Source: Nocardioides aurantiacus
Lineage (GTDB): Bacteria; Actinomycetota; Actinomycetes; Propionibacteriales; Nocardioidaceae
DNA: 64,000 nucleotides
Direction of reading: 5' to 3'
NCBI RefSeq assembly: GCF_003752505.1
Contig: NZ_RKHO01000001.1
Coordinates: 1,612,001-1,676,000 of the forward strand
Shown: positions 1 through 64,000 of the stretch, one piece after another
How the letters are laid out: each line of letters starts with the position of its first letter
Position numbering within the stretch: the first letter of the stretch is position 1
The notes under the pieces: generated by a model
Seen by the model: only the letters and a program-made list of their open reading frames with translations
The model's database searches: none
Told to the model about the DNA's origin: nothing
Program-made: the position numbers and the translations under genes

Positions 1-1
1 C

Positions 2-346
2 CCGCTCGAGCAGCCCATCGAGGAGGAGTTCCGCGCCGGCACCATCACGCTGTCGTGGGACGCCGACGACGAGCGGGTGGTCGTCGAGGTCTTCCCGGTG
101 GCCGAGGTCGAGATCGAGGTGCCGGTCGAGGCGGCCGAGCAGGAGCTGATCGACCTGCCCATCGAGGAGCCCGAGCCCGACGAGCTGCTGCTGGTGCGGA
201 TGACGGCCGCCATGGCCCGGGCGTTCGCCGCCCGCGCCGAGTCGGTCGTCGCCGCCGGTCGGGCCCCGTGCCCGCTGTGCGGTGGCCCGCTCGACCCCGA
301 GGGGCACCTGTGCCCGCGGGCCAACGGCTACCGCCGCAGCGCCTGA
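2..346 (+). CDS. DUF3090 family protein, C-terminal part (5' end outside window)
   Basis: The frame is open from the first bases and ends with TGA at 346, so only about 114 C-terminal residues are present. They are strongly acidic (repeated Glu-Val and Glu-Pro runs) and end with a zinc-knuckle-like pair, CPLC near the end followed by LCPRANGYRR. This is the usual tail of actinobacterial DUF3090 proteins, which normally sit immediately upstream of SCO1664-type genes and mshC, as here. The molecular function is not established. The next gene starts only 10 bp later, so they are probably cotranscribed. Confidence 0.82.
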   Translation, partial: PLEQPIEEEFRAGTITLSWDADDERVVVEVFPVAEVEIEVPVEAAEQELIDLPIEEPEPDELLLVRMTAAMARAFAARAESVVAAGRAPCPLCGGPLDPEGHLCPRANGYRRSA

Positions 347-356
347 CCGCACCCGC

Positions 357-1172
357 ATGGACCCCGCCATGGAACCCGCGCCCGGACCCGTCGCCGACGA
401 GGCGCTGCTCGAGGCCGAGCTGCACGTGCAGGGCCGGATCATGCCGGCCTCCAACCAGACCTTCCTGGCCACGCTCGGAGAGGACGGTCCGCGGTGCGTC
501 TACAAGCCCGTGTCCGGCGAGCGGCCGCTGTGGGACTTCCCGCACGGCACCCTGGCCGAGCGGGAGTACGCCGCCTGGGTGGTCTCGGACCACCTCGGCT
601 GGGACGTCGTGCCGCCCACCGTGCTGCGTGAGGGACCCGTCGGCCGCGGCATGGTGCAGCTGTGGCGCGAGCCCGTGGCCGGTCCCGACGACGTGCCCGA
701 CACCGTCGACGTGGTCCCCGAGGGCATCGTGCCGCGCGGCTGGCTGCACGTCCTGGACGCCTCCGGCCCCCAGGACGAGCCGGTGATGCTGATCCACGAG
801 GACACCGCGCCGCTGCGCCGGATGGCGGTCTTCGACGTCGTCACCAACAACACCGACCGCAAGGGCGGCCACGTCCTGGCCATGGCCGACGGGCACCGCC
901 ACGGCGTCGACCACGGCGTCTGCTTCCACCACGAGGACAAGCTCCGCACCGTGCTGTGGGGCTGGGCCGGCCAGGCGTTGACCGACGAGGAGCGCGACGG
1001 CGTCGAGGACGTCCTGCTCGGCCTCCACGGCGAGCTCCGGGAACGGCTCGAGGAGCTGCTCGCCGTCCACGAGGTCGACGCGGCCGCCCGCCGCTGCGAG
1101 CGGCTGCTGCGCGCCGGGAGCTTCCCGGTGCCGGCCGGAGGGTGGCCCTCCATCCCCTGGCCGCCGTTCTGA
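357..1172 (+). CDS. SCO1664 family protein (PI3/4-kinase-like fold)
   Basis: A 271-residue protein of the family annotated as SCO1664, distantly related to phosphatidylinositol 3/4-kinase-like proteins. Visible family features are [15 protein letters not shown] near the N-terminus (nucleotide-binding Lys region), the AEREYAAW segment, the catalytic-loop-like [14 protein letters not shown] and the DHGVCFH motif (DxG-like metal-binding segment). I chose ATG 357; ATG 369 is an alternative, and the longer frame from 282 would overlap the previous gene by 65 bp. The DUF3090-SCO1664-mshC order is a conserved actinobacterial neighbourhood. The real substrate is unknown. Confidence 0.82.
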
Positions 1173-1195
1173 GCCGACCACATACCCTTCGGTCC

Positions 1196-2458
1196 ATGCG
1201 TGCGTGGACCTCACCCGGACCGGGACAGCTGCCGGCGGGGGCCCGTGGCCCGGAGGTCGCGGTGCACGACAGTGCGACCGGCGGGCTGCGCCCGAGCGTC
1301 CCGGAGTCGGGGACGGCGCGGCTCTACGTCTGCGGCATCACGCCGTACGACGCGACGCACCTCGGCCACGCCGCGACCTACGTCGCCTTCGACCTGCTCC
1401 AGCGCGCCTGGCGCTCGGCGGGCCACGACGTGCGCTACGTGCAGAACGTCACCGACGTGGACGACCCGCTGCTCGAGCGGGCCACCGCGACCGGCGAGGA
1501 CTGGACGGCGCTCGCCGAGCGCGAGACCGAGCTGTTCCGCACCGACATGGAGGCGCTGCGGGTGCTGCCGCCCGACGCCTACGTCGGTGCGGTGGAGGCG
1601 ATCCCGCTCGTGCTCGAGATGGTGGAGCGGCTGCAGGGTCTCGGGGCGACCTACGAGGTCGACGTCGACGGGCCGGGGGAGGACCTCTACTTCCGCGTCA
1701 CCGACGACCCGCGCTTCGGCACCGTGTCGGGCTGGTCGCGCGAGCAGATGCTGGAGGTCTTCGCCGAGCGCGGCGGCGACCCCGGGCGCCCGGGCAAGCA
1801 GGACCCCCTCGACTGCCTGCTGTGGCAGGCCGAGCGCGCCGGCGAGCCCGCGTGGGACAGCGCCCTGGGCCGCGGCCGACCCGGCTGGCACGTGGAGTGC
1901 TCGGCCATCGCCCGTCACCACCTCGACACCGCCACCCACGGTCCGATCGACGTGCAGGGCGGTGGCAGCGACCTCGTCTTCCCCCACCACGAGATGAGCG
2001 CCTCGGAGGCCCAGGTCGCCGACGGCGGCACCGCCTTCGCGCACGCCTACGTCCACGCCGGCATGGTCGGCCTGGACGGCGCGAAGATGTCGAAGTCCCA
2101 GGGCAACCTGGTGCTGGTCTCGAGGCTGCGCGAGTCGGGGCTGGACCCGATGGTGGTCCGGCTGCTGCTGCTCGGCCACCACTACCGCAGCGACTGGATG
2201 TGGGACGCCGCCGACGTCGACACGGCCCAGGCCCGGCTCGACGCCTGGCGCTCCGCGGCCTCCCAGTCGGCGGGCGCCCCGACCGGCCCGGTCGTCGAGG
2301 ACGTCCTGGCCCGCCTGGCCGACGACCTCGACGCCCCCGCCGCCCTCGCGGTCGTCGACTCCTGGGCCGAGGCCACGCTGGCCGGCGAGGAGTCCGAGCC
2401 GGGCGCCGGCGAGGCGGTCAGGTCCCTGGTCGACGCGGCCCTCGGCGTACGCCTCTAG
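1196..2458 (+). CDS. mshC: Cysteine--1-D-myo-inosityl 2-amino-2-deoxy-alpha-D-glucopyranoside ligase
   Basis: MshC joins cysteine to GlcN-inositol in an ATP-dependent step of mycothiol synthesis, the main low-molecular-weight thiol of actinobacteria. The 420-residue protein is related to class I cysteinyl-tRNA synthetases. It has an early [16 protein letters not shown] segment (zinc-ligand Cys plus HIGH-type motif), the zinc-site WHVECSAIA, a [12 protein letters not shown] motif and the KMSKS loop AKMSKSQGN. Unlike CysRS it lacks a long anticodon-binding C-terminus, which separates it from that paralogue. ATG 1196 is 23 bp after the previous stop. The gene faces the convergent PAC2 gene across a repeat-filled gap. 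Confidence 0.95.
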
Positions 2459-2681
2459 CCGCCGACCGGGCACTTCTGCTCACCCAGGACCCGCCGACCG
2501 GGCACTTCTGCTCACGCAGGACCCGCCGACCGGGCACTTCTGCTCACGCAGGAGACGCCGACCGGGCACTTCTGCCGACGTACGCCGGGGACCGGCCAGC
2601 ACCACTGCCCGCTCGGCGGTGTGAGACCGCGCAGAACTGCCCGCTCGGCGGTGTGCGAGCGCGCAGAACTGCCCGGTCGGC
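2459..2681. repeat. 32-bp tandem repeats in two opposed blocks between convergent genes
   Basis: Four forward units begin at 2459, 2491, 2523 and 2555, the last partial. All carry the core GCCGACCGGGCACTTCTGC and have an exact 32-bp period. From 2604 the complementary orientation appears in units at 2604, 2636 and 2668 (last partial), again at 32 bp, with core GCAGAACTGCCCGCTCGGC. The two blocks could therefore pair into a long imperfect cruciform or transcript hairpin. The last unit reaches the stop codon of the PAC2 gene. No spacer variation or cas genes are present, so this is not CRISPR. It may act as a bidirectional terminator or be a genus-specific dispersed repeat; the role is unknown. 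Confidence 0.9.
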
Positions 2682-3529
2682 TACTCGGGCTTGTCGCGCC
2701 GCTTGAGGTAGCGCTCGAACTCCCGGGCGATGGCCTCGCCGCTCGCCTCGGGGAGGTCGGCGGCGTCCTGGCTCTCCTCGAGGTTGCGGACGTACTCCGC
2801 GACGTCCTCGTCCTCCTCCGCGAGCTCGGCGACGCCGCGCTCCCAGGCGCGGGCGTCCTCGGGCAGGTCGCCGAGCGGGATGCCGGTCTCCAGCAGGTCC
2901 TCGACCTGGCTGAGCAGGGCGAGCGTGGCCTTGGGGCAGGGCGGCTGCGGGAGGTAGTGCGGCACCGCGGCCCAGAACGACACGGCCGCGATGTCCAGGC
3001 GCTGGCAGGCGTCCTGGAAGACGCCGACGATCCCGGTCGGCCCCTCGTACGTCGCCGGCTCGAGCTTCAGCCGGTCCTCGAGGTCCAGCTCCGTGGCCGT
3101 GCCGCTGACCTGGATCGGGCGGGTGTGGGGCGTCTCGGCCAGCAGCGCGCCGAGCGTGGCGACCAGGCCGACACCGAGGTCGTCGGCGGCCGCGAGCAGC
3201 TCGGCGCAGAACTGCCGCCACCGCATGTTGGGCTCGATGCCGCGCAGCAGCACCACGTCGCGGGCCGAGCCCGGCGGCCGGGCGACGTAGAGCTGGGTGG
3301 AGGGCCAGGTGATGTGGCGCATCCCCTCGTCGTTGGTGGCGATCAGGGGACGGTTGACCTGGAAGTCGTAGAACTCCTCGGGATCGATGACCGAGACCAC
3401 CTGCGCGTCCCAGACCTCGATGAGGTGGTCGACGACGCCCGTGGCCGCGCCCGCGGCGTCGTTCCAGCCCTCGAAGGCGGCGATCAGCACGGGGTCCACC
3501 AGAGGCGGGACGGACTCGATCTCGATCAT
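2681..3529 (-). CDS. PAC2 family protein (proteasome assembly chaperone 2-like)
   Basis: A 282-residue protein of the PAC2 superfamily, found widely in actinobacteria and archaea and homologous to eukaryotic proteasome assembly chaperones. The N-terminal VLIAAFEGWNDAAGAATG, the YDFQVNRP segment, the DVVLLRGIEPNMRWRQF segment and the long acidic C-terminus (about residues 215-265) are typical of bacterial members. Its bacterial role is not proven. It lies 7.6 kb from the Pup-proteasome genes, which is suggestive only. A -10-like TAGGGT lies 6 nt before ATG 3529. It faces mshC tail to tail. Confidence 0.9.
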   Translation of the reverse strand: MIEIESVPPLVDPVLIAAFEGWNDAAGAATGVVDHLIEVWDAQVVSVIDPEEFYDFQVNRPLIATNDEGMRHITWPSTQLYVARPPGSARDVVLLRGIEPNMRWRQFCAELLAAADDLGVGLVATLGALLAETPHTRPIQVSGTATELDLEDRLKLEPATYEGPTGIVGVFQDACQRLDIAAVSFWAAVPHYLPQPPCPKATLALLSQVEDLLETGIPLGDLPEDARAWERGVAELAEEDEDVAEYVRNLEESQDAADLPEASGEAIAREFERYLKRRDKPE

Positions 3530-3535
3530 CGCCCA

Positions 3536-3541
3536 ACCCTA
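3536..3541 (-). promoter_or_regulatory. -10 element, leaderless promoter of the PAC2 gene
   Basis: On the minus strand TAGGGT is followed by 6 nt and then the ATG at 3529. This places the predicted transcription start on or next to the start codon. Confidence 0.6.
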
Positions 3542-3599
3542 GTGGGGGGCCTGCGGTGTCAGGATGCGACGCTGCGCCACGCCGGGTCGCGTCCCTCCG

Positions 3600-3605
3600 T
3601 ACTCT
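3600..3605 (+). promoter_or_regulatory. -10 element, leaderless promoter of metH
   Basis: TACTCT lies 6 nt before GTG 3612, and no Shine-Dalgarno sequence is visible. The gap from the divergent PAC2 start is only 82 bp and has no room for a cobalamin riboswitch. Confidence 0.5.
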
Positions 3606-3611
3606 TGTCAG

Positions 3612-7352
<3,741 letters not shown>

Positions 7353-7356
7353 CGCC

Positions 7357-8031
7357 GTGGCCCCGCCCTCCTTGCCGGCGGCCGTGCTGTGGGACATGGA
7401 CGGCACCCTGGTCGACACCGAGCCCTACTGGATGCGGTGCGAGCACGCCCTGGCGGCGAAGTACGGCGGCCGCTGGTCCACCGAGGACGCCCTCGCCGTC
7501 GTCGGGGGCGACCTCGTGGACTCCGCGACCTACATGCGCGAGCACATGGGCATCGACCGGACGCCGGCCCAGATCGTGGAGGAGCTGCTCGACGGTGTCG
7601 TCGAGCTGGTCCAGCAGGAGGTGCCGTGGCGCCCGGGGGCACGCGAGCTCCTCGCCGACCTCGGGACGGCAGGCGTTCCCTGCGCGCTGGTGACGATGTC
7701 CTACCGCCGGTTCGCGGAGCCGGTCGTCGGCGCCCTCCCGGCCGGGTCGTTCGCCGCGCTCGTCCTCGGTGACGAGGTCAACCGCGGCAAGCCCCACCCC
7801 GAGCCCTACCTCCGGGGGGCCGAGCTGCTGGGCGTGGCCCCGGAGCGCACCGTCGCCATCGAGGACTCACCCACGGGCGCCGCCTCCGCCGAGGCTGCCG
7901 GGTGCCGGGTCCTGGTCGTGCCCCACCACGTGGACGTCCCCGACGGACCCCGCCGGGTGCGGCGCGACACCCTGGCCGGGCTGACCCCGGTAGACCTCGG
8001 CGCCCTGCTCGACGGCCACGTCGTCCGCTGA
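7357..8031 (+). CDS. HAD family phosphatase (beta-phosphoglucomutase-like subfamily)
   Basis: A 224-residue haloacid dehalogenase-like hydrolase. Motif I is WDMDGTLVDTEP near residue 10, with the nucleophile Asp and general-acid Asp. Motif II is the VTMSYRR region, and motifs III/IV are RGKPHPEPYL and IEDSPTGAASAEAAG. The helical cap after motif I fits phosphatases acting on small sugar phosphates or nucleotides, but the substrate cannot be read. GTG 7357 begins 4 bp after the metH stop, so expression with metH is likely. Its last 165 bp are overlapped antisense by the convergent nuclease gene. Confidence 0.88.
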   Translation: MAPPSLPAAVLWDMDGTLVDTEPYWMRCEHALAAKYGGRWSTEDALAVVGGDLVDSATYMREHMGIDRTPAQIVEELLDGVVELVQQEVPWRPGARELLADLGTAGVPCALVTMSYRRFAEPVVGALPAGSFAALVLGDEVNRGKPHPEPYLRGAELLGVAPERTVAIEDSPTGAASAEAAGCRVLVVPHHVDVPDGPRRVRRDTLAGLTPVDLGALLDGHVVR

Positions 8032-8892
8032 GGCGACCGGCAACGGGGGAGGGGTGCCGCCCCACGCGGGGCAGAGCTCCCGGAAGGAGCACCACGAGCA
8101 GGCGCGGCTGCGCTGCGGCTGCCAGTCCCCGCTCTCGCGGGCCTCGCGCACGGCCTCCCACACCGCCTGCACCAACCGCTCGGTGAACAGCAGGTCGGCC
8201 TCGTCGGGGGCGTAGGTCACCGTCTCGGCGGCAGCGAGGTAGACCAGCCGCAGCTCCCGCGGCACCACGCCGCGGCTGCGCCACAGCACCAGGGCGTAGA
8301 AGCGCAGCTGGAACAGCGCCCGGGCCTCGAAGCCGGGGGCGGGGGCCCGGCCGGTCTTGTAGTCGACGACCCGGAGCGCGCCGTCGGGCGCGACGTCGAG
8401 CCGGTCGACGAAGCCACGCAGCAGCAGCCGCGAGCCCAGCAGCGCCTCGACGTAGAGCTCGCGCTCGGCCGGCTCGAGCCGACGGGGGTCCTCCAGCTCG
8501 AAGTAGGCCCGCACCGCGGCACGGCACTGCTCGCGCCAGGCCTGCGCCGGCACCTCGGCCTCGTCGGGGAACAGCGTGGCCAGCTCGGGCTCGCCCTCGA
8601 GCACCGCCGACCACGCCGGGTCGACCAGCGCCAGGGCGGCCTCGGGGGTGCGCTGCTGCGCGGGGAGGTCGAACAGGTCCTCGAGCACCTTGTGCACCAC
8701 GGTGCCGCGGACCGCCTCCGGTGAGGGCGCCTCGGGCAGCCGGTCCACGGTGCGGAAGCGGTAGAGCAGCGGACAGGTGCGGAAGTCGGCGGCGCGGCTG
8801 GGCGAGAGCGACCCCACGACGAGCTCGCCGTCGACGGGGGTCCCGATCCGCGTGGTGTCCACGGTGGCCACCGTAGGCGGCGGGTCCGACAT
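7867..8892 (-). CDS. RecB/AddB-like PD-(D/E)XK nuclease with probable Fe-S cluster
   Basis: A stand-alone PDDEXK nuclease of 341 residues, as found in many actinobacteria. It has an N-terminal SPSRAADFRTCPLLYRFR segment and an RGxxxHxxLE-like RGTVVHKVLEDLF. The catalytic core is RGFVDRLDVAPDG followed by VVDYKTGR, and the C-terminal Cys group is CSWCSFRELCPAW. One N-terminal and three C-terminal Cys match the 4Fe-4S arrangement of AddB and Cas4. No helicase or cas gene is nearby. The last ~45 residues run antisense through the HAD gene and look non-conserved, so the ancestral stop may have been lost. It probably acts in DNA repair; this is inferred. Confidence 0.85.
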   Translation of the reverse strand: MSDPPPTVATVDTTRIGTPVDGELVVGSLSPSRAADFRTCPLLYRFRTVDRLPEAPSPEAVRGTVVHKVLEDLFDLPAQQRTPEAALALVDPAWSAVLEGEPELATLFPDEAEVPAQAWREQCRAAVRAYFELEDPRRLEPAERELYVEALLGSRLLLRGFVDRLDVAPDGALRVVDYKTGRAPAPGFEARALFQLRFYALVLWRSRGVVPRELRLVYLAAAETVTYAPDEADLLFTERLVQAVWEAVREARESGDWQPQRSRACSWCSFRELCPAWGGTPPPLPVASADDVAVEQGAEVYRGQPGQGVAPHPAGSVGDVHVVGHDQDPAPGSLGGGGARG

Positions 8893-8901
8893 CGGGGCGG
8901 C

Positions 8902-8911
8902 ACGCTAGCGT
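8902..8911. promoter_or_regulatory. Palindromic divergent -10 element ACGCTAGCGT
   Basis: This 10-bp palindrome reads TAGCGT on both strands. On the plus strand it is 6 nt before GTG 8918 of the protease gene. On the minus strand it is 9 nt before ATG 8892 of the nuclease gene. A single symmetric box can therefore serve as the -10 for both divergent genes. Confidence 0.55.
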
Positions 8912-8917
8912 TGGGGC

Positions 8918-10051
8918 GTGAGCGCCCCCTCGTCCCACCCTCCCGGCACGCTGCGGGTCGGGCGGGTCGCCGGTGTCGACGTGCTCGTCCGGTCGTCGTG
9001 GCTGATCGTCGCGCTCCTGATCTCGCTGCTCCTGGCCCCCCGGGTCGAGCAGGTCCAGCCCGGCCTGGGGGCGCTGAAGTACGTCGCCGGCCTGGCCTTC
9101 GCGGTGCTGCTCTACCTCTCGGTGCTGCTCCACGAGATCTCGCACGCCGTGGTGGCCCAGCGGTTCGGCCTGGGCGTCCGCTCGATCACGCTGCACTTCC
9201 TGGGCGGTGCCACCGAGATTGACTCCGAGTCGCGCACGCCCGTGCAGGAGTTCACGATCGCCGTGGTCGGCCCGCTGACCTCGATCGCGGTCGGGCTGGT
9301 GGCGCTCGTGGCCGCCCCGTTCACGCCCGAGGGGCTGCTGCGGCTGGCTGTCGAGGGCCTCGCCGGCGCCAACCTCGTCGTCGGGGTGCTCAACCTCGTC
9401 CCCGGACTGCCGCTCGACGGCGGTCGCGTGCTCCGCGCGCTGGTCTGGAAGGTCTCGGGCAACATGCACCGCGGCACCGTCGCCGCTGCCTGGGGCGGCC
9501 GGGTGGCTGCCTTGCTGGTGCTGCTGTGGCCGGCGCTGGCACGCGAGCTGCTCGGCATCCGGACCGACGTCCTCGACTACGTCATGGCCTTCATCATCGC
9601 GACCTTCCTGTGGTCGGGGTCGACCGCGTCGCTGGTCAGCGCACGGGTGCGCCGCCGCCTCCCCGCCCTGCAGGCCCGCCCGCTGGCCCGCCGCATGGTC
9701 GCCGTGCCCGACGACGTCACCGTCGCCGAGGCCGTGCGCCGCGCCCAGGAGGCGGGCGCCGGCGGCATCGTGGTCCACGACCGCGACCACCGGCTGTCCG
9801 CCGTGGTCAGCGAGAAGGCGCTCGGCGCGACCCCCGAGGAGCGCCGCCCCTGGGTGCCCGTCACCTCGGTGTCGCGGACCCTCGAGGCCGGTCTCGTGCT
9901 GCCCGTCGAGCTGGTCGGCGAGGACCTCGTCCGCGCCATGTCCCGCACCCCCGCCGAGGAGTACGTCCTCGTCGAGACCGGGGGAGATGTCTACGGCGTC
10001 CTGGCCACCGCCGACGTCGACCGTGCCTTCGAGGAGAGCGCCCGCACGTGA
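8918..10051 (+). CDS. Site-2 protease family zinc metalloprotease (M50) with C-terminal CBS region
   Basis: An intramembrane metalloprotease of 377 residues. Predicted membrane segments occur around residues 25-45 and 55-75. The zinc motif HEISH sits in LLHEISHAVVAQRFG (about residue 72). More membrane segments follow around 105-130 and 145-160, with the second active-site motif LVPGLPLDGGRVLRA. From about residue 255 a soluble tail resembles a CBS pair (MVAVPDDVTVAEAVRRA). This is the SpoIVFB-like group. The substrate is unknown; in actinobacteria such genes habitually sit beside trmI and the proteasome locus. GTG start, with the downstream trmI start overlapping its stop. Confidence 0.9.
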   Translation: MSAPSSHPPGTLRVGRVAGVDVLVRSSWLIVALLISLLLAPRVEQVQPGLGALKYVAGLAFAVLLYLSVLLHEISHAVVAQRFGLGVRSITLHFLGGATEIDSESRTPVQEFTIAVVGPLTSIAVGLVALVAAPFTPEGLLRLAVEGLAGANLVVGVLNLVPGLPLDGGRVLRALVWKVSGNMHRGTVAAAWGGRVAALLVLLWPALARELLGIRTDVLDYVMAFIIATFLWSGSTASLVSARVRRRLPALQARPLARRMVAVPDDVTVAEAVRRAQEAGAGGIVVHDRDHRLSAVVSEKALGATPEERRPWVPVTSVSRTLEAGLVLPVELVGEDLVRAMSRTPAEEYVLVETGGDVYGVLATADVDRAFEESART

Positions 10052-11055
10052 CCCAGCAGACCCCGACCGATCCCATCCCGGCCCCCACCGCGGCCCCCGA
10101 CCACGACTGGTCCGGCGTCCGTCGTGGCCCTCTCGCCCCCGGCGAGTGGGTGCGGCTCGTCGACGGCAAGGGCCGCCGCCACAACATCTGCCTCGAGGCC
10201 GGCAAGACCTTCCACACCAACAAGGGCGGCCTGCTCCACGACGACATGATCGGCCGCGACGAGGGCTTCACCCTGACCTCGACCAACGGCGGCCAGTACC
10301 TCGTCTTCCGCCCGCTGCTCAGCGAGTTCGTGGTCTCGATGCCCCGCGGCGCGGCCGTGGTCTACCCCAAGGACGCGGCCCAGATCGTGGCCATGGCCGA
10401 CATCTTCCCCGGTGCCCACGTCGTCGAGGCGGGGGCCGGGTCGGGCGCCCTGACCTGCTCGCTGCTGCGTGCGGTCGGGCCGACCGGGCGGCTGAGCTCC
10501 TTCGAGCGGCGCGAGGAGTTCGCGGCCGTCGCCCAGCGCAACGTCCGCCAGTTCTTCGGCGCCCCCGAGGGCGTCGACCACCCCGCGTGGCAGCTCACGG
10601 TGGGCGACCTCGTCGAGGAGCTCGGCCGGCTCGAGGCCCCCGGCACCGTCGACCGCATCGTCCTCGACATGCTCGCGCCGTGGGAGTGCGTCGACGCGGT
10701 CGCCGAGGCGCTGGTGCCCGGCGGCATCGTCGTGGCGTACGTCGCGACCACCACCCAGCTCGGCCGGGTCGTGGAGACGCTCCGCGCGCACGGCGAGTTC
10801 ACCGAGCCGCAGCCCTGGGAGACCCTGGTCCGCGACTGGCACGTCGAGGGGCTGGCGGTGCGCCCCGGCCACAAGATGAACGGCCACACCGGCTTCCTGG
10901 TCACCGCCCGCCGGATGGCCCGCGGCGAGAGCGCCCCGCAGAAGAAGCGGCGCCCGGCTCCCGGTGCCTACGGCGTCGACTACGACGGTCCCCGACCCTC
11001 GGGCCTCGACCCCACCCTCGTCGGGCCCGACCCGGAGTCGATCCCCGGCTCCTGA
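10048..11055 (+). CDS. trmI: tRNA (adenine(58)-N(1))-methyltransferase TrmI
   Basis: A SAM-dependent class I methyltransferase that makes m1A58 in the T-loop of tRNA, acting as a tetramer in characterised homologues. The 335-residue protein has an N-terminal small barrel (GEWVRLVDGKGRRHNICLEAGKTFHT), the YPKDAAQIVAMADIFPGAHVVEAGAGSGALT SAM-binding motif I region, FERREEFAAVAQRN and the catalytic-region VLDMLAPWE. GTG 10048 overlaps the protease stop by 4 bp (GTGA), indicating translational coupling. Placement just upstream of the proteasomal ATPase gene is conserved in actinobacteria. Confidence 0.93.
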   Translation: MTQQTPTDPIPAPTAAPDHDWSGVRRGPLAPGEWVRLVDGKGRRHNICLEAGKTFHTNKGGLLHDDMIGRDEGFTLTSTNGGQYLVFRPLLSEFVVSMPRGAAVVYPKDAAQIVAMADIFPGAHVVEAGAGSGALTCSLLRAVGPTGRLSSFERREEFAAVAQRNVRQFFGAPEGVDHPAWQLTVGDLVEELGRLEAPGTVDRIVLDMLAPWECVDAVAEALVPGGIVVAYVATTTQLGRVVETLRAHGEFTEPQPWETLVRDWHVEGLAVRPGHKMNGHTGFLVTARRMARGESAPQKKRRPAPGAYGVDYDGPRPSGLDPTLVGPDPESIPGS

Positions 11056-11097
11056 GTCACGACTCGGTATCCGTCCGGGGCAGGCGCGTCGTACCCC

Positions 11098-11125
11098 TTG
11101 TCGGCGCGCGGCGGCACAGTAGGGT
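11098..11125 (+). promoter_or_regulatory. Candidate promoter of the proteasomal ATPase gene
   Basis: TTGTCG at 11098-11103 and TAGGGT at 11120-11125 are separated by 16 bp. The leader before GTG 11158 is about 25 nt and contains the SD GGAGGT, so this gene is probably not leaderless, unlike many neighbours. Confidence 0.5.
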
Positions 11126-11157
11126 CGAGATCCAGGACCCTCACGGAGGTGGTCGCG

Positions 11158-12900
11158 GTGCCCGAGCCGATCGATGGCAGCCCCAGCGCAGCCCAGCTGC
11201 GCAACCAGGTCGCGTTCCTCGAGGCCGAGGTGGTGGACCTCCGGCGCCGCCTGCACGACGCCCCCGGCAGCAGCCGCGCCCTCGACCAGCGGCTCCTCGA
11301 CACCCAGCGCTCGCTGGCCGCGGTGACCTCGCAGAACGAGCGGCTCGCCCAGACGTTGCGCGAGGCACGCGACCAGATCCTCACCCTCAAGGAGGAGGTC
11401 GACCGGCTCGCCCAGCCGCCGACCGGGTTCGGCACCTTCCTGCAGCGCAACGACGACGACTCCGTCGACGTGTTCACCGGTGGTCGCAAGCTGCGCGTCA
11501 CCGTCAGCCCCGGGGTCGAGCTCGACGAGCTCACCCGTGGCCAGGAGGTCATGCTCAACGAGGCCCTCAACGTCGTCGCCGCGCTCGAGTTCGAGCAGGT
11601 CGGCGAGGTCGTGATGTTCAAGGAGCTGCTCGCCGACGGCGAGCGCGTCCTGGTGATCGCCAACGCCGACGAGGAGCGTGTCGTGCGGCTGGCGCAGCCG
11701 CTGCGCGAGACCACGCTGCGCGCCGGTGACTCGCTGCTGCTCGACGGCAGGTCCGGCTACGTCTACGAGAAGGTGCCCAAGTCCGAGGTGGAGGAGCTCG
11801 TCCTCGAGGAGGTGCCCGACATCGACTACTCCGACATCGGCGGCCTGTTCGGGCAGATCGAGACCATCCGCGACGCGGTGGAGCTGCCCTACCTGCACCC
11901 CGACCTGTTCGTGGAGCACGAGCTCAAGCCGCCCAAGGGCGTGCTGCTCTACGGCCCCCCCGGCTGCGGCAAGACGCTGATCGCCAAGGCGGTCGCCAAC
12001 AGCCTGGCCAAGAAGGTCGCGGCCAAGACGGGGCAGGAGGGCAAGTCCTACTTCCTCAACATCAAGGGCCCCGAGCTGCTCAACAAGTACGTCGGCGAGA
12101 CCGAGCGCCACATCCGGCTGGTCTTCCAGCGGGCGCGCGAGAAGGCCTCCGAGGGCACGCCGGTGATCGTGTTCTTCGACGAGATGGACTCGCTGTTCCG
12201 CACCCGTGGCTCGGGTGTCTCCTCCGACGTGGAGAACACCATCGTCCCGCAGCTGCTCAGCGAGATCGACGGCGTCGAGCTGCTCGAGAACGTCCTGGTC
12301 ATCGGCGCCTCCAACCGCGAGGACATGATCGACCCCGCGATCCTGCGGCCTGGGCGCCTCGACGTGAAGATCAAGATCGAGCGCCCCGACGCCGAGTCGG
12401 CCCGTGACATCTTCTCCAAGTACCTCACCGCGCGGCTGCCGCTGCACGCCGACGACCTCGCCGAGTTCTCCGGCGACCGCGACGCCTGCGTGGCCGGCAT
12501 GATCCGGGCGACGGTCGAGCGGATGTACACCGAGACCGAGGAGAACCGCTTCCTCGAGGTGACCTACGCCAACGGCGACAAGGAGGTCCTCTACTTCAAG
12601 GACTTCAACTCCGGCGCGATGATCCAGAACATCGTCGACCGCGCCAAGAAGATGGCCATCAAGGACCTCCTCGACCTCGACCAGCGCGGCCTGCGCGTGC
12701 AGCACCTGCTGCAGGCCTGCGTCGACGAGTTCAAGGAGAACGAGGACCTGCCCAACACCACCAACCCCGACGACTGGGCACGGATCTCGGGCAAGAAGGG
12801 CGAGCGGATCGTGTTCATCCGCACGCTCATCACCGGCAAGCAGGGCACCGAGCCCGGCCGGTCCATCGACACGGTCAACAACACCGGCCAGTACCTCTGA
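11158..12900 (+). CDS. mpa: Proteasomal AAA+ ATPase (Mpa/ARC)
   Basis: A ring-forming unfoldase that binds Pup through N-terminal coiled coils and threads pupylated proteins into the 20S core. The 580 residues show a coiled coil (about 10-85), OB-fold segments (about 95-235), Walker A GPPGCGKT, Walker [10 protein letters not shown] and arginine-finger region [16 protein letters not shown]. The C-terminus ends in Gln-Tyr-Leu, which resembles the HbYX/GQYL motif that opens the alpha ring. GTG 11158 is preceded by GGAGGT at suitable spacing; in-frame upstream starts lack an SD. It is the first gene of the Pup-proteasome cluster. Confidence 0.96.
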
Positions 12901-12968
12901 GCCGCCGGGACGCCGCACTGCACCAGCTCACCCGCCCGGGGGGCCGCGGCGGGGTCCCGCCCTGCCCG

Positions 12969-12974
12969 TAGGCT
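12969..12974 (+). promoter_or_regulatory. -10 element, leaderless promoter of dop
   Basis: TAGGCT lies 7 nt before GTG 12982 and no SD is visible. This gives dop a transcript independent of mpa. Confidence 0.6.
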
Positions 12975-12981
12975 CGACGAC

Positions 12982-14490
12982 GTGAGCGTGCGCCGGGTCA
13001 TGGGGACCGAGACCGAGTTCGGGATCTCGGTCCAGGGACATCCCCAGGCCAACCCCATGGTGGCCAGCACCCGGCTGGTCAACGCCTACGCCGGGGCGAC
13101 GCTCACGGCCCGGCGGGCGCGCTGGGACTTCGAGGAGGAGTCGCCGCTGCGCGACGCGCGTGGCTTCGACATGTCGCGCGAGGTGGCCGATCCCAGCCAG
13201 CTCACCGACGAGGACCTCGGCCTGGCCAACATCATCCTGACCAACGGCGCCCGGCTCTACGTCGACCACGCCCACCCGGAGTACTCCTCGCCCGAGTGCA
13301 CCAACCCGATGGACGGCGTGCTGTGGGACAAGGCGGGGGAGCTGGTGGCGCTGGACGCCGCTCGGTTCGCCTCCAACGGTGGCGAGGGCGACCTGCTGCT
13401 CTACAAGAACAACACCGACGGCAAGGGCGCCAGCTACGGCGCCCACGAGAACTACCTCGTCCGCCGCAGCACGCCCTTCGGCGACATCGTGCGCCACCTC
13501 ACCCCGTTCTTCGTCAGCCGGCAGGTGCTGTGCGGCGCCGGACGCGTCGGCACCGGACAGGACGGCCGCGGCGAGGGCTTCCAGCTGAGCCAGCGTGCCG
13601 ACTTCTTCGAGGTCGAGGTGGGTCTGGAGACCACGCTGAAGCGGCCCATCATCAACACCCGCGACGAGCCCCACGCGGACCCCGAGAAGTACCGCCGGCT
13701 CCACGTCATCCTCGGCGACGCCAACCTGGCCGAGACCTCGACCTACCTCAAGCTCGGCACCACCGCGATGGTGCTCTCCATGATCGAGGACCGGTTCGTC
13801 ACCCCCGACCTGCGGGTCAGCCGGCCGGTGGCCTCGCTGAAGGCCGTCTCCCACGACCCCGGGCTGACCCACCTGCTCGAGGTGGGCGACGGGCGCCGGA
13901 TGACCGCGGTGCAGCTGCAGTGGGAGTACCTCCACCTCGCCCACCGCTACGTCCAGGAGCGCCGCGGCGGCCAGCCCGACCAGCCCACCAAGGACCTGCT
14001 CGCCTGCTGGGAGCGGGTGCTCACCAGCTTGGAGCGCGACCCCTTCGAGCTCGCCGACGAGCTGGACTGGGTGGCCAAGCTCAAGCTGCTGCAGTCCTAC
14101 CGCGACCGCGACGGCCTGGCCTGGTCGCACGCCAAGCTGCACCTGATCGACCTGCAGTACGCCGACCTGCGCCCCGAGAAGGGGCTCTACCACCGGCTGG
14201 TGCGGCTGGGCCGGATGAAGCGCCTGACCGACGACGCGCAGGTCGAGCGGGCGATGCACGAGCCGCCGCTGGACACCCGCGCCTACTTCCGGGGCCGCTG
14301 CCTGGCGCAGTACCCCGACGAGATCGCCGCCGCCTCGTGGGACTCGGTCATCTTCGACCTCGCGGGCCACGAGTCGCTCCAGCGCGTGCCCACGCTCGAC
14401 CCGCTGCGGGGGAGCAAGGCCCACGTCGGGGCGCTGCTCGACGAGCACGACACGGCGCTCGGCCTGTTCGAGGCCCTCACCGCGAGGTGA
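12982..14490 (+). CDS. dop: Deamidase/depupylase of Pup (Dop)
   Basis: Dop converts the C-terminal Gln of Pup to Glu and also removes Pup from substrates. The 502-residue protein belongs to the glutamine synthetase-like carboxylate-amine ligase fold shared with PafA. ATP/metal Glu residues lie in [10 protein letters not shown] near the N-terminus. [14 protein letters not shown] contains an Asp at residue 95, the position reported as the catalytic nucleophile of characterised Dop. [19 protein letters not shown] and [13 protein letters not shown] are further family motifs. The loop after residue 40 is the Dop-specific insertion absent from PafA. It is needed here because the local Pup ends in Gln. 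Confidence 0.95.
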
Positions 14491-14561
14491 GGTGGATAGG
14501 GTCGACCCACCCGCACGTCAGGCCCGCACGACAGGCACCGGACACCGACCAGGAGGTCGTC

Positions 14562-14762
14562 ATGGCGCAGGAGCACAAGCAGCCCCGCAGGTCCCACGAG
14601 GAGGAGGAGCCGGTCGACGCGCCGGCCCCCGCCGAGAGCGCCACCGAGCGCAAGGACAAGCTCGACGACGACATCGACGCGATCCTCGAGGACATCGACG
14701 ACGTGCTGGAGACCAACGCCGAGGACTTCGTGAAGTCCTTCATCCAGAAGGGCGGTCAGTGA
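14562..14762 (+). CDS. pup: Prokaryotic ubiquitin-like protein Pup
   Basis: Pup is the 66-residue, highly charged, intrinsically disordered tag attached by PafA to substrate lysines. The C-terminal half is the recognisable part: acidic DDDIDAILEDIDDVLETNAEDFVKSFIQKGGQ-type sequence (central helix contacting Mpa, then the Gly-Gly-Gln terminus). The terminal Gln means Dop must deamidate it before ligation. ATG 14562 follows a strong SD, AGGAGGT. The gene lies 71 bp after dop and 6 bp before prcB. Confidence 0.97.
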   Translation: MAQEHKQPRRSHEEEEPVDAPAPAESATERKDKLDDDIDAILEDIDDVLETNAEDFVKSFIQKGGQ

Positions 14763-14768
14763 GGCTCG

Positions 14769-15599
14769 ATGACTGACGCCCGACTGCCCGACGCGTTCCT
14801 CACGCCCGGCACCTCCTCCTTCAGCGACTTCCTGGCCTCGGTCTCCCCGGACCTGCTGCCCTCGCGGCGGGTGCTGCCCCCCGGCGACGCCGCCGCGCTC
14901 GCGCCGCACGGCACCACGATCGTCGCGGCGACCTTCCCCGGTGGCGTCGTCATCGCCGGCGACCGTCGCGCGACCATGGGCAACGTCATCGCCCAGCGCG
15001 ACATCGAGAAGGTCTTCCCGGCCGACGAGTACTCCGCGGTCGGGATCGCCGGCACCGCGGGCCTCGCGGTCGAGATGGTGCGGCTGTTCCAGACCGAGCT
15101 CGAGCACTACGAGAAGATCGAGGGCACCACGCTCTCGATGGACGGCAAGGCCAACCGGCTCTCGGCGCTGATCCGCAACAACCTCGGCATGGCGATGCAG
15201 GGCCTGGCCGTCGTCCCGCTCTTCGCCGGCTACGACCTGAGCCAGGAGATCGGGCGGATCTTCTCCTACGACGTCACCGGCGGCCGCTACGAGGAGACCG
15301 CGTTCCACTCGGTCGGCTCCGGCTCGGTCTTCGCCCGCGGGGCGCTGAAGAAGCTCTACCGCGACGACCTCGACCAGGGCGGCACCGTCACCGCGGTCGT
15401 CCAGGCGCTGTACGACGCCGCCGACGACGACTCCGCGACCGGGGGGCCCGACCTGTTCCGCAGGATCTTCCCGATCGTCAGCGTCATCACCGCCGAGGGC
15501 CACACCCGGCTCGGCCAGGACGAGGTGGCGGCCGTGGCCGACGCGGTCGTGGCCAGCCGGATGCAGCGCCCCGACGGCCCGTCCGCCCCCCTGACCTAG
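14769..15599 (+). CDS. prcB: 20S proteasome beta subunit
   Basis: Catalytic beta subunit of the 20S core, 276 residues. A 48-residue propeptide ends at HG, followed by Thr49-Thr50 in [12 protein letters not shown]. Thr49 becomes the N-terminal nucleophile after autoprocessing. Downstream are the family motifs [10 protein letters not shown] (catalytic Asp, with Lys in IEKVFP), [12 protein letters not shown] and [15 protein letters not shown] 14769 is 6 bp after the pup stop, and prcA follows after 12 bp, so the three genes form one unit. Confidence 0.97.
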
Positions 15600-15611
15600 G
15601 AGAGCCCCCGC

Positions 15612-16445
15612 ATGAGCATGCCGTTCTACGTCTCGCCCGAGCAGCTGATGAAGGACCGGGCGGACTTCGCGCGCAAGGGCATCGCGCGCGGCCGCTCGGT
15701 CGCGGTGGTGCGCTACACCGACGGGCTGCTGTTCGTCTCCGAGAACCCCTCGGCGGCACTGCACAAGGTGAGCGAGCTCTACGACCGCATCGCCTTCGCC
15801 GCGGTCGGCCGCTACAACGAGTTCGAGAACCTCCGCATCGCCGGGGTCCGGCTGGCCGACATGCGCGGCTACTCCTACGACCGGCGCGACGTCACCGGCC
15901 GGGGCCTGGCCAACGCCTACGCCCAGACCCTGGGCACGATCTTCTCCTCGGGCGGCGAGAAGCCCTACGAGATCGAGATCTTCGTGGCCGAGGTCGGCGA
16001 CGGGGCCGCCGACGACCAGGTCTTCCGGCTCACCTTCGACGGCCAGGTCGTGGAGGAGAAGGACCACGCCGTGATGGGCGGGGCGGCCGACTCGGTCACC
16101 TCCTACCTGCGCGAGCGCTACCGCCTCGGGCTGTCGCGCGACGAGGCGCTGCGCCTCGCCGTGGCGGCGCTGGGCCACAACGACAGCGCCGACCGCACCA
16201 TCCCGCCCGAGGACCTCGAGGTCGCGGTCCTCGACCGCACCCGCACCCAGGAGCGGAAGTTCAAGCGGCTGCTGCCCGCGGTGCTGCGCGACGTGCTGGG
16301 GCAGGGGCCGGGGGACATGCCGGGGGACGCGCCGGGGGCCACGCCGGGCGAGTCGCCGAGCGGTCCCGAGCCCACCGCACCCGCCGCGCCCGCCCGCACC
16401 GACCCGTCGGTCTCGCCCGGCGAGGAACCGCCCGTCGCGCCCTGA
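15612..16445 (+). CDS. prcA: 20S proteasome alpha subunit
   Basis: Non-catalytic alpha subunit forming the gate rings of the core, 277 residues. The N-terminus [23 protein letters not shown] is the gating segment; then come [20 protein letters not shown] and [15 protein letters not shown]. After about residue 225 the sequence becomes a disordered Pro/Gly-rich tail with repeated PGD, PGA and PGE units, ending EEPPVAP. Such tails are common but variable in actinobacterial PrcA. The start has a second ATG 6 nt later at 15618. It lies directly downstream of prcB. Confidence 0.96.
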
Positions 16446-16467
16446 CGCCAACTCCCCACCTCCCCTC

Positions 16468-16473
16468 TAGGGT
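16468..16473 (+). promoter_or_regulatory. -10 element, leaderless promoter of pafA
   Basis: TAGGGT lies 6 nt before GTG 16480 and no SD is present. The gap after prcA is only 34 bp. Confidence 0.6.
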
Positions 16474-16479
16474 GGGCAC

Positions 16480-17841
16480 GTGGACCGGCGAATCTTCGGG
16501 ATCGAGAACGAGTACGGCGTCACGTGCACGTTCAAGGGGCAGCGTCGCCTCTCGCCCGACGAGGTCGCCCGTTACCTGTTCCGCAAGGTGGTCAGCTGGG
16601 GCCGGTCGAGCAACGTCTTCCTGGCCAACGGGGCCCGGCTCTACCTCGACGTCGGCAGCCACCCGGAGTACGCCACGCCCGAGTGCGACGACATCGTCGA
16701 CCTGGTGACCCACGACAAGGCCGGTGAGCGGGTCCTCGAGGGCCTGCTGGTCGACGCCGAGCAGCGGTTGCGCGACGAGGGCATCTCGGGCGACGTCTAC
16801 CTGTTCAAGAACAACACCGACTCCGCCGGCAACTCCTACGGCTGCCACGAGAACTACCTGGTCAGCCGGCACGGTGAGTTCAGCCGCCTGGCCGACGTGC
16901 TGATCCCGTTCCTGGTGACGCGGCAGATCCTGGTCGGCGCCGGCAAGGTGACCCAGACGCCGCGGGGCGCGTCGTACTCCGTGAGCCAGCGGGCCGAGCA
17001 CATCTGGGAGGGCGTCTCCAGCGCCACCACCCGCTCGCGCCCGATCATCAACACCCGTGACGAGCCCCACGCCGACGCCGAGCGGTTCCGGCGGCTCCAC
17101 GTGATCGTGGGCGACTCCAACATGAGCGAGACCACGACGCTGCTCAAGGTGGCCTCCTGCGACCTGGTGCTGAGGATGATCGAGGAGGGCGTGGTGATGC
17201 GCGACCTCACCATGGAGAACCCCATCCGCGCGATCCGCGAGATCTCCCACGACATGACCGGCCGGCGCAAGGTCCGGCTGGCCAACGGCCGCGAGGCCAG
17301 CGTCCTGGACATCCAGGGGGAGTACCTCGCCCGGGTCCGCGACTTCGTCGACCGCCGCGAGCTGCGCACCCCGGTCATCGAGCAGGTCCTCGACCTGTGG
17401 GAGCGCGGCCTCAAGGCCGTCGACTCCGGTGACCTGTCGCTGGTCGACCGCGAGATCGACTGGGTCATCAAGTGGAAGCTGATCGAGCGCTACCGCGCGG
17501 CCCACGGGCTGCCGCTCGGCCACCCGCGGGTGGCCCAGCTCGACCTCGCCTACCACGACATCCACCGCGACCGCGGCCTCTACTACCTGCTGGAGAAGCG
17601 GGGTGCGGTCAAGCGCGTGACCGACGACCTCGCGATCTTCCGCGCCAAGTCGGTGCCGCCCCAGACCACCCGCGCCCGGCTGCGCGGGAGCTTCATCAAG
17701 AAGGCCCAGGAACGACGCCGTGACTTCACCGTCGACTGGGTGCACCTCAAGCTGAACGACCAGGCCCAGCGCACGGTGCTCTGCAAGGACCCCTTCCGGG
17801 CCCACGACGAGCGCGTCGAACGACTGATCGAGGGAATGTGA
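16480..17841 (+). CDS. pafA: Pup--protein ligase
   Basis: PafA phosphorylates the C-terminal Glu of Pup and forms an isopeptide bond to substrate lysines. The 453 residues start with [14 protein letters not shown], whose Glu9 coordinates ATP-Mg in characterised PafA. They continue with [17 protein letters not shown] (catalytic Asp region), [19 protein letters not shown] and [14 protein letters not shown]. It is a paralogue of dop in the same cluster but lacks the Dop loop. The FKBP gene starts inside its stop codon (GTGA), so the two are translationally coupled. Confidence 0.96.
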
Positions 17842-18788
17842 CCCCTGCACGACGAGCCGCAGCGCTGCTGTGCGCCCTGACCCTGACCGTGAGCGCCTGC
17901 GGGAGCTCGGAGCAGAAGGAGGAGGAGGAGTCGACCGACCTGCGGTCGCAGGTCGACGTCTCCGGCGACTTCGGGAAGGCACCCGAGGTCGACTTCACCG
18001 CTCCCTTGGAGGTCGGTGAGAGCGCCAGCTGGACCACCGAGAAGGGGGACGGCGACCCCATCGGCCAGGCCTCCACCGCCGTGCTCCAGCTGACGCTGCT
18101 CGACGGCCGCACCGGCAAGAAGGCCATCAGCACCTTCGACAAGGGCCAGACGCCGCTCCAGGTCAGCCTCACCGAGCAGTTCCTGCCCTCGCTGGCCGAG
18201 GCGCTGGTCGGCGCTCGCGCCGGCAGCCGCGTGGTGGTCGCCTCCACGCCCGAGGACGCCTACGGCGCCGGGGGCTCGCCGCAGATCGGCATCAAGGGCG
18301 GCGACCCGGTCGTGATGGTGGCCGACGTGCTCGCCACCGACCCCACCGACGTGCTCGACGGCCCCACGGGCGACGAGGTCGAGCCGCCCGCCGGCAGCCC
18401 GACGCTGGTCGAGCGCGACGGCGTGCCCACCGGCTTCGAGGTGCCCGCGAAGGCCAAGAAGCCCACCGAGGTGCAGGTCGTGCCGCTCCGCGCGGGCACC
18501 GGCGACGCGGTCGAGGACCCCGACCGGGTCACCGTGAACTACCTCGGCGCGGTCTGGAAGGGCGAGAAGCCCTTCGACCAGTCCTACGACAAGGACCCGA
18601 CGACGTTCTCGATCGGTCTCGGCGCGGTCATCACGTGCTGGGACGAGGGCCTGGTGGGCCAGAAGGAGGGCGCCCGCGTGATGCTGGTCTGCCCGCCCGA
18701 CACGGCGTACGGCAACACCGCGCAGGGCGAGGACATCCCCGCCCGCTCGACGCTGGTCTTCGTCATCGACGTGCTCGGCGTGGGCTGA
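17838..18788 (+). CDS. FKBP-type peptidyl-prolyl isomerase lipoprotein, tandem domains
   Basis: A 316-residue secreted lipoprotein. The N-terminal signal is followed by lipobox VSACG at about residue 18-22, then an acidic linker. Two FKBP-like domains follow. The first (about 60-165) is degenerate. The second (about 210-316) is more typical, with [43 protein letters not shown] and [11 protein letters not shown]. The probable role is folding of exported proteins. It is coupled to pafA by a 4-bp overlap and followed by pafB after 10 bp; this placement is common in the order. Confidence 0.9.
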
Positions 18789-18798
18789 CGCGACGACC

Positions 18799-19770
18799 AT
18801 GGTGGCGGAGAAGGCCGAGCGGCTGCTCAACCTGGTGATCCTGCTGCTGGTGGCGCGCAACTACACCACCAAGGAGCAGATCCGGGCGCTCATGGAGCCC
18901 TACCGGACCAGCAGCAACGAGGCCTTCGACCGGATGTTCGAGCGCGACAAGGACGAGCTCCGCGCGCTGGGGATCCCGCTCGAGACCGGCTACGTCGACA
19001 AGTTCTTCGAGGACGAGCAGGGCTACCGCATCAAGCGCGACGCCTTCGAGCTGCCCGCCGTCGACTTCACCGCCGACGAGGTCGCGGTGCTGGGCCTGGC
19101 GGCCCGGGTCTGGCGCCACGCCGGCCTCGCGGCCGCGACCTCCGACGCCCTGGTCAAGCTCCAGGCCGCGGGGCTGCGCTTCGACCGCGAGCAGCTCGAG
19201 CAGGTGCAGCCCACCCTGGCCGCCGAGGAGCCGGCCTTCGAGGCGATGTGGCGGGCCACCTCCGAGCGCGTGCCGGTGCGCTTCGACCACCGCCGCGCCG
19301 GGGAGCAGGAGGTCCGGACACGCCACCTGCAGCCGTGGGGCGTCGTGACCGCCCAGGGGCGCTGGTACGTCGTGGGCCAGGACGTCGACCGGGGGGAGCC
19401 GCGGATGTTCCGGCTCAGCCGGATCTCCTCCGAGGTGGTCGCCGAGGGCGACCCCGGCAGCTACACCGTCCCCGACGGGGTCGACCTGCGCGCCCTGTCC
19501 GGCGCCCTGGTGCGCCCCCAGCCCGAGCACCGCGCGCGTGTCCTGGCCCGGGCGGGCGCCGCCGTCGGCCTGCGCCGCCGGGCCGAGGTCACCGCCACCG
19601 GGGTGACCGGCCCCGACGGGTCGCTCGGCTGGGACCAGCTCGAGGTGCCCTTCGGGTCCACCGACGACGTGGCCGGCGAGCTCCTCGGGTACGCCGACGC
19701 GGTCGTCGTCGAGGAGCCCGCCGAGCTGCGCCACCTGGTCCGTGAGCGGCTGCAGGGGCTGGCCTCGTGA
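18799..19770 (+). CDS. pafB: WYL-domain transcriptional regulator PafB
   Basis: PafB, 323 residues, forms a heterodimeric activator with PafC that controls the LexA-independent DNA damage response in mycobacteria. The N-terminal winged-helix region (EKAERLLNLVILLLVARNYTTKEQIRALM) is followed by a WYL domain, here with WGVVTAQGRWYVVGQDVDR, and a C-terminal extension. The neighbourhood (pafA upstream, pafC overlapping by 4 bp downstream) identifies it more surely than the sequence alone. PafB and PafC are not part of pupylation itself. Confidence 0.93.
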   Translation: MVAEKAERLLNLVILLLVARNYTTKEQIRALMEPYRTSSNEAFDRMFERDKDELRALGIPLETGYVDKFFEDEQGYRIKRDAFELPAVDFTADEVAVLGLAARVWRHAGLAAATSDALVKLQAAGLRFDREQLEQVQPTLAAEEPAFEAMWRATSERVPVRFDHRRAGEQEVRTRHLQPWGVVTAQGRWYVVGQDVDRGEPRMFRLSRISSEVVAEGDPGSYTVPDGVDLRALSGALVRPQPEHRARVLARAGAAVGLRRRAEVTATGVTGPDGSLGWDQLEVPFGSTDDVAGELLGYADAVVVEEPAELRHLVRERLQGLAS

Positions 19771-20738
19771 GCAGCGCCCGTGACCAGGTCTCCCGGCTGC
19801 TGGCGCTGGTGCCCTACCTGCAGCGCCGCGACGACGTCTCGCTGGCCGAGGTGGCCTCCGACTTCGGGGTCACCGCCGAGCAGATCCGGCGCGACCTGCG
19901 GGTGCTGTGGATGTGCGGCCTGCCGGGGCTCACCCCCGACAAGATGATCGACGTCGACATGGAGGCGATCGAGGACGACCCCGAGGGGGTGGTCCGCATC
20001 GACAACGCCGACTTCCTCTCCCGCCCGGTCCGGCTGGGCAGCTCCGAGGCGGCCGCGCTGATCGTGGCGCTGCGGGCGCTGCGCGAGGGCAGCCCCGCCG
20101 CCTCCCACGACGCCGTCGACCGGGTGCTGGCCAAGCTCGAGGAAGCCACCACGGTGGGGGCCACCCCGCCGGCCGTGGCGGTGCACCTCGCGGACGACGG
20201 CCGCTCCGCCACGCACGCCAGGCTGCTGGAGGAGGCGATCGCCGGCGACCGGCAGGCCCGGCTGGGCTACTACGTGCCGACCCGCGACGAGACCACCGAC
20301 CGGCTCGTCGACCCCATCGCCCTGCTGACCCGCGACGGTCACGACTACCTCGACGCGTGGTGCCGCACGGTCGACGACCGCCGGCTGTTCCGCCTCGACC
20401 GGGTCGAGTCGGTCGAGGTGGTGGACCAGCCGCGCGGGCACCGCCGGTTGCCCCCGCGCGACCTCTCGGGCAGCCTGTTCGAGCCCGGTCCCGGCGACCT
20501 GGAGGCGGTGCTGCACCTCGAGCGGCACGCCCGCTGGGTGGCCGACTACTACCCGGTCGACTCCGTCGAGGAGCTGGGGGAGGGACGGCTGGCCGTCCGG
20601 CTGCGGGTCAACGACCCGCGCTGGCTGGTGCGCCTGGCGCTGCGGCTCGGACCGGCCGCCCGGGTCGTGGAGCCCGCCGGGTTGCGCGAGGAGGTCCGTC
20701 GTACGGCGGCCTCGGCGCTGTCGCTCTACGACGCCTGA
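19767..20738 (+). CDS. pafC: WYL-domain transcriptional regulator PafC
   Basis: Partner of PafB, also 323 residues and of the same layout. The N-terminal helix-turn-helix is SRLLALVPYLQRRDDVSLAEVASDFGVTAEQIRRDLRVL, the WYL domain lies around DPIALLTRDGHDYLDAWC, and a WCX-like C-terminal part follows. GTG 19767 overlaps the pafB stop (GTGA), which suggests equimolar synthesis of the two subunits. The next gene, tatA, has its own promoter. Confidence 0.93.
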   Translation: MSSARDQVSRLLALVPYLQRRDDVSLAEVASDFGVTAEQIRRDLRVLWMCGLPGLTPDKMIDVDMEAIEDDPEGVVRIDNADFLSRPVRLGSSEAAALIVALRALREGSPAASHDAVDRVLAKLEEATTVGATPPAVAVHLADDGRSATHARLLEEAIAGDRQARLGYYVPTRDETTDRLVDPIALLTRDGHDYLDAWCRTVDDRRLFRLDRVESVEVVDQPRGHRRLPPRDLSGSLFEPGPGDLEAVLHLERHARWVADYYPVDSVEELGEGRLAVRLRVNDPRWLVRLALRLGPAARVVEPAGLREEVRRTAASALSLYDA

Positions 20739-20821
20739 GCGCCTCCGCCAGGGGTCGACGCCCTCCTGACCTGCACAGCCGCCGTACGTCGGGTTGACGG
20801 CTCGCGTTCACCTTCGCGGCG

Positions 20822-20827
20822 TACAGT
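20822..20827 (+). promoter_or_regulatory. -10 element, leaderless promoter of tatA
   Basis: TACAGT lies 7 nt before ATG 20835. This spacing decided the start over ATG 20859 and GTG 20826. Confidence 0.55.
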
Positions 20828-20834
20828 GAGGTTC

Positions 20835-21143
20835 ATGAGTGCTGCTGTGGTGACCCCCATGATCGCCGGGCTCGGCCCGACCGAGCTGATCATCATCGTC
20901 GGGATCATCGTCCTGCTCTTCGGCGCCTCCAAGCTGCCGGAGCTCGCGCGCGGCAGCGGTCGTGCGCTGCGGATCTTCAAGGCCGAGACCAAGGGCCTGA
21001 TGGACGACGACGACAAGACCGACGCCCAGCGCGAGATCGACGCCCGCGCCGCCGAGGCCGACGCGCGGCGCGACGCGGACTTCGACGCCCAGCACCCGGT
21101 GCGGCGCACCGACGACCCGGGCACCCCCGGGTCCCCCCGCTGA
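20835..21143 (+). CDS. tatA: Sec-independent protein translocase TatA
   Basis: Pore-forming subunit of the twin-arginine system that exports folded proteins. The 102 residues have a short N-terminus, one membrane helix (ELIIIVGIIVLLFGASKLPELAR) with the conserved FG hinge, and an amphipathic helix (GSGRALRIFKAETKGL). A highly charged tail follows. The FGxxKLPELARxxG pattern distinguishes TatA from TatB. It lies 13 bp upstream of tatC. Confidence 0.94.
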   Translation: MSAAVVTPMIAGLGPTELIIIVGIIVLLFGASKLPELARGSGRALRIFKAETKGLMDDDDKTDAQREIDARAAEADARRDADFDAQHPVRRTDDPGTPGSPR

Positions 21144-21156
21144 CGCAGCCGCTGCG

Positions 21157-21996
21157 TTGTCCGTCGTCACCGGGGTCCTCGGCCTCTTCAGCGGCAAGCC
21201 CCGCAACCCCGTCGGGGAGGGCGGCCGGATGGCCCTCGCCGACCACTTCCGCGAGCTGCGCGCGCGGATCATGCGGGTCGCCCTCTACCTCGTCCTCGGC
21301 ACGGTCGTCGCGCTGTTCTTCTACGACACGCTCTTCCAGCTGATCCTCGACCCCTACAACCAGGCCCGCGAGCTGCTGGGCCAGGAGACGCAGACGCAGG
21401 CCGTGATCAGCGGCGTCGGCACCCCGCTGCTGCTGCAGCTGAAGATCTGCGCCGTGGCGGGCGTGGTGGCCACCTCGCCGCTGTGGCTCTACGAGATCTG
21501 GGCCTTCATCGTCCCCGGCCTGCACTCGCAGGAGAAGCGCTGGACCCGGCTGTTCGCCGTGGTCGCGGGACCGCTGTTCATCGCGGGCGTGGCCATGGGC
21601 TACTACGTGCTGCCCAAGGGCATCGCCACGCTGATCGGGTTCACGCCCGACGGGCTGACCCAGCTGACCGACTTCGGCGACTTCTACAGCTTCATCACCC
21701 GGATGCTGCTGGTCTTCGGCATCGCCTTCGAGATCCCGCTGTTCGTGGTGCTGCTCAACCTGGCCGGCGTGGTCTCCGGTCGGGCGCTGGGGCGCCACCG
21801 GCCGTGGATCATCGTCGGCACCTTCGTCTTCGCCGCCGTCGCGACACCGTCCACCGACCCCTTCTCGATGCTGATGCTCGCCATCCCGATGCTGCTGCTG
21901 CTGCTCGTCTCGGAGGTGATCGCCCGCCTCATCGACCGACGTCGCGGCCGCTTCGCCCACGAGGAGTGGGACGACGACACCGCCTCGCCGCTGTAG
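21157..21996 (+). CDS. tatC: Sec-independent protein translocase TatC
   Basis: Receptor subunit that recognises the RR signal peptide. The 279 residues show the family start MALADHFRELRARIMR, six predicted membrane helices, and PLWLYEIWAFIVPGLHSQEKR (TatC signature with the conserved Glu). FGIAFEIPLFVVLL follows. A basic C-terminus ends with DRRRGRFAHEEWDD. The TTG at 21157 is the longest start; ATG 21229 would begin exactly at MALADHF and cannot be excluded. Confidence 0.94.
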   Translation: MSVVTGVLGLFSGKPRNPVGEGGRMALADHFRELRARIMRVALYLVLGTVVALFFYDTLFQLILDPYNQARELLGQETQTQAVISGVGTPLLLQLKICAVAGVVATSPLWLYEIWAFIVPGLHSQEKRWTRLFAVVAGPLFIAGVAMGYYVLPKGIATLIGFTPDGLTQLTDFGDFYSFITRMLLVFGIAFEIPLFVVLLNLAGVVSGRALGRHRPWIIVGTFVFAAVATPSTDPFSMLMLAIPMLLLLLVSEVIARLIDRRRGRFAHEEWDDDTASPL

Positions 21997-22028
21997 CCGG
22001 CGTGAGCCTCCGGTGCTGCCCCTGCGAC

Positions 22029-22034
22029 TAGGGT
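22029..22034 (+). promoter_or_regulatory. -10 element, leaderless promoter of the lipid kinase gene
   Basis: TAGGGT lies 7 nt before GTG 22042. Confidence 0.6.
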
Positions 22035-22041
22035 CGGACAC

Positions 22042-22920
22042 GTGTCCCGCCGCATCGCCCTGCTCATCAACCCGAGCTCCGGACGCGGCCAGGGGATGCG
22101 GATCGCCGCCGAGGCCGTGCCCCGGCTGCGCGACGCGGGCCACGAGGTCGAGGACCTGCGCGGACGCGACGCCGACGAGGCCCGCGACCTCGTCCACGAC
22201 TGCGTCGAGCGCGGGATCGACACCGTCGCGGTGGTGGGTGGGGACGGCATGGTCCACGTCGCGATCCAGGCCCTGGCGGGGTCGGGGACGCGGCTCGGGC
22301 TGCTCCCGGCGGGCACCGGCAACGACGTCGCCCGCTACCTCGACGTGCCCCGTGGTGACACCGCCGCCGCCGTCGACGTCGTGATCGGCGGCCGCGAGCG
22401 CACCATCGACCTGGCGCGGGCGGGAGCGACGTACTTCCTGACGGTGCTGGCCGCGGGCTTCGACGCCGTGGTCAACGAGCGCGCCAACCGGATGCGGCGG
22501 CCCCGCGGCCAGATGCGCTACAACCTCGCCACCCTGGCCGAGCTGCGGACGCTGCGCCCGATCGACTACGTGCTCGAGCTCGACGGCGAGGAGCAACGGC
22601 TCGCCGCCACCGTGGTGGCGGTCGGCAACGGACCGTCCTTCGGCGGCGGGCTGCGGATCACCGAGGGTGCCGAGCTCGACGACGGCCTGCTCGACGTCGT
22701 GGTCATCGAGCCGCTGAGCCGGCGCGAGCTGGTGCGGACCTACCCGAAGCTGTTCCGGGGCACCCACGTGCACCACCCGGGCTACCACCACCACCGGGTG
22801 CGCTCGGTGACGGTCGCGGCGGCCGGCATCACGGCGTACGCCGACGGCGAGCGGATCGGTCCGCTCCCGCTGACCGTGGACGTGGTCCCGGCGGCGTTGC
22901 GGGTACTGGTGGGCCGATGA
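22042..22920 (+). CDS. Diacylglycerol/lipid kinase family protein (DgkB/YegS-like)
   Basis: A 292-residue member of the DAGK catalytic family, which phosphorylates diacylglycerol or related lipids at the membrane. The N-terminal ALLINPSSGRGQG, the nucleotide motif VVGGDGMVHVAIQAL (GGDGT-type, with Met in place of Thr) and LGLLPAGTGNDVARYL are diagnostic. VVAVGNGPSFGGGLRITEGAELDDGLLDVVV supplies the second domain. Lipid specificity cannot be read. The helicase start overlaps its stop by 4 bp (ATGA). Confidence 0.9.
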   Translation: MSRRIALLINPSSGRGQGMRIAAEAVPRLRDAGHEVEDLRGRDADEARDLVHDCVERGIDTVAVVGGDGMVHVAIQALAGSGTRLGLLPAGTGNDVARYLDVPRGDTAAAVDVVIGGRERTIDLARAGATYFLTVLAAGFDAVVNERANRMRRPRGQMRYNLATLAELRTLRPIDYVLELDGEEQRLAATVVAVGNGPSFGGGLRITEGAELDDGLLDVVVIEPLSRRELVRTYPKLFRGTHVHHPGYHHHRVRSVTVAAAGITAYADGERIGPLPLTVDVVPAALRVLVGR

Positions 22921-25757
22921 GCAGCCGCCCCGACCGTCCCAGCGCCGCCGAGCGCTACTCCCGCTTCCGGGCCCACCAGGAGCACCCCATGCTGGCCGAC
23001 TTCGCCTCCCGCCAGGCCTTCGCGCTCGACGACTTCCAGCTGCGGGCCTGCCGCGAGCTCGAGGACGGCCGCTCGGTCCTGGTGGCCGCGCCCACCGGGT
23101 CGGGCAAGACCATCGTCGGCGAGTTCGCGGTGCACCTGGCGCTGGAGTCGGGTCGCAAGGCGTTCTACACCACCCCGATCAAGGCGCTGTCGAACCAGAA
23201 GTTCCACGACCTCTCGATGCGCTACGGACCGGAGAACGTCGGCCTGCTCACCGGTGACAACAGCATCAACGGCGAGGCCCCGGTCGTCGTGATGACCACC
23301 GAGGTCCTCCGCAACATGCTGTACGCCGGTTCGCGGACCCTCGAGACGCTCGGGTTCGTCGTCATGGACGAGGTGCACTACCTCGCCGACCGGATCCGCG
23401 GCGCGGTGTGGGAGGAGGTGATCATCCACCTGCCCGAGTCGGTGGCGGTCGCCTCGCTGTCGGCCACCGTCAGCAACGCCGAGGAGTTCGGCGAGTGGCT
23501 GGGCACCGTGCGTGGCGAGACCACCACGATCGTCGAGGAGCGCCGGCCGGTGCCGCTCTACCAGCACGTCATCGCCGGGCGACGGATGTACGACCTGTTC
23601 GCCGACGAGGAGACCGCCGACCCCACCCGCGACCGACAACCCCGGGTCAACCCGCAGCTGGAGAAGCTGGCCCGCGACGACTGGGCCCGCGGCCGGATGA
23701 AGGACCGCCGTGCCCCGCGCGGCGGCAAGCGCCCGCAGTCGGGCGCGAACGGCGCCCGCGGCGCCTGGACCCCGACGCGCGCCCAGGTGGTGGAGCAGCT
23801 CGACCGGGCCGGTCTGCTGCCGGCGATCGTGTTCATCTTCAGCCGGATCGGCTGCGACGCCGCGGTGCAGCAGTGCCTCGAGGCCAACTTGCGGCTGACC
23901 AGCCCCGCCGAGCGCGAGGAGATCTACGCGTTCGTGGAGGAGCGTTGCGCCGACCTGCCCGACGAGGACCTGCAGGCCCTGGGCTACCACGAGTTCCTCG
24001 ACGGCCTCACCCGCGGCATCGCCGCCCACCACGCGGGGATGCTGCCGAAGTTCAAGGAGTGCGTGGAGGAGCTGTTCCTGCGGGGGCTGTGCCGCGTGGT
24101 CTTCGCGACCGAGACCCTGGCGCTGGGCATCAACATGCCGGCCCGCTCGGTGGTCATCGAGAAGCTGTCGAAGTGGAACGGAGAGACCCACGCCGACCTG
24201 TCGCCGGGGGAGTACACCCAGCTGACCGGTCGCGCCGGACGCCGCGGCATCGACGTCGAGGGCCACGGCGTCGTGCTGTGGCAGCAGGGGCTCGACCCGT
24301 CTGCGGTCGCCGGTCTGGCCTCCACGCGCACCTATCCGCTGCGGTCGAGCTTCCGGCCGTCGTACAACATGGCGGTCAACCTGGTGCACCAGTTCGGCCG
24401 CGACCGGGCGCGCGAGCTGCTGGAGTCCTCCTTCGCGCAGTTCCAGGCCGACAAGGCCGTCGTCGGGCTCGCCCGCCAGCTGCGCAAGAGCGACGACGCG
24501 CTGGCGGGGTACGCCGACGCCGCCGCCTGCGACCGCGGCGACTTCATGGAGTACGCCGGGCTGCGCCACCAGCTCTCCGACACCGAGCGCGACCTCGCCA
24601 AGTCACGTCGCTTCGACCGCCGCCAGGAGGTGCTGGACTCCCTGGAGGCGCTGCGCCCCGGCGACGTCATCGAGGTGCCGAGCGGCCGGTTCGCCGGTCT
24701 CGCGGTCGTCATCGACCCCGGCACCCGCGCCGACCGCGACGGGCCGCGTCCCTACGTGCTGACCTCCGACCGGCACGCCCGTCGGCTCAGCCTGACCGAC
24801 TTCGCGACCCCGGTCGGGTCGATCACGCGGTTGAAGATCCCGCGCAGCTTCAACGGTCGCAACCCGCAGTCGCGGCGCGACCTGGCCAACGCGCTCAAGG
24901 AGCGCACCCACGGGTTCGCGCCGCCCCCGCCGGGCCAGGACGGCAGGTCCGGCACCGGCTCGTCGCGCTCGGGCAACGGCCGCTCCAGCACCGGCCGCTC
25001 GGGCATGGAGGACAGCCGGATCGAGGACCTGCGTCGCCGGTTGCGGGCCCACCCCTGCCACGAGTGCCCCGACCGCGAGGACCACGCCCGGTGGGCCGAG
25101 CGGTGGTTCAAGCTCGAGCGCGACTCGGCCACGCTGCGCCGCCGGATCGAGCAGCGCACCAACACCATCGCCCGTCGCTTCGACCGCGTCTGCGAGGTGC
25201 TGGCGACGCTCGGCTACCTCGAGGGCGAGGGCACCGACCTGGCCGTGACCGAGCGCGGCCGCACCCTGATGCGGATCTACAACGAGATGGACCTGCTCAC
25301 CGCCGAGTCGCTGCGCGCCGGGCTGTGGGACGGCCTCGACGCCTCCGAGCTGGCCGCCGTGCTCTCGACCCTGGTCTACGAGTCGCGCCGGCCCGACGAC
25401 GCGGCCACCCCGCGGCTGCCCGCCTCCGGCCCGGTCCGCGAGGTGCTGGCCGAGATGGTCTCGACCTGGTCCGACCTCGATGCCTTGGAGCGCGAGCACC
25501 ACCTCGACCAGCTGCACGAGCCCGACCTGGGCTTCGTGTGGGCGGCGTGGCGCTGGGCCGAGGGCGACGAGCTCGACGACATCCTGCGGGTCACCGACCT
25601 CTCCGCCGGCGACTTCGTGCGGTGGGTCAAGCAGCTGCTCGACCTCGCCGACCAGGTCGCCGACGCCGCCGGGTCCGGTGCGCTGCGGACGACCGCCCGC
25701 GAGGCCGCCGGCCGGCTGCGTCGCGGGGTCGTGGCCTACTCCTCGGTCAGCAGCTAG
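22917..25757 (+). CDS. helY: SKI2-like DEAD/DEAH-box helicase (HelY type)
   Basis: A 946-residue superfamily 2 helicase close to actinobacterial HelY and eukaryotic Ski2/Mtr4. Motif I is APTGSGKT, motif Ia TTPIKALSNQK, motif II MDEVHYL and motif III SLSATVSN. Motif VI is the QLTGRAGRRGIDVEG segment. A long insertion and a C-terminal DSHCT domain (about 770-940) follow the core. A low-complexity Gly-Ser-Arg linker lies near residue 670-695, and the DSHCT part begins after a Cys-containing HPCHECPDREDHARW segment. The probable role is RNA unwinding or turnover. It ends convergent with, and overlapping by 4 bp, the flavoprotein gene. Confidence 0.92.
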   Translation: MSSRPDRPSAAERYSRFRAHQEHPMLADFASRQAFALDDFQLRACRELEDGRSVLVAAPTGSGKTIVGEFAVHLALESGRKAFYTTPIKALSNQKFHDLSMRYGPENVGLLTGDNSINGEAPVVVMTTEVLRNMLYAGSRTLETLGFVVMDEVHYLADRIRGAVWEEVIIHLPESVAVASLSATVSNAEEFGEWLGTVRGETTTIVEERRPVPLYQHVIAGRRMYDLFADEETADPTRDRQPRVNPQLEKLARDDWARGRMKDRRAPRGGKRPQSGANGARGAWTPTRAQVVEQLDRAGLLPAIVFIFSRIGCDAAVQQCLEANLRLTSPAEREEIYAFVEERCADLPDEDLQALGYHEFLDGLTRGIAAHHAGMLPKFKECVEELFLRGLCRVVFATETLALGINMPARSVVIEKLSKWNGETHADLSPGEYTQLTGRAGRRGIDVEGHGVVLWQQGLDPSAVAGLASTRTYPLRSSFRPSYNMAVNLVHQFGRDRARELLESSFAQFQADKAVVGLARQLRKSDDALAGYADAAACDRGDFMEYAGLRHQLSDTERDLAKSRRFDRRQEVLDSLEALRPGDVIEVPSGRFAGLAVVIDPGTRADRDGPRPYVLTSDRHARRLSLTDFATPVGSITRLKIPRSFNGRNPQSRRDLANALKERTHGFAPPPPGQDGRSGTGSSRSGNGRSSTGRSGMEDSRIEDLRRRLRAHPCHECPDREDHARWAERWFKLERDSATLRRRIEQRTNTIARRFDRVCEVLATLGYLEGEGTDLAVTERGRTLMRIYNEMDLLTAESLRAGLWDGLDASELAAVLSTLVYESRRPDDAATPRLPASGPVREVLAEMVSTWSDLDALEREHHLDQLHEPDLGFVWAAWRWAEGDELDDILRVTDLSAGDFVRWVKQLLDLADQVADAAGSGALRTTAREAAGRLRRGVVAYSSVSS

Positions 25758-26695
25758 GCCGGGAGGAGCGCGGCGAGCTCCGCCTCGATCAGCTCGGCGT
25801 GGATCATGGCGCCGGCGGTGGTGCCGGCCGCACCGCTGGCGCCGACCTGGGCGGTCAGGTCCGCGACGTTGCCGGCCAGGAAGACGCCCTCGACGCTGGT
25901 GCGCCCGGTCGGGTCGGCCGGGTAGTGCTCACCCATGCCCGTCGGGTGGGCGACCGGGTCCAGACCGACGGCGTCGAGCACGGCCGAGCGCGCCACCATC
26001 CGCGGGGCCACCACCACGGCGTCGAGCGACAGCTGCGTCCCGTCCTCCAGCCGTACGCCGGACAGCCGACCCGGCTCGCCCTCCAGCGCCCTCACCCGCC
26101 CGGTCACCACCGTCACGCCGGCGGCCGCCAGCCGCGGCAGGTCGGCCTCGGCCGGCGGGACCTCGTGGGCGAGCAGCACCACCCGGTCGGAGAGGCGGCT
26201 GAACATGACCGCCTGGTGCACCGCCATCGGACCGGTGGCCAGCACGCCGATGCGCTGGTCGCGCACCTCCCAGCCGTGGCAGAACGGGCAGTGCAGCACC
26301 TGCTGGACCCACCGCTCGGCCAGGCCCGGCACGTCGGGCAGCTCGTCCACCAGGCCCGTCGTCACCAGCAGCCGACGCCCGGTCACGGCAGTCCCGTCCT
26401 CGAGCTCCACCTCGAAGCCGGCTGGGGTGCGACGGGCGCCGACGGCGCGGCCGCGGCGTACCTCCCCGCCGTAGGTCTCCAGGTCGGCCCGTCCCTGCGC
26501 CAGCAGCTCCAGGGGCGAGCCGCCCTCGCGTCCCAGGAGGTTGTGCACCCCGTCGGCCGGCGCGTTGCGCGGAGCGCCCGCGTCGACCACCAGCACCCGC
26601 CGGCGCGACCGCGCCAGGGCGATCGCCCCGCTCAGCCCGGCGGCACCCCCGCCGACCACCACCACGTCGTAGCCGTCGTCCTGCTGCGCTGCCAT
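25754..26695 (-). CDS. Thioredoxin reductase-like FAD/NAD(P) oxidoreductase
   Basis: A 313-residue class II pyridine nucleotide-disulfide oxidoreductase-like protein. The FAD motif is YDVVVVGGGAAGLSGAIALARS. A CxxC-like HCPFCHGWEVRD (about residue 145) occupies the place of the TrxR CATC but has the CPFC form seen in a branch of TrxR-like proteins. The C-terminal FAD motif is VEGVFLAGNVADL. No classical NADPH GxGxxA site is obvious, which leaves the electron donor unclear. ATG 26695 has a strong SD (GAGGAGG on the minus strand). The divergent XRE-cupin regulator 90 bp away is the likely controller. Confidence 0.85.
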   Translation of the reverse strand: MAAQQDDGYDVVVVGGGAAGLSGAIALARSRRRVLVVDAGAPRNAPADGVHNLLGREGGSPLELLAQGRADLETYGGEVRRGRAVGARRTPAGFEVELEDGTAVTGRRLLVTTGLVDELPDVPGLAERWVQQVLHCPFCHGWEVRDQRIGVLATGPMAVHQAVMFSRLSDRVVLLAHEVPPAEADLPRLAAAGVTVVTGRVRALEGEPGRLSGVRLEDGTQLSLDAVVVAPRMVARSAVLDAVGLDPVAHPTGMGEHYPADPTGRTSVEGVFLAGNVADLTAQVGASGAAGTTAGAMIHAELIEAELAALLPA

Positions 26696-26748
26696 GTCGT
26701 CCTCCTCGTCGTCCGGTGCCACCACCGTGCGCGGGATGGCCGACGATC

Positions 26749-26774
26749 GGCAAGTCCTGTTGCCGGTATGGCAA
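26749..26774. promoter_or_regulatory. Alternating GGCAA / TTGCC operator in a divergent promoter
   Basis: Three half-sites alternate in orientation: GGCAA 26749-26753, TTGCC 26760-26764 and GGCAA 26770-26774, with gaps of 6 and 5 bp. This gives two overlapping inverted repeats between the flavoprotein gene and the regulator gene. A possible -10, CAAGAT, lies at 26772-26777, 7 nt before ATG 26785. It is a candidate binding site for the XRE-cupin protein. Confidence 0.5.
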
Positions 26775-26784
26775 GATCTCCACC

Positions 26785-27378
26785 ATGGACGAGCTCGACA
26801 CGGTGCTGGACTCCGTCGGACCCCGGCTGCGGGCGCTGCGGCTGGAGGCCGAGCTGACCCTCGCCGACCTGGCCACCACGACCGGCATCTCTGTCAGCAC
26901 GCTGTCGCGGCTGGAGTCCGGTGGGCGCCGCCCCACGCTGGAGCTGCTGCTCCCGCTCGCCCGCGCCCACGGCCTGGCCCTGGACGACCTGGTCGGGGCC
27001 GACGGCGCCGCCGATCCACGGGTCCCGCAGCGCGCGGTCACCCGCGGGGGCATGACGATGGTGCCGCTGAGCCGGCGGGCGGGCGGGCTGCAGGCCTACA
27101 AGCTCACCATCCCCCCGGGGCGACGCCGCCGGCAGCCGGACCCGCAGACCCACGAGGGCTACGAGTGGCTCTACGTGCTCGACGGCCGGCTGCGGATGGT
27201 GCTGGGGGACCACGACGTGGTGCTCGAGCCGGGCGAGGTCGCGGAGTTCGACACCCGGCTGCCGCACTGGTTCGGCGGCGCGGACGAGCGGCGGGTCGAG
27301 TTCCTGTCGATCTTCGGGCGCGAGGGCGAGCGGATGCACACGCGGGCCCGCTCGACCGACCGTCGGCAGGACGACTGA
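26785..27378 (+). CDS. XRE family regulator with C-terminal cupin domain
   Basis: A 197-residue regulator. The N-terminal HTH (about 10-66) is RLRALRLEAELTLADLATTTGISVSTLSRLESGGRRPTLELLLPLARAHG. The C-terminal cupin (about 105-185) has THEGYEWLYVLDGRLRMVLGD and the second motif EPGEVAEFDTRLPHWFG. The cupin presumably senses a small ligand. The divergent flavoprotein gene and the shared GGCAA half-sites suggest local control and autoregulation. The target pathway is unknown. Confidence 0.9.
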   Translation: MDELDTVLDSVGPRLRALRLEAELTLADLATTTGISVSTLSRLESGGRRPTLELLLPLARAHGLALDDLVGADGAADPRVPQRAVTRGGMTMVPLSRRAGGLQAYKLTIPPGRRRRQPDPQTHEGYEWLYVLDGRLRMVLGDHDVVLEPGEVAEFDTRLPHWFGGADERRVEFLSIFGREGERMHTRARSTDRRQDD

Positions 27379-27394
27379 CGGCGTCGACCGCGGC

Positions 27395-28354
27395 TCAGGC
27401 GCGGGCGGCCAGCACCTCGCGCAGCCGCTCGACCGGGCTCGTCAGGCCCCACTGCTCCGCGATCGCCTCGAGCATCTCGGGATCGGCGGGGGAGGCGGGC
27501 AGAGCGAGGTCCGGGCCGCCGAGGTCGAGGTCGCGCACGACGGCGACCACACGGGGAGCGACCTCGAGGTAGTCCAGCGCGGCCGTGACCTTGCCGCGCG
27601 GTCCGGGGCCCATCTTGGCGTCGGGGTCGGCGCCCTCGGGGTCGGTGGCGGCGGCGAGGATCGCGTCGAGGTCCCCGAAGCGGCCGAGCAGCACGGCCGC
27701 GGTCTTGTCGCCGATGCCGGCCACGCCGGGCAGGCCGTCGGAGGAGTCGCCGCGCAGGGTGGCGAAGGCGGCGTACTGGGCGGCCTCGACGCCGTAGCGC
27801 TCGCGGACCCATGCCTCGTCGACCCGCTCGTGCCTGCCCACGCCCCGTGCGGTGTAGAGCACCCGCACCTCCTGCTCGTCGTCGACGAGCTGGAAGAGGT
27901 CGCGGTCGCCGGTCACGACGTCGACGGGCATCCCGGCCCCGGTCGCCAGCGTCCCGATGACGTCGTCGGCCTCGTGGTGGTCGGCACCCACGACCGCGAT
28001 CCCGAAGGCCTGTAGCACGGCCTCGATGATCGGCACCTGCTTCTCCAGCGGGTCGGGCACCTCCTCGACGTCGGGGTCGGTCTGGCGCTCGGCGACCACG
28101 CGGTGGGCCTTGTAGGTGGGGATCAGGTCGACCCGCCACTGCGGTCGCCAGTCGTTGTCCCAGCAGCACGCCAGGTGGGTGGGCTCGTAGTCGGCCACCA
28201 GCCGGCTGATGAAGTCGAGCAGGCCGCGCACGGCGTTGACCGGTGTGCCGTCCGGCGCGGTCACCGAGTCGGGCACGCCGAAGAAGGCCCGGAAGTAGAG
28301 CGACGCGGTGTCGAGGAGCATCAGGCGCTGCGGAGCGGGCTGCGTGGCGGGCAT
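27395..28354 (-). CDS. 5'-3' exonuclease (DNA polymerase I N-terminal type, stand-alone)
   Basis: A 319-residue flap/5' nuclease corresponding to the N-terminal domain of Pol I, encoded separately. MLLDTASLYFRAFFG carries the first metal Asp, and HHEADDVIGTLAT and TGDRDLFQLV the acidic metal clusters. LRGDSSDGLPGVAGIGDKTAAVLL has the final Asp pair and a helix-hairpin-helix. It probably removes RNA primers or flaps. TAGGCT lies 6 nt before ATG 28354 on the minus strand. The 16-bp gap to the XRE gene makes a convergent pair. Confidence 0.92.
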   Translation of the reverse strand: MPATQPAPQRLMLLDTASLYFRAFFGVPDSVTAPDGTPVNAVRGLLDFISRLVADYEPTHLACCWDNDWRPQWRVDLIPTYKAHRVVAERQTDPDVEEVPDPLEKQVPIIEAVLQAFGIAVVGADHHEADDVIGTLATGAGMPVDVVTGDRDLFQLVDDEQEVRVLYTARGVGRHERVDEAWVRERYGVEAAQYAAFATLRGDSSDGLPGVAGIGDKTAAVLLGRFGDLDAILAAATDPEGADPDAKMGPGPRGKVTAALDYLEVAPRVVAVVRDLDLGGPDLALPASPADPEMLEAIAEQWGLTSPVERLREVLAARA

Positions 28355-28360
28355 GGGCGC

Positions 28361-28366
28361 AGCCTA
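28361..28366 (-). promoter_or_regulatory. -10 element, leaderless promoter of the exonuclease gene
   Basis: TAGGCT on the minus strand is 6 nt from ATG 28354. Confidence 0.6.
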
Positions 28367-28419
28367 GGGGCGACCGGGGACGGCGACCCGGTCCGGCGCT
28401 CCCGGGCCGGTCCGGCCGC

Positions 28420-28425
28420 TAGGGT
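28420..28425 (+). promoter_or_regulatory. -10 element, leaderless promoter of the Lrp/AsnC gene
   Basis: TAGGGT is 7 nt before GTG 28433. It is divergent from the exonuclease promoter, 53 bp away. Confidence 0.6.
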
Positions 28426-28432
28426 CTCCCGC

Positions 28433-28870
28433 GTGGAGAACAAGGACCGGCAGATCCTGCGGCTGCTCGCCGACGACGGCCGGATGTCCTACACCGACCT
28501 CGGCCGGGCCACGGGCCTGTCGACCAGCGCCGTGCACCAGCGCGTCAAGCGGCTCGAGGAGCGCGGCCTGATCCTGGGGTACGGCGCGACGATCGACCAC
28601 GCCGCCGCGGGCAAGCCGCTGACGGCGTTCGTCAGCATCACCCCGATCGACGTCTCGCGGCCCGACGACTACCCCGAGAAGCTCCGGGGCGTCGAGGAGA
28701 TCGAGTCGTGCTGGTCGGTGGCCGGCGAGGAGTCCTACATCCTCAAGGTACGCGTGGCCACGCCCGCCGACCTCGAGGACCTGCTCGCCCGGGTGCGCGC
28801 CGCGGCCCACGTCTCGACGCGCACCACGATCGTGCTCTCGACGCCCTTCGAGAACCGCGCGACCCACTAG
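28433..28870 (+). CDS. Lrp/AsnC family transcriptional regulator
   Basis: A 145-residue regulator. It has an N-terminal winged HTH (VENKDRQILRLLADDGRMSYTDLGRATGLSTSAVHQRVKRLEERGLILGYGA) and a C-terminal RAM ligand-binding domain (about 70-140; VEEIESCWSVAGEESYILKVRV). Family members sense amino acids as octamers. The target here is not evident; a lysine fermentation-like locus lies 6.6 kb away but no direct link is visible. GTG 28433 was chosen from the -10 spacing. Confidence 0.92.
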   Translation: MENKDRQILRLLADDGRMSYTDLGRATGLSTSAVHQRVKRLEERGLILGYGATIDHAAAGKPLTAFVSITPIDVSRPDDYPEKLRGVEEIESCWSVAGEESYILKVRVATPADLEDLLARVRAAAHVSTRTTIVLSTPFENRATH

Positions 28871-29346
28871 TCGCCCCGGACCGCGGCCTCGAGGTCGGCG
28901 ATCGAGAACGGGACGCCGTCCAGCGTCATGAAGTAGGCCACCGCGCGCGGTGCCACCTCGGGGTCGCCCAGGTGGTCGTCGAGCGCGGCGGGGTAGACCT
29001 GCCAGGCGAAGCCGAAGCGGTCCGAGAGCCAGCCGCAGGGGCCCGCCTTGCCGCCGTCGGTCAGGCCGGCCCAGAGGCGGTCGATCTCGTCCTGGGTGTC
29101 GCACGGCACCGCCAGTGAGACCGCCTCGTTGGGCTCGAAGCGGGTGTCGCCGCCGTTGATGGCGGTGTAGGGCTGGCCCTGGAGCTCGAAGACGACGGCC
29201 ATCGTCTGACCGGCCAGGTCGCCGGCCTCCTCGCCGTACGGCGTCGAGGAGACGATGCGGGAGTCGGGGAAGAGCGAGACCCAGTGGTCGACGGCCTCCT
29301 GGATCCGGCCGTCGTTGATCCACAGGTTGACGTTGACAGGTCGCAT
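28867..29346 (-). CDS. VOC (glyoxalase-fold) family protein, PhnB-like
   Basis: A 159-residue vicinal oxygen chelate protein of the type long annotated as 3-demethylubiquinone methyltransferase-like. The pattern NVNLWINDGRIQEAVDHWVSLFPDSRI, VVFELQGQPYTAINGG, EAVSLAVPCDTQDEIDRLWAGL and CGWLSDRFGFAWQVYP is typical. The substrate is unknown. ATG 29346 has an SD (GAGGAG). It overlaps the AsnC gene end by 4 bp, convergent. Confidence 0.88.
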   Translation of the reverse strand: MRPVNVNLWINDGRIQEAVDHWVSLFPDSRIVSSTPYGEEAGDLAGQTMAVVFELQGQPYTAINGGDTRFEPNEAVSLAVPCDTQDEIDRLWAGLTDGGKAGPCGWLSDRFGFAWQVYPAALDDHLGDPEVAPRAVAYFMTLDGVPFSIADLEAAVRGD

Positions 29347-29406
29347 GGCGGGCTCCTCGGGGTGGTGGGGGTTCTCAGCGGGACAGACCGCAGCAGGACC
29401 CCGGAC

Positions 29407-30660
29407 TCATCGGCGCGCCCCGGGCAGGCGGCGTACGACGGGCGCGCTGGACCCCGGCAGCGCCGGCGTGCCGTCGTCGGGCAACCGCAGCGTGGCCTCG
29501 ACGCCGGGGGAGAGGCGGTAGGGGCCGGAGAGCACGACGCCCCCGAGCAGCCGTCGCAGCCGTGACAGCTCGGCACGCACCGTGACCACGCGGCTGGCGT
29601 CGTCGAAGAGGTCGGTGGCCAGGTCGGCGGCGGAGCGGCCGCCGGGCCCGGCGGTGAGCAGCGCCAGCAGGATCTCGGCGTGGCGCGGGGAGAGCCGGCG
29701 CGACCAGTCGCCGCTGGGGGAGGACACCTCGAGCAGCGGGGTGGCCCGCAGGTCGAGCACCAGGCGGCTGGTGCCGGCGGCGCCCCCGCCGAGCCGCAGC
29801 AGCCAGCCGCCGGCCAGCGGCTCGGCCACCGCCTCGCCCAGGGTCGGCAGCCACAGTCGTCCCCCGGCCAGGTCGTGGGGCAGCGCGACGCGTTCGGGCG
29901 CCCGGGAGCCGACGGCCGCGGCCAGGTGACCGAACCGGTCGACCGCCAGCACGTCGCCGCTCACCCCCGCCAGCACCGGCGCCGCGACGGCACGCAGCCG
30001 GTCGAGGTCGCTGCGGTGCTGCTCGACCACCTCGAGGCTGGTCATCCGCGCCGCGAGCTCCACCAGGGCCAGCTCGGCCGGGTGCATCCCGCGCGAGGGC
30101 CCGCTCACGTCGACCACGCCGAGCACGCGCCCCGACCAGGGGTCGCGGATCGGGGCCGCGGCGCAGCCCCAGCGGGTGTGGGACTCCACGAAGTGCTCGG
30201 GACCCTGGATGTGGACCCCCTCGCCGAGCACCAGGCAGGTGCCGATCGCATTGGTGCCGACGTTGCCCTCGGTCCAGGCGGAGCCGCCGACGAAGCCGAG
30301 GTCGTCCGCGGCACGGCGTACGCCCGAGGAGCCGGCTCGCCACAGCACGCGCCCCTCGGGGTCGGCCACCACCACCATCTGGCCCGCGTCGATGACCGAG
30401 GCCAGCGTCTGCGCCAGCCGGGGGACGTAGGCCGCGAGCCCGCTCTCGGCGCGTCGCCGCTCCAGCTCGGCGCCCCCGAGCGGGGCGATGTCCGGCGCGG
30501 AGCCGGGCTCGAGACCGCACGCGGCGACCCGGCGCCACGACGCCGCCACCGGACCGCGCGGAGCGGGGACCGGCCCAGGGCTCCCGCCCAGCGCTCCCTC
30601 GCGCAGGCGCTGGAGCCCCACCAGGTCGGCCCGCTCGGGACGGTCAGGACGCTGCCGCAC
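29407..30660 (-). CDS. GAF-domain transcriptional regulator
   Basis: A 417-residue regulator resembling the sensory half of AcoR-type activators. The N-terminal helical region (SWRRVAACGLEPG) is followed by a GAF domain (about 75-205) with VVVADPEGRVLWRAG, GSAWTEGNVGTNAIGTCLVLGEGV and ESHTRWGCAAAPIRDP. The sigma54-type AAA domain is missing. The C-terminus (about 325-400; RLSPRHAEILLALLTAGPGGRSAADLATDLF) looks like a winged helix instead. GTG 30660 has an SD (GGAGG) at ideal spacing; a TTG at 30705 would overlap the putative operator. It is divergent from the SnoaL-FMO gene and is its probable regulator. Confidence 0.85.
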   Translation of the reverse strand: MRQRPDRPERADLVGLQRLREGALGGSPGPVPAPRGPVAASWRRVAACGLEPGSAPDIAPLGGAELERRRAESGLAAYVPRLAQTLASVIDAGQMVVVADPEGRVLWRAGSSGVRRAADDLGFVGGSAWTEGNVGTNAIGTCLVLGEGVHIQGPEHFVESHTRWGCAAAPIRDPWSGRVLGVVDVSGPSRGMHPAELALVELAARMTSLEVVEQHRSDLDRLRAVAAPVLAGVSGDVLAVDRFGHLAAAVGSRAPERVALPHDLAGGRLWLPTLGEAVAEPLAGGWLLRLGGGAAGTSRLVLDLRATPLLEVSSPSGDWSRRLSPRHAEILLALLTAGPGGRSAADLATDLFDDASRVVTVRAELSRLRRLLGGVVLSGPYRLSPGVEATLRLPDDGTPALPGSSAPVVRRLPGARR

Positions 30661-30690
30661 GGGTCCTCCGAGGCGAGCCGGTCGGGTGGG

Positions 30691-30706
30691 TGCAACGTGC
30701 TGCAAC
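30691..30706. promoter_or_regulatory. Direct repeat TGCAAC with 10-bp period, candidate operator
   Basis: TGCAAC occurs at 30691-30696 and 30701-30706, exactly one helical turn apart. It lies between the divergent GAF regulator and oxygenase genes, and this spacing suits a protein binding one face of the DNA. Confidence 0.4.
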
Positions 30707-30730
30707 CCTGTCGCCGGGGGGCTGCGGCCG

Positions 30731-30746
30731 TGTGTGCTCGGTCACA
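30731..30746. promoter_or_regulatory. CRP-like palindrome upstream of the oxygenase gene
   Basis: TGTGT-N6-TCACA differs at one position from the classical TGTGA-N6-TCACA Crp-family site. It ends 24 bp before ATG 30771 and may be an activator or repressor site. Confidence 0.4.
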
Positions 30747-30770
30747 CCAGCCTAGGCGAAGGAGACGTAC

Positions 30771-32639
30771 ATGACCCAGGCCCCCGAGCGGGAGACCACC
30801 GCGAGCGACCCCACCACCCGGCAGGACGAGCAGCCAGGGCCCCCCGGTGCGCAGGAGCGCACCGAGCGGTGGCTGGCCGCGTTCGAGGAGGCGCTCGCCG
30901 CGCGCGACGTGGAGCGGGCCGCGAGCCTGTTCGCGGCCGACAGCTACTGGCGTGACCTGGTCGCGTTCACCTGGAACCTCCACACCGCCGAGGGCCGGCA
31001 GGAGATCGGGGCCATGCTCGGCGACGTGCTGGACGGGGTCGACCCGAGCGGGTTCGGCACCGAGGAGCCGGCCGACGAGGCCGACGGCGTGGTCACCGCG
31101 TGGATCCGCTTCGAGACCGCCGTGGGCCGCGGTCGCGGTCTGGTGCGGCTGAAGCAGGAGGACGGCGAGGACCGGGCCTGGACGCTGCTGACCACCCTCT
31201 ACGAGCTCAAGGGCCACGAGGAGCCGCGTGGCACCCACCGCCCGATGGGCGCCGAGCACGGCGCCAACAAGCAGCGCACCACCTGGAAGGAGCAGCGCCA
31301 GCAGGAGTCGGAGAGCCTGGGCAGCACGACCCAGCCCTACGTGCTCGTCGTCGGCGGCGGCCAGGGCGGCATCGCGCTGGGCGCACGGCTGCGCCAGCTC
31401 GGCGTGCCGAGCCTGGTGATCGACAAGTACCCGCGACCCGGCGACCAGTGGCGCGGCCGCTACAAGAGCCTGTGCCTGCACGACCCGGTCTGGTACGACC
31501 ACCTGCCCTACCTGAAGTTCCCCGACAACTGGCCGGTCTTCGCCCCCAAGGACAAGATCGGCGACTGGCTGGAGTCCTACACGCGGATCATGGAGGTGCC
31601 GTACTGGTCGAGCACCACCGCGACCAGCGCCACCTGGTCCGCCGACGCGGGCGAGTGGACCGTCGAGGTCGAGCGCGAGGGCAAGCCGCTGACGCTGCGA
31701 CCCACGCACCTCGTCTTCGCCACCGGCATGTCGGGCAAGGCCAACGTGCCGGAGATCCCCGGCGCCGAGACCTTCCGCGGCGACGTGCACCACTCCTCGG
31801 CCCACCCCGGCCCCGACGCGTACGCCGGGAAGAAGGCCGTCGTCATCGGCAGCAACAACTCCGCCTTCGACATCTGCGGCGCGCTGTGGGAGAACGACGT
31901 CGACGTCACGATGGTGCAGCGCTCCTCCACCCACATCGTCAAGAGCGACAGCCTGATGGAGTTCGGGCTCGGCGACCTCTACTCCGAGCGGGCGCTCGAG
32001 GCGGGGATGACCACCGAGAAGGCCGACATGGTCTTCGCCTCGCTGCCCTACCGGATCATGCACGAGTTCCAGATCCCGGCGTACGAGGCGATGGCGGAGA
32101 AGGACAAGGACTTCTACGACCGGCTCGAGGCCGCCGGCTTCCGCCACGACTGGGGTGACGACGGCTCGGGGCTGTTCATGAAGTACCTCCGCCGCGGCTC
32201 GGGCTACTACATCGACGTCGGCGCCGCCGAGCTCGTCGCGGACGGCCTGGTCAAGCTCGCCCACGGCCAGGTCACCCACCTGACCGAGGACGCCGTCGTG
32301 CTCGAGGACGGCACCGAGCTGCCCGCCGACGTCGTGGTGCTGGCCACCGGCTACGGCTCGATGAACGGCTGGGTGGCCGACCTCGTCGACGCCGAGACCG
32401 CCGACCGGCTCGGCAAGGTGTGGGGCCTGGGCTCGGACACCACCAAGGACCCCGGGCCCTGGGAGGGCGAGCAGCGCAACATGTGGAAGCCGACCCAGGT
32501 CGAGAACCTGTGGATGCACGGCGGCAACCTCCACCAGTCGCGCCACTACTCCCTCTACCTCGCGCTGCAGCTCAAGGCGCGCTTCGAGGAGATCCCCACC
32601 CCCGTCCACGGGTTGGCGGAGGTGCACCACACGGGGTGA
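30771..32639 (+). CDS. SnoaL-like domain fused to flavin-containing monooxygenase
   Basis: A 622-residue two-domain oxygenase. Residues 1-20 are a disordered leader. About 28-145 form an NTF2/SnoaL-like domain (WLAAFEEALAARDVERAASLFAADSYWRDLVAF). From about 187 comes a flavin monooxygenase with FAD motif VVGGGQGGIALGARL. A Baeyer-Villiger-type FRGDVHHSSAH follows, FxGxxxH with His replacing the usual W/P/D. The NADPH motif is VVIGSNNSAFDI and the closing segment VVLATGYGSM. The family oxidises ketones, amines or aromatics; the substrate cannot be read. It has an SD (AAGGAG) and a regulatory region shared with the divergent GAF regulator. Confidence 0.9.
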   Translation: MTQAPERETTASDPTTRQDEQPGPPGAQERTERWLAAFEEALAARDVERAASLFAADSYWRDLVAFTWNLHTAEGRQEIGAMLGDVLDGVDPSGFGTEEPADEADGVVTAWIRFETAVGRGRGLVRLKQEDGEDRAWTLLTTLYELKGHEEPRGTHRPMGAEHGANKQRTTWKEQRQQESESLGSTTQPYVLVVGGGQGGIALGARLRQLGVPSLVIDKYPRPGDQWRGRYKSLCLHDPVWYDHLPYLKFPDNWPVFAPKDKIGDWLESYTRIMEVPYWSSTTATSATWSADAGEWTVEVEREGKPLTLRPTHLVFATGMSGKANVPEIPGAETFRGDVHHSSAHPGPDAYAGKKAVVIGSNNSAFDICGALWENDVDVTMVQRSSTHIVKSDSLMEFGLGDLYSERALEAGMTTEKADMVFASLPYRIMHEFQIPAYEAMAEKDKDFYDRLEAAGFRHDWGDDGSGLFMKYLRRGSGYYIDVGAAELVADGLVKLAHGQVTHLTEDAVVLEDGTELPADVVVLATGYGSMNGWVADLVDAETADRLGKVWGLGSDTTKDPGPWEGEQRNMWKPTQVENLWMHGGNLHQSRHYSLYLALQLKARFEEIPTPVHGLAEVHHTG

Positions 32640-32675
32640 GGGGGCGACCTCGTCCGGCGGCGGTCGGTGGCGGTC

Positions 32676-32693
32676 TCCCGAGGTCGCTCGGGA
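32676..32693. terminator. Hairpin between convergent oxygenase and nitrilase genes
   Basis: TCCCGAG-gtcg-CTCGGGA is a perfect 7-bp stem with a 4-nt loop. A second, overlapping 9-bp inverted repeat, GCGACCTCG (32644-32652) with CGAGGTCGC (32679-32687), could form as an alternative. No U-tract is visible. Bidirectional termination is likely. Confidence 0.6.
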
Positions 32694-32752
32694 ACCGTCG
32701 CTGTGCCGGAGCTGTGATCCCGGCGGAGCGTCGGTTTCTCCGGCGCAGCGGG

Positions 32753-33478
32753 TCAGCCGGCGCCGCGGCCGAGCCCGGCGAGCGTCGCCCGGGCGATCGC
32801 GCCCGGCTCGGCGTCGACCTCGTCGAGGACGGTGCCGTCGGCGGCGTGCACCCCCGAGTGGCCGGCGGTCGCGGGGTACGACGGACCGCCCGGCCCGGCG
32901 CAGCTCGCGAACACCACCGGGGCCCCGGTCGCCCGGGCGATGCGTACGGCGCGGGCCCGCTGCTCGTCGAGCTCGTCGGGCTGGTGCACCAGCCCGGCGA
33001 CGTAGAGGTCGGGCCCGACGGCGGCGACGTCGCGCACGTGCGCGGCCACTCCGGTGTCCCTGCAGATGCCCAGGGCGACCCGGTGACCATCGACCACGGT
33101 GACCGCGGCGCCCGGACCCGGGGCGAAGCGCCGCGCCTCGGCCCCGCCGAGGTGGGTCTTGAGGTACGCCACGCCCACGCCGTCCGCGTCGACGCGCAGG
33201 GTGGCGACGTGCTCGACGCCGGCGGCCGTCCGCACCGGCGCCCCGACGAGCGCGACCGTGCCGACCCCGGCGCAGGCCTCGACGAGCGGGAGCAGCGCCG
33301 GGTCGTCCACGTCGACGGGGTCGGCCTCCAGGTCGTAGCCGGTCAGCGACAGCTCGGGGAACGCGACGAGGCGGGCGCCGGCACGGCGTACGGCCTCGGC
33401 GTGGGTGGCGACGTTGGCGCAGACGTCGCGCACGGCGACCGGAGGCTGGCAGGCGGCGACGGTCAGCGGGTCGAGCAC
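32753..33478 (-). CDS. Carbon-nitrogen hydrolase (nitrilase superfamily)
   Basis: A 241-residue protein with the Glu-Lys-Cys triad of the superfamily: Glu in LVAFPELSLTGYDL, Lys in VAYLKTHLGGAE and Cys in VALGICRDTG. The residue after Cys is Arg rather than the common Tyr/Trp, and the protein is somewhat shorter than most amidase members (about 260-280). It probably hydrolyses or condenses an amide; the specificity is unknown. GTG 33478 is the only in-frame start near the N-terminus. It is convergent with the oxygenase gene. Confidence 0.85.
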   Translation of the reverse strand: MLDPLTVAACQPPVAVRDVCANVATHAEAVRRAGARLVAFPELSLTGYDLEADPVDVDDPALLPLVEACAGVGTVALVGAPVRTAAGVEHVATLRVDADGVGVAYLKTHLGGAEARRFAPGPGAAVTVVDGHRVALGICRDTGVAAHVRDVAAVGPDLYVAGLVHQPDELDEQRARAVRIARATGAPVVFASCAGPGGPSYPATAGHSGVHAADGTVLDEVDAEPGAIARATLAGLGRGAG

Positions 33479-33534
33479 TGCCCCATCATCGCCGTACGCC
33501 GGGCCGGGCCGCCGGCACACCACCCACCCCACCC

Positions 33535-34536
33535 CTACCGCAGCAGCTCCAGCACCGCCGCCTCGAGGGCGCGCTGCTTGGCGGCGGGGGAGCGGTGGCG
33601 CTTGCGCACCAGCTCGGGGTCGATGGTGGTGCCGTTCTCGTAGAGGTCGATGACGCGGGGGTCGATGTAGGAGCTCTTGGCGATGGTGGGGGTGTTGCCG
33701 AGGTACTCCGAGACCTCGAGCACCGCCGACTTGACGGCCCGCTGCCGCGACCTCCTGGTGTCGCCGGGCTCCTCGGAGGCGGCCAGGGAGGCTGCTGCCA
33801 GCACGGTGGCGTGCCAGGTGCGGAAGTCCTTGGCGGTGAGGTCCTCCAGCAGGCCGGAGAGGTAGGTGTTCACGGCCGTGCTGTCGAGGTCCTTCCAGGC
33901 CTTCTCGAGCTGGTAGGCGAGCAGCCGCTCGGTGCCGCCGCGTCGGCGACGGAGGCTGTCGAGGGCGTCGAGGATGTCGGGGTCGTCGATCTCGATGCTG
34001 TGCTCGATGCCGGACTTGCCCACGAACCGGAAGTGGAGCACGTCGCCCTGGCGCCGGACGTGGCGCTTCTCCAGCGTGGTGAGGCCGAAGGAGCCGTTGG
34101 TGTCGGCGTAGATGTCGCTCCCGACGCGGAAGTAGCCGAGGTCGAGCAGGCGTACGGCGACCGCGTCGGCCCGCTCCAGCGGCATCCCCTCCAGGCCGAG
34201 GTCGCGCGTGATCGCCCGCCGGGCGGCGGGCAGCTGCTCGGCCGCGCGCAGCACCCGGTCGAACTTGAGCTTGTCGCGCTTGACCCGCCAGTCGGGGTGG
34301 TACTGGTACTGCCGGCGGCCGGCGTCGTCGGTCCCGACGGCCTGGATGTGGCCCTGGGGCCACGGGCAGATCCAGACGTCCTTCCAGGCCGGGGGGATGG
34401 CCAGCGACTTCAGCCGCTGCACCTCCTCGGGGTCGGTGATCCGCACCCCGTCCTTGTCGAAGAAGGTCCAGCCCTTGCCCGCCCGGCGACGGGTCCCGCC
34501 GCGGGTGCTCGGGTAGACGGTGCGCAGACGTGGCAT
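33535..34536 (-). CDS. DNA topoisomerase IB (poxvirus-like)
   Basis: A 333-residue type IB topoisomerase. The N-terminal domain (GKGWTFFDKDGVRITDPEEVQRLKSLAIPPAWKDVWICPWPQGHIQAVGTD) is diagnostic. The catalytic part has LRRRRGG, KDFRTWHATVLAA (Arg and Lys/His active-site group) and the Tyr nucleophile in KSSYIDPRVIDLYENG. It relaxes supercoils by single-strand nicking. It occurs in scattered bacteria, mostly as an accessory enzyme. Confidence 0.93.
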   Translation of the reverse strand: MPRLRTVYPSTRGGTRRRAGKGWTFFDKDGVRITDPEEVQRLKSLAIPPAWKDVWICPWPQGHIQAVGTDDAGRRQYQYHPDWRVKRDKLKFDRVLRAAEQLPAARRAITRDLGLEGMPLERADAVAVRLLDLGYFRVGSDIYADTNGSFGLTTLEKRHVRRQGDVLHFRFVGKSGIEHSIEIDDPDILDALDSLRRRRGGTERLLAYQLEKAWKDLDSTAVNTYLSGLLEDLTAKDFRTWHATVLAAASLAASEEPGDTRRSRQRAVKSAVLEVSEYLGNTPTIAKSSYIDPRVIDLYENGTTIDPELVRKRHRSPAAKQRALEAAVLELLR

Positions 34537-34555
34537 GGACCCTGTGTTCCCCCGC

Positions 34556-34561
34556 TAGCGT
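34556..34561 (+). promoter_or_regulatory. -10 element, leaderless promoter of the SRPBCC gene
   Basis: TAGCGT lies 6 nt before ATG 34568. Confidence 0.6.
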
Positions 34562-34567
34562 CGCCTC

Positions 34568-35038
34568 ATGCCGCCCGTGACCTTCACCCAGAGCGCGACC
34601 TTCGCCACCTCGCCCGCCCGCGCCTTCGCGACCGTCCTCCCCGCGCCGCTGCCGGGCCTGTTCGACCGCCGGTACGTCGCCCTGCCACGCATCCGCGAGG
34701 TCCGTGACCAGGTCGGGGAATGGGCCGAGCCGGGCCAGACCCGCACCATCGTGCTCGCCGACGGGAGCAGGATGCACGAGCGGCTGGTCGGCGTCGAGGC
34801 GCCGGGCCACTTCGACTACGAGCTCAGCGGCCTGACCGGGCCGCTGGCACTCCTCGCGCGCCGGGTCGAGGGCCGCTGGGCGTTCGAGGCGGCCGGTGGC
34901 GGCACCCGCGTCACCTGGAGCTGGCAGGTGCACCCGCGCAGCCCGCTGGTGCGTCCGGCCGTGCTCGCGCTGCGCGTGATGTGGGCCGGCTACGCCCGGC
35001 TGGGGCTGCAGCGGGTCGGCCAGCTCCTGGCCGACTGA
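34568..35038 (+). CDS. SRPBCC family protein (polyketide cyclase/START-like fold)
   Basis: A 156-residue protein with the helix-grip pattern. It opens with FTQSATFATSPARAFATVLPAPLPGLF, then strand pairs with EVRDQVGEWAEPGQTRTIVLADGSRMHERLV. The central strand segment FDYELSGL is followed by WAFEAAGGGTRVTWSWQVHPRSPLVRPAV, with a long C-terminal helix at the end. Proteins of this fold bind hydrophobic ligands. Nothing in the context narrows the ligand. It converges on kamA with a 31-bp gap. Confidence 0.78.
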   Translation: MPPVTFTQSATFATSPARAFATVLPAPLPGLFDRRYVALPRIREVRDQVGEWAEPGQTRTIVLADGSRMHERLVGVEAPGHFDYELSGLTGPLALLARRVEGRWAFEAAGGGTRVTWSWQVHPRSPLVRPAVLALRVMWAGYARLGLQRVGQLLAD

Positions 35039-35069
35039 CCCGCCGCCGACCGACCCGCCTCGGTGCGCC

Positions 35070-36470
35070 TCAGACCGACGCCCCCTGGCGGGTCCACCAC
35101 GCCTGCCCCTCGGCGGGCAGGGTGTGGATCGGGTCGAAGTAGGAGTAGGTGCGGGTCAGTGCCTCGGGGTCCTCGGCCTCGATCGAGGTCCGGTAGTTCT
35201 TGGTCCACTCCGAGATGCCCCGGACCTGGTCGTAGGACGCGACCTGGTGGACCCAGCGCTTGCCCACGAACGGCACGTCGCACACGATCCGCGGCGTCGC
35301 GAAGCCGGGCAGGTAGCCCATGACGTGGTGCTGCAGCCGCTGCGCGTCCGCGACCGAGACCCGCCAGTGCTCCGAGGCCGGGATCATGTCGCACATGTAG
35401 AAGTAGTAGGGCAGGATCTGCGCGCCGTCGAGCAGCCGGAAGCACAGGTCGAGCAACGCGTGCGGGTCGGCGTTGACGCCGTCGAGCAGCACGCCCTGGT
35501 TGCGCACGTCGCGCACGCCGGCCTCGAACATCGCCCGCGTCGCGTCGGCGACCAGCGGGGTGACCGAGTTGGCGTGGTTGACGTGGGTGTGGATCGCCAG
35601 CGACACCCCGCGGGCGCGGGCCAGCGTGGCGACCCTCTCCATGCCCCGGCGTACGTCGTCCTGGAGCCAGTGCTGGGGCAGGCCCATCAGCGCCTTGGTG
35701 GCCAGCCGGATGTCGCGGACGTTGTCGACCGCGAGGACCTGGGTGAGGAACTCCTCGAGCCGCGCCCACGGCATGTTGGCGACGTCGCCGCCGGAGACGA
35801 CCACGTCGCGCACCGACGGGGTGCGCCGGAGGTAGTCGAGCATCTCGGCGTGGCGGTCGACCGGCTTGCCGAGGAACTTCAGCTTCTCGACCGCCGGGGT
35901 GGAGTTGCCGACGAGGTCCATGCGGGTGCAGTGGCCGCAGTACTGCGGGCAGGTGGGCAGCAGCTCGGCCAGCACCTTGGTGGGGTAGCGGTGGGTCAGG
36001 CCCTCCACGGCCCACATGTCGTGCTCGTGCAGCGAGTCGCGGCTGGCGTGGGGGTGCGAGGGCCAGTCCGTGCGGCGGTCGGAGAACACCGGGATCATGT
36101 AGTGCCGCACCGGGTCGGCGTAGAAGGCCTCGGTCAACGACCCGGGCCCGGCCGGCTCGAGGTGCGGCGCCATCGTGTTCATCATCTGCGGCGGGACGAG
36201 CATCGACATCGTCGCCCGCTCGGCCTGGTCGCGCTCGAGGTCGGCGTAGAACCGCTCGTCCACGAGGTCGCCGAGCAGGGTCCGCAGCTGGCGCAGGTTC
36301 TTGACGCAGTGCGAGCGCTGCCACTGCGCGCTCTCCCACTCCGCCCGGGTGACGTCCCTCCAGCCCGGGAAGCGCGTCCAGTCGGGCTCGACGAGCTCCA
36401 CGCGCTGGTAGGGGTAGGGCTGACCGGTCTGCTGCTCGACCAGGCTCGCGATCGACGTCGAGATGCTCAT
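35070..36470 (-). CDS. kamA: KamA-type lysine 2,3-aminomutase (radical SAM, PLP)
   Basis: Converts L-lysine to L-beta-lysine in the first step of lysine fermentation. The 466-residue protein has the radical SAM cluster Cys174-x3-Cys178-x2-Cys181 in LPTCPQYCGHCTRMDLVG, and SGGDVANMPW follows. The usual PLP loop DAPGGGGK is replaced by CDVPFVGKRWVHQ, one residue shorter, so the PLP Lys would be that of FVGK. Substrate-binding Asp candidates are in MCDMIPASEH and VCDVP. ATG 36470 was chosen because CATACT lies 7 nt upstream; GTG 36488 is the alternative. It is divergent from kdd. Specificity is inferred from the operon. Confidence 0.85.
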   Translation of the reverse strand: MSISTSIASLVEQQTGQPYPYQRVELVEPDWTRFPGWRDVTRAEWESAQWQRSHCVKNLRQLRTLLGDLVDERFYADLERDQAERATMSMLVPPQMMNTMAPHLEPAGPGSLTEAFYADPVRHYMIPVFSDRRTDWPSHPHASRDSLHEHDMWAVEGLTHRYPTKVLAELLPTCPQYCGHCTRMDLVGNSTPAVEKLKFLGKPVDRHAEMLDYLRRTPSVRDVVVSGGDVANMPWARLEEFLTQVLAVDNVRDIRLATKALMGLPQHWLQDDVRRGMERVATLARARGVSLAIHTHVNHANSVTPLVADATRAMFEAGVRDVRNQGVLLDGVNADPHALLDLCFRLLDGAQILPYYFYMCDMIPASEHWRVSVADAQRLQHHVMGYLPGFATPRIVCDVPFVGKRWVHQVASYDQVRGISEWTKNYRTSIEAEDPEALTRTYSYFDPIHTLPAEGQAWWTRQGASV

Positions 36471-36477
36471 GCCAGGA

Positions 36478-36507
36478 AGTATGGACACGATCCTTTCGGT
36501 GTCGCAA
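36478..36507 (-). promoter_or_regulatory. Promoter of kamA
   Basis: On the minus strand TTGCGA (36502-36507) and CATACT (36478-36483) are separated by 18 bp. The -10 is 7 nt from ATG 36470, so a leaderless mRNA is predicted. Confidence 0.5.
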
Positions 36508-36518
36508 ACACATCGCCG

Positions 36519-36524
36519 TAAGAT
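36519..36524 (+). promoter_or_regulatory. Candidate -10 of the kdd-kamD-kamE-kal operon
   Basis: TAAGAT lies in the AT-rich divergent region. The leader to ATG 36572 is about 40 nt and contains AGGAAGG and GGAG SD-like sequences, so this operon would have a leader, unlike kamA. Confidence 0.4.
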
Positions 36525-36571
36525 CTACTGTTTTCCTAGCGCGCGACAGGAAGGTGTGTGGAGTGGGACAG

Positions 36572-37606
36572 ATGACGGGCGACCCGACCGGGCTGCACCG
36601 GGTGCTCGAGCCGGTCGGGGTGCTGCCGCAGGCGGCCACGCGGCTCGACACCGACCCGGTGCTGCGGCACGACGAGGTGCGGGTGCGGGTCGAGCGGCTC
36701 AACCTCGACGCCGCGTCCTTGCGCCAGCTGCACGAGAAGCACGGCGGCGACGGGGACGGCGTACGCCGTGAGGTGCTGGAGATCGTCCGCACCCGCGGCA
36801 AGATGCACAACCCCGTCACCGGCTCCGGCGGCATGCTCGTGGGCACCGTCGAGGAGGTCGCCGCGGGGTCACCGCTCGGGCTGCACGTCGGCGACCGGGT
36901 CGCCACCCTGGTCTCGCTGACGCTGACGCCGCTCGTCCTGACCGACGACCTGGCCGGCTGGGACGGGCTGGGGGAGCAGGTGCCCGCCGACGGGTACGCC
37001 GTGCTGTTCGGTCGCAGCATCGCCGCGCGGCTGCCCGAGGACCTGTCGCCCGAGCTGGCGCTGTCGGTGATGGACGTCTGCGGCGCCCCGGCGCTGGTGG
37101 AGCGGCACGTCGCGACGTACGACGCCCCGACGGTCGTCGTGGTCGGTGGGGCCGGGAAGTCCGGGTCGCTGTGCCTGGCGGCCGCCCGTCGTGCGGGCGC
37201 CTCCCGCGTCGTCGCCGTCGTGCCGCACGACGCCGAGGCCGCGCTGCTGCGCGAGGGCGGCGTGGGCGAGGGCCTGGCCGACGCGGTGGTGGTCTGCGAC
37301 GCCCGCGACCCGGTCGCGCTGCGCGACGCGGTGAGCGCCGCCGGCGGCCCGGCCGAGGTCACCGTCGTCTGCGTCGACGTGCCCGGCTGCGAGGGCGGTG
37401 CGATCCTGGCCACCGCCGCCGGCGGCACGGTGGTGTTCTTCTCGATGGCGACGTCGTTCAGCGCGGCCGCGCTCGGAGCCGAGGGACTGGCCGCCGACGT
37501 CACCATGCTGGTCGGCAACGGCTACGTGCCCGGTCACGCCGACCTGGCGCTGGAGATCGTGCGCAGCACCCCCGCGGTGCGCGCCCTGTTCGAGAGGCGG
37601 TTCTGA
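36572..37606 (+). CDS. kdd: L-erythro-3,5-diaminohexanoate dehydrogenase
   Basis: Kdd deaminates 3,5-diaminohexanoate oxidatively to 3-keto-5-aminohexanoate with NAD in the lysine fermentation pathway. The 344 residues carry the family N-terminus GLHRVLEPVGVLPQAATRLDTD, the signature IVRTRGKMHNPVTGSGGMLVG and a Rossmann motif VVVVGGAGKSGSLCLAAARRAG (about 195). ATG 36572 was chosen with the GGAG SD; GTG 36563 and 36554 are possible. The stop overlaps the kamD start (TGATG). Confidence 0.93.
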   Translation: MTGDPTGLHRVLEPVGVLPQAATRLDTDPVLRHDEVRVRVERLNLDAASLRQLHEKHGGDGDGVRREVLEIVRTRGKMHNPVTGSGGMLVGTVEEVAAGSPLGLHVGDRVATLVSLTLTPLVLTDDLAGWDGLGEQVPADGYAVLFGRSIAARLPEDLSPELALSVMDVCGAPALVERHVATYDAPTVVVVGGAGKSGSLCLAAARRAGASRVVAVVPHDAEAALLREGGVGEGLADAVVVCDARDPVALRDAVSAAGGPAEVTVVCVDVPGCEGGAILATAAGGTVVFFSMATSFSAAALGAEGLAADVTMLVGNGYVPGHADLALEIVRSTPAVRALFERRF

Positions 37607-39195
37607 TGGCCCCCACCACGCTCCCGACCCACCGGCCCAAGCTCGACCTCGACCCGCGGACCGTGGCGCAGGCGCGGGCCCTCGCGGCGCGGGTGGGCGG
37701 CCCCATCGTCGACCTCGCCCGCCGCCACACCACGCTGTCGGTGGAGCGGGCCACGCTGCGCCTGGCCGGGCTGGGCGGCGCGGACCCCGACGGCGTGCCC
37801 TGGGTCAACCTGCTGGCCGACGCGGTGCGCGCCGACGTCGACCTGGCGCACGGCCTCGCGCTCCCCGTGTGGGACGCGCTGGCCCGGGGCGAGGCCGAGG
37901 ACCCGCTCACCCTGGCCCAGAAGGCGGCGGCCGGCTCGGTGCGGTTCCGGCTGCCCGACGGCGACGCGGCGCGGACCGCCCGGTCGGGGGCCCGGGCCGC
38001 GGTCGGCGGCGGCATCGCGCGGATCGACCTACGCCGGGCGGAGCGCGAGCGGCTGATCAGCGAGATCGGCGACGCCCCCCGGCAGCCCTGGATCTACCTG
38101 ATCGTCGCGACCGGCGACATCTACGAGGACATCCCGCAGGCGCAGCAGGCCGCCCGCGAGGGGGCCGACGTGATCGCGGTGATCCGCTCCACGGGCCAGT
38201 CGCTGCTCGACTACGTGCCCGAGGGTGCGACCCGCGACGGGTTCGCCGGCACCTACGCCACGCAGGAGAACTTCCGGCTGATGCGGGCGGCGCTCGACGA
38301 GACCGGTCGCGAGCTGGGCCGCTACATCAGGCTCACCAACTACGCCAGCGGCCTCTGCATGCCCGAGATCGCGGCGCTGGCGGGCCTGGAGCGGCTCGAC
38401 ATGATGCTGAACGACTCGATGTACGGCATCCTCTTCCGCGACATCAATCCGGTGCGCACCTTCGTGGACCAGCGCTTCAGCCGGCAGGTGCACGCCCGCG
38501 CCGGCATCATCATCAACACCGGCGAGGACAACTACCTCACCACCGCCGACGCGGTCGAGGCGGCGCACACCGTCACCACCAGCCAGCTGCTCAACGAGTA
38601 CTTCGCCCACGAGGCCGGCCTCGAGGACTGGCAGCTCGGCCTGGGGCACGCGTTCGAGATCGACCCCGAGGTGCCGGACTCGTTCCGCCTCGAGCTCGCC
38701 CACGCGCTGCTGGCGCGCGAGCTGTTCCCCGACGCGCCGCTGAAGTGGATGCCGCCCACCCGGCACATGACCGGTGACGTCTTCCGCGGCTACCTGCTGG
38801 ACGGCTTCTTCAACCTCGCCGGGGCGCTGACCGGGCAGGGCATCCTGCTCGTCGGGATGATGACCGAGGCGGTGGTGACGCCGTGGCTCTCCGACCGCGA
38901 CCTCGCGCTGCAGAACGTCCGCTACGTCATGGACGCCGCCGGTCGGCTGGCCGAGGACTTCCACCCTGCCCCCGACGGCGTCATCGCCGAGCGGGCGCGG
39001 ACGGTGCTGGGGGAGTCCATCGACCTGCTGACCCGCATCGCCGAGCGCGACCGGGGGCTGCTCGACGCCATCGCCGACGGCACCTTCGGGCTGATGAAGC
39101 GGCCCCCGGACGGCGGCCGCGGCCTGGACGGCGTGGCCGAGCACAGCGACGCCTACCACAACCCGGCGACCGAGATCCTCCAGGAGGACGCATGA
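37606..39195 (+). CDS. kamD: Lysine 5,6-aminomutase alpha subunit
   Basis: Large subunit of the adenosylcobalamin- and PLP-dependent 5,6-aminomutase, which moves the terminal amino group of beta-lysine. The 529 residues form a TIM-barrel-type catalytic subunit, with ATGDIYEDIPQAQQAAREGADVIAVIRSTGQSLLDYVPEGAT, FRLMRAALDE, LTNYASGLCMPEIA and NTGEDNYLTTADAVEAAHTV. Length fits the family. It is coupled to kdd by TGATG and to kamE by ATGA. Confidence 0.94.
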   Translation: MAPTTLPTHRPKLDLDPRTVAQARALAARVGGPIVDLARRHTTLSVERATLRLAGLGGADPDGVPWVNLLADAVRADVDLAHGLALPVWDALARGEAEDPLTLAQKAAAGSVRFRLPDGDAARTARSGARAAVGGGIARIDLRRAERERLISEIGDAPRQPWIYLIVATGDIYEDIPQAQQAAREGADVIAVIRSTGQSLLDYVPEGATRDGFAGTYATQENFRLMRAALDETGRELGRYIRLTNYASGLCMPEIAALAGLERLDMMLNDSMYGILFRDINPVRTFVDQRFSRQVHARAGIIINTGEDNYLTTADAVEAAHTVTTSQLLNEYFAHEAGLEDWQLGLGHAFEIDPEVPDSFRLELAHALLARELFPDAPLKWMPPTRHMTGDVFRGYLLDGFFNLAGALTGQGILLVGMMTEAVVTPWLSDRDLALQNVRYVMDAAGRLAEDFHPAPDGVIAERARTVLGESIDLLTRIAERDRGLLDAIADGTFGLMKRPPDGGRGLDGVAEHSDAYHNPATEILQEDA

Positions 39196-39986
39196 CCGAC
39201 ATGGTCTCGACGGGCTCGACCGGTGCGGTCGCCCCGACCGAGGAGAAGCGGCTGCTGCGGCCGTACGGCGACACCACCGGCGACGGGATGGTGCAGCTGT
39301 CCTTCACGCTGCCGATGCCGCACTCCAAGGTGGCCGAAGGGGCTGCGGCCCAGCTGGCCAACAAGATGGGCATGGACCCGGCGCTGGTCGTGCACGCGCG
39401 GCCGATGGGAGCGGCGTACACCTTCTTCGTCGTCTACGGCCGGGTCCACCACCTCGTCGACCCCAGCCAGGTCGAGGTGGTCGAGCGCGACTACGACCTG
39501 CTCACCCCGAAGGAGGTCAACGCCGCGGTCAAGGCCGGTCTGCGCCGTCGCCTGACCGTCGTCGGGGCGTGCATCGGGACCGACGCGCACACCGTCGGGA
39601 TCGACGCGATCCTCAACATCAAGGGCTTCGCCGGCGAGAAGGGCCTGGAGTACTACCGCGAGCTCAAGGTGGTGAACCTCGGTGCGCAGGTCTCGGTCCC
39701 GCAGCTGGTCGAGCGGGCGGTGCAGGAACGGGCCGACGCGGTGCTGGTCTCCCAGGTGGTCACCCAGCGCGACGCCCACCTGCTCAACACCCGCGAGATG
39801 TCGGCGGCCTTCCGCGAGGCGTTCCCGCCGGCCCGGCGGCCGCTGCTGGTGGTCGGGGGCCCGCGCTTCGACGAGAAGATGGCCGCGGAGCTCGGGGTCG
39901 ACCGCGTCTTCTCGCGCGGCACCACCCCGGGTGAGGTCGCGAGCTTCCTGGTGCACCGCCTGGTCCCGACGGCGGTGGCCTCGTGA
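39192..39986 (+). CDS. kamE: Lysine 5,6-aminomutase beta subunit (B12- and PLP-binding)
   Basis: Cobalamin-binding subunit of 264 residues. The DxHxxG motif occurs in CIGTDAHTVGID with His at residue 133, the axial cobalt ligand position of the characterised clostridial enzyme. Lys144 in LNIKGFAG is at the position reported to bind PLP as an imine. The Rossmann B12 domain continues to SRGTTPGEVASFLV. Having both cofactor residues in place argues for an active enzyme. It overlaps kamD (ATGA) and kal (GTGA) by 4 bp each. Confidence 0.94.
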   Translation: MTDMVSTGSTGAVAPTEEKRLLRPYGDTTGDGMVQLSFTLPMPHSKVAEGAAAQLANKMGMDPALVVHARPMGAAYTFFVVYGRVHHLVDPSQVEVVERDYDLLTPKEVNAAVKAGLRRRLTVVGACIGTDAHTVGIDAILNIKGFAGEKGLEYYRELKVVNLGAQVSVPQLVERAVQERADAVLVSQVVTQRDAHLLNTREMSAAFREAFPPARRPLLVVGGPRFDEKMAAELGVDRVFSRGTTPGEVASFLVHRLVPTAVAS

Positions 39987-40420
39987 GCGCCGGCGCGCAG
40001 GACCAGCGGGACCAGCGGGACCCGCGGCTGGGCACCGAGGCGGTGCACCGCCGCTACGTCTCGCACGCCGAGGCGCACTACGCCGGCGCGCTGGTCGACG
40101 GCGCCTGGGGCCTGGGGCTGTTCGGCGACGTCGCGACCGAGCTGTGCATCCACACCGATGGCGACGAGGGCCTCTTCGCCTCCTACGACGACGTCCAGTT
40201 CCGCAGCCCGGTGCGCGCCGGTGACGTCGTGGAGGCCCGCGGCAGGGTGACCCGGGTGGGCCGCCGGTCGCGGCGCATCGAGTTCACGCTCCTGGTCGTC
40301 GCGCGCGGGGAGGCCACGCCGGAGCGGGACTCCGCGGCCCGCGTGCTCGTGGAGCCGCTGGTGGCCACCACGGCGGTCGGCACGGTGGTCGTGCCGCCGC
40401 CTCCCGGGCCTCACGTCTAG
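39983..40420 (+). CDS. kal: 3-aminobutyryl-CoA ammonia-lyase
   Basis: A 145-residue hot-dog-fold enzyme that releases ammonia from 3-aminobutyryl-CoA to give crotonyl-CoA, the last amino-group removal of lysine fermentation. VSHAEAHYAGALVDGAWGLGLFGDVATELCIHTDGDEGLFASYDDVQFRSPVRAGDVVEARGRVTRVG matches the family. The first residues are low-complexity Gln-Asp-Arg repeats. It is the last gene of the operon, followed by a hairpin. The cleavage enzyme Kce and a CoA-transferase are not in this window. Confidence 0.9.
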   Translation: MSAGAQDQRDQRDPRLGTEAVHRRYVSHAEAHYAGALVDGAWGLGLFGDVATELCIHTDGDEGLFASYDDVQFRSPVRAGDVVEARGRVTRVGRRSRRIEFTLLVVARGEATPERDSAARVLVEPLVATTAVGTVVVPPPPGPHV

Positions 40421-40428
40421 ACCGCCAC

Positions 40429-40450
40429 GGCGTGTCCATCCCGACACGCC
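40429..40450 (+). terminator. Hairpin terminator after kal
   Basis: GGCGTGTC-catccc-GACACGCC is a perfect 8-bp stem with a 6-nt loop, beginning 9 bp after the kal stop. No U-run follows, which is common in this GC range. Confidence 0.65.
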
Positions 40451-40825
40451 GGAGCGACCGAATAATCGGTGGAGATCTGTCGTATCCGGGTACGGCTGCC
40501 TGACCTGCGGTTTCGAGGCTCTGTGACTGGTCAGCCGCTGGTTGACAGTGCACGGTGCCCCCCGGCAGGGTCGTCGAAGTTTCTCCGGGCAGCACGTCCG
40601 CACCACACGAGCGACTGATGCATCCGAGGGCCATCTCGCCAAGATGGGCCGGAGGCTGCACATGGCGGGTCGACCGGCGTGGTGGTGGACGGGAGGACGC
40701 GGGGGGAGCGAGTCGACCAGTAGACAACGCTCGTGACGCTGGCACCCGGTCAGCGCGCGGACGGTCCGAAGGTCCTCGTCGTTCCCCCCGTCCTGCCCCT
40801 CCTGCAGCGGCGGCCGGGCGGCCGA
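40451..40825. other. Long intergenic region between kal and the Ppm synthase gene
   Basis: About 375 bp without a convincing gene, relatively AT-rich at its start. It contains TTGACA (40542-40547) and CAGGGT (40566-40571) 18 bp apart, a plausible promoter pointing right. A hairpin CCATCT-cgcca-AGATGG follows at 40631-40647. A small RNA, or a second promoter for the downstream gene, is possible. Short open frames here show no family features. Confidence 0.4.
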
Positions 40826-40831
40826 TAGGTT
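40826..40831 (+). promoter_or_regulatory. -10 element, leaderless promoter of the Ppm synthase gene
   Basis: TAGGTT lies 6 nt before GTG 40838. Confidence 0.6.
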
Positions 40832-40837
40832 CGGCCG

Positions 40838-41653
40838 GTGAGCGCAGCACCCCGTGACGACCGCCCCGCCCCCCTCGGCCGGGGTCGGGTCGTCATGGTC
40901 GTGCCGACCTACGACGAGGCCGCCAACATCGTGCCGCTGCTGCAGCGGCTCCGGGCCGCGCAGCCCGGCGTCGACGTGCTCGTCGTCGACGACGGCTCAC
41001 CCGACGGCACCGGCCGGCTCGCCGAGGAGTACGCCGCCGCGGACGCCGCCGTGAGCGTGCTGCACCGCACCGAGAAGCAGGGCCTGGGTGCGGCCTACCT
41101 CCACGGGTTCCGGGTGGCCCTGGAGCGCGGCTACGACGTGGTCGGCGAGATGGACGCCGACGGCTCGCACCAGCCCGAGCAGCTCGGGCGCCTGCTGGAG
41201 GCGCTGCCGGGCGCCGACCTCGTGATCGGGTCGCGGTGGGTGCCGGGCGGGTCGATCGTCAACTGGCCGCGTCACCGCGAGCTGCTCTCGCGCGGCGGCA
41301 ACCTCTACACCCGCACCCTGCTCGGCATCGAGGTGCGCGACGCGACCGCCGGCTTCCGGTTGTTCCGCCGCTCGACGCTCGAGCGGATCCGCCTGGAGGA
41401 GACCGCCTCGCTGGGCTACGTCTTCCAGACCGACCTGGCCCACCGCACGCTGCGGGCGGGCCTGCGAGTGCGCGAGGTCCCGATCGAGTTCGTGGAGCGG
41501 GTGCGGGGCGAGTCGAAGATGAGCGGTGCGGTCGCGGCCGAGTCGCTGCGTCGCATCACGACCTGGGGCCTGGAGGAGCGCGGCCGACAGCTCCGCGCCG
41601 GCGTACGCCGCCTACGGGCACGCGCGGAACAGCGCCGGGGGACCGCACGTTAG
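40838..41653 (+). CDS. ppm1: Polyprenol monophosphomannose synthase
   Basis: A GT2 glycosyltransferase of 271 residues that moves mannose from GDP-mannose to polyprenol phosphate. This supplies mannosyl donors for lipoglycans and protein O-mannosylation. Motifs are VVMVVPTYDEAANI, LVVDDGSPDGTG, GEMDADGSHQPEQLGRLL (metal DxD), GSRWVPGGSIVNWPRHRELLSRGGNLYTRTLLG and the QxxRW-equivalent segment VRDATAGFRLFRR. The membrane amidotransferase half found fused in some mycobacterial Ppm1 is absent. FxsA follows after 7 bp. Confidence 0.9.
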   Translation: MSAAPRDDRPAPLGRGRVVMVVPTYDEAANIVPLLQRLRAAQPGVDVLVVDDGSPDGTGRLAEEYAAADAAVSVLHRTEKQGLGAAYLHGFRVALERGYDVVGEMDADGSHQPEQLGRLLEALPGADLVIGSRWVPGGSIVNWPRHRELLSRGGNLYTRTLLGIEVRDATAGFRLFRRSTLERIRLEETASLGYVFQTDLAHRTLRAGLRVREVPIEFVERVRGESKMSGAVAAESLRRITTWGLEERGRQLRAGVRRLRARAEQRRGTAR

Positions 41654-41660
41654 GAGGGTC

Positions 41661-42248
41661 ATGAGCGCCCCCACGCCCCCGGCCCGTCGACGCCGCTTCC
41701 CCTGGTGGCTGCTGGGGGTGGCCTTCGTCGTGGTGCCGCTGGTGGAGATCTGGACGATCATCCAGGTGGGCCAGGTCATCGGGGCCTGGTGGACCCTGGG
41801 TCTGCTGGTGCTGAGCGGCGTGGTCGGCTCCTGGCTGGTCAAGCGCGAGGGCGCCCGCACGATGCGCGCCTTCCGCGACGCGCTGTCCGCCGGTCGGATG
41901 CCGCACCGCGAGCTGGCCGACGGCATCCTGATCCTGGTGGGCGGCACCCTGATGCTGACTCCGGGGTTCGTCTCCGACGTGCTGGGGATCCTGATGATCC
42001 TCCCCGTCACCCGTCCGCTGGGACGCACCGTGCTCGCCGGCGCCATCAGCCGACGGCTGGTGGCCTCGGGTGGCCCCGGGCTCGCCGGTGGCGGCGCCGG
42101 CTTCGGGTTCGGGGCCGGCTTCGGCACGGGTGCGGGCACCGGCTCCGGCACGCGGCCGGGCTCCGCGGGGACGGGGTCGGCCGACGACCCCCGGACACGA
42201 CGACGCCCCGGACCAGGTGACGTGGTCCGGGGCGAGGTCGTGGACTGA
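41661..42248 (+). CDS. fxsA: FxsA family membrane protein
   Basis: A 195-residue FxsA/YjeG-like protein (the E. coli homologue overcomes exclusion of phage T7 by F). Predicted membrane segments are around residues 15-35, 37-57 and 90-125. The core is VPLVEIWTIIQVGQVIGAWWTLGLLVLSGVVGSWLVKREGARTMRAF, then ADGILILVGGTLMLTPGFVSDVLGILMILPVTRPLGR. The C-terminal 60 residues are a Gly/Thr-rich low-complexity tail. ATG 41661 has a strong SD (GGAGG). It probably shares a transcript with ppm1. Confidence 0.9.
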   Translation: MSAPTPPARRRRFPWWLLGVAFVVVPLVEIWTIIQVGQVIGAWWTLGLLVLSGVVGSWLVKREGARTMRAFRDALSAGRMPHRELADGILILVGGTLMLTPGFVSDVLGILMILPVTRPLGRTVLAGAISRRLVASGGPGLAGGGAGFGFGAGFGTGAGTGSGTRPGSAGTGSADDPRTRRRPGPGDVVRGEVVD

Positions 42249-42252
42249 GCGC

Positions 42253-42269
42253 GGATCCCGGAGGGATCC
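42253..42269. terminator. Hairpin between convergent fxsA and rbpA
   Basis: GGATCCC-gga-GGGATCC is a perfect 7-bp stem with a 3-nt loop in the 32-bp gap between the two stop codons. It is a likely bidirectional terminator. Confidence 0.65.
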
Positions 42270-42280
42270 CACGCCGGTCC

Positions 42281-42670
42281 TCAGGCCTTGGCGGCGCGCT
42301 TCTTGCGGGCGTTGGGCCGGTGCAGGTGTGCCGGACCGATCTGACCACCGCGGAGCAGGTCGATCCGCTCGGCCAGGATGTCCTCGAGCTCCTTCTCGGA
42401 GCGGCGCTCGAGCAGCATGTCCCAGTGGGTGCGGGCGGGCTTCTCGGCCTTGACCTCGGGCTCGATGCCGGAGGTGGCGCGGGCCTCGGCGCCGCAGCGC
42501 GGGCACTCCCACAGTGCCGGGATGTCGGCCTCGACGGACATCGTGATCTCGAAGTCGTGGCCCTGCGAGCAGAGGTAGCCCACCTGCTGCCGGGCGGCGA
42601 ACTCGATGCCGCGCTCGTCCTCGAAGCTCTGGCCGCCCAGACGGGCTCCTCGCAGCGTGCGCTCTCCCAC
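42281..42670 (-). CDS. rbpA: RNA polymerase-binding protein RbpA
   Basis: RbpA binds RNA polymerase and principal sigma factors and stabilises the open complex in actinobacteria. The 129 residues show the core VGERTLRGARLGGQSFEDERGIEFAARQQVGYLC, a CxxC zinc pair (WECPRCGAEA, with earlier Cys in YLCSQGHDFE) and the hallmark sigma-interaction region PARTHWDMLLERRSEKELEDILAERIDLLR. A basic tail extends the protein beyond the usual ~114-124 residues. GTG 42670 was chosen because the homologous start falls there. A perfect SigR-type promoter lies upstream. Confidence 0.96.
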   Translation of the reverse strand: MGERTLRGARLGGQSFEDERGIEFAARQQVGYLCSQGHDFEITMSVEADIPALWECPRCGAEARATSGIEPEVKAEKPARTHWDMLLERRSEKELEDILAERIDLLRGGQIGPAHLHRPNARKKRAAKA

Positions 42671-42817
42671 GTGTCCTTCAACGGTGTGCACTGCCGGGTC
42701 GCGGCGGTGGCTGACGATCTGTGCTCGGACGGCGCGCAACCGCTGCTGGGCGGCGCGTCAGGCCCGGATGGGCCGAGGTCCTCGATGCTCGGACGCCTGG
42801 GGCATCACGTCCGGCAC

Positions 42818-42843
42818 AACGAACGACGTTGGACGAGCATTCC
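42818..42843 (-). promoter_or_regulatory. SigR/SigH-type promoter of rbpA
   Basis: On the minus strand GGAAT (42839-42843) and GTT (42818-42820) are exactly 18 bp apart. This fits the GGAAT-N18-GTT consensus of thiol-oxidative-stress sigma factors. In Streptomyces coelicolor rbpA is a known SigR target. The leader to GTG 42670 would be about 140 nt. Confidence 0.75.
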
Positions 42844-42944
42844 CCATCGGTCCCGGTTTCACACCATCCGCAGGCCCCGTAGCGGCACGGATCACGCGAT
42901 CTGGCCCCCATGGACTAGGCCACCGGGGGCGACGGGTGGTCGGG

Positions 42945-44327
42945 TCAGATGGTGCTGGGCACCCGGTTGCCGGCCTCGCGGATCCCGCGTGCCGGGTCGA
43001 GGCGGAGCAGGAAGAACGCTCCCAGCACGAAGAAGACGATCAGCGCGAGGATCGCGGGACGGTATGACCCGGTCACCTGGAACACCACGCCGAATAGCAG
43101 CGTGCCGAACCACGAGGTGCCCCGCTCCGCGGCGTTGTAGAGGCTGAAGTAGGCGCCCTCGCGCCCCCGGGGGATGAGCAGGCTGAAGAACGAGCGGGAC
43201 AGCGCTTGGGTGCCGCCCATCACCACGCCGATCGCGACCGCCACCGCGAGGAACAGGCCGATGTTGCCCGCGGGCAGGAGCAGCGCCGCGACCACGATCG
43301 CCATCCAGGCGAAGGTGCCCCACAGGATCAGCCGGTAGGCGCCGTGGCGCGCGGCGAGCCGACCGAAGAACAGCGCTCCACCGAAGGCGACGAACTGGAT
43401 CAGCAGGATGGTCGCGATCAGCACCGAGGTCTCGAACCCGAGCTGCTTCTGGCCGTAGGTGGACGCGGCGTAGATGACGGTCTGGATGCCGTCGTTGTAG
43501 AAGACGTAGGCCAGCAGGAAGGTCAGCGTCATCGGGTAGGAGCGCATGTCCTTGAACGTGTCGACGAGCTGGCCGAAGCTGCGTCGCAGCACCCCGCCCT
43601 CGACCGGCACCACGTCGAGCGGCGCGTGGTCGCGCAGCCGGACGAACGGGATGATCGTGAACCCGGCCCACCACACCGCCGCGGAGAGCAGCGAGAGGCG
43701 CACCGCGGTCTCGGTGTCGAGGCCGAAGGTGCCCGGCAGCAGCACCAGCACCAGGTTGAGCAGCAGCAGCACGCCGCCCCCGAGGTAGCCGAAGGCCCAG
43801 CCGCGCGAGGAGACGTGGTCGCGCTCCTCCTCGGTGGAGATGTCGACCAGGATCGCGTAGTAGCTCACCATGGCGCAGCCGGCGAGCACGCTGCTCGCCA
43901 CGACCGCCACCGCGCCCAGCTGCCAGTTGTCGCCCTCCATGAAGAACAGCAGCGAGGCGAACGCGGCGCCGGCCCAGGCGAAGAACGCCATGTGACGCTT
44001 CTTGTGGGCCGAGCGGTCCACCCACGCGCCCACCACCGGCAGCACGAAGGCCCCGGCGATGGTGGCGAAGCTGGTCAGGTAGCTCGGCAGCGATCCCGCG
44101 GCCAGGTCCAGCCCGAGCACGCTGACGGTGCGGCTGCAGGTCTCGTCGGCGTCGGTGCAGCCGGCGGCACGGCCGGCCACGGTGATCATGTAGGGACCGA
44201 AGAGCACGCTCAGCACGGTCGTGTAGTAGGCCGAGTTGGCCCAGTCGTACCAGTTCCACGCCCGCTGCTGGCGGCGCCGGTCGATCGGGGAGAGGTCGGC
44301 GATGCCGACCGGGGCGGGGCTGCTCAT
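42945..44327 (-). CDS. MFS transporter (Atg22/UMF1-like)
   Basis: A 460-residue membrane transporter with about 12 predicted helices. The N-terminal RRRQQRAWNWYDWANSAYYTTVLSVLFGPYM is the signature of the Atg22-like branch. Also visible are VVGAWVDRSAHKKRHM (MFS motif A-like loop), GWAFGYLGGGVLLLLNLVLV and SRSFFSLLIPRGREGAYFSLYNAAERGTSWFGTLLFG. Family members may export amino acids or related solutes; the substrate is unknown. ATG 44327 overlaps the GDPD stop (ATGA), so the two are coupled. Confidence 0.9.
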   Translation of the reverse strand: MSSPAPVGIADLSPIDRRRQQRAWNWYDWANSAYYTTVLSVLFGPYMITVAGRAAGCTDADETCSRTVSVLGLDLAAGSLPSYLTSFATIAGAFVLPVVGAWVDRSAHKKRHMAFFAWAGAAFASLLFFMEGDNWQLGAVAVVASSVLAGCAMVSYYAILVDISTEEERDHVSSRGWAFGYLGGGVLLLLNLVLVLLPGTFGLDTETAVRLSLLSAAVWWAGFTIIPFVRLRDHAPLDVVPVEGGVLRRSFGQLVDTFKDMRSYPMTLTFLLAYVFYNDGIQTVIYAASTYGQKQLGFETSVLIATILLIQFVAFGGALFFGRLAARHGAYRLILWGTFAWMAIVVAALLLPAGNIGLFLAVAVAIGVVMGGTQALSRSFFSLLIPRGREGAYFSLYNAAERGTSWFGTLLFGVVFQVTGSYRPAILALIVFFVLGAFFLLRLDPARGIREAGNRVPSTI

Positions 44328-45142
44328 GCGGGGTCCCTCCAGGCGCCTCGGCGCCGCAGCACGTCCCGACAGACGTCGGTGCGGTCGGTGATCAGTCCGT
44401 CGACCCCGAGGTCGAGCAGCTCCTCCATCTCGGGCGCCTCGTCCACGGTCCAGACGTGCACCTGGGCGCCGGCGGCGTGCGCGCGGCGTACGAACCCCCG
44501 GGTGACGACCGGCACCGGACCGCGACGGTGGGGCACCTGCAGCGCCGCCACCCGGCCACGGGTGAGCAGCCGCGCCAGGCGACCCGAGACGGTGCCCGCG
44601 AAGACCGCCACCTCGGCCGGGGAGGCCGACGTGGCGACCCGGCCGTGGGTCAGCGCTCGGAAGCGGTCGAGACGGCGCTGGCCGAAGGAGCCGATGCAGA
44701 CGCGGTCGTGGGCGCCCGTGTGCTCGATCAGCTCGACCAGGGGCCCGACGGCACCCGCGGACTTGAGGTCGATGTTGAAGCGGGCACCGGGCAGCTCCTC
44801 GAGGAGCTCGGCCATCCGGGGGACGGCGTGCTCGCCCCCGATGCGCGCCCGGGCGACCTGGTCGGCCCGCAGCCGGTCGAGCCGGCCGGTGCCGTCGGTG
44901 ACCCGGTCGAGGACGGCGTCGTGGAAGGCCAGCAGGGTGCCGTCGCTGGTCGCGTGCACGTCGGTCTCGAGGTAGGTGTAGCCCAGCGCGGTGGCGTGGC
45001 GGAACGCGTGGAGGGAATTCTCGGCCCCCGGGATCTCGGGGTGGCCGACGCCGCCGCGGTGCGCCATCGCGATCACGGCGCCGCCCGCCCGGCCCTCGTC
45101 GAGGTAGGGGTACCCCGTGGGCGGCGGCAGGGGGTGGCTCAC
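44324..45142 (-). CDS. Glycerophosphodiester phosphodiesterase
   Basis: A 272-residue GDPD TIM barrel that hydrolyses glycerophosphodiesters to glycerol-3-phosphate and alcohols. Catalytic segments are MAHRGGVGHPEIPGAENSLHAFRHATALG (His-Arg, Glu-Asn), YLETDVHATSDGTLLAFHDAVLDRVTDGTG (Glu-Asp metal site, His) and FNIDLKS. The C-terminal VHVWTVDEAPEMEELLDLGVDGLITDRTD is typical. It lacks a signal peptide. GTG 45142 was chosen because CATACT lies 6 nt upstream. The coupled MFS gene could import or export the product. Confidence 0.92.
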   Translation of the reverse strand: MSHPLPPPTGYPYLDEGRAGGAVIAMAHRGGVGHPEIPGAENSLHAFRHATALGYTYLETDVHATSDGTLLAFHDAVLDRVTDGTGRLDRLRADQVARARIGGEHAVPRMAELLEELPGARFNIDLKSAGAVGPLVELIEHTGAHDRVCIGSFGQRRLDRFRALTHGRVATSASPAEVAVFAGTVSGRLARLLTRGRVAALQVPHRRGPVPVVTRGFVRRAHAAGAQVHVWTVDEAPEMEELLDLGVDGLITDRTDVCRDVLRRRGAWRDPA

Positions 45143-45148
45143 GGGGGA

Positions 45149-45154
45149 AGTATG
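45149..45154 (-). promoter_or_regulatory. -10 element, leaderless promoter of the GDPD-MFS pair
   Basis: CATACT on the minus strand is 6 nt from GTG 45142. It is the same hexamer as at kamA. Confidence 0.5.
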
Positions 45155-45211
45155 GGCGGGCACCAGGTCATCGTGCCGCGTGCAACGCCGCCGGCACATC
45201 CGCCGGCGTAC

Positions 45212-46849
<1,638 letters not shown>

Positions 46850-46855
46850 CGGGCG

Positions 46856-46861
46856 AGCGTA
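46856..46861 (-). promoter_or_regulatory. -10 element, leaderless promoter of the ABC-F gene
   Basis: TACGCT on the minus strand lies 6 nt from GTG 46849. It is 17 bp from the palindromic repeat at 46878-46921. Confidence 0.55.
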
Positions 46862-46877
46862 GTGGGGGTGGTGCGGT

Positions 46878-46921
46878 GCGTCGTACGAGGTCGTCGTCCG
46901 GGCGACGAGGACGTATGACGC
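46878..46921. repeat. Palindromic repeat, CGTATGACG family, copy 1
   Basis: The outer arms GCGTCGTACG (46878-46887) and CGTATGACGC (46912-46921) pair with one mismatch. An inner stem, TCGTCG (46891-46896) with CGACGA (46903-46908), is perfect. It lies between the divergent ABC-F gene and the small 45-residue gene. Related copies occur at 47600 and 47661. Confidence 0.7.
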
Positions 46922-46972
46922 GTCACGGGTCCGCATCGGATCGGAGGCGCTGCGGTCGGGTACCGGCCCAGC

Positions 46973-47110
46973 ATGAAGCTGATGCGCACCGCCGCCATGA
47001 TCGGGATCGCCAAGAAGGTCTACGACGAGGCCCAGAAGCCGGAGAACCAGGCCAAGATCCAGGTTGCCGTCCAGCGGCTGCGTGACCGGAAGCAGCCGCG
47101 CCGCCACTGA
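46973..47110 (+). CDS. Small conserved hypothetical protein (45 aa)
   Basis: ATG 46973 opens a 45-codon frame ending in TGA at 47110. The product begins MKLMRTAAMIGIAKKVYDEA, continues QKPENQAKIQVAVQRLRDRK and ends QPRRH. It is a hydrophobic-basic N-terminus followed by a predicted amphipathic helix. Similar short proteins recur in Nocardioides-type genomes as unnamed hypotheticals. No function is known. TACCGG lies 6 nt before the ATG, a weak match to the local leaderless pattern. The tail is 6 bp from the convergent lipoprotein gene. Confidence 0.6.
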   Translation: MKLMRTAAMIGIAKKVYDEAQKPENQAKIQVAVQRLRDRKQPRRH

Positions 47111-47116
47111 GCCTCT

Positions 47117-47518
47117 TCAGGAGGGCGCAGCCTCGCCACCGGTGACGTCGGCCACCTTCTCCTGGCTGGTCCTGCTCCGGCAGGCGATGGCCCACCCGTT
47201 CCCGTACACGAAGAAGGCGTAGTCGGCCTTGCGACCCGTGATGGGGTTGATCACCTCTCCGGCGAGGTAGGCGTCGCGCGCCTGGTCATCCTCGAACTCA
47301 CTGATCCGCAGCTTGCCGTACGCCGACTCACAGGCCCGCGTGTAGCTGGCGTGGCGGTCGGCCTGGCGGCCGGGGAAGACCGTGCCGCCGACGCACCGCG
47401 TCATGTCCGTGAGCTCCGCCTCGGAGAACCGGGGCTTGCTGCCGCACGCACCCAGCGCCAAGCACGCGAGGACCATCACCGCGACGCTGCCCGAGCGGCG
47501 ATGCGTGATGTGCCACAT
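47117..47518 (-). CDS. Hypothetical lipoprotein
   Basis: A 133-residue protein with an N-terminal signal (HRRSGSVAVMVLACLALGACGSK) and a clear lipobox LGAC at about residue 25. The mature part has four further Cys (TRCVGG, RACESAYG, AIACRSR and one lipidated) and a segment NPITGRKADYAFFVYGNGWAIAC. I do not recognise the family. ATG 47518 was chosen because the signal peptide starts there. It is convergent with the small 45-residue gene and sits beside the palindrome cluster. Confidence 0.72.
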   Translation of the reverse strand: MWHITHRRSGSVAVMVLACLALGACGSKPRFSEAELTDMTRCVGGTVFPGRQADRHASYTRACESAYGKLRISEFEDDQARDAYLAGEVINPITGRKADYAFFVYGNGWAIACRSRTSQEKVADVTGGEAAPS

Positions 47519-47599
47519 GGGGTCATCGTTCCTGATCGAGGCTGCTGTGAGGCGGGAGTCCTGAGGGAGTCGGGTCGGCAGCACCGAGCTCCCAGGGCC

Positions 47600-47697
47600 G
47601 GGACGTCATACGAGGTGGTCGCTTGGACGGCCGGCTCGTATGACGTCCCACTGAGCGACGGACGAGGTGGTCGCTTGGACGACCAGGTCGTATGACG
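47600..47697. repeat. Palindromic repeat, CGTATGACG family, copies 2 and 3
   Basis: Copy 2 has perfect 14-bp arms, GGGACGTCATACGA (47600-47613) and TCGTATGACGTCCC (47636-47649), around a 22-nt loop. Copy 3 begins with ACGAGGTGGTCGCTTGGAC (about 47661) and ends TCGTATGACGC (to 47698). It repeats the loop and right arm of copy 2 but has lost the left arm. The GAGGTGGTCGCTTGGACG loop is therefore part of the repeated unit. Confidence 0.8.
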
Positions 47698-47732
47698 CGC
47701 CGGGGTCTCGACGGACCTGAGTGGCACCGGCG

Positions 47733-47817
47733 CCCGAACAACGATCAGTTCGGCCATCACGGGGTGAACCTCAGGCGGTCCGACGTCGTCGGGCGGGCGA
47801 ACTGATCGTCGTTCGGG
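47733..47817. repeat. Long inverted repeat CCCGAACAACGATCAGTTCG
   Basis: The left arm 47733-47752 and right arm 47798-47817 (CGAACTGATCGTCGTTCGGG) match at 19 of 20 positions and enclose 45 bp. It lies 36 bp beyond the stop of the HTH-MurA gene, in a position to act as a terminator or a mobile palindromic element. No transposase is present. Confidence 0.75.
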
Positions 47818-47853
47818 TCGCGCAGCGCGATGGTCTCGACCGGCCCGGGCGAC

Positions 47854-49380
47854 CTACAGGTCGTGGAAGGTCTCGATCTGGGCGCCGAGCTCGTTGAGAC
47901 GCTCGGCGAGGCCCTCGTAGCCACGGTGGATGACGTACGTCGAGCGCAGCACCGAGGTGCCCTTGCTCGCCAGCATGGCCAGCAGGATCACCACGGCCGG
48001 ACGCAGCGCCGGGGGACAGACGACCTCGGTGCCCGACCAGCGGGTCGGTCCCTCGATCATCACGCGGTGGGGGTCCATCAGGGTGACCTTGCCGCCGAGC
48101 TTGTTGAGCTCGGTGAGGTAGATCGCGCGGTTCTCGTAGACCCAGTCGTGCAGCATCGTCTGGCCCTGCGCCACGGCCGCGATCACGGCGAAGAACGGCA
48201 GGTTGTCGATGTTGAGGCCCGGGAACGGCATCGGGTGGATCTTGTCGAGCGGCGCGTGCAGCACGGAGTGGTGGGTGGTGAGGTCGGCGAGGCGGGTGCG
48301 GCCGTTGGCCGCGACGTACTCCTCGGACAGGGTGTAGCGGAACCCCATCTCCTCCAGCACCGACAGCTCGATCTCGAGGAACTCGATCGGGACCCGCTTC
48401 ACGGTGATCTCGGAGTCGGTGACGATGGCGGCGGCGAGCAGCGACATCGCTTCGATCGGGTCCTCGCTGGGGGAGTAGTCGACGTCCACGTCGATCTCGG
48501 TGCAGCCGGTGACGGTCAGCGTGGTGGTGCCGATGCCCTCGACGACGACGCCGAGCTTCTGCAGGTAGAAGCAGAGGTCCTGGACCATGTAGTTGGACGA
48601 GGCGTTGCGGATGACCGTGGTCGAGTCGCACAGCGCCGCGGCCATGAGGGCGTTCTCGGTGACGGTGTCGCCGCGCTCGGTGAGCACGATCGGGCGCCGC
48701 GGGGTGATGCCGGGGGAGACGGTGGCGTGGTAGCTGCCCTCGGTCGCCTTGACCTGCAGGCCGAAGGGCCGCAGCGCGGTCATGTGGGGCTCGACGGTGC
48801 GGGTGCCGAGCGAGCAGCCGCCGGCGTACGGCAGCTCGAAGTCGCTCATCCGGTGCATCAGCGGGCCGAGGAACATGATGATCGAGCGCGTGCGCCGGGC
48901 CGCGACCTCGTCGATCGAGGCCAGGTCGAGGTTGGCGGGCGGGATGATCTCGAGGTCGTTCTCGGCGTTGAGCCAGCGCGTCCTCACGCCGAGGCTGTCG
49001 AGCACCTCGAGCAGCCGGTTGACCTCCTCGATCCGCGCCACGCGGCGCAGCGTGGTGCGGCCCCGGTTGAGCAGCGCGGCGCACAGCAGCGCGACCCCGG
49101 CGTTCTTGGAGGTCTTGACCTCGATGGAGCCGCGGAGCGTGGTGGGGCCCTGGACCCGCAGGTGGGTGGGGCCCTGCCCGAGGTTCATCAGGGGCTGGTC
49201 GAGCGCCTCGCCGATGCGGGCGAGCATGTCGAGCGAGAGGTTCTGGTGGCCGCGCTCGATGCGGTTGACGGCGCTTTGGCTGGTGCCCAGCTCCTCCGCC
49301 AGCTGCTGCTGCGTCCAGCCGCGGTGCTTGCGGGCGTCGCGGATCAGGTTGCCGATGCGCTTCAGGTAGTCCTCAGTCAC
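47854..49380 (-). CDS. MurA-like enolpyruvyl transferase with N-terminal XRE DNA-binding domain
   Basis: A 508-residue fusion. Residues 4-64 form an XRE HTH (LIRDARKHRGWTQQQLAEELGTSQSAVNRIERGHQNLS). From about 70 on it is an EPSP/MurA-type UDP-GlcNAc 1-carboxyvinyltransferase. The substrate Lys-Asn pair is in KTSKNAGVALL, the catalytic-loop Cys in AGGCSLGTRTVEPH, and an Asp aligning with E. coli MurA Asp305 in GLNIDNLPFF. Active-site residues look intact, so it may be an enzyme, a sensor, or both. GTG 49380 was chosen from the -10 spacing. A perfect palindrome overlaps the promoter, suggesting autorepression. Confidence 0.9.
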   Translation of the reverse strand: MTEDYLKRIGNLIRDARKHRGWTQQQLAEELGTSQSAVNRIERGHQNLSLDMLARIGEALDQPLMNLGQGPTHLRVQGPTTLRGSIEVKTSKNAGVALLCAALLNRGRTTLRRVARIEEVNRLLEVLDSLGVRTRWLNAENDLEIIPPANLDLASIDEVAARRTRSIIMFLGPLMHRMSDFELPYAGGCSLGTRTVEPHMTALRPFGLQVKATEGSYHATVSPGITPRRPIVLTERGDTVTENALMAAALCDSTTVIRNASSNYMVQDLCFYLQKLGVVVEGIGTTTLTVTGCTEIDVDVDYSPSEDPIEAMSLLAAAIVTDSEITVKRVPIEFLEIELSVLEEMGFRYTLSEEYVAANGRTRLADLTTHHSVLHAPLDKIHPMPFPGLNIDNLPFFAVIAAVAQGQTMLHDWVYENRAIYLTELNKLGGKVTLMDPHRVMIEGPTRWSGTEVVCPPALRPAVVILLAMLASKGTSVLRSTYVIHRGYEGLAERLNELGAQIETFHDL

Positions 49381-49387
49381 GCCCGGC

Positions 49388-49393
49388 ACGCTA
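49388..49393 (-). promoter_or_regulatory. -10 element, leaderless promoter of the HTH-MurA gene
   Basis: TAGCGT on the minus strand lies 7 nt from GTG 49380. Three of its bases belong to the palindrome at 49391-49410. Confidence 0.6.
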
Positions 49394-49410
49394 TCTCAGA
49401 TATGAGATAG
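49391..49410. promoter_or_regulatory. Perfect 20-bp operator palindrome of the HTH-MurA gene
   Basis: CTATCTCA-gata-TGAGATAG has perfect 8-bp arms and a 4-bp spacer. It overlaps the -10 box, so a bound protein would block RNA polymerase. The XRE domain of the downstream gene product is the obvious candidate ligand. Confidence 0.65.
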
Positions 49411-49505
49411 GTCGGGCCACGCCGAGCGGGGGCGTGTCGGCGGGATCACGTCGCAGCTCCGGTCGGCGGTCGACCACGTCGCGGGCAGGGTGCCCGGTCG
49501 GCCGG

Positions 49506-49511
49506 TAGGAT
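49506..49511 (+). promoter_or_regulatory. Candidate -10 of the riboswitch-terC transcript
   Basis: TAGGAT lies just upstream of the riboswitch helix P1. The predicted transcript starts around 49517-49519. Confidence 0.5.
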
Positions 49512-49518
49512 CACCGTC

Positions 49519-49640
49519 GAGGGGAGTACCCCACCAAGTCGCGCTCGGTCAGTACGGGACCACAGGTCCTCCGGCCGCGAGCCCGCCGGCAGCAGTCGGT
49601 CGGGTGGGGGAGACCTCAGGCCGTCACACCTGACCTGAGG
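49519..49640 (+). ncRNA. yybP-ykoY (manganese) riboswitch
   Basis: Upstream of terC, the classical partner of this riboswitch. P1 pairs GAGG (49519-49522) with CCTC (49614-49617), and P2 pairs CCCCACC (49529-49535) with GGTGGGG (49603-49609). The conserved loop GGGGAGTA lies on the 5' side and GGGGGAGACC on the 3' side. The expression platform is CCTCAGG (49614-49620), which can pair perfectly with CCTGAGG (49634-49640) just before the start codon. The CCTC needed for P1 is the same CCTC that masks the GAGG SD. Metal binding should therefore free the SD and raise terC translation (inference). Confidence 0.82.
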
Positions 49641-49650
49641 AGATCCTCCT

Positions 49651-50706
49651 GTGCTGATCCCGCACGCCGCCGCATCCGGCGGCCTCGAGACCATCGGGAC
49701 GCCCACGCTGTGGGCCGCCACCATCGGCGCCGTCGTCGCCCTGCTGGCGCTCGACTTCGTCCTCACCCGCAAGCCCCACGCCGTGTCCATGAAGGAGGCG
49801 GTCGGGTGGTCGGTGTTCTACGTCGCGCTGCCGCTCACCTTCGGCGCCTGGATCTGGTCGCAGTACGGCCAGGGCACCGGGGTGGAGTACCTCACCGGCT
49901 ACCTCGTCGAGAAGTCGCTGAGCGTCGACAACCTGTTCGTCTTCATGCTGCTGCTGACCGCCTTCGCAGTGCCCAAGGAGCTGCAGCAGCGGGTGCTGCT
50001 CTACGGCATCATCGGCGCCCTGGTGCTGCGCGGCATCTTCATCGCGCTCGGCGCCGCCGCGCTCAACAGCTTCGACGCCGCCTTCCTCGTCTTCGGCGCG
50101 ATCCTCCTGCTCACCGGCCTCAAGCTCCTCAAGGACGCCCTGAGCGACGAGGAGCACGAGATGGACGTCGACCAGATCAAGAGCGTCAGGTTCGTACGCC
50201 GGTTCATGCCGGTCACCACGGACTACGAGGGTCCCAAGATGCTCGGGCGCATCGACGGCAAGCGGGCGCTGACGCCGTTCGCGCTGGTCACCATCGCCGT
50301 GCTCGCCACCGACATCGTCTTCGCGGTCGACTCGGTGCCGGCCGTCTACGGCATCACCGGCGACCCCTACCTCGTCTTCGCCACCAACGCCTTCGCCCTG
50401 CTCGGCCTGCGGGCGCTCTACTTCGTCCTCGAGGCGGCGCTGAGCAAGCTGGTGCACCTCTCCTTCGGCCTCGCCGCGATCCTGTTCTTCATCGGCGCCA
50501 AGCTGGTCCTGCACTGGGGCCACCTGACCTGGCCCAGCGTCCCGGAGATCCCGACGGTGGCCTCGCTGTTCGTGATCGTGGGCATCCTGGCGATCACCAC
50601 CGTGACGAGCCTGATGGCCTCCAAGAAGGCCGAGGCGCGGGCCGCGCAGGAGGGGCGGGACGGGTCCACCGACGACGCGTCGGAGGAGTCCAGCCTGTCG
50701 CGGTGA
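49651..50706 (+). CDS. terC: TerC family integral membrane protein (probable Mn2+ exporter)
   Basis: A 351-residue membrane protein with about nine predicted helices. Family motifs are GYLVEKSLSVDNLFVFMLLLTAF, with acidic Glu and Asp in the membrane, and IAVLATDIVFAVDSVPAVYGITGDPYLVFATNAFALLGLRALYF. A cytosolic loop with DEEHEMDVDQIKS lies between them. Alx/MntP-linked TerC proteins export manganese; the manganese riboswitch upstream supports this role. GTG 49651 has the SD GAGG embedded in the riboswitch platform. PhoD follows after 25 bp. Confidence 0.93.
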   Translation: MLIPHAAASGGLETIGTPTLWAATIGAVVALLALDFVLTRKPHAVSMKEAVGWSVFYVALPLTFGAWIWSQYGQGTGVEYLTGYLVEKSLSVDNLFVFMLLLTAFAVPKELQQRVLLYGIIGALVLRGIFIALGAAALNSFDAAFLVFGAILLLTGLKLLKDALSDEEHEMDVDQIKSVRFVRRFMPVTTDYEGPKMLGRIDGKRALTPFALVTIAVLATDIVFAVDSVPAVYGITGDPYLVFATNAFALLGLRALYFVLEAALSKLVHLSFGLAAILFFIGAKLVLHWGHLTWPSVPEIPTVASLFVIVGILAITTVTSLMASKKAEARAAQEGRDGSTDDASEESSLSR

Positions 50707-50731
50707 CCGGCCACGGAGCAGGATGGTCGCC

Positions 50732-52552
50732 ATGACTCCTGGGAGGGAGGAGGCGCGTCCTGACGCTGCCTCCGCACACGCGCCCGCCGGCGACCGGCAG
50801 CGGCCCGAGCTCGTGCTCGGGCCGCTGCTGCGGTTCGTCGACCACACCGAGGCCGCCGTCTGGGTGGAGACCGACCGTGCCTGCACCGTCCGCGTCACCG
50901 CTGGCGCGGCCGGGGGAGAGGCCCGCACGTTCGGCGTGCACGGCCACCACTACGCGCTCGTCGAGGTCGGCGGCCTCGAGCCCGGCACCGTCACGGCGTA
51001 CGACGTGGAGCTGGTCGTCGACGGCGAGCCGACCCGCGTCTGGCCGCCGGAGCGCCACGTCGCGGTCGGTCCGACCGAGGACAGCGCGGCCGACGCGACC
51101 GAGCTCGACCTGCCGGCGTCGGTGATCAGCACGCTGCGGCCGGGCAAGCCGCCGCGGATCGCCTTCGGGTCCTGCCGCACCAGCGTCAGCCACGACCGTG
51201 CGGGCAACGCCACCCACGGCGTCGACGCGATGCGCGCCTACGCCCTGGCCATGGCCGGCCTGACCTCCGACGAGCAGCTGCGCTGGCCCGACCTGGTGGT
51301 CTTCCTCGGCGACCAGGTCTACGCCGACGAGACCACCGAGGCGATGCGGGAGTTCATCTCCTCGCGGCGCGACATCGACGAGCCGCCGGGCACCGAGCTG
51401 CAGGACTACGAGGAGTACGCCCACCTCTACCGGCTGGCGTGGAGCGACCCGGCCAACCGCTGGCTGCTCTCGACGCTGCCGAGCCTGATGATCTTCGACG
51501 ACCACGACGTCCGCGACGACTGGAACACCTCCCACGCCTGGCGCCAGCAGATGGAGCAGACCGAGTGGTGGCACGGCCGCATCGTGGCCGGGCTCGCGTC
51601 GTACTGGGTCTACCAGCACGTCGGCAACCTCTCGGCCGAGGCCCGCGGCAAGGACGAGATCTGGCAGCACGTCACGGCGTACGGCGGGCCGGGGGAGCTC
51701 GACCTGAGCAGCGTCCTGGACGGCTTCGCCGAGCGCGTGGACGCCGAGCCGGAGACCTACCGGTGGAGCTATGCCCGCGACATCGAGGGCAGCCGCCTGG
51801 TCGTGGTCGACTCGCGCGCCGCGCGCGTGCTCGAGGCCGACGACCGGGCCCTGCTCGACGACGGCGAGCTGGCCTGGCTCGACGAGCAGCTGCAGGGCGA
51901 CGTCGACCACCTGTTCGTCGGCACGTCGCTGCCCTGGCTGCTGCCGCCGGGCCTGCAGCACCTGGAGGCGTTCAGCGAGGCGCTGGCCGGCGGCGCCTGG
52001 GGCAGGCGCGGGGCGAAGGCGGGCGAGTGGGCCCGCCAGACCGTCGACCTCGAGCACTGGGGCGCCTTCCAGGAGACCTTCCGCAGCGTCGCCGAGATGG
52101 TCGTGCAGGTGGCGACGGGGGAGCGTGGCCGCGCTCCGCGCACGGTCACGTTCCTGTCCGGCGACGTGCACCACAGCTACGTCTCCGAGGTGACCCGCCT
52201 CGCCGACGGCGACACGCGGCGGCTGCAGAGCCGGGTGCTCCAGCTCGTGTGCTCGCCGATCCGCAACCCGCTGCCGCGCTCGATGAGGTACGCCACCGCG
52301 GTGCTGTCCTACGGGGTCGCGGGCGTGCTCGGCCGGCTGGCGAGCCGGTCGGCCCACGTCGAGGAGCCGCCGTTCCGCTGGGAGCGGCTGCGCGGTCCCT
52401 GGTTCGACAACAACCTCGCGGTGGCCGAGGTGACCGAGGAGGGGCTGCTGCTGTCGTGGTCCAAGGGCGAGGTCGACGGGGGCGACGAGCACCTGCCGGT
52501 GCTGACCCGCGTGTGCGACGTACGCCTGGACGCGCCGGCCGTCGCGCGCTGA
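50732..52552 (+). CDS. PhoD-like alkaline phosphatase/phosphodiesterase
   Basis: A 606-residue metallophosphatase. A fibronectin-like N-terminal region (about 30-120) precedes the PhoD core. Core motifs are RIAFGSCRTS, VVFLGDQVYADETTEAMREF, MIFDDHDVRDDWNTSHAW and FLSGDVHHSYVSEV. Metal ligands are the Asp, Asn and His of these motifs. No signal peptide or Tat motif is visible, so it may be cytosolic, unlike secreted PhoD. ATG 50732 was preferred over 50723 for SD spacing. Confidence 0.88.
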   Translation: MTPGREEARPDAASAHAPAGDRQRPELVLGPLLRFVDHTEAAVWVETDRACTVRVTAGAAGGEARTFGVHGHHYALVEVGGLEPGTVTAYDVELVVDGEPTRVWPPERHVAVGPTEDSAADATELDLPASVISTLRPGKPPRIAFGSCRTSVSHDRAGNATHGVDAMRAYALAMAGLTSDEQLRWPDLVVFLGDQVYADETTEAMREFISSRRDIDEPPGTELQDYEEYAHLYRLAWSDPANRWLLSTLPSLMIFDDHDVRDDWNTSHAWRQQMEQTEWWHGRIVAGLASYWVYQHVGNLSAEARGKDEIWQHVTAYGGPGELDLSSVLDGFAERVDAEPETYRWSYARDIEGSRLVVVDSRAARVLEADDRALLDDGELAWLDEQLQGDVDHLFVGTSLPWLLPPGLQHLEAFSEALAGGAWGRRGAKAGEWARQTVDLEHWGAFQETFRSVAEMVVQVATGERGRAPRTVTFLSGDVHHSYVSEVTRLADGDTRRLQSRVLQLVCSPIRNPLPRSMRYATAVLSYGVAGVLGRLASRSAHVEEPPFRWERLRGPWFDNNLAVAEVTEEGLLLSWSKGEVDGGDEHLPVLTRVCDVRLDAPAVAR

Positions 52553-52582
52553 CACCCCGACGGCCCGGCTGTGGGGCTCGGC

Positions 52583-52588
52583 TAGGTT
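52583..52588 (+). promoter_or_regulatory. -10 element, leaderless promoter of the DUF5709 gene
   Basis: TAGGTT lies 7 nt before ATG 52596. Confidence 0.6.
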
Positions 52589-52595
52589 CGGGGGC

Positions 52596-52988
52596 ATGAG
52601 TGGCATGAGCGAGGACCAGCTGCAACCCGAGGACTCCCTGGACGACCGCGGCACCGAGGACGTGCTCGACGAGGGCTACAGCCCGCCGGAGCGCGAGCCC
52701 GACCACCTCAAGCACCCCGAGGGCGGCGAGTCGCTCGAGGAGCGCCTCGACGACGAGGAGCCCGAGGTCTGGGAGGACGCCGAGACCGAGGCGCAGGCCG
52801 GTCCGGACGACATCGTCGACGGCGACGTCGGGGGAGAGGTCGGCGGCGAGCGCACCGGTCGGCTGATGGCTCCCGACGAGGGCGCTCACGCGGACGTCGA
52901 CAAGGACCTGACCGCCGAGGACGAGGGCATCGACGGCGCCGGGGCCTCGGCCGAGGAAGCCGCGATGCACACGATCGACGACGTCTAG
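52596..52988 (+). CDS. DUF5709 family acidic protein
   Basis: A 130-residue, extremely acidic protein. DQLQPEDSLDDRGTEDVLDEGYSPPEREPDH opens the DUF5709 domain, with the recurring E/D-rich LEERLDDEEPEVW and GERTGRLMAPDEGAH segments and the C-terminal AEEAAMHTID. It is probably disordered and cytosolic. The function is unknown; the family is restricted to actinobacteria. A large hairpin follows its stop. Confidence 0.88.
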   Translation: MSGMSEDQLQPEDSLDDRGTEDVLDEGYSPPEREPDHLKHPEGGESLEERLDDEEPEVWEDAETEAQAGPDDIVDGDVGGEVGGERTGRLMAPDEGAHADVDKDLTAEDEGIDGAGASAEEAAMHTIDDV

Positions 52989-53010
52989 GCCCCCTCACGC
53001 ACGACCCCGC

Positions 53011-53045
53011 GGGCGGGTACTCAGCATCGACCTGAGTACCCGCCC
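53011..53045. repeat. Perfect 14-bp inverted repeat GGGCGGGTACTCAG / CTGAGTACCCGCCC
   Basis: The two arms enclose a 7-nt loop 22 bp after the DUF5709 stop. It is very stable and can act as a terminator. Its sequence looks like a dispersed palindrome rather than a gene-specific one. Only this copy is in the window. Confidence 0.8.
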
Positions 53046-53084
53046 GCTCGTGCGCCCGGCTGCTGGCGCGGGAGGCTCCTGGAC

Positions 53085-53375
53085 ATGAGCCGATCCGTCA
53101 GCGCCCCGTCCACCACGACCGCCTTCTACGCCCAGTCGGGCATCGCCTTCGCCGTCGCCCTGGCCGCCGTCACCCTGGGGATCTGGAACCTGCCGGTCGG
53201 CGTGTGGGAGCGCTCGTTCCTCGCGGTCGGCACGCTCTTCCTGGTGACCGCCACGTTCACGCTCGCCAAGTGCGTGCGCGACGCCCAGGAGACCTCGCAG
53301 GTCGTGCACCGCCTCGACCAGGCGCGCGTGGACAAGATCCTCGCCGAGCACGACCCGTTCTCCGCCCCCGTCTGA
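53085..53375 (+). CDS. YiaA/YiaB family small membrane protein
   Basis: A 96-residue protein with two predicted membrane helices. The first is in SGIAFAVALAAVTLGIWNLPV and the second in WERSFLAVGTLFLVTATFTLAKCVRD, with a polar C-terminus. This is the layout of YiaA/YiaB-type inner membrane proteins. The function is unknown. ATG 53085 follows a GGGAGG SD. Confidence 0.85.
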   Translation: MSRSVSAPSTTTAFYAQSGIAFAVALAAVTLGIWNLPVGVWERSFLAVGTLFLVTATFTLAKCVRDAQETSQVVHRLDQARVDKILAEHDPFSAPV

Positions 53376-53414
53376 GTCCTGCAGGTGTGGCCGCGCGCCC
53401 CGGGGGAACTGGAC

Positions 53415-53434
53415 CTCTCGTGAAGACACGAGAG
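53415..53434. promoter_or_regulatory. Palindrome over the start codon of the aldo-keto reductase gene
   Basis: CTCTCGTG-aaga-CACGAGAG has perfect 8-bp arms and a 4-nt loop. The GTG start at 53420-53422 is inside the left arm. An mRNA hairpin here would bury the initiator codon; as DNA it could be an operator. Confidence 0.5.
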
Positions 53435-54301
53435 ATCGGAAACGAGACCACCGGACGCATCCAGGTCGGTGCGATCGGGCTGGGCCTGATGACCTTCGAC
53501 CAGTCCGGCGCGCAGCCGCGGCAGCAGCTCCTCGACACCGTCACCGCGGCGCTCGACGCGGGGGTGACGCTGTTCGACACCGCCGACGCCTACGGCTACG
53601 GCGACGACGGCTCCGACGCCCAGGGCCAGAACGAGCGGCTCGTCGCCGGGCTGCTCGACGAGCTCGGGGTGCGCGACCGGGTGCTGCTCGCCACCAAGGG
53701 CGGCCACGTCCGCGGCGAGGGTGGCTCCTGGGACACCGACTCCTCCCGCGACCACCTGGTCGGCGCCGTCGACGCGTCGCTGGGGCGGCTCGGGGTCGAG
53801 CAGATCGCGCTGTGGCAGCACCACCGGCCCGACCCCGACGTCGCCTACGACGAGGTCGTGGCCACGCTGAAGGAGATCGCGGACTCCGGCAAGGTCCGCA
53901 TGGTCGGGCTCTCCAACGCCGACCCCGACCAGATCCGGCTGGCCCACTCGGTGCTGGGGGACCACCTCGTGAGCGTGCAGAACCAGTTCTCACCCAAGTT
54001 CCGCTCCAGCCGCCCCGAGATCCAGGTCTGCGAGGAGCTCGGCCTGGCCTTCCTGCCCTGGAGCCCGCTGGGTGGGCTGGCCGACGCCAAGGAGCTGGCC
54101 GAGAAGCACCCGGCCTTCGCCGAGATCGCCGACGCCCGCGGGGTCAGCGCCCAGCAGGTCGCGCTGGCGTGGGAGCTGGCGCAGTCCGACTGCGTCATCC
54201 CGATCCCGGGGGCCAAGCGGCCGTCGTCGGTCACCGACTCGGCCGCCGCGGCCGACCTCGAGCTGAGCGCCGAGGAGCTCGCCCGGCTCGACGCCGACTG
54301 A
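53420..54301 (+). CDS. Aldo/keto reductase
   Basis: A 293-residue NADPH-dependent oxidoreductase of the AKR superfamily. The TIM barrel carries the catalytic tetrad region: Asp and Tyr in VTLFDTADAYGYG, Lys in LLATKGG and His-like in LWQHHRPDPDV. The cofactor segment near the C-terminus is VIPIPGAKRPSSVTDSAAAADLELSAEEL. It fits the YajO/AKR12-like group. The physiological substrate is unknown. GTG 53420 sits inside a perfect palindrome. Confidence 0.9.
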   Translation: MKTREIGNETTGRIQVGAIGLGLMTFDQSGAQPRQQLLDTVTAALDAGVTLFDTADAYGYGDDGSDAQGQNERLVAGLLDELGVRDRVLLATKGGHVRGEGGSWDTDSSRDHLVGAVDASLGRLGVEQIALWQHHRPDPDVAYDEVVATLKEIADSGKVRMVGLSNADPDQIRLAHSVLGDHLVSVQNQFSPKFRSSRPEIQVCEELGLAFLPWSPLGGLADAKELAEKHPAFAEIADARGVSAQQVALAWELAQSDCVIPIPGAKRPSSVTDSAAAADLELSAEELARLDAD

Positions 54302-54307
54302 CCAGGC

Positions 54308-54430
54308 TCAGCCGCGACCGAACACCTGCACCCAGGAGGAGCCGTAGCGGCTGCCCGGGACCACGGCCAGACCGACGCCGAGGTCCCGGGAGCCGCCGGC
54401 CATGAGGTTGCGGCAGTGCCCCTCGTGGGG
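54308..54430 (-). pseudogene. Remnant of a CAP/SCP-domain secreted protein gene
   Basis: Read on the minus strand, an open stretch ending in TGA at 54308 encodes HEGHCRNLMAGGSRDLGVGL followed by AVVPGSRYGSSWVQVFGRG. This is the C-terminal end of a CAP/SCP domain (HCxNLM, xGVGxA, YWTQVFG-type). About 40 residues remain. The rest of the domain and the start are missing because the neighbouring MetX-like gene ends at 54433. It is a truncated, non-functional fragment. Confidence 0.65.
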
Positions 54431-54432
54431 GA

Positions 54433-55515
54433 CTACCCCACGTCGGTGGCGAGCAGCTCGCGCAGGTGCTGGTCGACCTCGTCGAGGTAGGACGGCTCGA
54501 ACCCGAACAGGCCGAAGTGGCCGGCGATGCTGTGCAGCACCCGCAGCTCGGCGCCGGGGGTGAGCTGCTGCTCGGCCTCGCAGTCGCGGGGCGGGAAGAA
54601 CATGTCCTCGTCGATCGGCATCACGAACACCGTCGCGGTGATCCGCCCCAGGGCGGCCTCGAGGTCACCGCCGGTGTGGCGGGCGACGTCGCCGCGCTGC
54701 CACTTCCAGCCCATGCTCAGCAACGCGTTGGGGTCCATCATCCCGAACAGCAGCCGGGTGAAGTTCTGCTGGAACTCCTCGAAGGTCTCCCACCCGAGGC
54801 CCTCCACGACCGGCGGGATGCCCTTCCAGAAGCCGCTGCGCCAGAACTCCGTCGACAGGCCCATGATCGCCCAGATGTCGGCGTGGCGCGCCAGCCCGGC
54901 GGCCACGTCGGTGTGAGCGGCGTACTCCCCGCCGTTCCAGCCCGGGTCGGAGGTGATCGCGTCCATGAGCGTCTGCGTGAACAAGGTGTCGTGGGGCGTG
55001 TTCTGGGCGGTGCCCGCGATCGGCGCGGCCCGCAGGACCTTGTCGGGGTAGCGCACCGCCCACTCCCAGGTCTGCTGGGCGCCCATCGAGCCGCCGACCA
55101 CCAGGGCGAGCCGCTCGATCCCGAAGTGCTCGCGCAGGAGCTGCTCCTGGGCACGGACGTCGTCGCCGATCCGGACGTGGGGGAACCTCGACATCGCGAT
55201 CGACGGGTCGTCGGTGGTGTGGGGCGAGGTGGAGAGGCCGTTGCCGATCTGGTTGACCACGACGATGAAGTACTTCTCGGGGTCCAGCGCGCGGCCGGCG
55301 CCGAGGTAGACCTGCCACCAGGTGGCGTGGGTGCCGGAGAACCACGTCGGGACCAGGATCGCGTTGCCCCTGTCGGCGTCGAGCTCGCCGTACGTCGCGA
55401 CGGCCAGCTGGAGGTCGTCGATGACGCCGCCCTCCTCGAGCTCGAAGCGACCGAGCCCGACGAGCTCGTAGTCACCCTGCATCTGAGCGGTGTAGAAGGG
55501 GTTCTCGAGCGGCAC
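54433..55515 (-). CDS. Alpha/beta hydrolase, homoserine O-acetyltransferase-like
   Basis: A 360-residue protein of the MetX-type alpha/beta hydrolase family. Visible are FSGTHATWWQVYLGAGRALDPEKYFIVVVNQIGNGLS, the nucleophile elbow VVGGSMGAQQTWEWAVRYPD (GGSMG) and the late acid and His in FVMPIDEDMFFPP and IAGHFGLFGFEP. The oxyanion and active-site residues of a hydrolase are kept. Homoserine transacetylase specificity is not certain, because many MetX-like proteins hydrolyse other esters. GTG 55515 has an SD (GGAGG). Its end abuts the CAP remnant. Confidence 0.85.
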   Translation of the reverse strand: MPLENPFYTAQMQGDYELVGLGRFELEEGGVIDDLQLAVATYGELDADRGNAILVPTWFSGTHATWWQVYLGAGRALDPEKYFIVVVNQIGNGLSTSPHTTDDPSIAMSRFPHVRIGDDVRAQEQLLREHFGIERLALVVGGSMGAQQTWEWAVRYPDKVLRAAPIAGTAQNTPHDTLFTQTLMDAITSDPGWNGGEYAAHTDVAAGLARHADIWAIMGLSTEFWRSGFWKGIPPVVEGLGWETFEEFQQNFTRLLFGMMDPNALLSMGWKWQRGDVARHTGGDLEAALGRITATVFVMPIDEDMFFPPRDCEAEQQLTPGAELRVLHSIAGHFGLFGFEPSYLDEVDQHLRELLATDVG

Positions 55516-55696
55516 GTGAGCCTCCAGGGATGACGTGGCGTGACCCGTGCCACACCGGGATGCCAACCTACTCAGGTCTCCCTCGGACGGCACCTGTCCG
55601 GACGGCGGGGGAGCCGGGAGTCTCGGAACGGCGGTCAGGACGCCGGTCGGTGGCCTACGGTGATGTCCGATTCGCCCAGATCCCGAGGTGTCCCCC

Positions 55697-56578
55697 ATGA
55701 GTCGTCCCACCGCCACCCGCCGCCGCCGCGGCACCACCCTGCTCGCGCTGGCCCTGGCCGGCGCCGTCGCGGGGGTGCTTCCCGCGGGGGCCCAGGCCGC
55801 CGACCGCGGCGACACCGCTGACGCCGCGGCGCCCCGCACCACGGCCAGCGGGACGCTGCGGGTGGCGCACGCCAACCTGAAGTTCAAGATGTCCGGGGCG
55901 CAGTTCGCCGCCGACCTGGCCCAGGTCGTCTCCTCGCGGCCCGACGTGGTCTCGCTCAACGAGGTCAGCCGTCGGACGCCGGCACAGCTCGCGACGCGCG
56001 GCTACGCCTCGTTCATGCCGCGCGAGAAGGGCAACGGCAACGCCGTGCTGTGGCGCACCGACCGCTTCACGCGGGTCGCGGGCGGCTATCGCGTGCTGGT
56101 CGAGAAGGGCCCGCTGAAGTACGACGCCAACCGCCTCGCGACCTGGGCGGTGCTGCGCTCCACCACGGGGGGAGAGGTCTCGCTGGTCTCGACCCACCAC
56201 ATGCAGAACCCCGCCAAGTTCGGACCCGACAAGCCGCTGCGTCAGCGGCTCTACGCCCAGGGCATGCAGCGCATCGACGCCCTGGTCACCGAGCTGTCCC
56301 GGCGTGGGCCGGTGTTCGTCGCCGGTGACTTCAACAGCCAGTTCCGCCACGACGACGCCTGGGGCCCGCGTCGGACCCTGGCGCCGGCCGGGCTGGTCTC
56401 GGCCATGGAGACCCGCGGCGTCGTGCCCACGCACGACGGAGGCGGCGTCATCGACTACGTCTTCGCCCCGCGGGCCACGACCACCGCGACGGCCCAGCGA
56501 GTGACCTCGCTGCGCAGCGACCACAAGCTCATCGTCAACGACTTCCGGTTCGCCGCCCCGACGACGCGCGGACGGTGA
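55697..56578 (+). CDS. Secreted endonuclease/exonuclease/phosphatase family protein
   Basis: A 293-residue protein. Residues 1-35 are a signal peptide (Arg-rich start, then LLALALAGAVAGVLPAGAQA). The EEP core has VAHANLKFKMSGAQ (Asn), DVVSLNEVSR (metal Glu), VSTHHMQNP, VFVAGDFNSQ (Asp, Asn) and LRSDHKLIVNDF (Asp-His). It is probably an extracellular DNase-like or phosphodiesterase enzyme. ATG 55697 follows GAGG; GTG 55688 is an in-frame alternative. The GNAT gene overlaps by 4 bp. Confidence 0.88.
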   Translation: MSRPTATRRRRGTTLLALALAGAVAGVLPAGAQAADRGDTADAAAPRTTASGTLRVAHANLKFKMSGAQFAADLAQVVSSRPDVVSLNEVSRRTPAQLATRGYASFMPREKGNGNAVLWRTDRFTRVAGGYRVLVEKGPLKYDANRLATWAVLRSTTGGEVSLVSTHHMQNPAKFGPDKPLRQRLYAQGMQRIDALVTELSRRGPVFVAGDFNSQFRHDDAWGPRRTLAPAGLVSAMETRGVVPTHDGGGVIDYVFAPRATTTATAQRVTSLRSDHKLIVNDFRFAAPTTRGR

Positions 56579-57057
56579 TCCGGGGACGCCTCGAGGCCGA
56601 CCTCGACCCGCTGGTCGAGGTCCTCGGCACGTTGCGCCTGCCGACCCCGGGAGCATCGGCCCGCGGACGTCGGGACTGGCTGGTGGCCGGCGAGGTCGAG
56701 CTCGCCTGGGTCTTCGACCAGGCGCCGGTCACGGTGGTGCCCACACGCCGGGTCGTCGGTCACGTCGAGGTCCACCGGCCGGCGCGCGCCACGGCGGCGG
56801 CGTACGTCGTCGACGGCGGGGCTCCCGACGACGACCTGCGGGAGATCGGCCGGTTGTTCGTGGCGCCCGGGCCGCACCACGACGGCATCGCCCGGTTCCT
56901 GCTGCGCGAGTCCGTGGCCCACGTGCGCCGGCTCGGCGCCAGCGTCGTGCTCGACCTGCGTGACAACGTGTCGTTGACGCGGTCGGTCGTCGAGCGGCAC
57001 GGGTTCGTGCCCGCCGAGGCGCCAGGAGGGGTCGGGAGCCGCTACCGGCTCCCCTGA
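56575..57057 (+). CDS. GNAT family N-acetyltransferase
   Basis: A 160-residue acetyltransferase. The core is VVGHVEVHR, then LREIGRLFVAPGPHHDGIARFLLRESVAHVRRLGASVVLDL (motif A with acetyl-CoA loop, atypical GPHHDGIA in place of QGxGxA) and LTRSVVERHGFVPAEA. The acceptor is unknown. GTG 56575 overlaps the EEP stop (GTGA), suggesting coupled expression. The dif site lies 14 bp after its stop. Confidence 0.85.
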   Translation: MIRGRLEADLDPLVEVLGTLRLPTPGASARGRRDWLVAGEVELAWVFDQAPVTVVPTRRVVGHVEVHRPARATAAAYVVDGGAPDDDLREIGRLFVAPGPHHDGIARFLLRESVAHVRRLGASVVLDLRDNVSLTRSVVERHGFVPAEAPGGVGSRYRLP

Positions 57058-57070
57058 GGCGTCCCCATGT

Positions 57071-57098
57071 GTCGCCGATAAGCGACATTATGTCAACT
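57071..57098. other. Chromosomal dif site (XerC/XerD recombination site)
   Basis: A 28-bp site with an 11-bp arm GTCGCCGATAA (57071-57081), a 6-bp centre GCGACA (57082-57087) and an 11-bp arm TTATGTCAACT (57088-57098). The right arm matches the XerD-arm pattern TTATGTNAAnT of bacterial dif sites. The CCGATAA...ACATTATGTCAA core matches what I recall of actinobacterial dif sites. It is intergenic. The polar oligomer GGGGGAG changes strand exactly here, independent evidence for the replication terminus. XerC/XerD would resolve chromosome dimers at this site under FtsK control. Confidence 0.9.
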
Positions 57099-57176
57099 AC
57101 TGGGCACTCACCGCGGCTGCCGGCCCGGAATGTCCTCCCCCCGTCCTCTGTTGGCGGGAGCGAGAGGAGCACCACC

Positions 57177-57656
57177 ATGGACCACGACCAGCAGCACCCC
57201 ACGCCCGACGACCACGACGCGACCCCGGAGCTGCGCGTCCCGGCGCTCGTCTTCCCGGGACAGCTGGCCGACCCGGCGTCGGCCCACCGGCTGGCCTGGG
57301 ACCTGCTGGAGCGGCGCGCCCCGCGGGAGGCGCTGGAGGTGCTGGACGCCGCGCTCGCCCAGGACGAGGACAACGTCGGCCTCCGCACCCTGCGGGCGTG
57401 GGCCTACCTGATCCAGGCACGCCTGGGCCACGCCGAGGCCGAGCTGCGCTGGCTGGTGGCGGCCGACCCCTCCGACGAGTGGGCCCGGCACGCGCTGGGA
57501 CGCAGCCTGGAGCGGCAGTCGCGCTACGCCGACGCGCTGCCCCACCTGCGGCTGGCCGCCGCGATGACCGGTGACCCCGAGCACGAGACGGCCGTGCTGC
57601 GCGTGGAGCGGCGGCTCGCCGAGACCGGCGCCACGTCGTACGACGCGCTGCGCTGA
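57177..57656 (+). CDS. Tetratricopeptide repeat protein
   Basis: A 159-residue protein. After an acidic N-terminus rich in His/Asp/Gln, helix pairs typical of TPRs follow: SAHRLAWDLLERRAPREALEVLDAAL, NVGLRTLRAWAYLIQARLGHAEAELRWLV and EWARHALGRSLERQSRYADALPHLRLAAAM. It is a probable protein-interaction adaptor. The function is unknown. ATG 57177 has an SD (GAGAGGAG). It is the first gene beyond dif and converges on the next gene with a 3-bp gap. Confidence 0.85.
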   Translation: MDHDQQHPTPDDHDATPELRVPALVFPGQLADPASAHRLAWDLLERRAPREALEVLDAALAQDEDNVGLRTLRAWAYLIQARLGHAEAELRWLVAADPSDEWARHALGRSLERQSRYADALPHLRLAAAMTGDPEHETAVLRVERRLAETGATSYDALR

Positions 57657-57659
57657 GCC

Positions 57660-58304
57660 CTACCCGCGCTCGTGGGCGGCGGCCACGAAGCCGTCCGGGT
57701 CGTCGGCCCACAGCCGCACCCCGTCGACCTCGGCCGTACGCCGGCCCGGCAGCCGGACCGTGGTCGGCCGGTCGAGCACGACCTCGACGTTGGTCTCCTG
57801 GGAGACGGCCACGACCATCACCCTGCTCCCCTGGTCCTGCACCACCCGGGACGGCTTGTCGGCGTAGGACCGCTTGCGCCGGGTCACCCGCGCGACGACG
57901 TCGGCGGGCAGGTGCACGTCGAGCTCCAGGCCGTCGCGGACGGTGACGCCGGCGGGGCCGACGACGTGCGGCCGGACCCGGTGGCTGCACATGAGCCCGA
58001 CCATCCACACCAGCCCCCAGATGCCGACGACGAGGAACGGGACCCGCACCCACGGCCAGCGGTGGACCAGCACGTCGACGACGACGAGCTCGACGGCGGA
58101 GACCACGACGAACGCGACCAGGAGCACGCGGGTGGGCGCGTCGTAGCGGAAGCCGCTCGCCCCCGGCGCGACGGCCGGACGGCGGAGCAGCACCCGCACG
58201 ATGCTGTCGTACATCCGGACCTCGAGCACCAGCGCGCGCCAGGCCAGCCCCAGGACGCGCGCCCCCAGGCCGGTCGGTCGGCCCGAGGTCTCGACGGCGC
58301 TCAC
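57660..58304 (-). CDS. Hypothetical two-helix membrane protein
   Basis: A 214-residue protein I cannot name. Two adjacent membrane helices (about residues 58-105, VLLVAFVVVSAVELVVVDVLV and VPFLVVGIWGLVWMVGLM) follow a basic amphipathic N-terminus. The C-terminal soluble half is beta-rich with VTVRDGLELDVHLPADVVARV and a Trp-Asp-rich end. The layout resembles PH-like membrane proteins. GTG 58304 overlaps the MarR stop by 4 bp, so MarR probably governs it. Confidence 0.78.
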   Translation of the reverse strand: MSAVETSGRPTGLGARVLGLAWRALVLEVRMYDSIVRVLLRRPAVAPGASGFRYDAPTRVLLVAFVVVSAVELVVVDVLVHRWPWVRVPFLVVGIWGLVWMVGLMCSHRVRPHVVGPAGVTVRDGLELDVHLPADVVARVTRRKRSYADKPSRVVQDQGSRVMVVAVSQETNVEVVLDRPTTVRLPGRRTAEVDGVRLWADDPDGFVAAAHERG

Positions 58305-58747
58305 GACACCGCTCCCCTCTCGGTCTCGACCAGCTCCTGGAGCCGGGTCGCGACGGCGTCGAGGCCTCGCTCGAACGCGGCCCGGTCCTCCGGCGCGACG
58401 GCCTCGCGCAGCGCCGCCTCGGCCACGGCGTGCTCGACCTGCATCCGTGCCATCAGCTCGCCGGCGGTCGGCGTCAGCTCGAGCAGCACGGCCCGGCGGT
58501 CGGTCGGGTGCGGCGTGCGGACCACGTGGCCGCTCCCCTCCAGGGCGTCCACCAGCGCCGAGACGTTGCGGGCACTGACCTCGAGCGCCGCCGCGACCTG
58601 CTGCTGGGTCGACGGGCCGGTGGTCTGGAGCACCCACAGCACCGCGACGCGGGCCTCGGTGAGCGGCGTGCCGTCGAAGGCCCGGGCCATGTCCTGGCGC
58701 AGCAGGTGGGTCACCAGCAGCAGGGTGTCGAAGAGACCGCGGGACAT
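58301..58747 (-). CDS. MarR family transcriptional regulator
   Basis: A 148-residue regulator. The winged helix (about 30-100) includes LTEARVAVLWVLQTTGPSTQQQVAAALEVSARNVSALVDALEGSGHVVRTPHPTDRRAVLLELTPTAGELMARM, with flanking dimerisation helices. A -10 TAGTGT lies 6 nt before ATG 58747 and overlaps an inverted repeat, so autoregulation is likely. It is coupled to the downstream membrane protein gene, its likely target. Confidence 0.92.
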   Translation of the reverse strand: MSRGLFDTLLLVTHLLRQDMARAFDGTPLTEARVAVLWVLQTTGPSTQQQVAAALEVSARNVSALVDALEGSGHVVRTPHPTDRRAVLLELTPTAGELMARMQVEHAVAEAALREAVAPEDRAAFERGLDAVATRLQELVETERGAVS

Positions 58748-58750
58748 GTC

Positions 58751-58781
58751 GTTACACTAGCACATAGTGAACACAGGTAAC
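58751..58781. promoter_or_regulatory. MarR promoter with candidate operator
   Basis: The minus-strand -10 TAGTGT (58754-58759) is 6 nt from ATG 58747. It overlaps an inverted repeat CACTA (58755-58759), 5-nt spacer, TAGTG (58765-58769), flanked by GTTAC (58751-58755) and GTAAC (58777-58781). A MarR dimer bound here would occlude the promoter. Confidence 0.5.
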
Positions 58782-58907
58782 GGTTGTGTCTGGTCCTCCT
58801 GTGTGACCTCGACGGCGCAGCCGCGCCCGCCGAGACAGGCCCGCATCTCGCTGCGGGCGGCGCGCAGGTCTGCAAGGGTGCCTCCACCACCACACTCGGG
58901 AGCACAA

Positions 58908-59585
58908 ATGGGCCTTCACCAGCAGCTGCGACGTCCGACGGCCCTCGGGCTCACCGCGGCCTTCCTCCTCGCCGTGACCGGGTGCGGCGGGGGCGAGGCC
59001 GGCGCCGAGGGTGCGGACGCCTCGGCCTCCTCGTCGCCCTCCTCGTCGCCGTCCACCGAACCGTCGTCCTCCGCGTCGTCCGGGTCCGGCCCCTCCGACG
59101 AGGACCTGGGAGCCGTGGTGGCCGCCGAGCCGGAAGACCTGGTCTGGGACGTCGGCACGGTGCCGGCGGACTGGCGGAAGATGTCCACCGAGACGGGCAC
59201 CGCGCAGTGGCAGGTCGCCCCCGGGTGCCTGCTGACCCTCCAGCAGCCCGGCGGACTGCGCGAGACCACCCCCACCCAGGAGCAGATCGTCCGCGGCACC
59301 GTCGACCGCATCGCGCAGCAGTCCAAGGTGGGGGTCGAGCCGGGCACGGTGCGCCGCGCACAGTTCCCGGTGACGAGCAACGTCGAGGGCACCAGCCAGT
59401 CCGCCGCCGTCTCGGTGCTCGACTTCCGGGCTCCCAAGGGCGTGCAGGGGCGCGTCCTGGCCCACCGAGCAGGCGAGTTCGCCCTGATCCTGATCGCCGT
59501 CTGCGGGCGCGAGGCCTTCCCGCAGGCCGACAAGGCGGAGTTCGCACCGTTCGTGCGCCAGCTGACCATCAAGGCGACCTACTAG
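58908..59585 (+). CDS. Hypothetical lipoprotein
   Basis: A 225-residue exported protein. The signal ends at lipobox LAVTGC (about residue 28). A Ser-rich linker (residues ~38-62, almost all Ser, Pro, Thr and Ala) follows. A compact domain follows with WDVGTVPADWRKM, WQVAPGCLLTLQQPGG and FALILIAVCGREAFP, where two Cys could form a disulfide. I do not recognise the family. ATG 58908 has a GGGAG SD. Its end overlaps the convergent DUF2695 gene by 4 bp. Confidence 0.75.
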   Translation: MGLHQQLRRPTALGLTAAFLLAVTGCGGGEAGAEGADASASSSPSSSPSTEPSSSASSGSGPSDEDLGAVVAAEPEDLVWDVGTVPADWRKMSTETGTAQWQVAPGCLLTLQQPGGLRETTPTQEQIVRGTVDRIAQQSKVGVEPGTVRRAQFPVTSNVEGTSQSAAVSVLDFRAPKGVQGRVLAHRAGEFALILIAVCGREAFPQADKAEFAPFVRQLTIKATY

Positions 59586-59959
59586 CCCGGCGTCACCGGG
59601 CGGCTGCCCGGCCGGACTCGCTGCCAGTGGCGGCACGGCCGGCCCGACGTACGACGCACCCCGGCGCAGGGCGGCATCCGGTCGGGCCGGGACAGCTCGT
59701 CGGTGTGCACGTCGCGCACCAGCTGCTCGCGCACGAGCGTCCAGCGCACCCCGGTCACCACGCAGTCGCACTCCCCCGCCGCGCTGAGCCGCCGGACGGC
59801 GCCGGTCGCCGGCGGGACCCGCACGTGCACGAACCGCTCCAGCCAGCGCGGGGTGCCGTCGCACCCGAGCCCGGCGACGGCCCGCGCCGCGAAGCACAGC
59901 ACGCACTCCCCCTCCTGGGGGTCGAGCACGTGCTGCGCCCCGGGCCCGTCGTCAACCAC
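59582..59959 (-). CDS. DUF2695-like protein
   Basis: A 125-residue protein. ECVLCFAARAVAGLGCDGTPRWLERFVHVR and GECDCVVTGVRW match the Cys-containing pattern of DUF2695 (CDC-type motif). The last ~35 residues are basic and Arg/Pro-rich and may be read-through beyond the domain. The function is unknown. GTG 59959 is the furthest upstream in-frame start that keeps the domain complete. Confidence 0.62.
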   Translation of the reverse strand: MVDDGPGAQHVLDPQEGECVLCFAARAVAGLGCDGTPRWLERFVHVRVPPATGAVRRLSAAGECDCVVTGVRWTLVREQLVRDVHTDELSRPDRMPPCAGVRRTSGRPCRHWQRVRPGSRPVTPG

Positions 59960-60110
59960 GGCCCAGGTCTACCGGGGAGCACCGACAACGGGCCTCGACG
60001 GGCAGACGGCGAGGTGACGAGGTGGCCACGGTCACCCTCCCGGGTGGGTCCGCATCCTGGACGACCGGGTACAGGCCACGCATGTCAGCAGCCTGCGCCT
60101 CCCCTCTCGG

Positions 60111-60953
60111 GTGAGGGCCTCCTGGTCGGCGGAGCTGCGTGCCCTGGTCTCGGGGGTGCGCCGCGCGCTCTCGGGACGTGACCTCGCCGCCGCGTCCGCG
60201 ACGCTGACCTACTTCTCCGGGATCGCCGTCGTGCCCTGGCTGCTGCTCGGCGTCTGGACGCAGACCTGGTGGTACGGCGACGCCGACGCCGCCACGCGGC
60301 TCTCCCGTCTCGACGTGCTGGTGCCGCCGGACATGGGCGGCCGCGCGCCGTACGACGCCCTGGTCACCGCCGGCACCGGGGTGGGCCTGATCGGTGCGCT
60401 GGTCCTGCTGTTCCCGGCCTCCTTCTACGGCGAGGGCGTACGCCGCGCCTGCCTCGCCGTCGAGCCGCGCGAGGACTCCTGGACCGGCTGGCGCGCCCGC
60501 CTCGCCATGACCGCGACCGTCGTGGCGGTGCCGGTCCTGGCCTGGGCCTGGTTCGCGGTCGGTGGTGCGCTGCGGCCGTTCGCCCCCGGTGCCGGCGGCG
60601 GTGGCGCGGCCGACCTGGTGCTCCGGGTCGTGCTGGGCTTCACCGCCACCTGGCTGGCGCTCGCCGTGGTCCTGACCTGGGTCTTCCGGGCCGTCGCGCC
60701 GGGCCGCCCGCGCTGGTGGGTGGCCCTGGTCGGCGGCCTGGCCACGGGCTCGTTCCTCGCCGGGTTCCTCCAGGGGTTCTGGCTGTTCCTGTCGATCCCG
60801 ATCGACGTGGGCCTGCCGTTCGCCGGCCTCGGGGTCGTCGGCGGGGTCGTGGCCGTGGGGCTGTGGCTCTACGTCCTCCACGTCTTCCTGCTGGTCGGGT
60901 GGACCACCACGCGGGTGCTCGACGACCGGGTCGGACGGGCGGTGGCGTCGTGA
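60111..60953 (+). CDS. YihY/BrkB-like membrane protein
   Basis: A 280-residue protein with about six predicted helices. LAAASATLTYFSGIAVVPWLLLGVW is the family-typical first helix. GVGLIGALVLLFPASFYGEGVRRACLAV and GFTATWLALAVVLTWVFRAVAP follow, and GLWLYVLHVFLLVGWTTTRVLDDR ends the protein. This is the YihY/virulence factor BrkB fold. No biochemical function is assigned. The next gene starts inside its stop (GTGA), so it is translationally coupled to the carotenoid genes. Confidence 0.82.
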   Translation: MRASWSAELRALVSGVRRALSGRDLAAASATLTYFSGIAVVPWLLLGVWTQTWWYGDADAATRLSRLDVLVPPDMGGRAPYDALVTAGTGVGLIGALVLLFPASFYGEGVRRACLAVEPREDSWTGWRARLAMTATVVAVPVLAWAWFAVGGALRPFAPGAGGGGAADLVLRVVLGFTATWLALAVVLTWVFRAVAPGRPRWWVALVGGLATGSFLAGFLQGFWLFLSIPIDVGLPFAGLGVVGGVVAVGLWLYVLHVFLLVGWTTTRVLDDRVGRAVAS

Positions 60954-61651
60954 GCGTCGTCGAGCTCCGCCTCTGGGGCACCGACCGCACCGGCCCCGCG
61001 CTGCTGCGGATGGCCACGGGCCGCCGCCGGCTCCGCGGCGTGCCGGGGCTGTCCTTCGCCAAGCTGCTCGGCACCGGCCACGGCCGCACCTTCACGCCGG
61101 GCGACGCCGACCCGCACCACTGGGGCCTGCTCAGCGTCTGGGACGACGGCACCGACCTCGACGCCACCCCGTCCGCGCACCGCGACGTGGTCGCGGCCTG
61201 GACGGCGGCGAGCCACGAGCAGCTGGTGGTGCGGATGCGGCCGCTGGCCAGCCGTGGCCGGTGGTCGGGCCGGGAGCCGTTCGCACCCGCCGGGGACGCC
61301 CCGGCGTACGACGGATCCGCGTACGACGGGCCGGTGGCGGTGCTGACGCGTGCCCGCCTGCGGCCGAGCCGGGCGGTGTCGTTCTGGCGCGCCGTACCTC
61401 CGGTCGTGCCCGACCTGCACGACGCCGCCGGCCTGCGGCTGGCGGTCGGCATCGGCGAGGCCCCGGTCGCGCTGCAGGGCACCTTCTCGCTGTGGGACTC
61501 CCCCGCCGACGTGGTCCGCTACGCCCACGGCAGCGCGGCCCACCGCGACGTGGTGCGGCGCACCCGCCCCGAGCGCTGGTACGCCGAGGAGCTGTTCGCC
61601 CGCCTCGCGGTGACCTCGGTGACCGGGACCCACCGGGGGGTGGCGCCGTGA
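60950..61651 (+). CDS. CrtA-like spheroidene monooxygenase family protein
   Basis: A 233-residue protein resembling CrtA, which adds a keto group at C2 of acyclic carotenoids in purple bacteria. Features are VVELRLWGTDRTGPALLRMATGRRRL and LLSVWDDGTDLDA, then FWRAVPPVVPDLHDAAGLRLAVGIGEAPVALQGTFSLW and VVRRTRPERWYAEELFARLAV. The carotenoid neighbours support the role. GTG 60950 overlaps the upstream stop and cruF overlaps its end by 4 bp. The exact reaction is inferred. Confidence 0.78.
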   Translation: MSVVELRLWGTDRTGPALLRMATGRRRLRGVPGLSFAKLLGTGHGRTFTPGDADPHHWGLLSVWDDGTDLDATPSAHRDVVAAWTAASHEQLVVRMRPLASRGRWSGREPFAPAGDAPAYDGSAYDGPVAVLTRARLRPSRAVSFWRAVPPVVPDLHDAAGLRLAVGIGEAPVALQGTFSLWDSPADVVRYAHGSAAHRDVVRRTRPERWYAEELFARLAVTSVTGTHRGVAP

Positions 61652-62466
61652 GCGTCGTACGCCTGCATCCCGAGCGGCTCCACCTCCGCGCTCCGCGCCG
61701 CCGGCAGCTGCCGTGGCTGCTCGCCGGGCTCGGCATCCTGTCGCAGGTGATGTTCCCGCTCACCGGCGGCGGCACGCTGCCGCTGACGGTCGCGGCCGTG
61801 GTGTTCCTGGCCGGTGCGTCGGTCGCCCACGCCTGGGTGACCCGCGGCGGCGCCACGGCGGTGGCCCTGCTCGGCACCGCGGGCGGCCTCGGCCTGCTCG
61901 CGGAGGCGGTGGGGGTGAGCACCGGCTACCCGTTCGGCGGCTACGACTACACCGGCACGCTCGGCGCCGAGGTGCTGGGCGTCCCCGTGCTGGTGCCGCT
62001 CGCCTGGACGATGATGGCGTGGCCGGCGCTGGTGGTCGCGCGTGTCCTGGTGCCCTCGCCCCGAGGCCTGCCGGGCCGGCTGGCCACGGTCGCGGTCGCG
62101 GCCTGGGCGCTGACGGCCTGGGACGTCTTCCTCGACCCGCAGATGGTCGACGCGGGCCACTGGGCGTGGGACTCGCCCGTGCCGCACCTGCCGGGCGTCG
62201 AGGGGATCCCGCTGACCAACTTCGCCGGCTGGCTGCTCGTGGCGGCCGTGATCACCGGGGTGCTCGACCTGGTGCTGCCCCGCGACCGGCGACCGGCGCT
62301 GCGACGCGACGCGGTCCCGCTGACCGTCTACCTGTGGACCTACTTCTCCTCGGTGATGGCCAACGCCGTGTTCTTCGGCCGACCGACCGTGGCGCTCGTC
62401 GGCGCGCTGGTGATGGGTGTGGTCGCGGTCCCGCTGACCCGGCGGCTGCTGCGGGAGAGACGGTGA
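61648..62466 (+). CDS. cruF: CruF-like carotenoid 1',2'-hydratase
   Basis: A 272-residue membrane protein (DUF422/CruF) with about seven helices. CruF hydrates the terminal psi end of gamma-carotene or lycopene-type pigments in cyanobacteria and actinobacteria. Signatures are VGVSTGYPFGGYDYTGTLGAEVLGVPVLVPLAWTMMAWPALVVA, AWDVFLDPQMVDAGHWAWD and GIPLTNFAGWLLVAA. It overlaps neighbours by 4 bp on both sides (GTGA), within the operon with the glycosyltransferase and desaturase. Confidence 0.88.
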   Translation: MSVVRLHPERLHLRAPRRRQLPWLLAGLGILSQVMFPLTGGGTLPLTVAAVVFLAGASVAHAWVTRGGATAVALLGTAGGLGLLAEAVGVSTGYPFGGYDYTGTLGAEVLGVPVLVPLAWTMMAWPALVVARVLVPSPRGLPGRLATVAVAAWALTAWDVFLDPQMVDAGHWAWDSPVPHLPGVEGIPLTNFAGWLLVAAVITGVLDLVLPRDRRPALRRDAVPLTVYLWTYFSSVMANAVFFGRPTVALVGALVMGVVAVPLTRRLLRERR

Positions 62467-63587
62467 CGCACGCCCTCGTGCGTGCCGGCACCGTCCTCTC
62501 GCTGGCCTCGCTCACCCTGACGGTCGACAACCTGCGCCGGCTGCGCGTACCGCTGGAGACGGCCCGCCCGAGCCCGGAGGCGCTCGCCGTGCTGCTGCCG
62601 GTGCGCGACGAGGTCGCGGTGGTGGAGCGGTGCGTCGAGCACCTGCTGGCCGCCGCGGGCCGCTGGCCCGGACCCGTGCGCCTGCTCGTCCTCGACGACG
62701 GCTCCACCGACGGCACCGCCGCGGTGCTCGCTCGCCTCGCGCGCACCCACGACGGGCTCGAGGTGCTGACCGGCGAGGCCCCTCCCCCGGGCTGGCTGGG
62801 CAAGCCGTGGGCGTGCCACCAGCTCGCCGAGCGGGCGCTGGCGGGCGACGCGCAGGTGCTCGCGTTCGTCGACGCCGACGTCACGGTGGAGCCGCACGCG
62901 CTGACCGCCTCGGTGGCGCTGCTGCGGGCCGCGGGCCTCGACCTGGTCTGCCCCTATCCGCGTCAGGACGCCCGCACCCCGACCGAGCGGCTGGTGCAGC
63001 CGCTGCTGCAGTGGTCGTGGGCCAGCACGCTGCCGCTCGCGGCCGCCGAGCGCTCGCGGCGTCCCTCGACCGCGGTCGCCAACGGCCAGCTGCTCGTCGT
63101 CGACGCCGGCGCCTACCGCCGGCTCGGCGGCCACGCCGCGGTGCGCGGCGAGGTGCTCGAGGACCTCGCGGTCGCGCGGGCCCTCAAGCGCGTCGGCGGC
63201 CGGGGCACCGTCGTCGACGGCACCGGTGTCGCGTCCTGTCGGATGTACGACGGCTGGCCGGCCCTGCGCCGCGGCTACACCAAGTCGCTGTGGGCGGCGT
63301 TCGGCTCCCCGACCGGCGCCGGGCTCGCCCAGGGCGCCCTGCTGCTGGCCCACGTCGTGCCCGCGGTGGCGGCGCTCGGCGGCTCCCGCGCCGGCCTCCT
63401 GGGGTACGCCGCGAGCGTCGCCTCCCGCGTGCTCGTCGCCCGTCGCACCGGCGGTCGCGCGTGGCCCGACGCCCTCGCCCACCCGGCCTCCGTGGCCACC
63501 CTCGCGGGCCTGACCGCCGACTCGTTCGCGGCCCGTCGCGGCGGCCGGCTGCGCTGGAAGGGCCGCGACGTCGAGGTGCGCCCGTGA
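62463..63587 (+). CDS. GT2 glycosyltransferase of the carotenoid operon (CruG-like)
   Basis: A 374-residue family 2 glycosyltransferase. The N-terminus has a membrane anchor region. The catalytic part has LLVLDDGSTDGTAAVLARLA, PPGWLGKPWACHQLAERAL and VLAFVDADVTVEPHALTASV (DxD). LEDLAVARALKRVG and a hydrophobic C-terminus (LLAHVVPAVAALGG...) close the protein. Its position next to cruF suggests sugar transfer onto the 2'-hydroxy-carotenoid, as CruG does. It overlaps the next gene by 4 bp. Confidence 0.82.
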   Translation: MTHALVRAGTVLSLASLTLTVDNLRRLRVPLETARPSPEALAVLLPVRDEVAVVERCVEHLLAAAGRWPGPVRLLVLDDGSTDGTAAVLARLARTHDGLEVLTGEAPPPGWLGKPWACHQLAERALAGDAQVLAFVDADVTVEPHALTASVALLRAAGLDLVCPYPRQDARTPTERLVQPLLQWSWASTLPLAAAERSRRPSTAVANGQLLVVDAGAYRRLGGHAAVRGEVLEDLAVARALKRVGGRGTVVDGTGVASCRMYDGWPALRRGYTKSLWAAFGSPTGAGLAQGALLLAHVVPAVAALGGSRAGLLGYAASVASRVLVARRTGGRAWPDALAHPASVATLAGLTADSFAARRGGRLRWKGRDVEVRP

Positions 63588-64000
63588 GCCGCGTCGTCGT
63601 GGTCGGGGCCGGCGTCGGCGGCCTCGCCGCCGCCGTGCGGCTGGCCGCGCAGGGCCACGACGTCACCGTGCTGGAGCAGGCCGAGGAGGTCGGCGGCAAG
63701 CTCGGCACCCACGTCCACGACGGGTTCACCTTCGACACGGGGCCGTCCCTGCTGACGCTGCCGCACGTGCTGGAGGAGCTGTTCGCCGCGACCGGTGCGC
63801 CGCTCGAGGACCTCCTGCCCGTGCAGCGGCTCGACGTCGCCTGCCGCTACCGCTTCCCCGACGGCACCGAGGTCGACCTGCCCGGCGACGCCGGCGCCGT
63901 GCCGGCCGCGCTCGACGCCGCGCTCGGCCCCGGTCGCGGGGCGCAGTGGGCGGCGCTGATGGGGCGCGCCGGGCGGGTCTGGGACCTCACCCACGGGCCG
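63584..64000 (+). CDS. Phytoene desaturase-like protein (CrtI), 5' part
   Basis: The first 139 codons of a gene that runs off the window. The N-terminal FAD motif is VVVVGAGVGGLAAAVRLAAQGHDVTVLEQAEEVGGKLGT, followed by FDTGPSLLTLPHVLEELFAATG, both typical of the CrtI/CrtD amine-oxidase group. It could be a phytoene desaturase or a hydroxy-carotenoid 3,4-desaturase (CrtD-like); the C-terminus needed to decide is missing. GTG 63584 overlaps the glycosyltransferase stop (GTGA). Confidence 0.85.
   Translation, partial: MSRVVVVGAGVGGLAAAVRLAAQGHDVTVLEQAEEVGGKLGTHVHDGFTFDTGPSLLTLPHVLEELFAATGAPLEDLLPVQRLDVACRYRFPDGTEVDLPGDAGAVPAALDAALGPGRGAQWAALMGRAGRVWDLTHGP

Follow-up and report, generated by a model that had tools for sequence, protein, structure and literature searches.

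The right arm of actinobacterial dif sites is TTATGTCAA; such sites were reportedly treated by Hendrickson and Lawrence in 2007, and the architecture-imparting sequences of Corynebacterium are said to follow work of the same authors from 2006. In the consulted part of Kono 2011, actinobacterial dif sites are 28 bp long, have a 6-bp centre between arms of 11 bp each, and occur once per chromosome near the terminus, and a dif site was predicted in 66 of 66 single-chromosome Actinobacteria. The text available for Actinoplanes sp. SE50/110 places a dif site with CGATAA and TTATGTCAACT arms almost opposite oriC. For Corynebacterium, (T/C)GGGGGAG is already known, according to the excerpts consulted, as an architecture-imparting sequence; this octamer and G(A/T/C)GGGGGA were used to find dif, and in C. 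aurimucosum the two together favor the leading strand (856:61). GGGGGAG appears in five genome papers on Corynebacterium. The KOPS of E. coli and Vibrio, GGGNAGGG, is presented in the consulted text as G-rich, polar, and converging on dif, and a 2026 paper on mycobacterial FtsK describes KOPS, in its consulted section, as G-rich without a sequence. In a literature search, GGGGGAG and FtsK were mentioned together just in work unrelated by title, and GGGGGAG never appeared together with 'replication terminus'.

The window analyzed here is a stretch of 64,000 nucleotides of Nocardioides aurantiacus (positions 1,612,001-1,676,000 of a one-contig genome of 4,060,008 bases). The dif site, GTCGCCGATAAGCGACATTATGTCAACT, lies on its plus strand at 57071..57098 (1,669,071-1,669,098 of the genome) and was assigned from the sequence, the single copy, and the recurrence in the family. 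The left 11-bp arm occupies 57071..57081, the 6-bp central region GCGACA 57082..57087, and the right 11-bp arm 57088..57098, all on the plus strand. By analogy with E. coli dif, we take the left arm to be the XerC side and the right arm the XerD side. The 28-mer, its 11-6-11 layout, and its position had been given exactly in the preliminary description, and the site has the length, arms, and centre of the actinobacterial dif pattern. There was no notable difference from actinobacterial dif sites, and GC skew was here too weak for placement. The arms of the Actinoplanes site agree with those found here, and the central and outer left bases, in the text available for it, differ. Allowing up to three mismatches, the 28-mer occurred once in the window (never in 100 shuffles) and, as had been expected, once in the 4,060,008-base contig, i.e., one copy per chromosome; a reversed control pattern gave no match in the contig. 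Phage records searched with a 401-base stretch around dif gave no match.

The site had been described as lying between a GNAT gene and a TPR gene. The second assignment held: the downstream ORF (57177..57656, plus strand) matched tetratricopeptide repeats above the cut-off (PF14559, 26.9 bits, cut-off 25). The upstream ORF (56575..57057, plus strand) is a borderline GNAT acetyltransferase, 0.1 bits under the cut-off (PF00583, 20.6 bits, cut-off 20.7), and gave no match to NCBIfam profiles. An alternative GTG start at 57069 gives a longer TPR frame running through dif; the ATG at 57177, preceded by a purine-rich stretch, is the likelier start. Among ten loci with related TPR genes, where the named relatives were Marmoricola, Nocardioides, and Nocardioidaceae (consistent with the family suggested in the preliminary description), dif was found 129 bp before the match in one (Marmoricola sp. 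Leaf446), and nine had no dif core in the surrounding DNA, two of these with little DNA before the gene. Conserved dif neighbors were rejected as a marker: several of eight tested window genes were common to just two of 20 relatives (L081, L085), and the gene order around dif was common to the window and one of them (L085). The flanking genes differed from those of the window in 18 of the 20 loci (tblastn, eight window proteins), with a GNAT match of 37.5% in one of the 18 and weak aldo-keto-reductase matches in three as exceptions.

For the comparison with family dif sites suggested by the preliminary description, 294 genomes were searched with a pattern of the arms plus ACA (up to three mismatches). 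A like site was present in 263 of them and a control pattern in none; eight genomes had two matches each. A looser core was applied to 22 of the 31 genomes missing the site, the nine left out being less complete ones, and gave 17 matches (11 exact), some of the non-exact ones resembling chance; the control matched once in each of two genomes. Across the phylum, a short core with up to one mismatch was found in 49 of 298 genomes. It was found in none of the 16 genomes of one family of large genomes (f3), which, as a guess, would fit linear chromosomes. The window site was compared with those of 20 relatives, which were chosen by hand among the 263 and include 13 of the same genus. Among these 21 sites, found with the ACA-containing pattern at up to three mismatches, the first three bases of the centre vary and the last three are ACA in 20. 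The right arm TTATGTCA was present in all 21, the sites having been selected with patterns holding most of these letters, and the inner letters, likewise contained in the search patterns, were constant. The bases directly outside the 28 were mostly different.

Dif-like sites with the centre NNNANC instead of NNNACA were detected as 11 sites in nine of the 294 family genomes (control none), and none was found in the genome of the window. At one locus (L217, G266:C1:2405000-2424999), sites at ~7136 and ~13259 with the centres TTAACC and CCTATC have the same orientation, are 6.1 kb apart, and enclose genes with CrcB, DUF190, MFS, enolase, and histidine-phosphatase domains. This gene set recalls a fluoride-resistance cassette. 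A DDE transposase ORF lies ~0.9 kb outside the pair, and a run of 21 bases, beginning 8 bases beyond the first site's right arm, is the same as that beyond the likely own dif of that genome. The paired sites resemble the dif modules of Acinetobacter. In G209 (L212), a second site is located near an Abi_2-like ORF (25.2 bits, cut-off 25.6) and an ImmA/IrrE-type ORF. Dif-like sites with an NNNANC-type centre were also seen in 18 IMG/VR viral-contig stretches (L229-L246), which are possible users of host XerCD.

The genome encodes seven tyrosine-recombinase domains. The two strongest had XerD and XerC as their top equivalogs, each below the curated cut-off. The XerD-like protein scored 316.7 with the equivalog (cut-off 329.6) and 350.1 with the broader model, above its cut-off of 279; for the XerC-like protein the values were 301.4 (cut-off 335.15) and 269.9, just under 279. 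The ORFs beside these genes appear, on our reading, to be ParA-like and DprA-like. One FtsK with a gamma domain was found, and this domain matches solved FtsK chains, so that the XerC-like, XerD-like, and FtsK-gamma genes of a dif system are all present. In the consulted part of PMC5357621, the QR-GN residues of FtsK gamma are named for XerD contact; read from the alignment to the solved chains, Q, R, and G are kept here and N is replaced by A, which is not decisive.

Since dnaA is located at 3,898,452, dif lies 1.83 Mb from it clockwise and 2.23 Mb the other way (45.1% and 54.9% of the circle), ~199 kb off the antipode. The site is thus roughly opposite dnaA, and a polar motif switches at it, which places it in the terminus region. 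GC skew was rejected as a terminus locator, being too weak for fine placement. The cumulative extremum anticipated at dif was not seen: over 499 kb of contiguous sequence around dif, the maximum fell at 1,426,977 and the minimum at 1,902,368. In the sampled genome, the best change-point of GC skew was 1.598 Mb, with an interval (1.37-1.79 Mb) that contains dif at 1.669 Mb, and the mean over 4-kb blocks had the expected sign on both arms (clockwise +0.0048, opposite arm -0.0124). The claim that dif marks the terminus holds for the region and not necessarily for the exact point where the forks meet; forks need not meet at dif (Kono 2011; PMC13342612; both as far as the consulted parts go). On the longer arm, GC was down to 0.66-0.68 in two stretches (1.90 and 2.03 Mb), and, apart from the XerD-like match, three of integrase type were located at 2.02-2.08 Mb. 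The region of ~1.90-2.09 Mb may hold mobile islands, which might account for the position of dif off the antipode.

Polar motifs were screened as changes in strand preference among 1,339 six-letter words in a sampled 30% of the genome. The top words, GGGGGA (lnLR 123) and GGGGAG (77.5), are parts of one heptamer, GGGGGAG, and changed in the block containing dif; the next word reached 23.7. In the sample, GGGGGAG was distributed 427:26 between the leading and lagging strands. All 41 copies within 40 kb of dif point to it (21 forward on the left, 20 reverse on the right), and over 499 kb the best split, 116:5 versus 1:76, fell in the interval from -917 to +50 bp relative to the dif centre. Because sampling was denser around dif, a change-point is resolved better there than at other places. 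In the window, 28 forward and no reverse copies lie left of dif, and five reverse and no forward copies right of it. The nearest left copy is at 56168..56174 (plus strand), and the nearest right copy at 57135..57141 (minus strand), pointing back, 36 bp from the edge of the site. A fixed spacing of the latter was rejected: such a copy was present in the DNA covered for 18 of the 20 relatives, at distances of 17 to 3,366 bp. No wrong-way copies were present within 50 kb on each side of dif, and in the bins nearest dnaA they made up 4 of 22 and 8 of 36. On the clockwise arm, the density of GGGGGAG showed a broad rise toward dif, and on the other arm the rise was uneven; the bias was strongest near dif.

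The bias was the same whether ORFs ran in the direction of the fork (137:6) or opposite to it (134:5), the ORFs being called by a simple custom rule, and thus the coding strand does not explain it; outside ORFs the count was 156:15. Among the 21 single-base variants, 17 were below 1.5:1 (e.g., GGGGGCG 353:334, GGGCGAG 535:498, GGGGGTG 249:236), and the highest was 3:1; the four higher ones were AGGGGAG (42:14), GGGGGAT (50:19), GGGGGAC (123:52), and GGGGGGG (14:8). Six rearranged heptamers leaned 1.6 to 2.3:1 to the leading strand. Variants and rearrangements therefore indicate a general lean of G-rich words, far above which GGGGGAG stands (16:1). The E. coli word GGGNAGGG was rejected as a marker, as its preference changes near dif but weakly: it was distributed 30:19 on the left and 16:35 on the right in 499 kb, which was reached by 20 of 500 permutations, and in the wider sample it also changed at dif (lnLR 11.5). 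The polarity of GGGGGAG in this genome is far greater. GGGCAGGG gave no polarity signal in the 499 kb around dif, and GGGCAGGGNNNNG, likewise rejected, occurred at least 72 times forward and at least 100 times reverse in the genome.

Since the heptamer was chosen from the same genome as the 427:26 count, the relatives serve as the independent test. Within 5 kb on each side of dif, GGGGGAG was oriented toward and away from it 132:0 in the 20 relatives, with copies on both sides in 18, on one side in one, and none in one. At the nine TPR loci away from dif, a single direction was seen (40 forward to one reverse) with no switch. Another 32 genomes were a subset of the 49 phylum matches, picked mainly for room on the contig; outside the 32 were 15 matches, the genome of the window, and one already used. 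For six other families of the class (20 genomes, 10 kb on each side), the ratio was 151:3, and rearranged or substituted control heptamers gave 44:90 to 57:25. The 12 genomes from other classes gave 62:7 for GGGGGAG; no switch at the dif-like core was seen in four of these, two of one family (1:2 in both), one whose copies were forward on either side, and one without copies. The sharp reversal of GGGGGAG at dif, a known kind of signal, is thus added to the preliminary description over several families. The Corynebacterium architecture-imparting sequences, in the excerpts consulted, contain the same word on the leading strand; beyond that genus, the present data extend it to Nocardioidaceae and further families and resolve the switch to ~1 kb.

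The reading as a terminus-proximal dif site is borne out by direct observations: the site and its single copy, its recurrence in 263 of 294 genomes, the Xer and FtsK genes, its place, and the polarity switch. It belongs with the standard XerCD/FtsK dif sites and has polar motifs that converge on it. Almost certainly, it is the chromosomal dif at which XerC/XerD resolve dimers, with FtsK most likely oriented by GGGGGAG; recombination at dif and binding of GGGGGAG by FtsK gamma are both what we infer. Recombination would join two sister circles, and septal FtsK would then pump the DNA of both arms toward dif, align the two dif copies, and switch on XerD, after which strand exchange by XerC/XerD would yield two monomers. 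The direction of FtsK would most likely be read from GGGGGAG, pointing to dif on both arms and reversing within ~1 kb.

It is very improbable that the site is instead a dif-like attachment site that stems from a plasmid or integrative element using XerCD. The second dif-like sites with another centre in nine family genomes, two of which were examined and lie near mobile- or defence-type genes, lend this some support, but the present genome has no other-centre sites and one copy of the present site, the surrounding gene order recurs in L085, and the switch of GGGGGAG at the site speaks strongly against it. Still less probable, and in practice refuted, is a chance or regulatory inverted repeat. 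The 28-mer does form a short imperfect palindrome and lies upstream of a gene; against this stand the like sites across the family with none for the control, the flanking genes that differ in 18 of 20 loci, and the lack of chance copies.

The polarity of GGGGGAG could also be unrelated to FtsK, as with a recombination signal of the Chi kind or a sequence linked to replication, and this we consider unlikely, though far less so than the foregoing. Chi-type signals are strand-biased too and often G-rich, the binding of GGGGGAG by FtsK is here a prediction, the word differs from the E. coli GGGNAGGG, and on one arm it becomes denser toward dif in an uneven way. On the other hand, dif is where the polarity reverses and where the bias peaks, and Chi is reported, in the consulted part of PMC5993296, not to rise toward the terminus. 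With its strand polarity and its reversal at dif, GGGGGAG behaves as would be expected of an FtsK-orienting sequence, and it may steer FtsK in Actinomycetota. Much of this phylum, across more than one class, probably uses it to orient FtsK; the KOPS would then be a heptamer unlike the E. coli octamer, able to place dif to ~1 kb even where GC skew fails.

The site itself is expected housekeeping. As GC skew is too weak to fix the terminus region, the dif site is of practical use for doing so. The sharp reversal of the heptamer at dif in several actinobacterial families makes it a testable candidate for the FtsK-steering sequence in the phylum.
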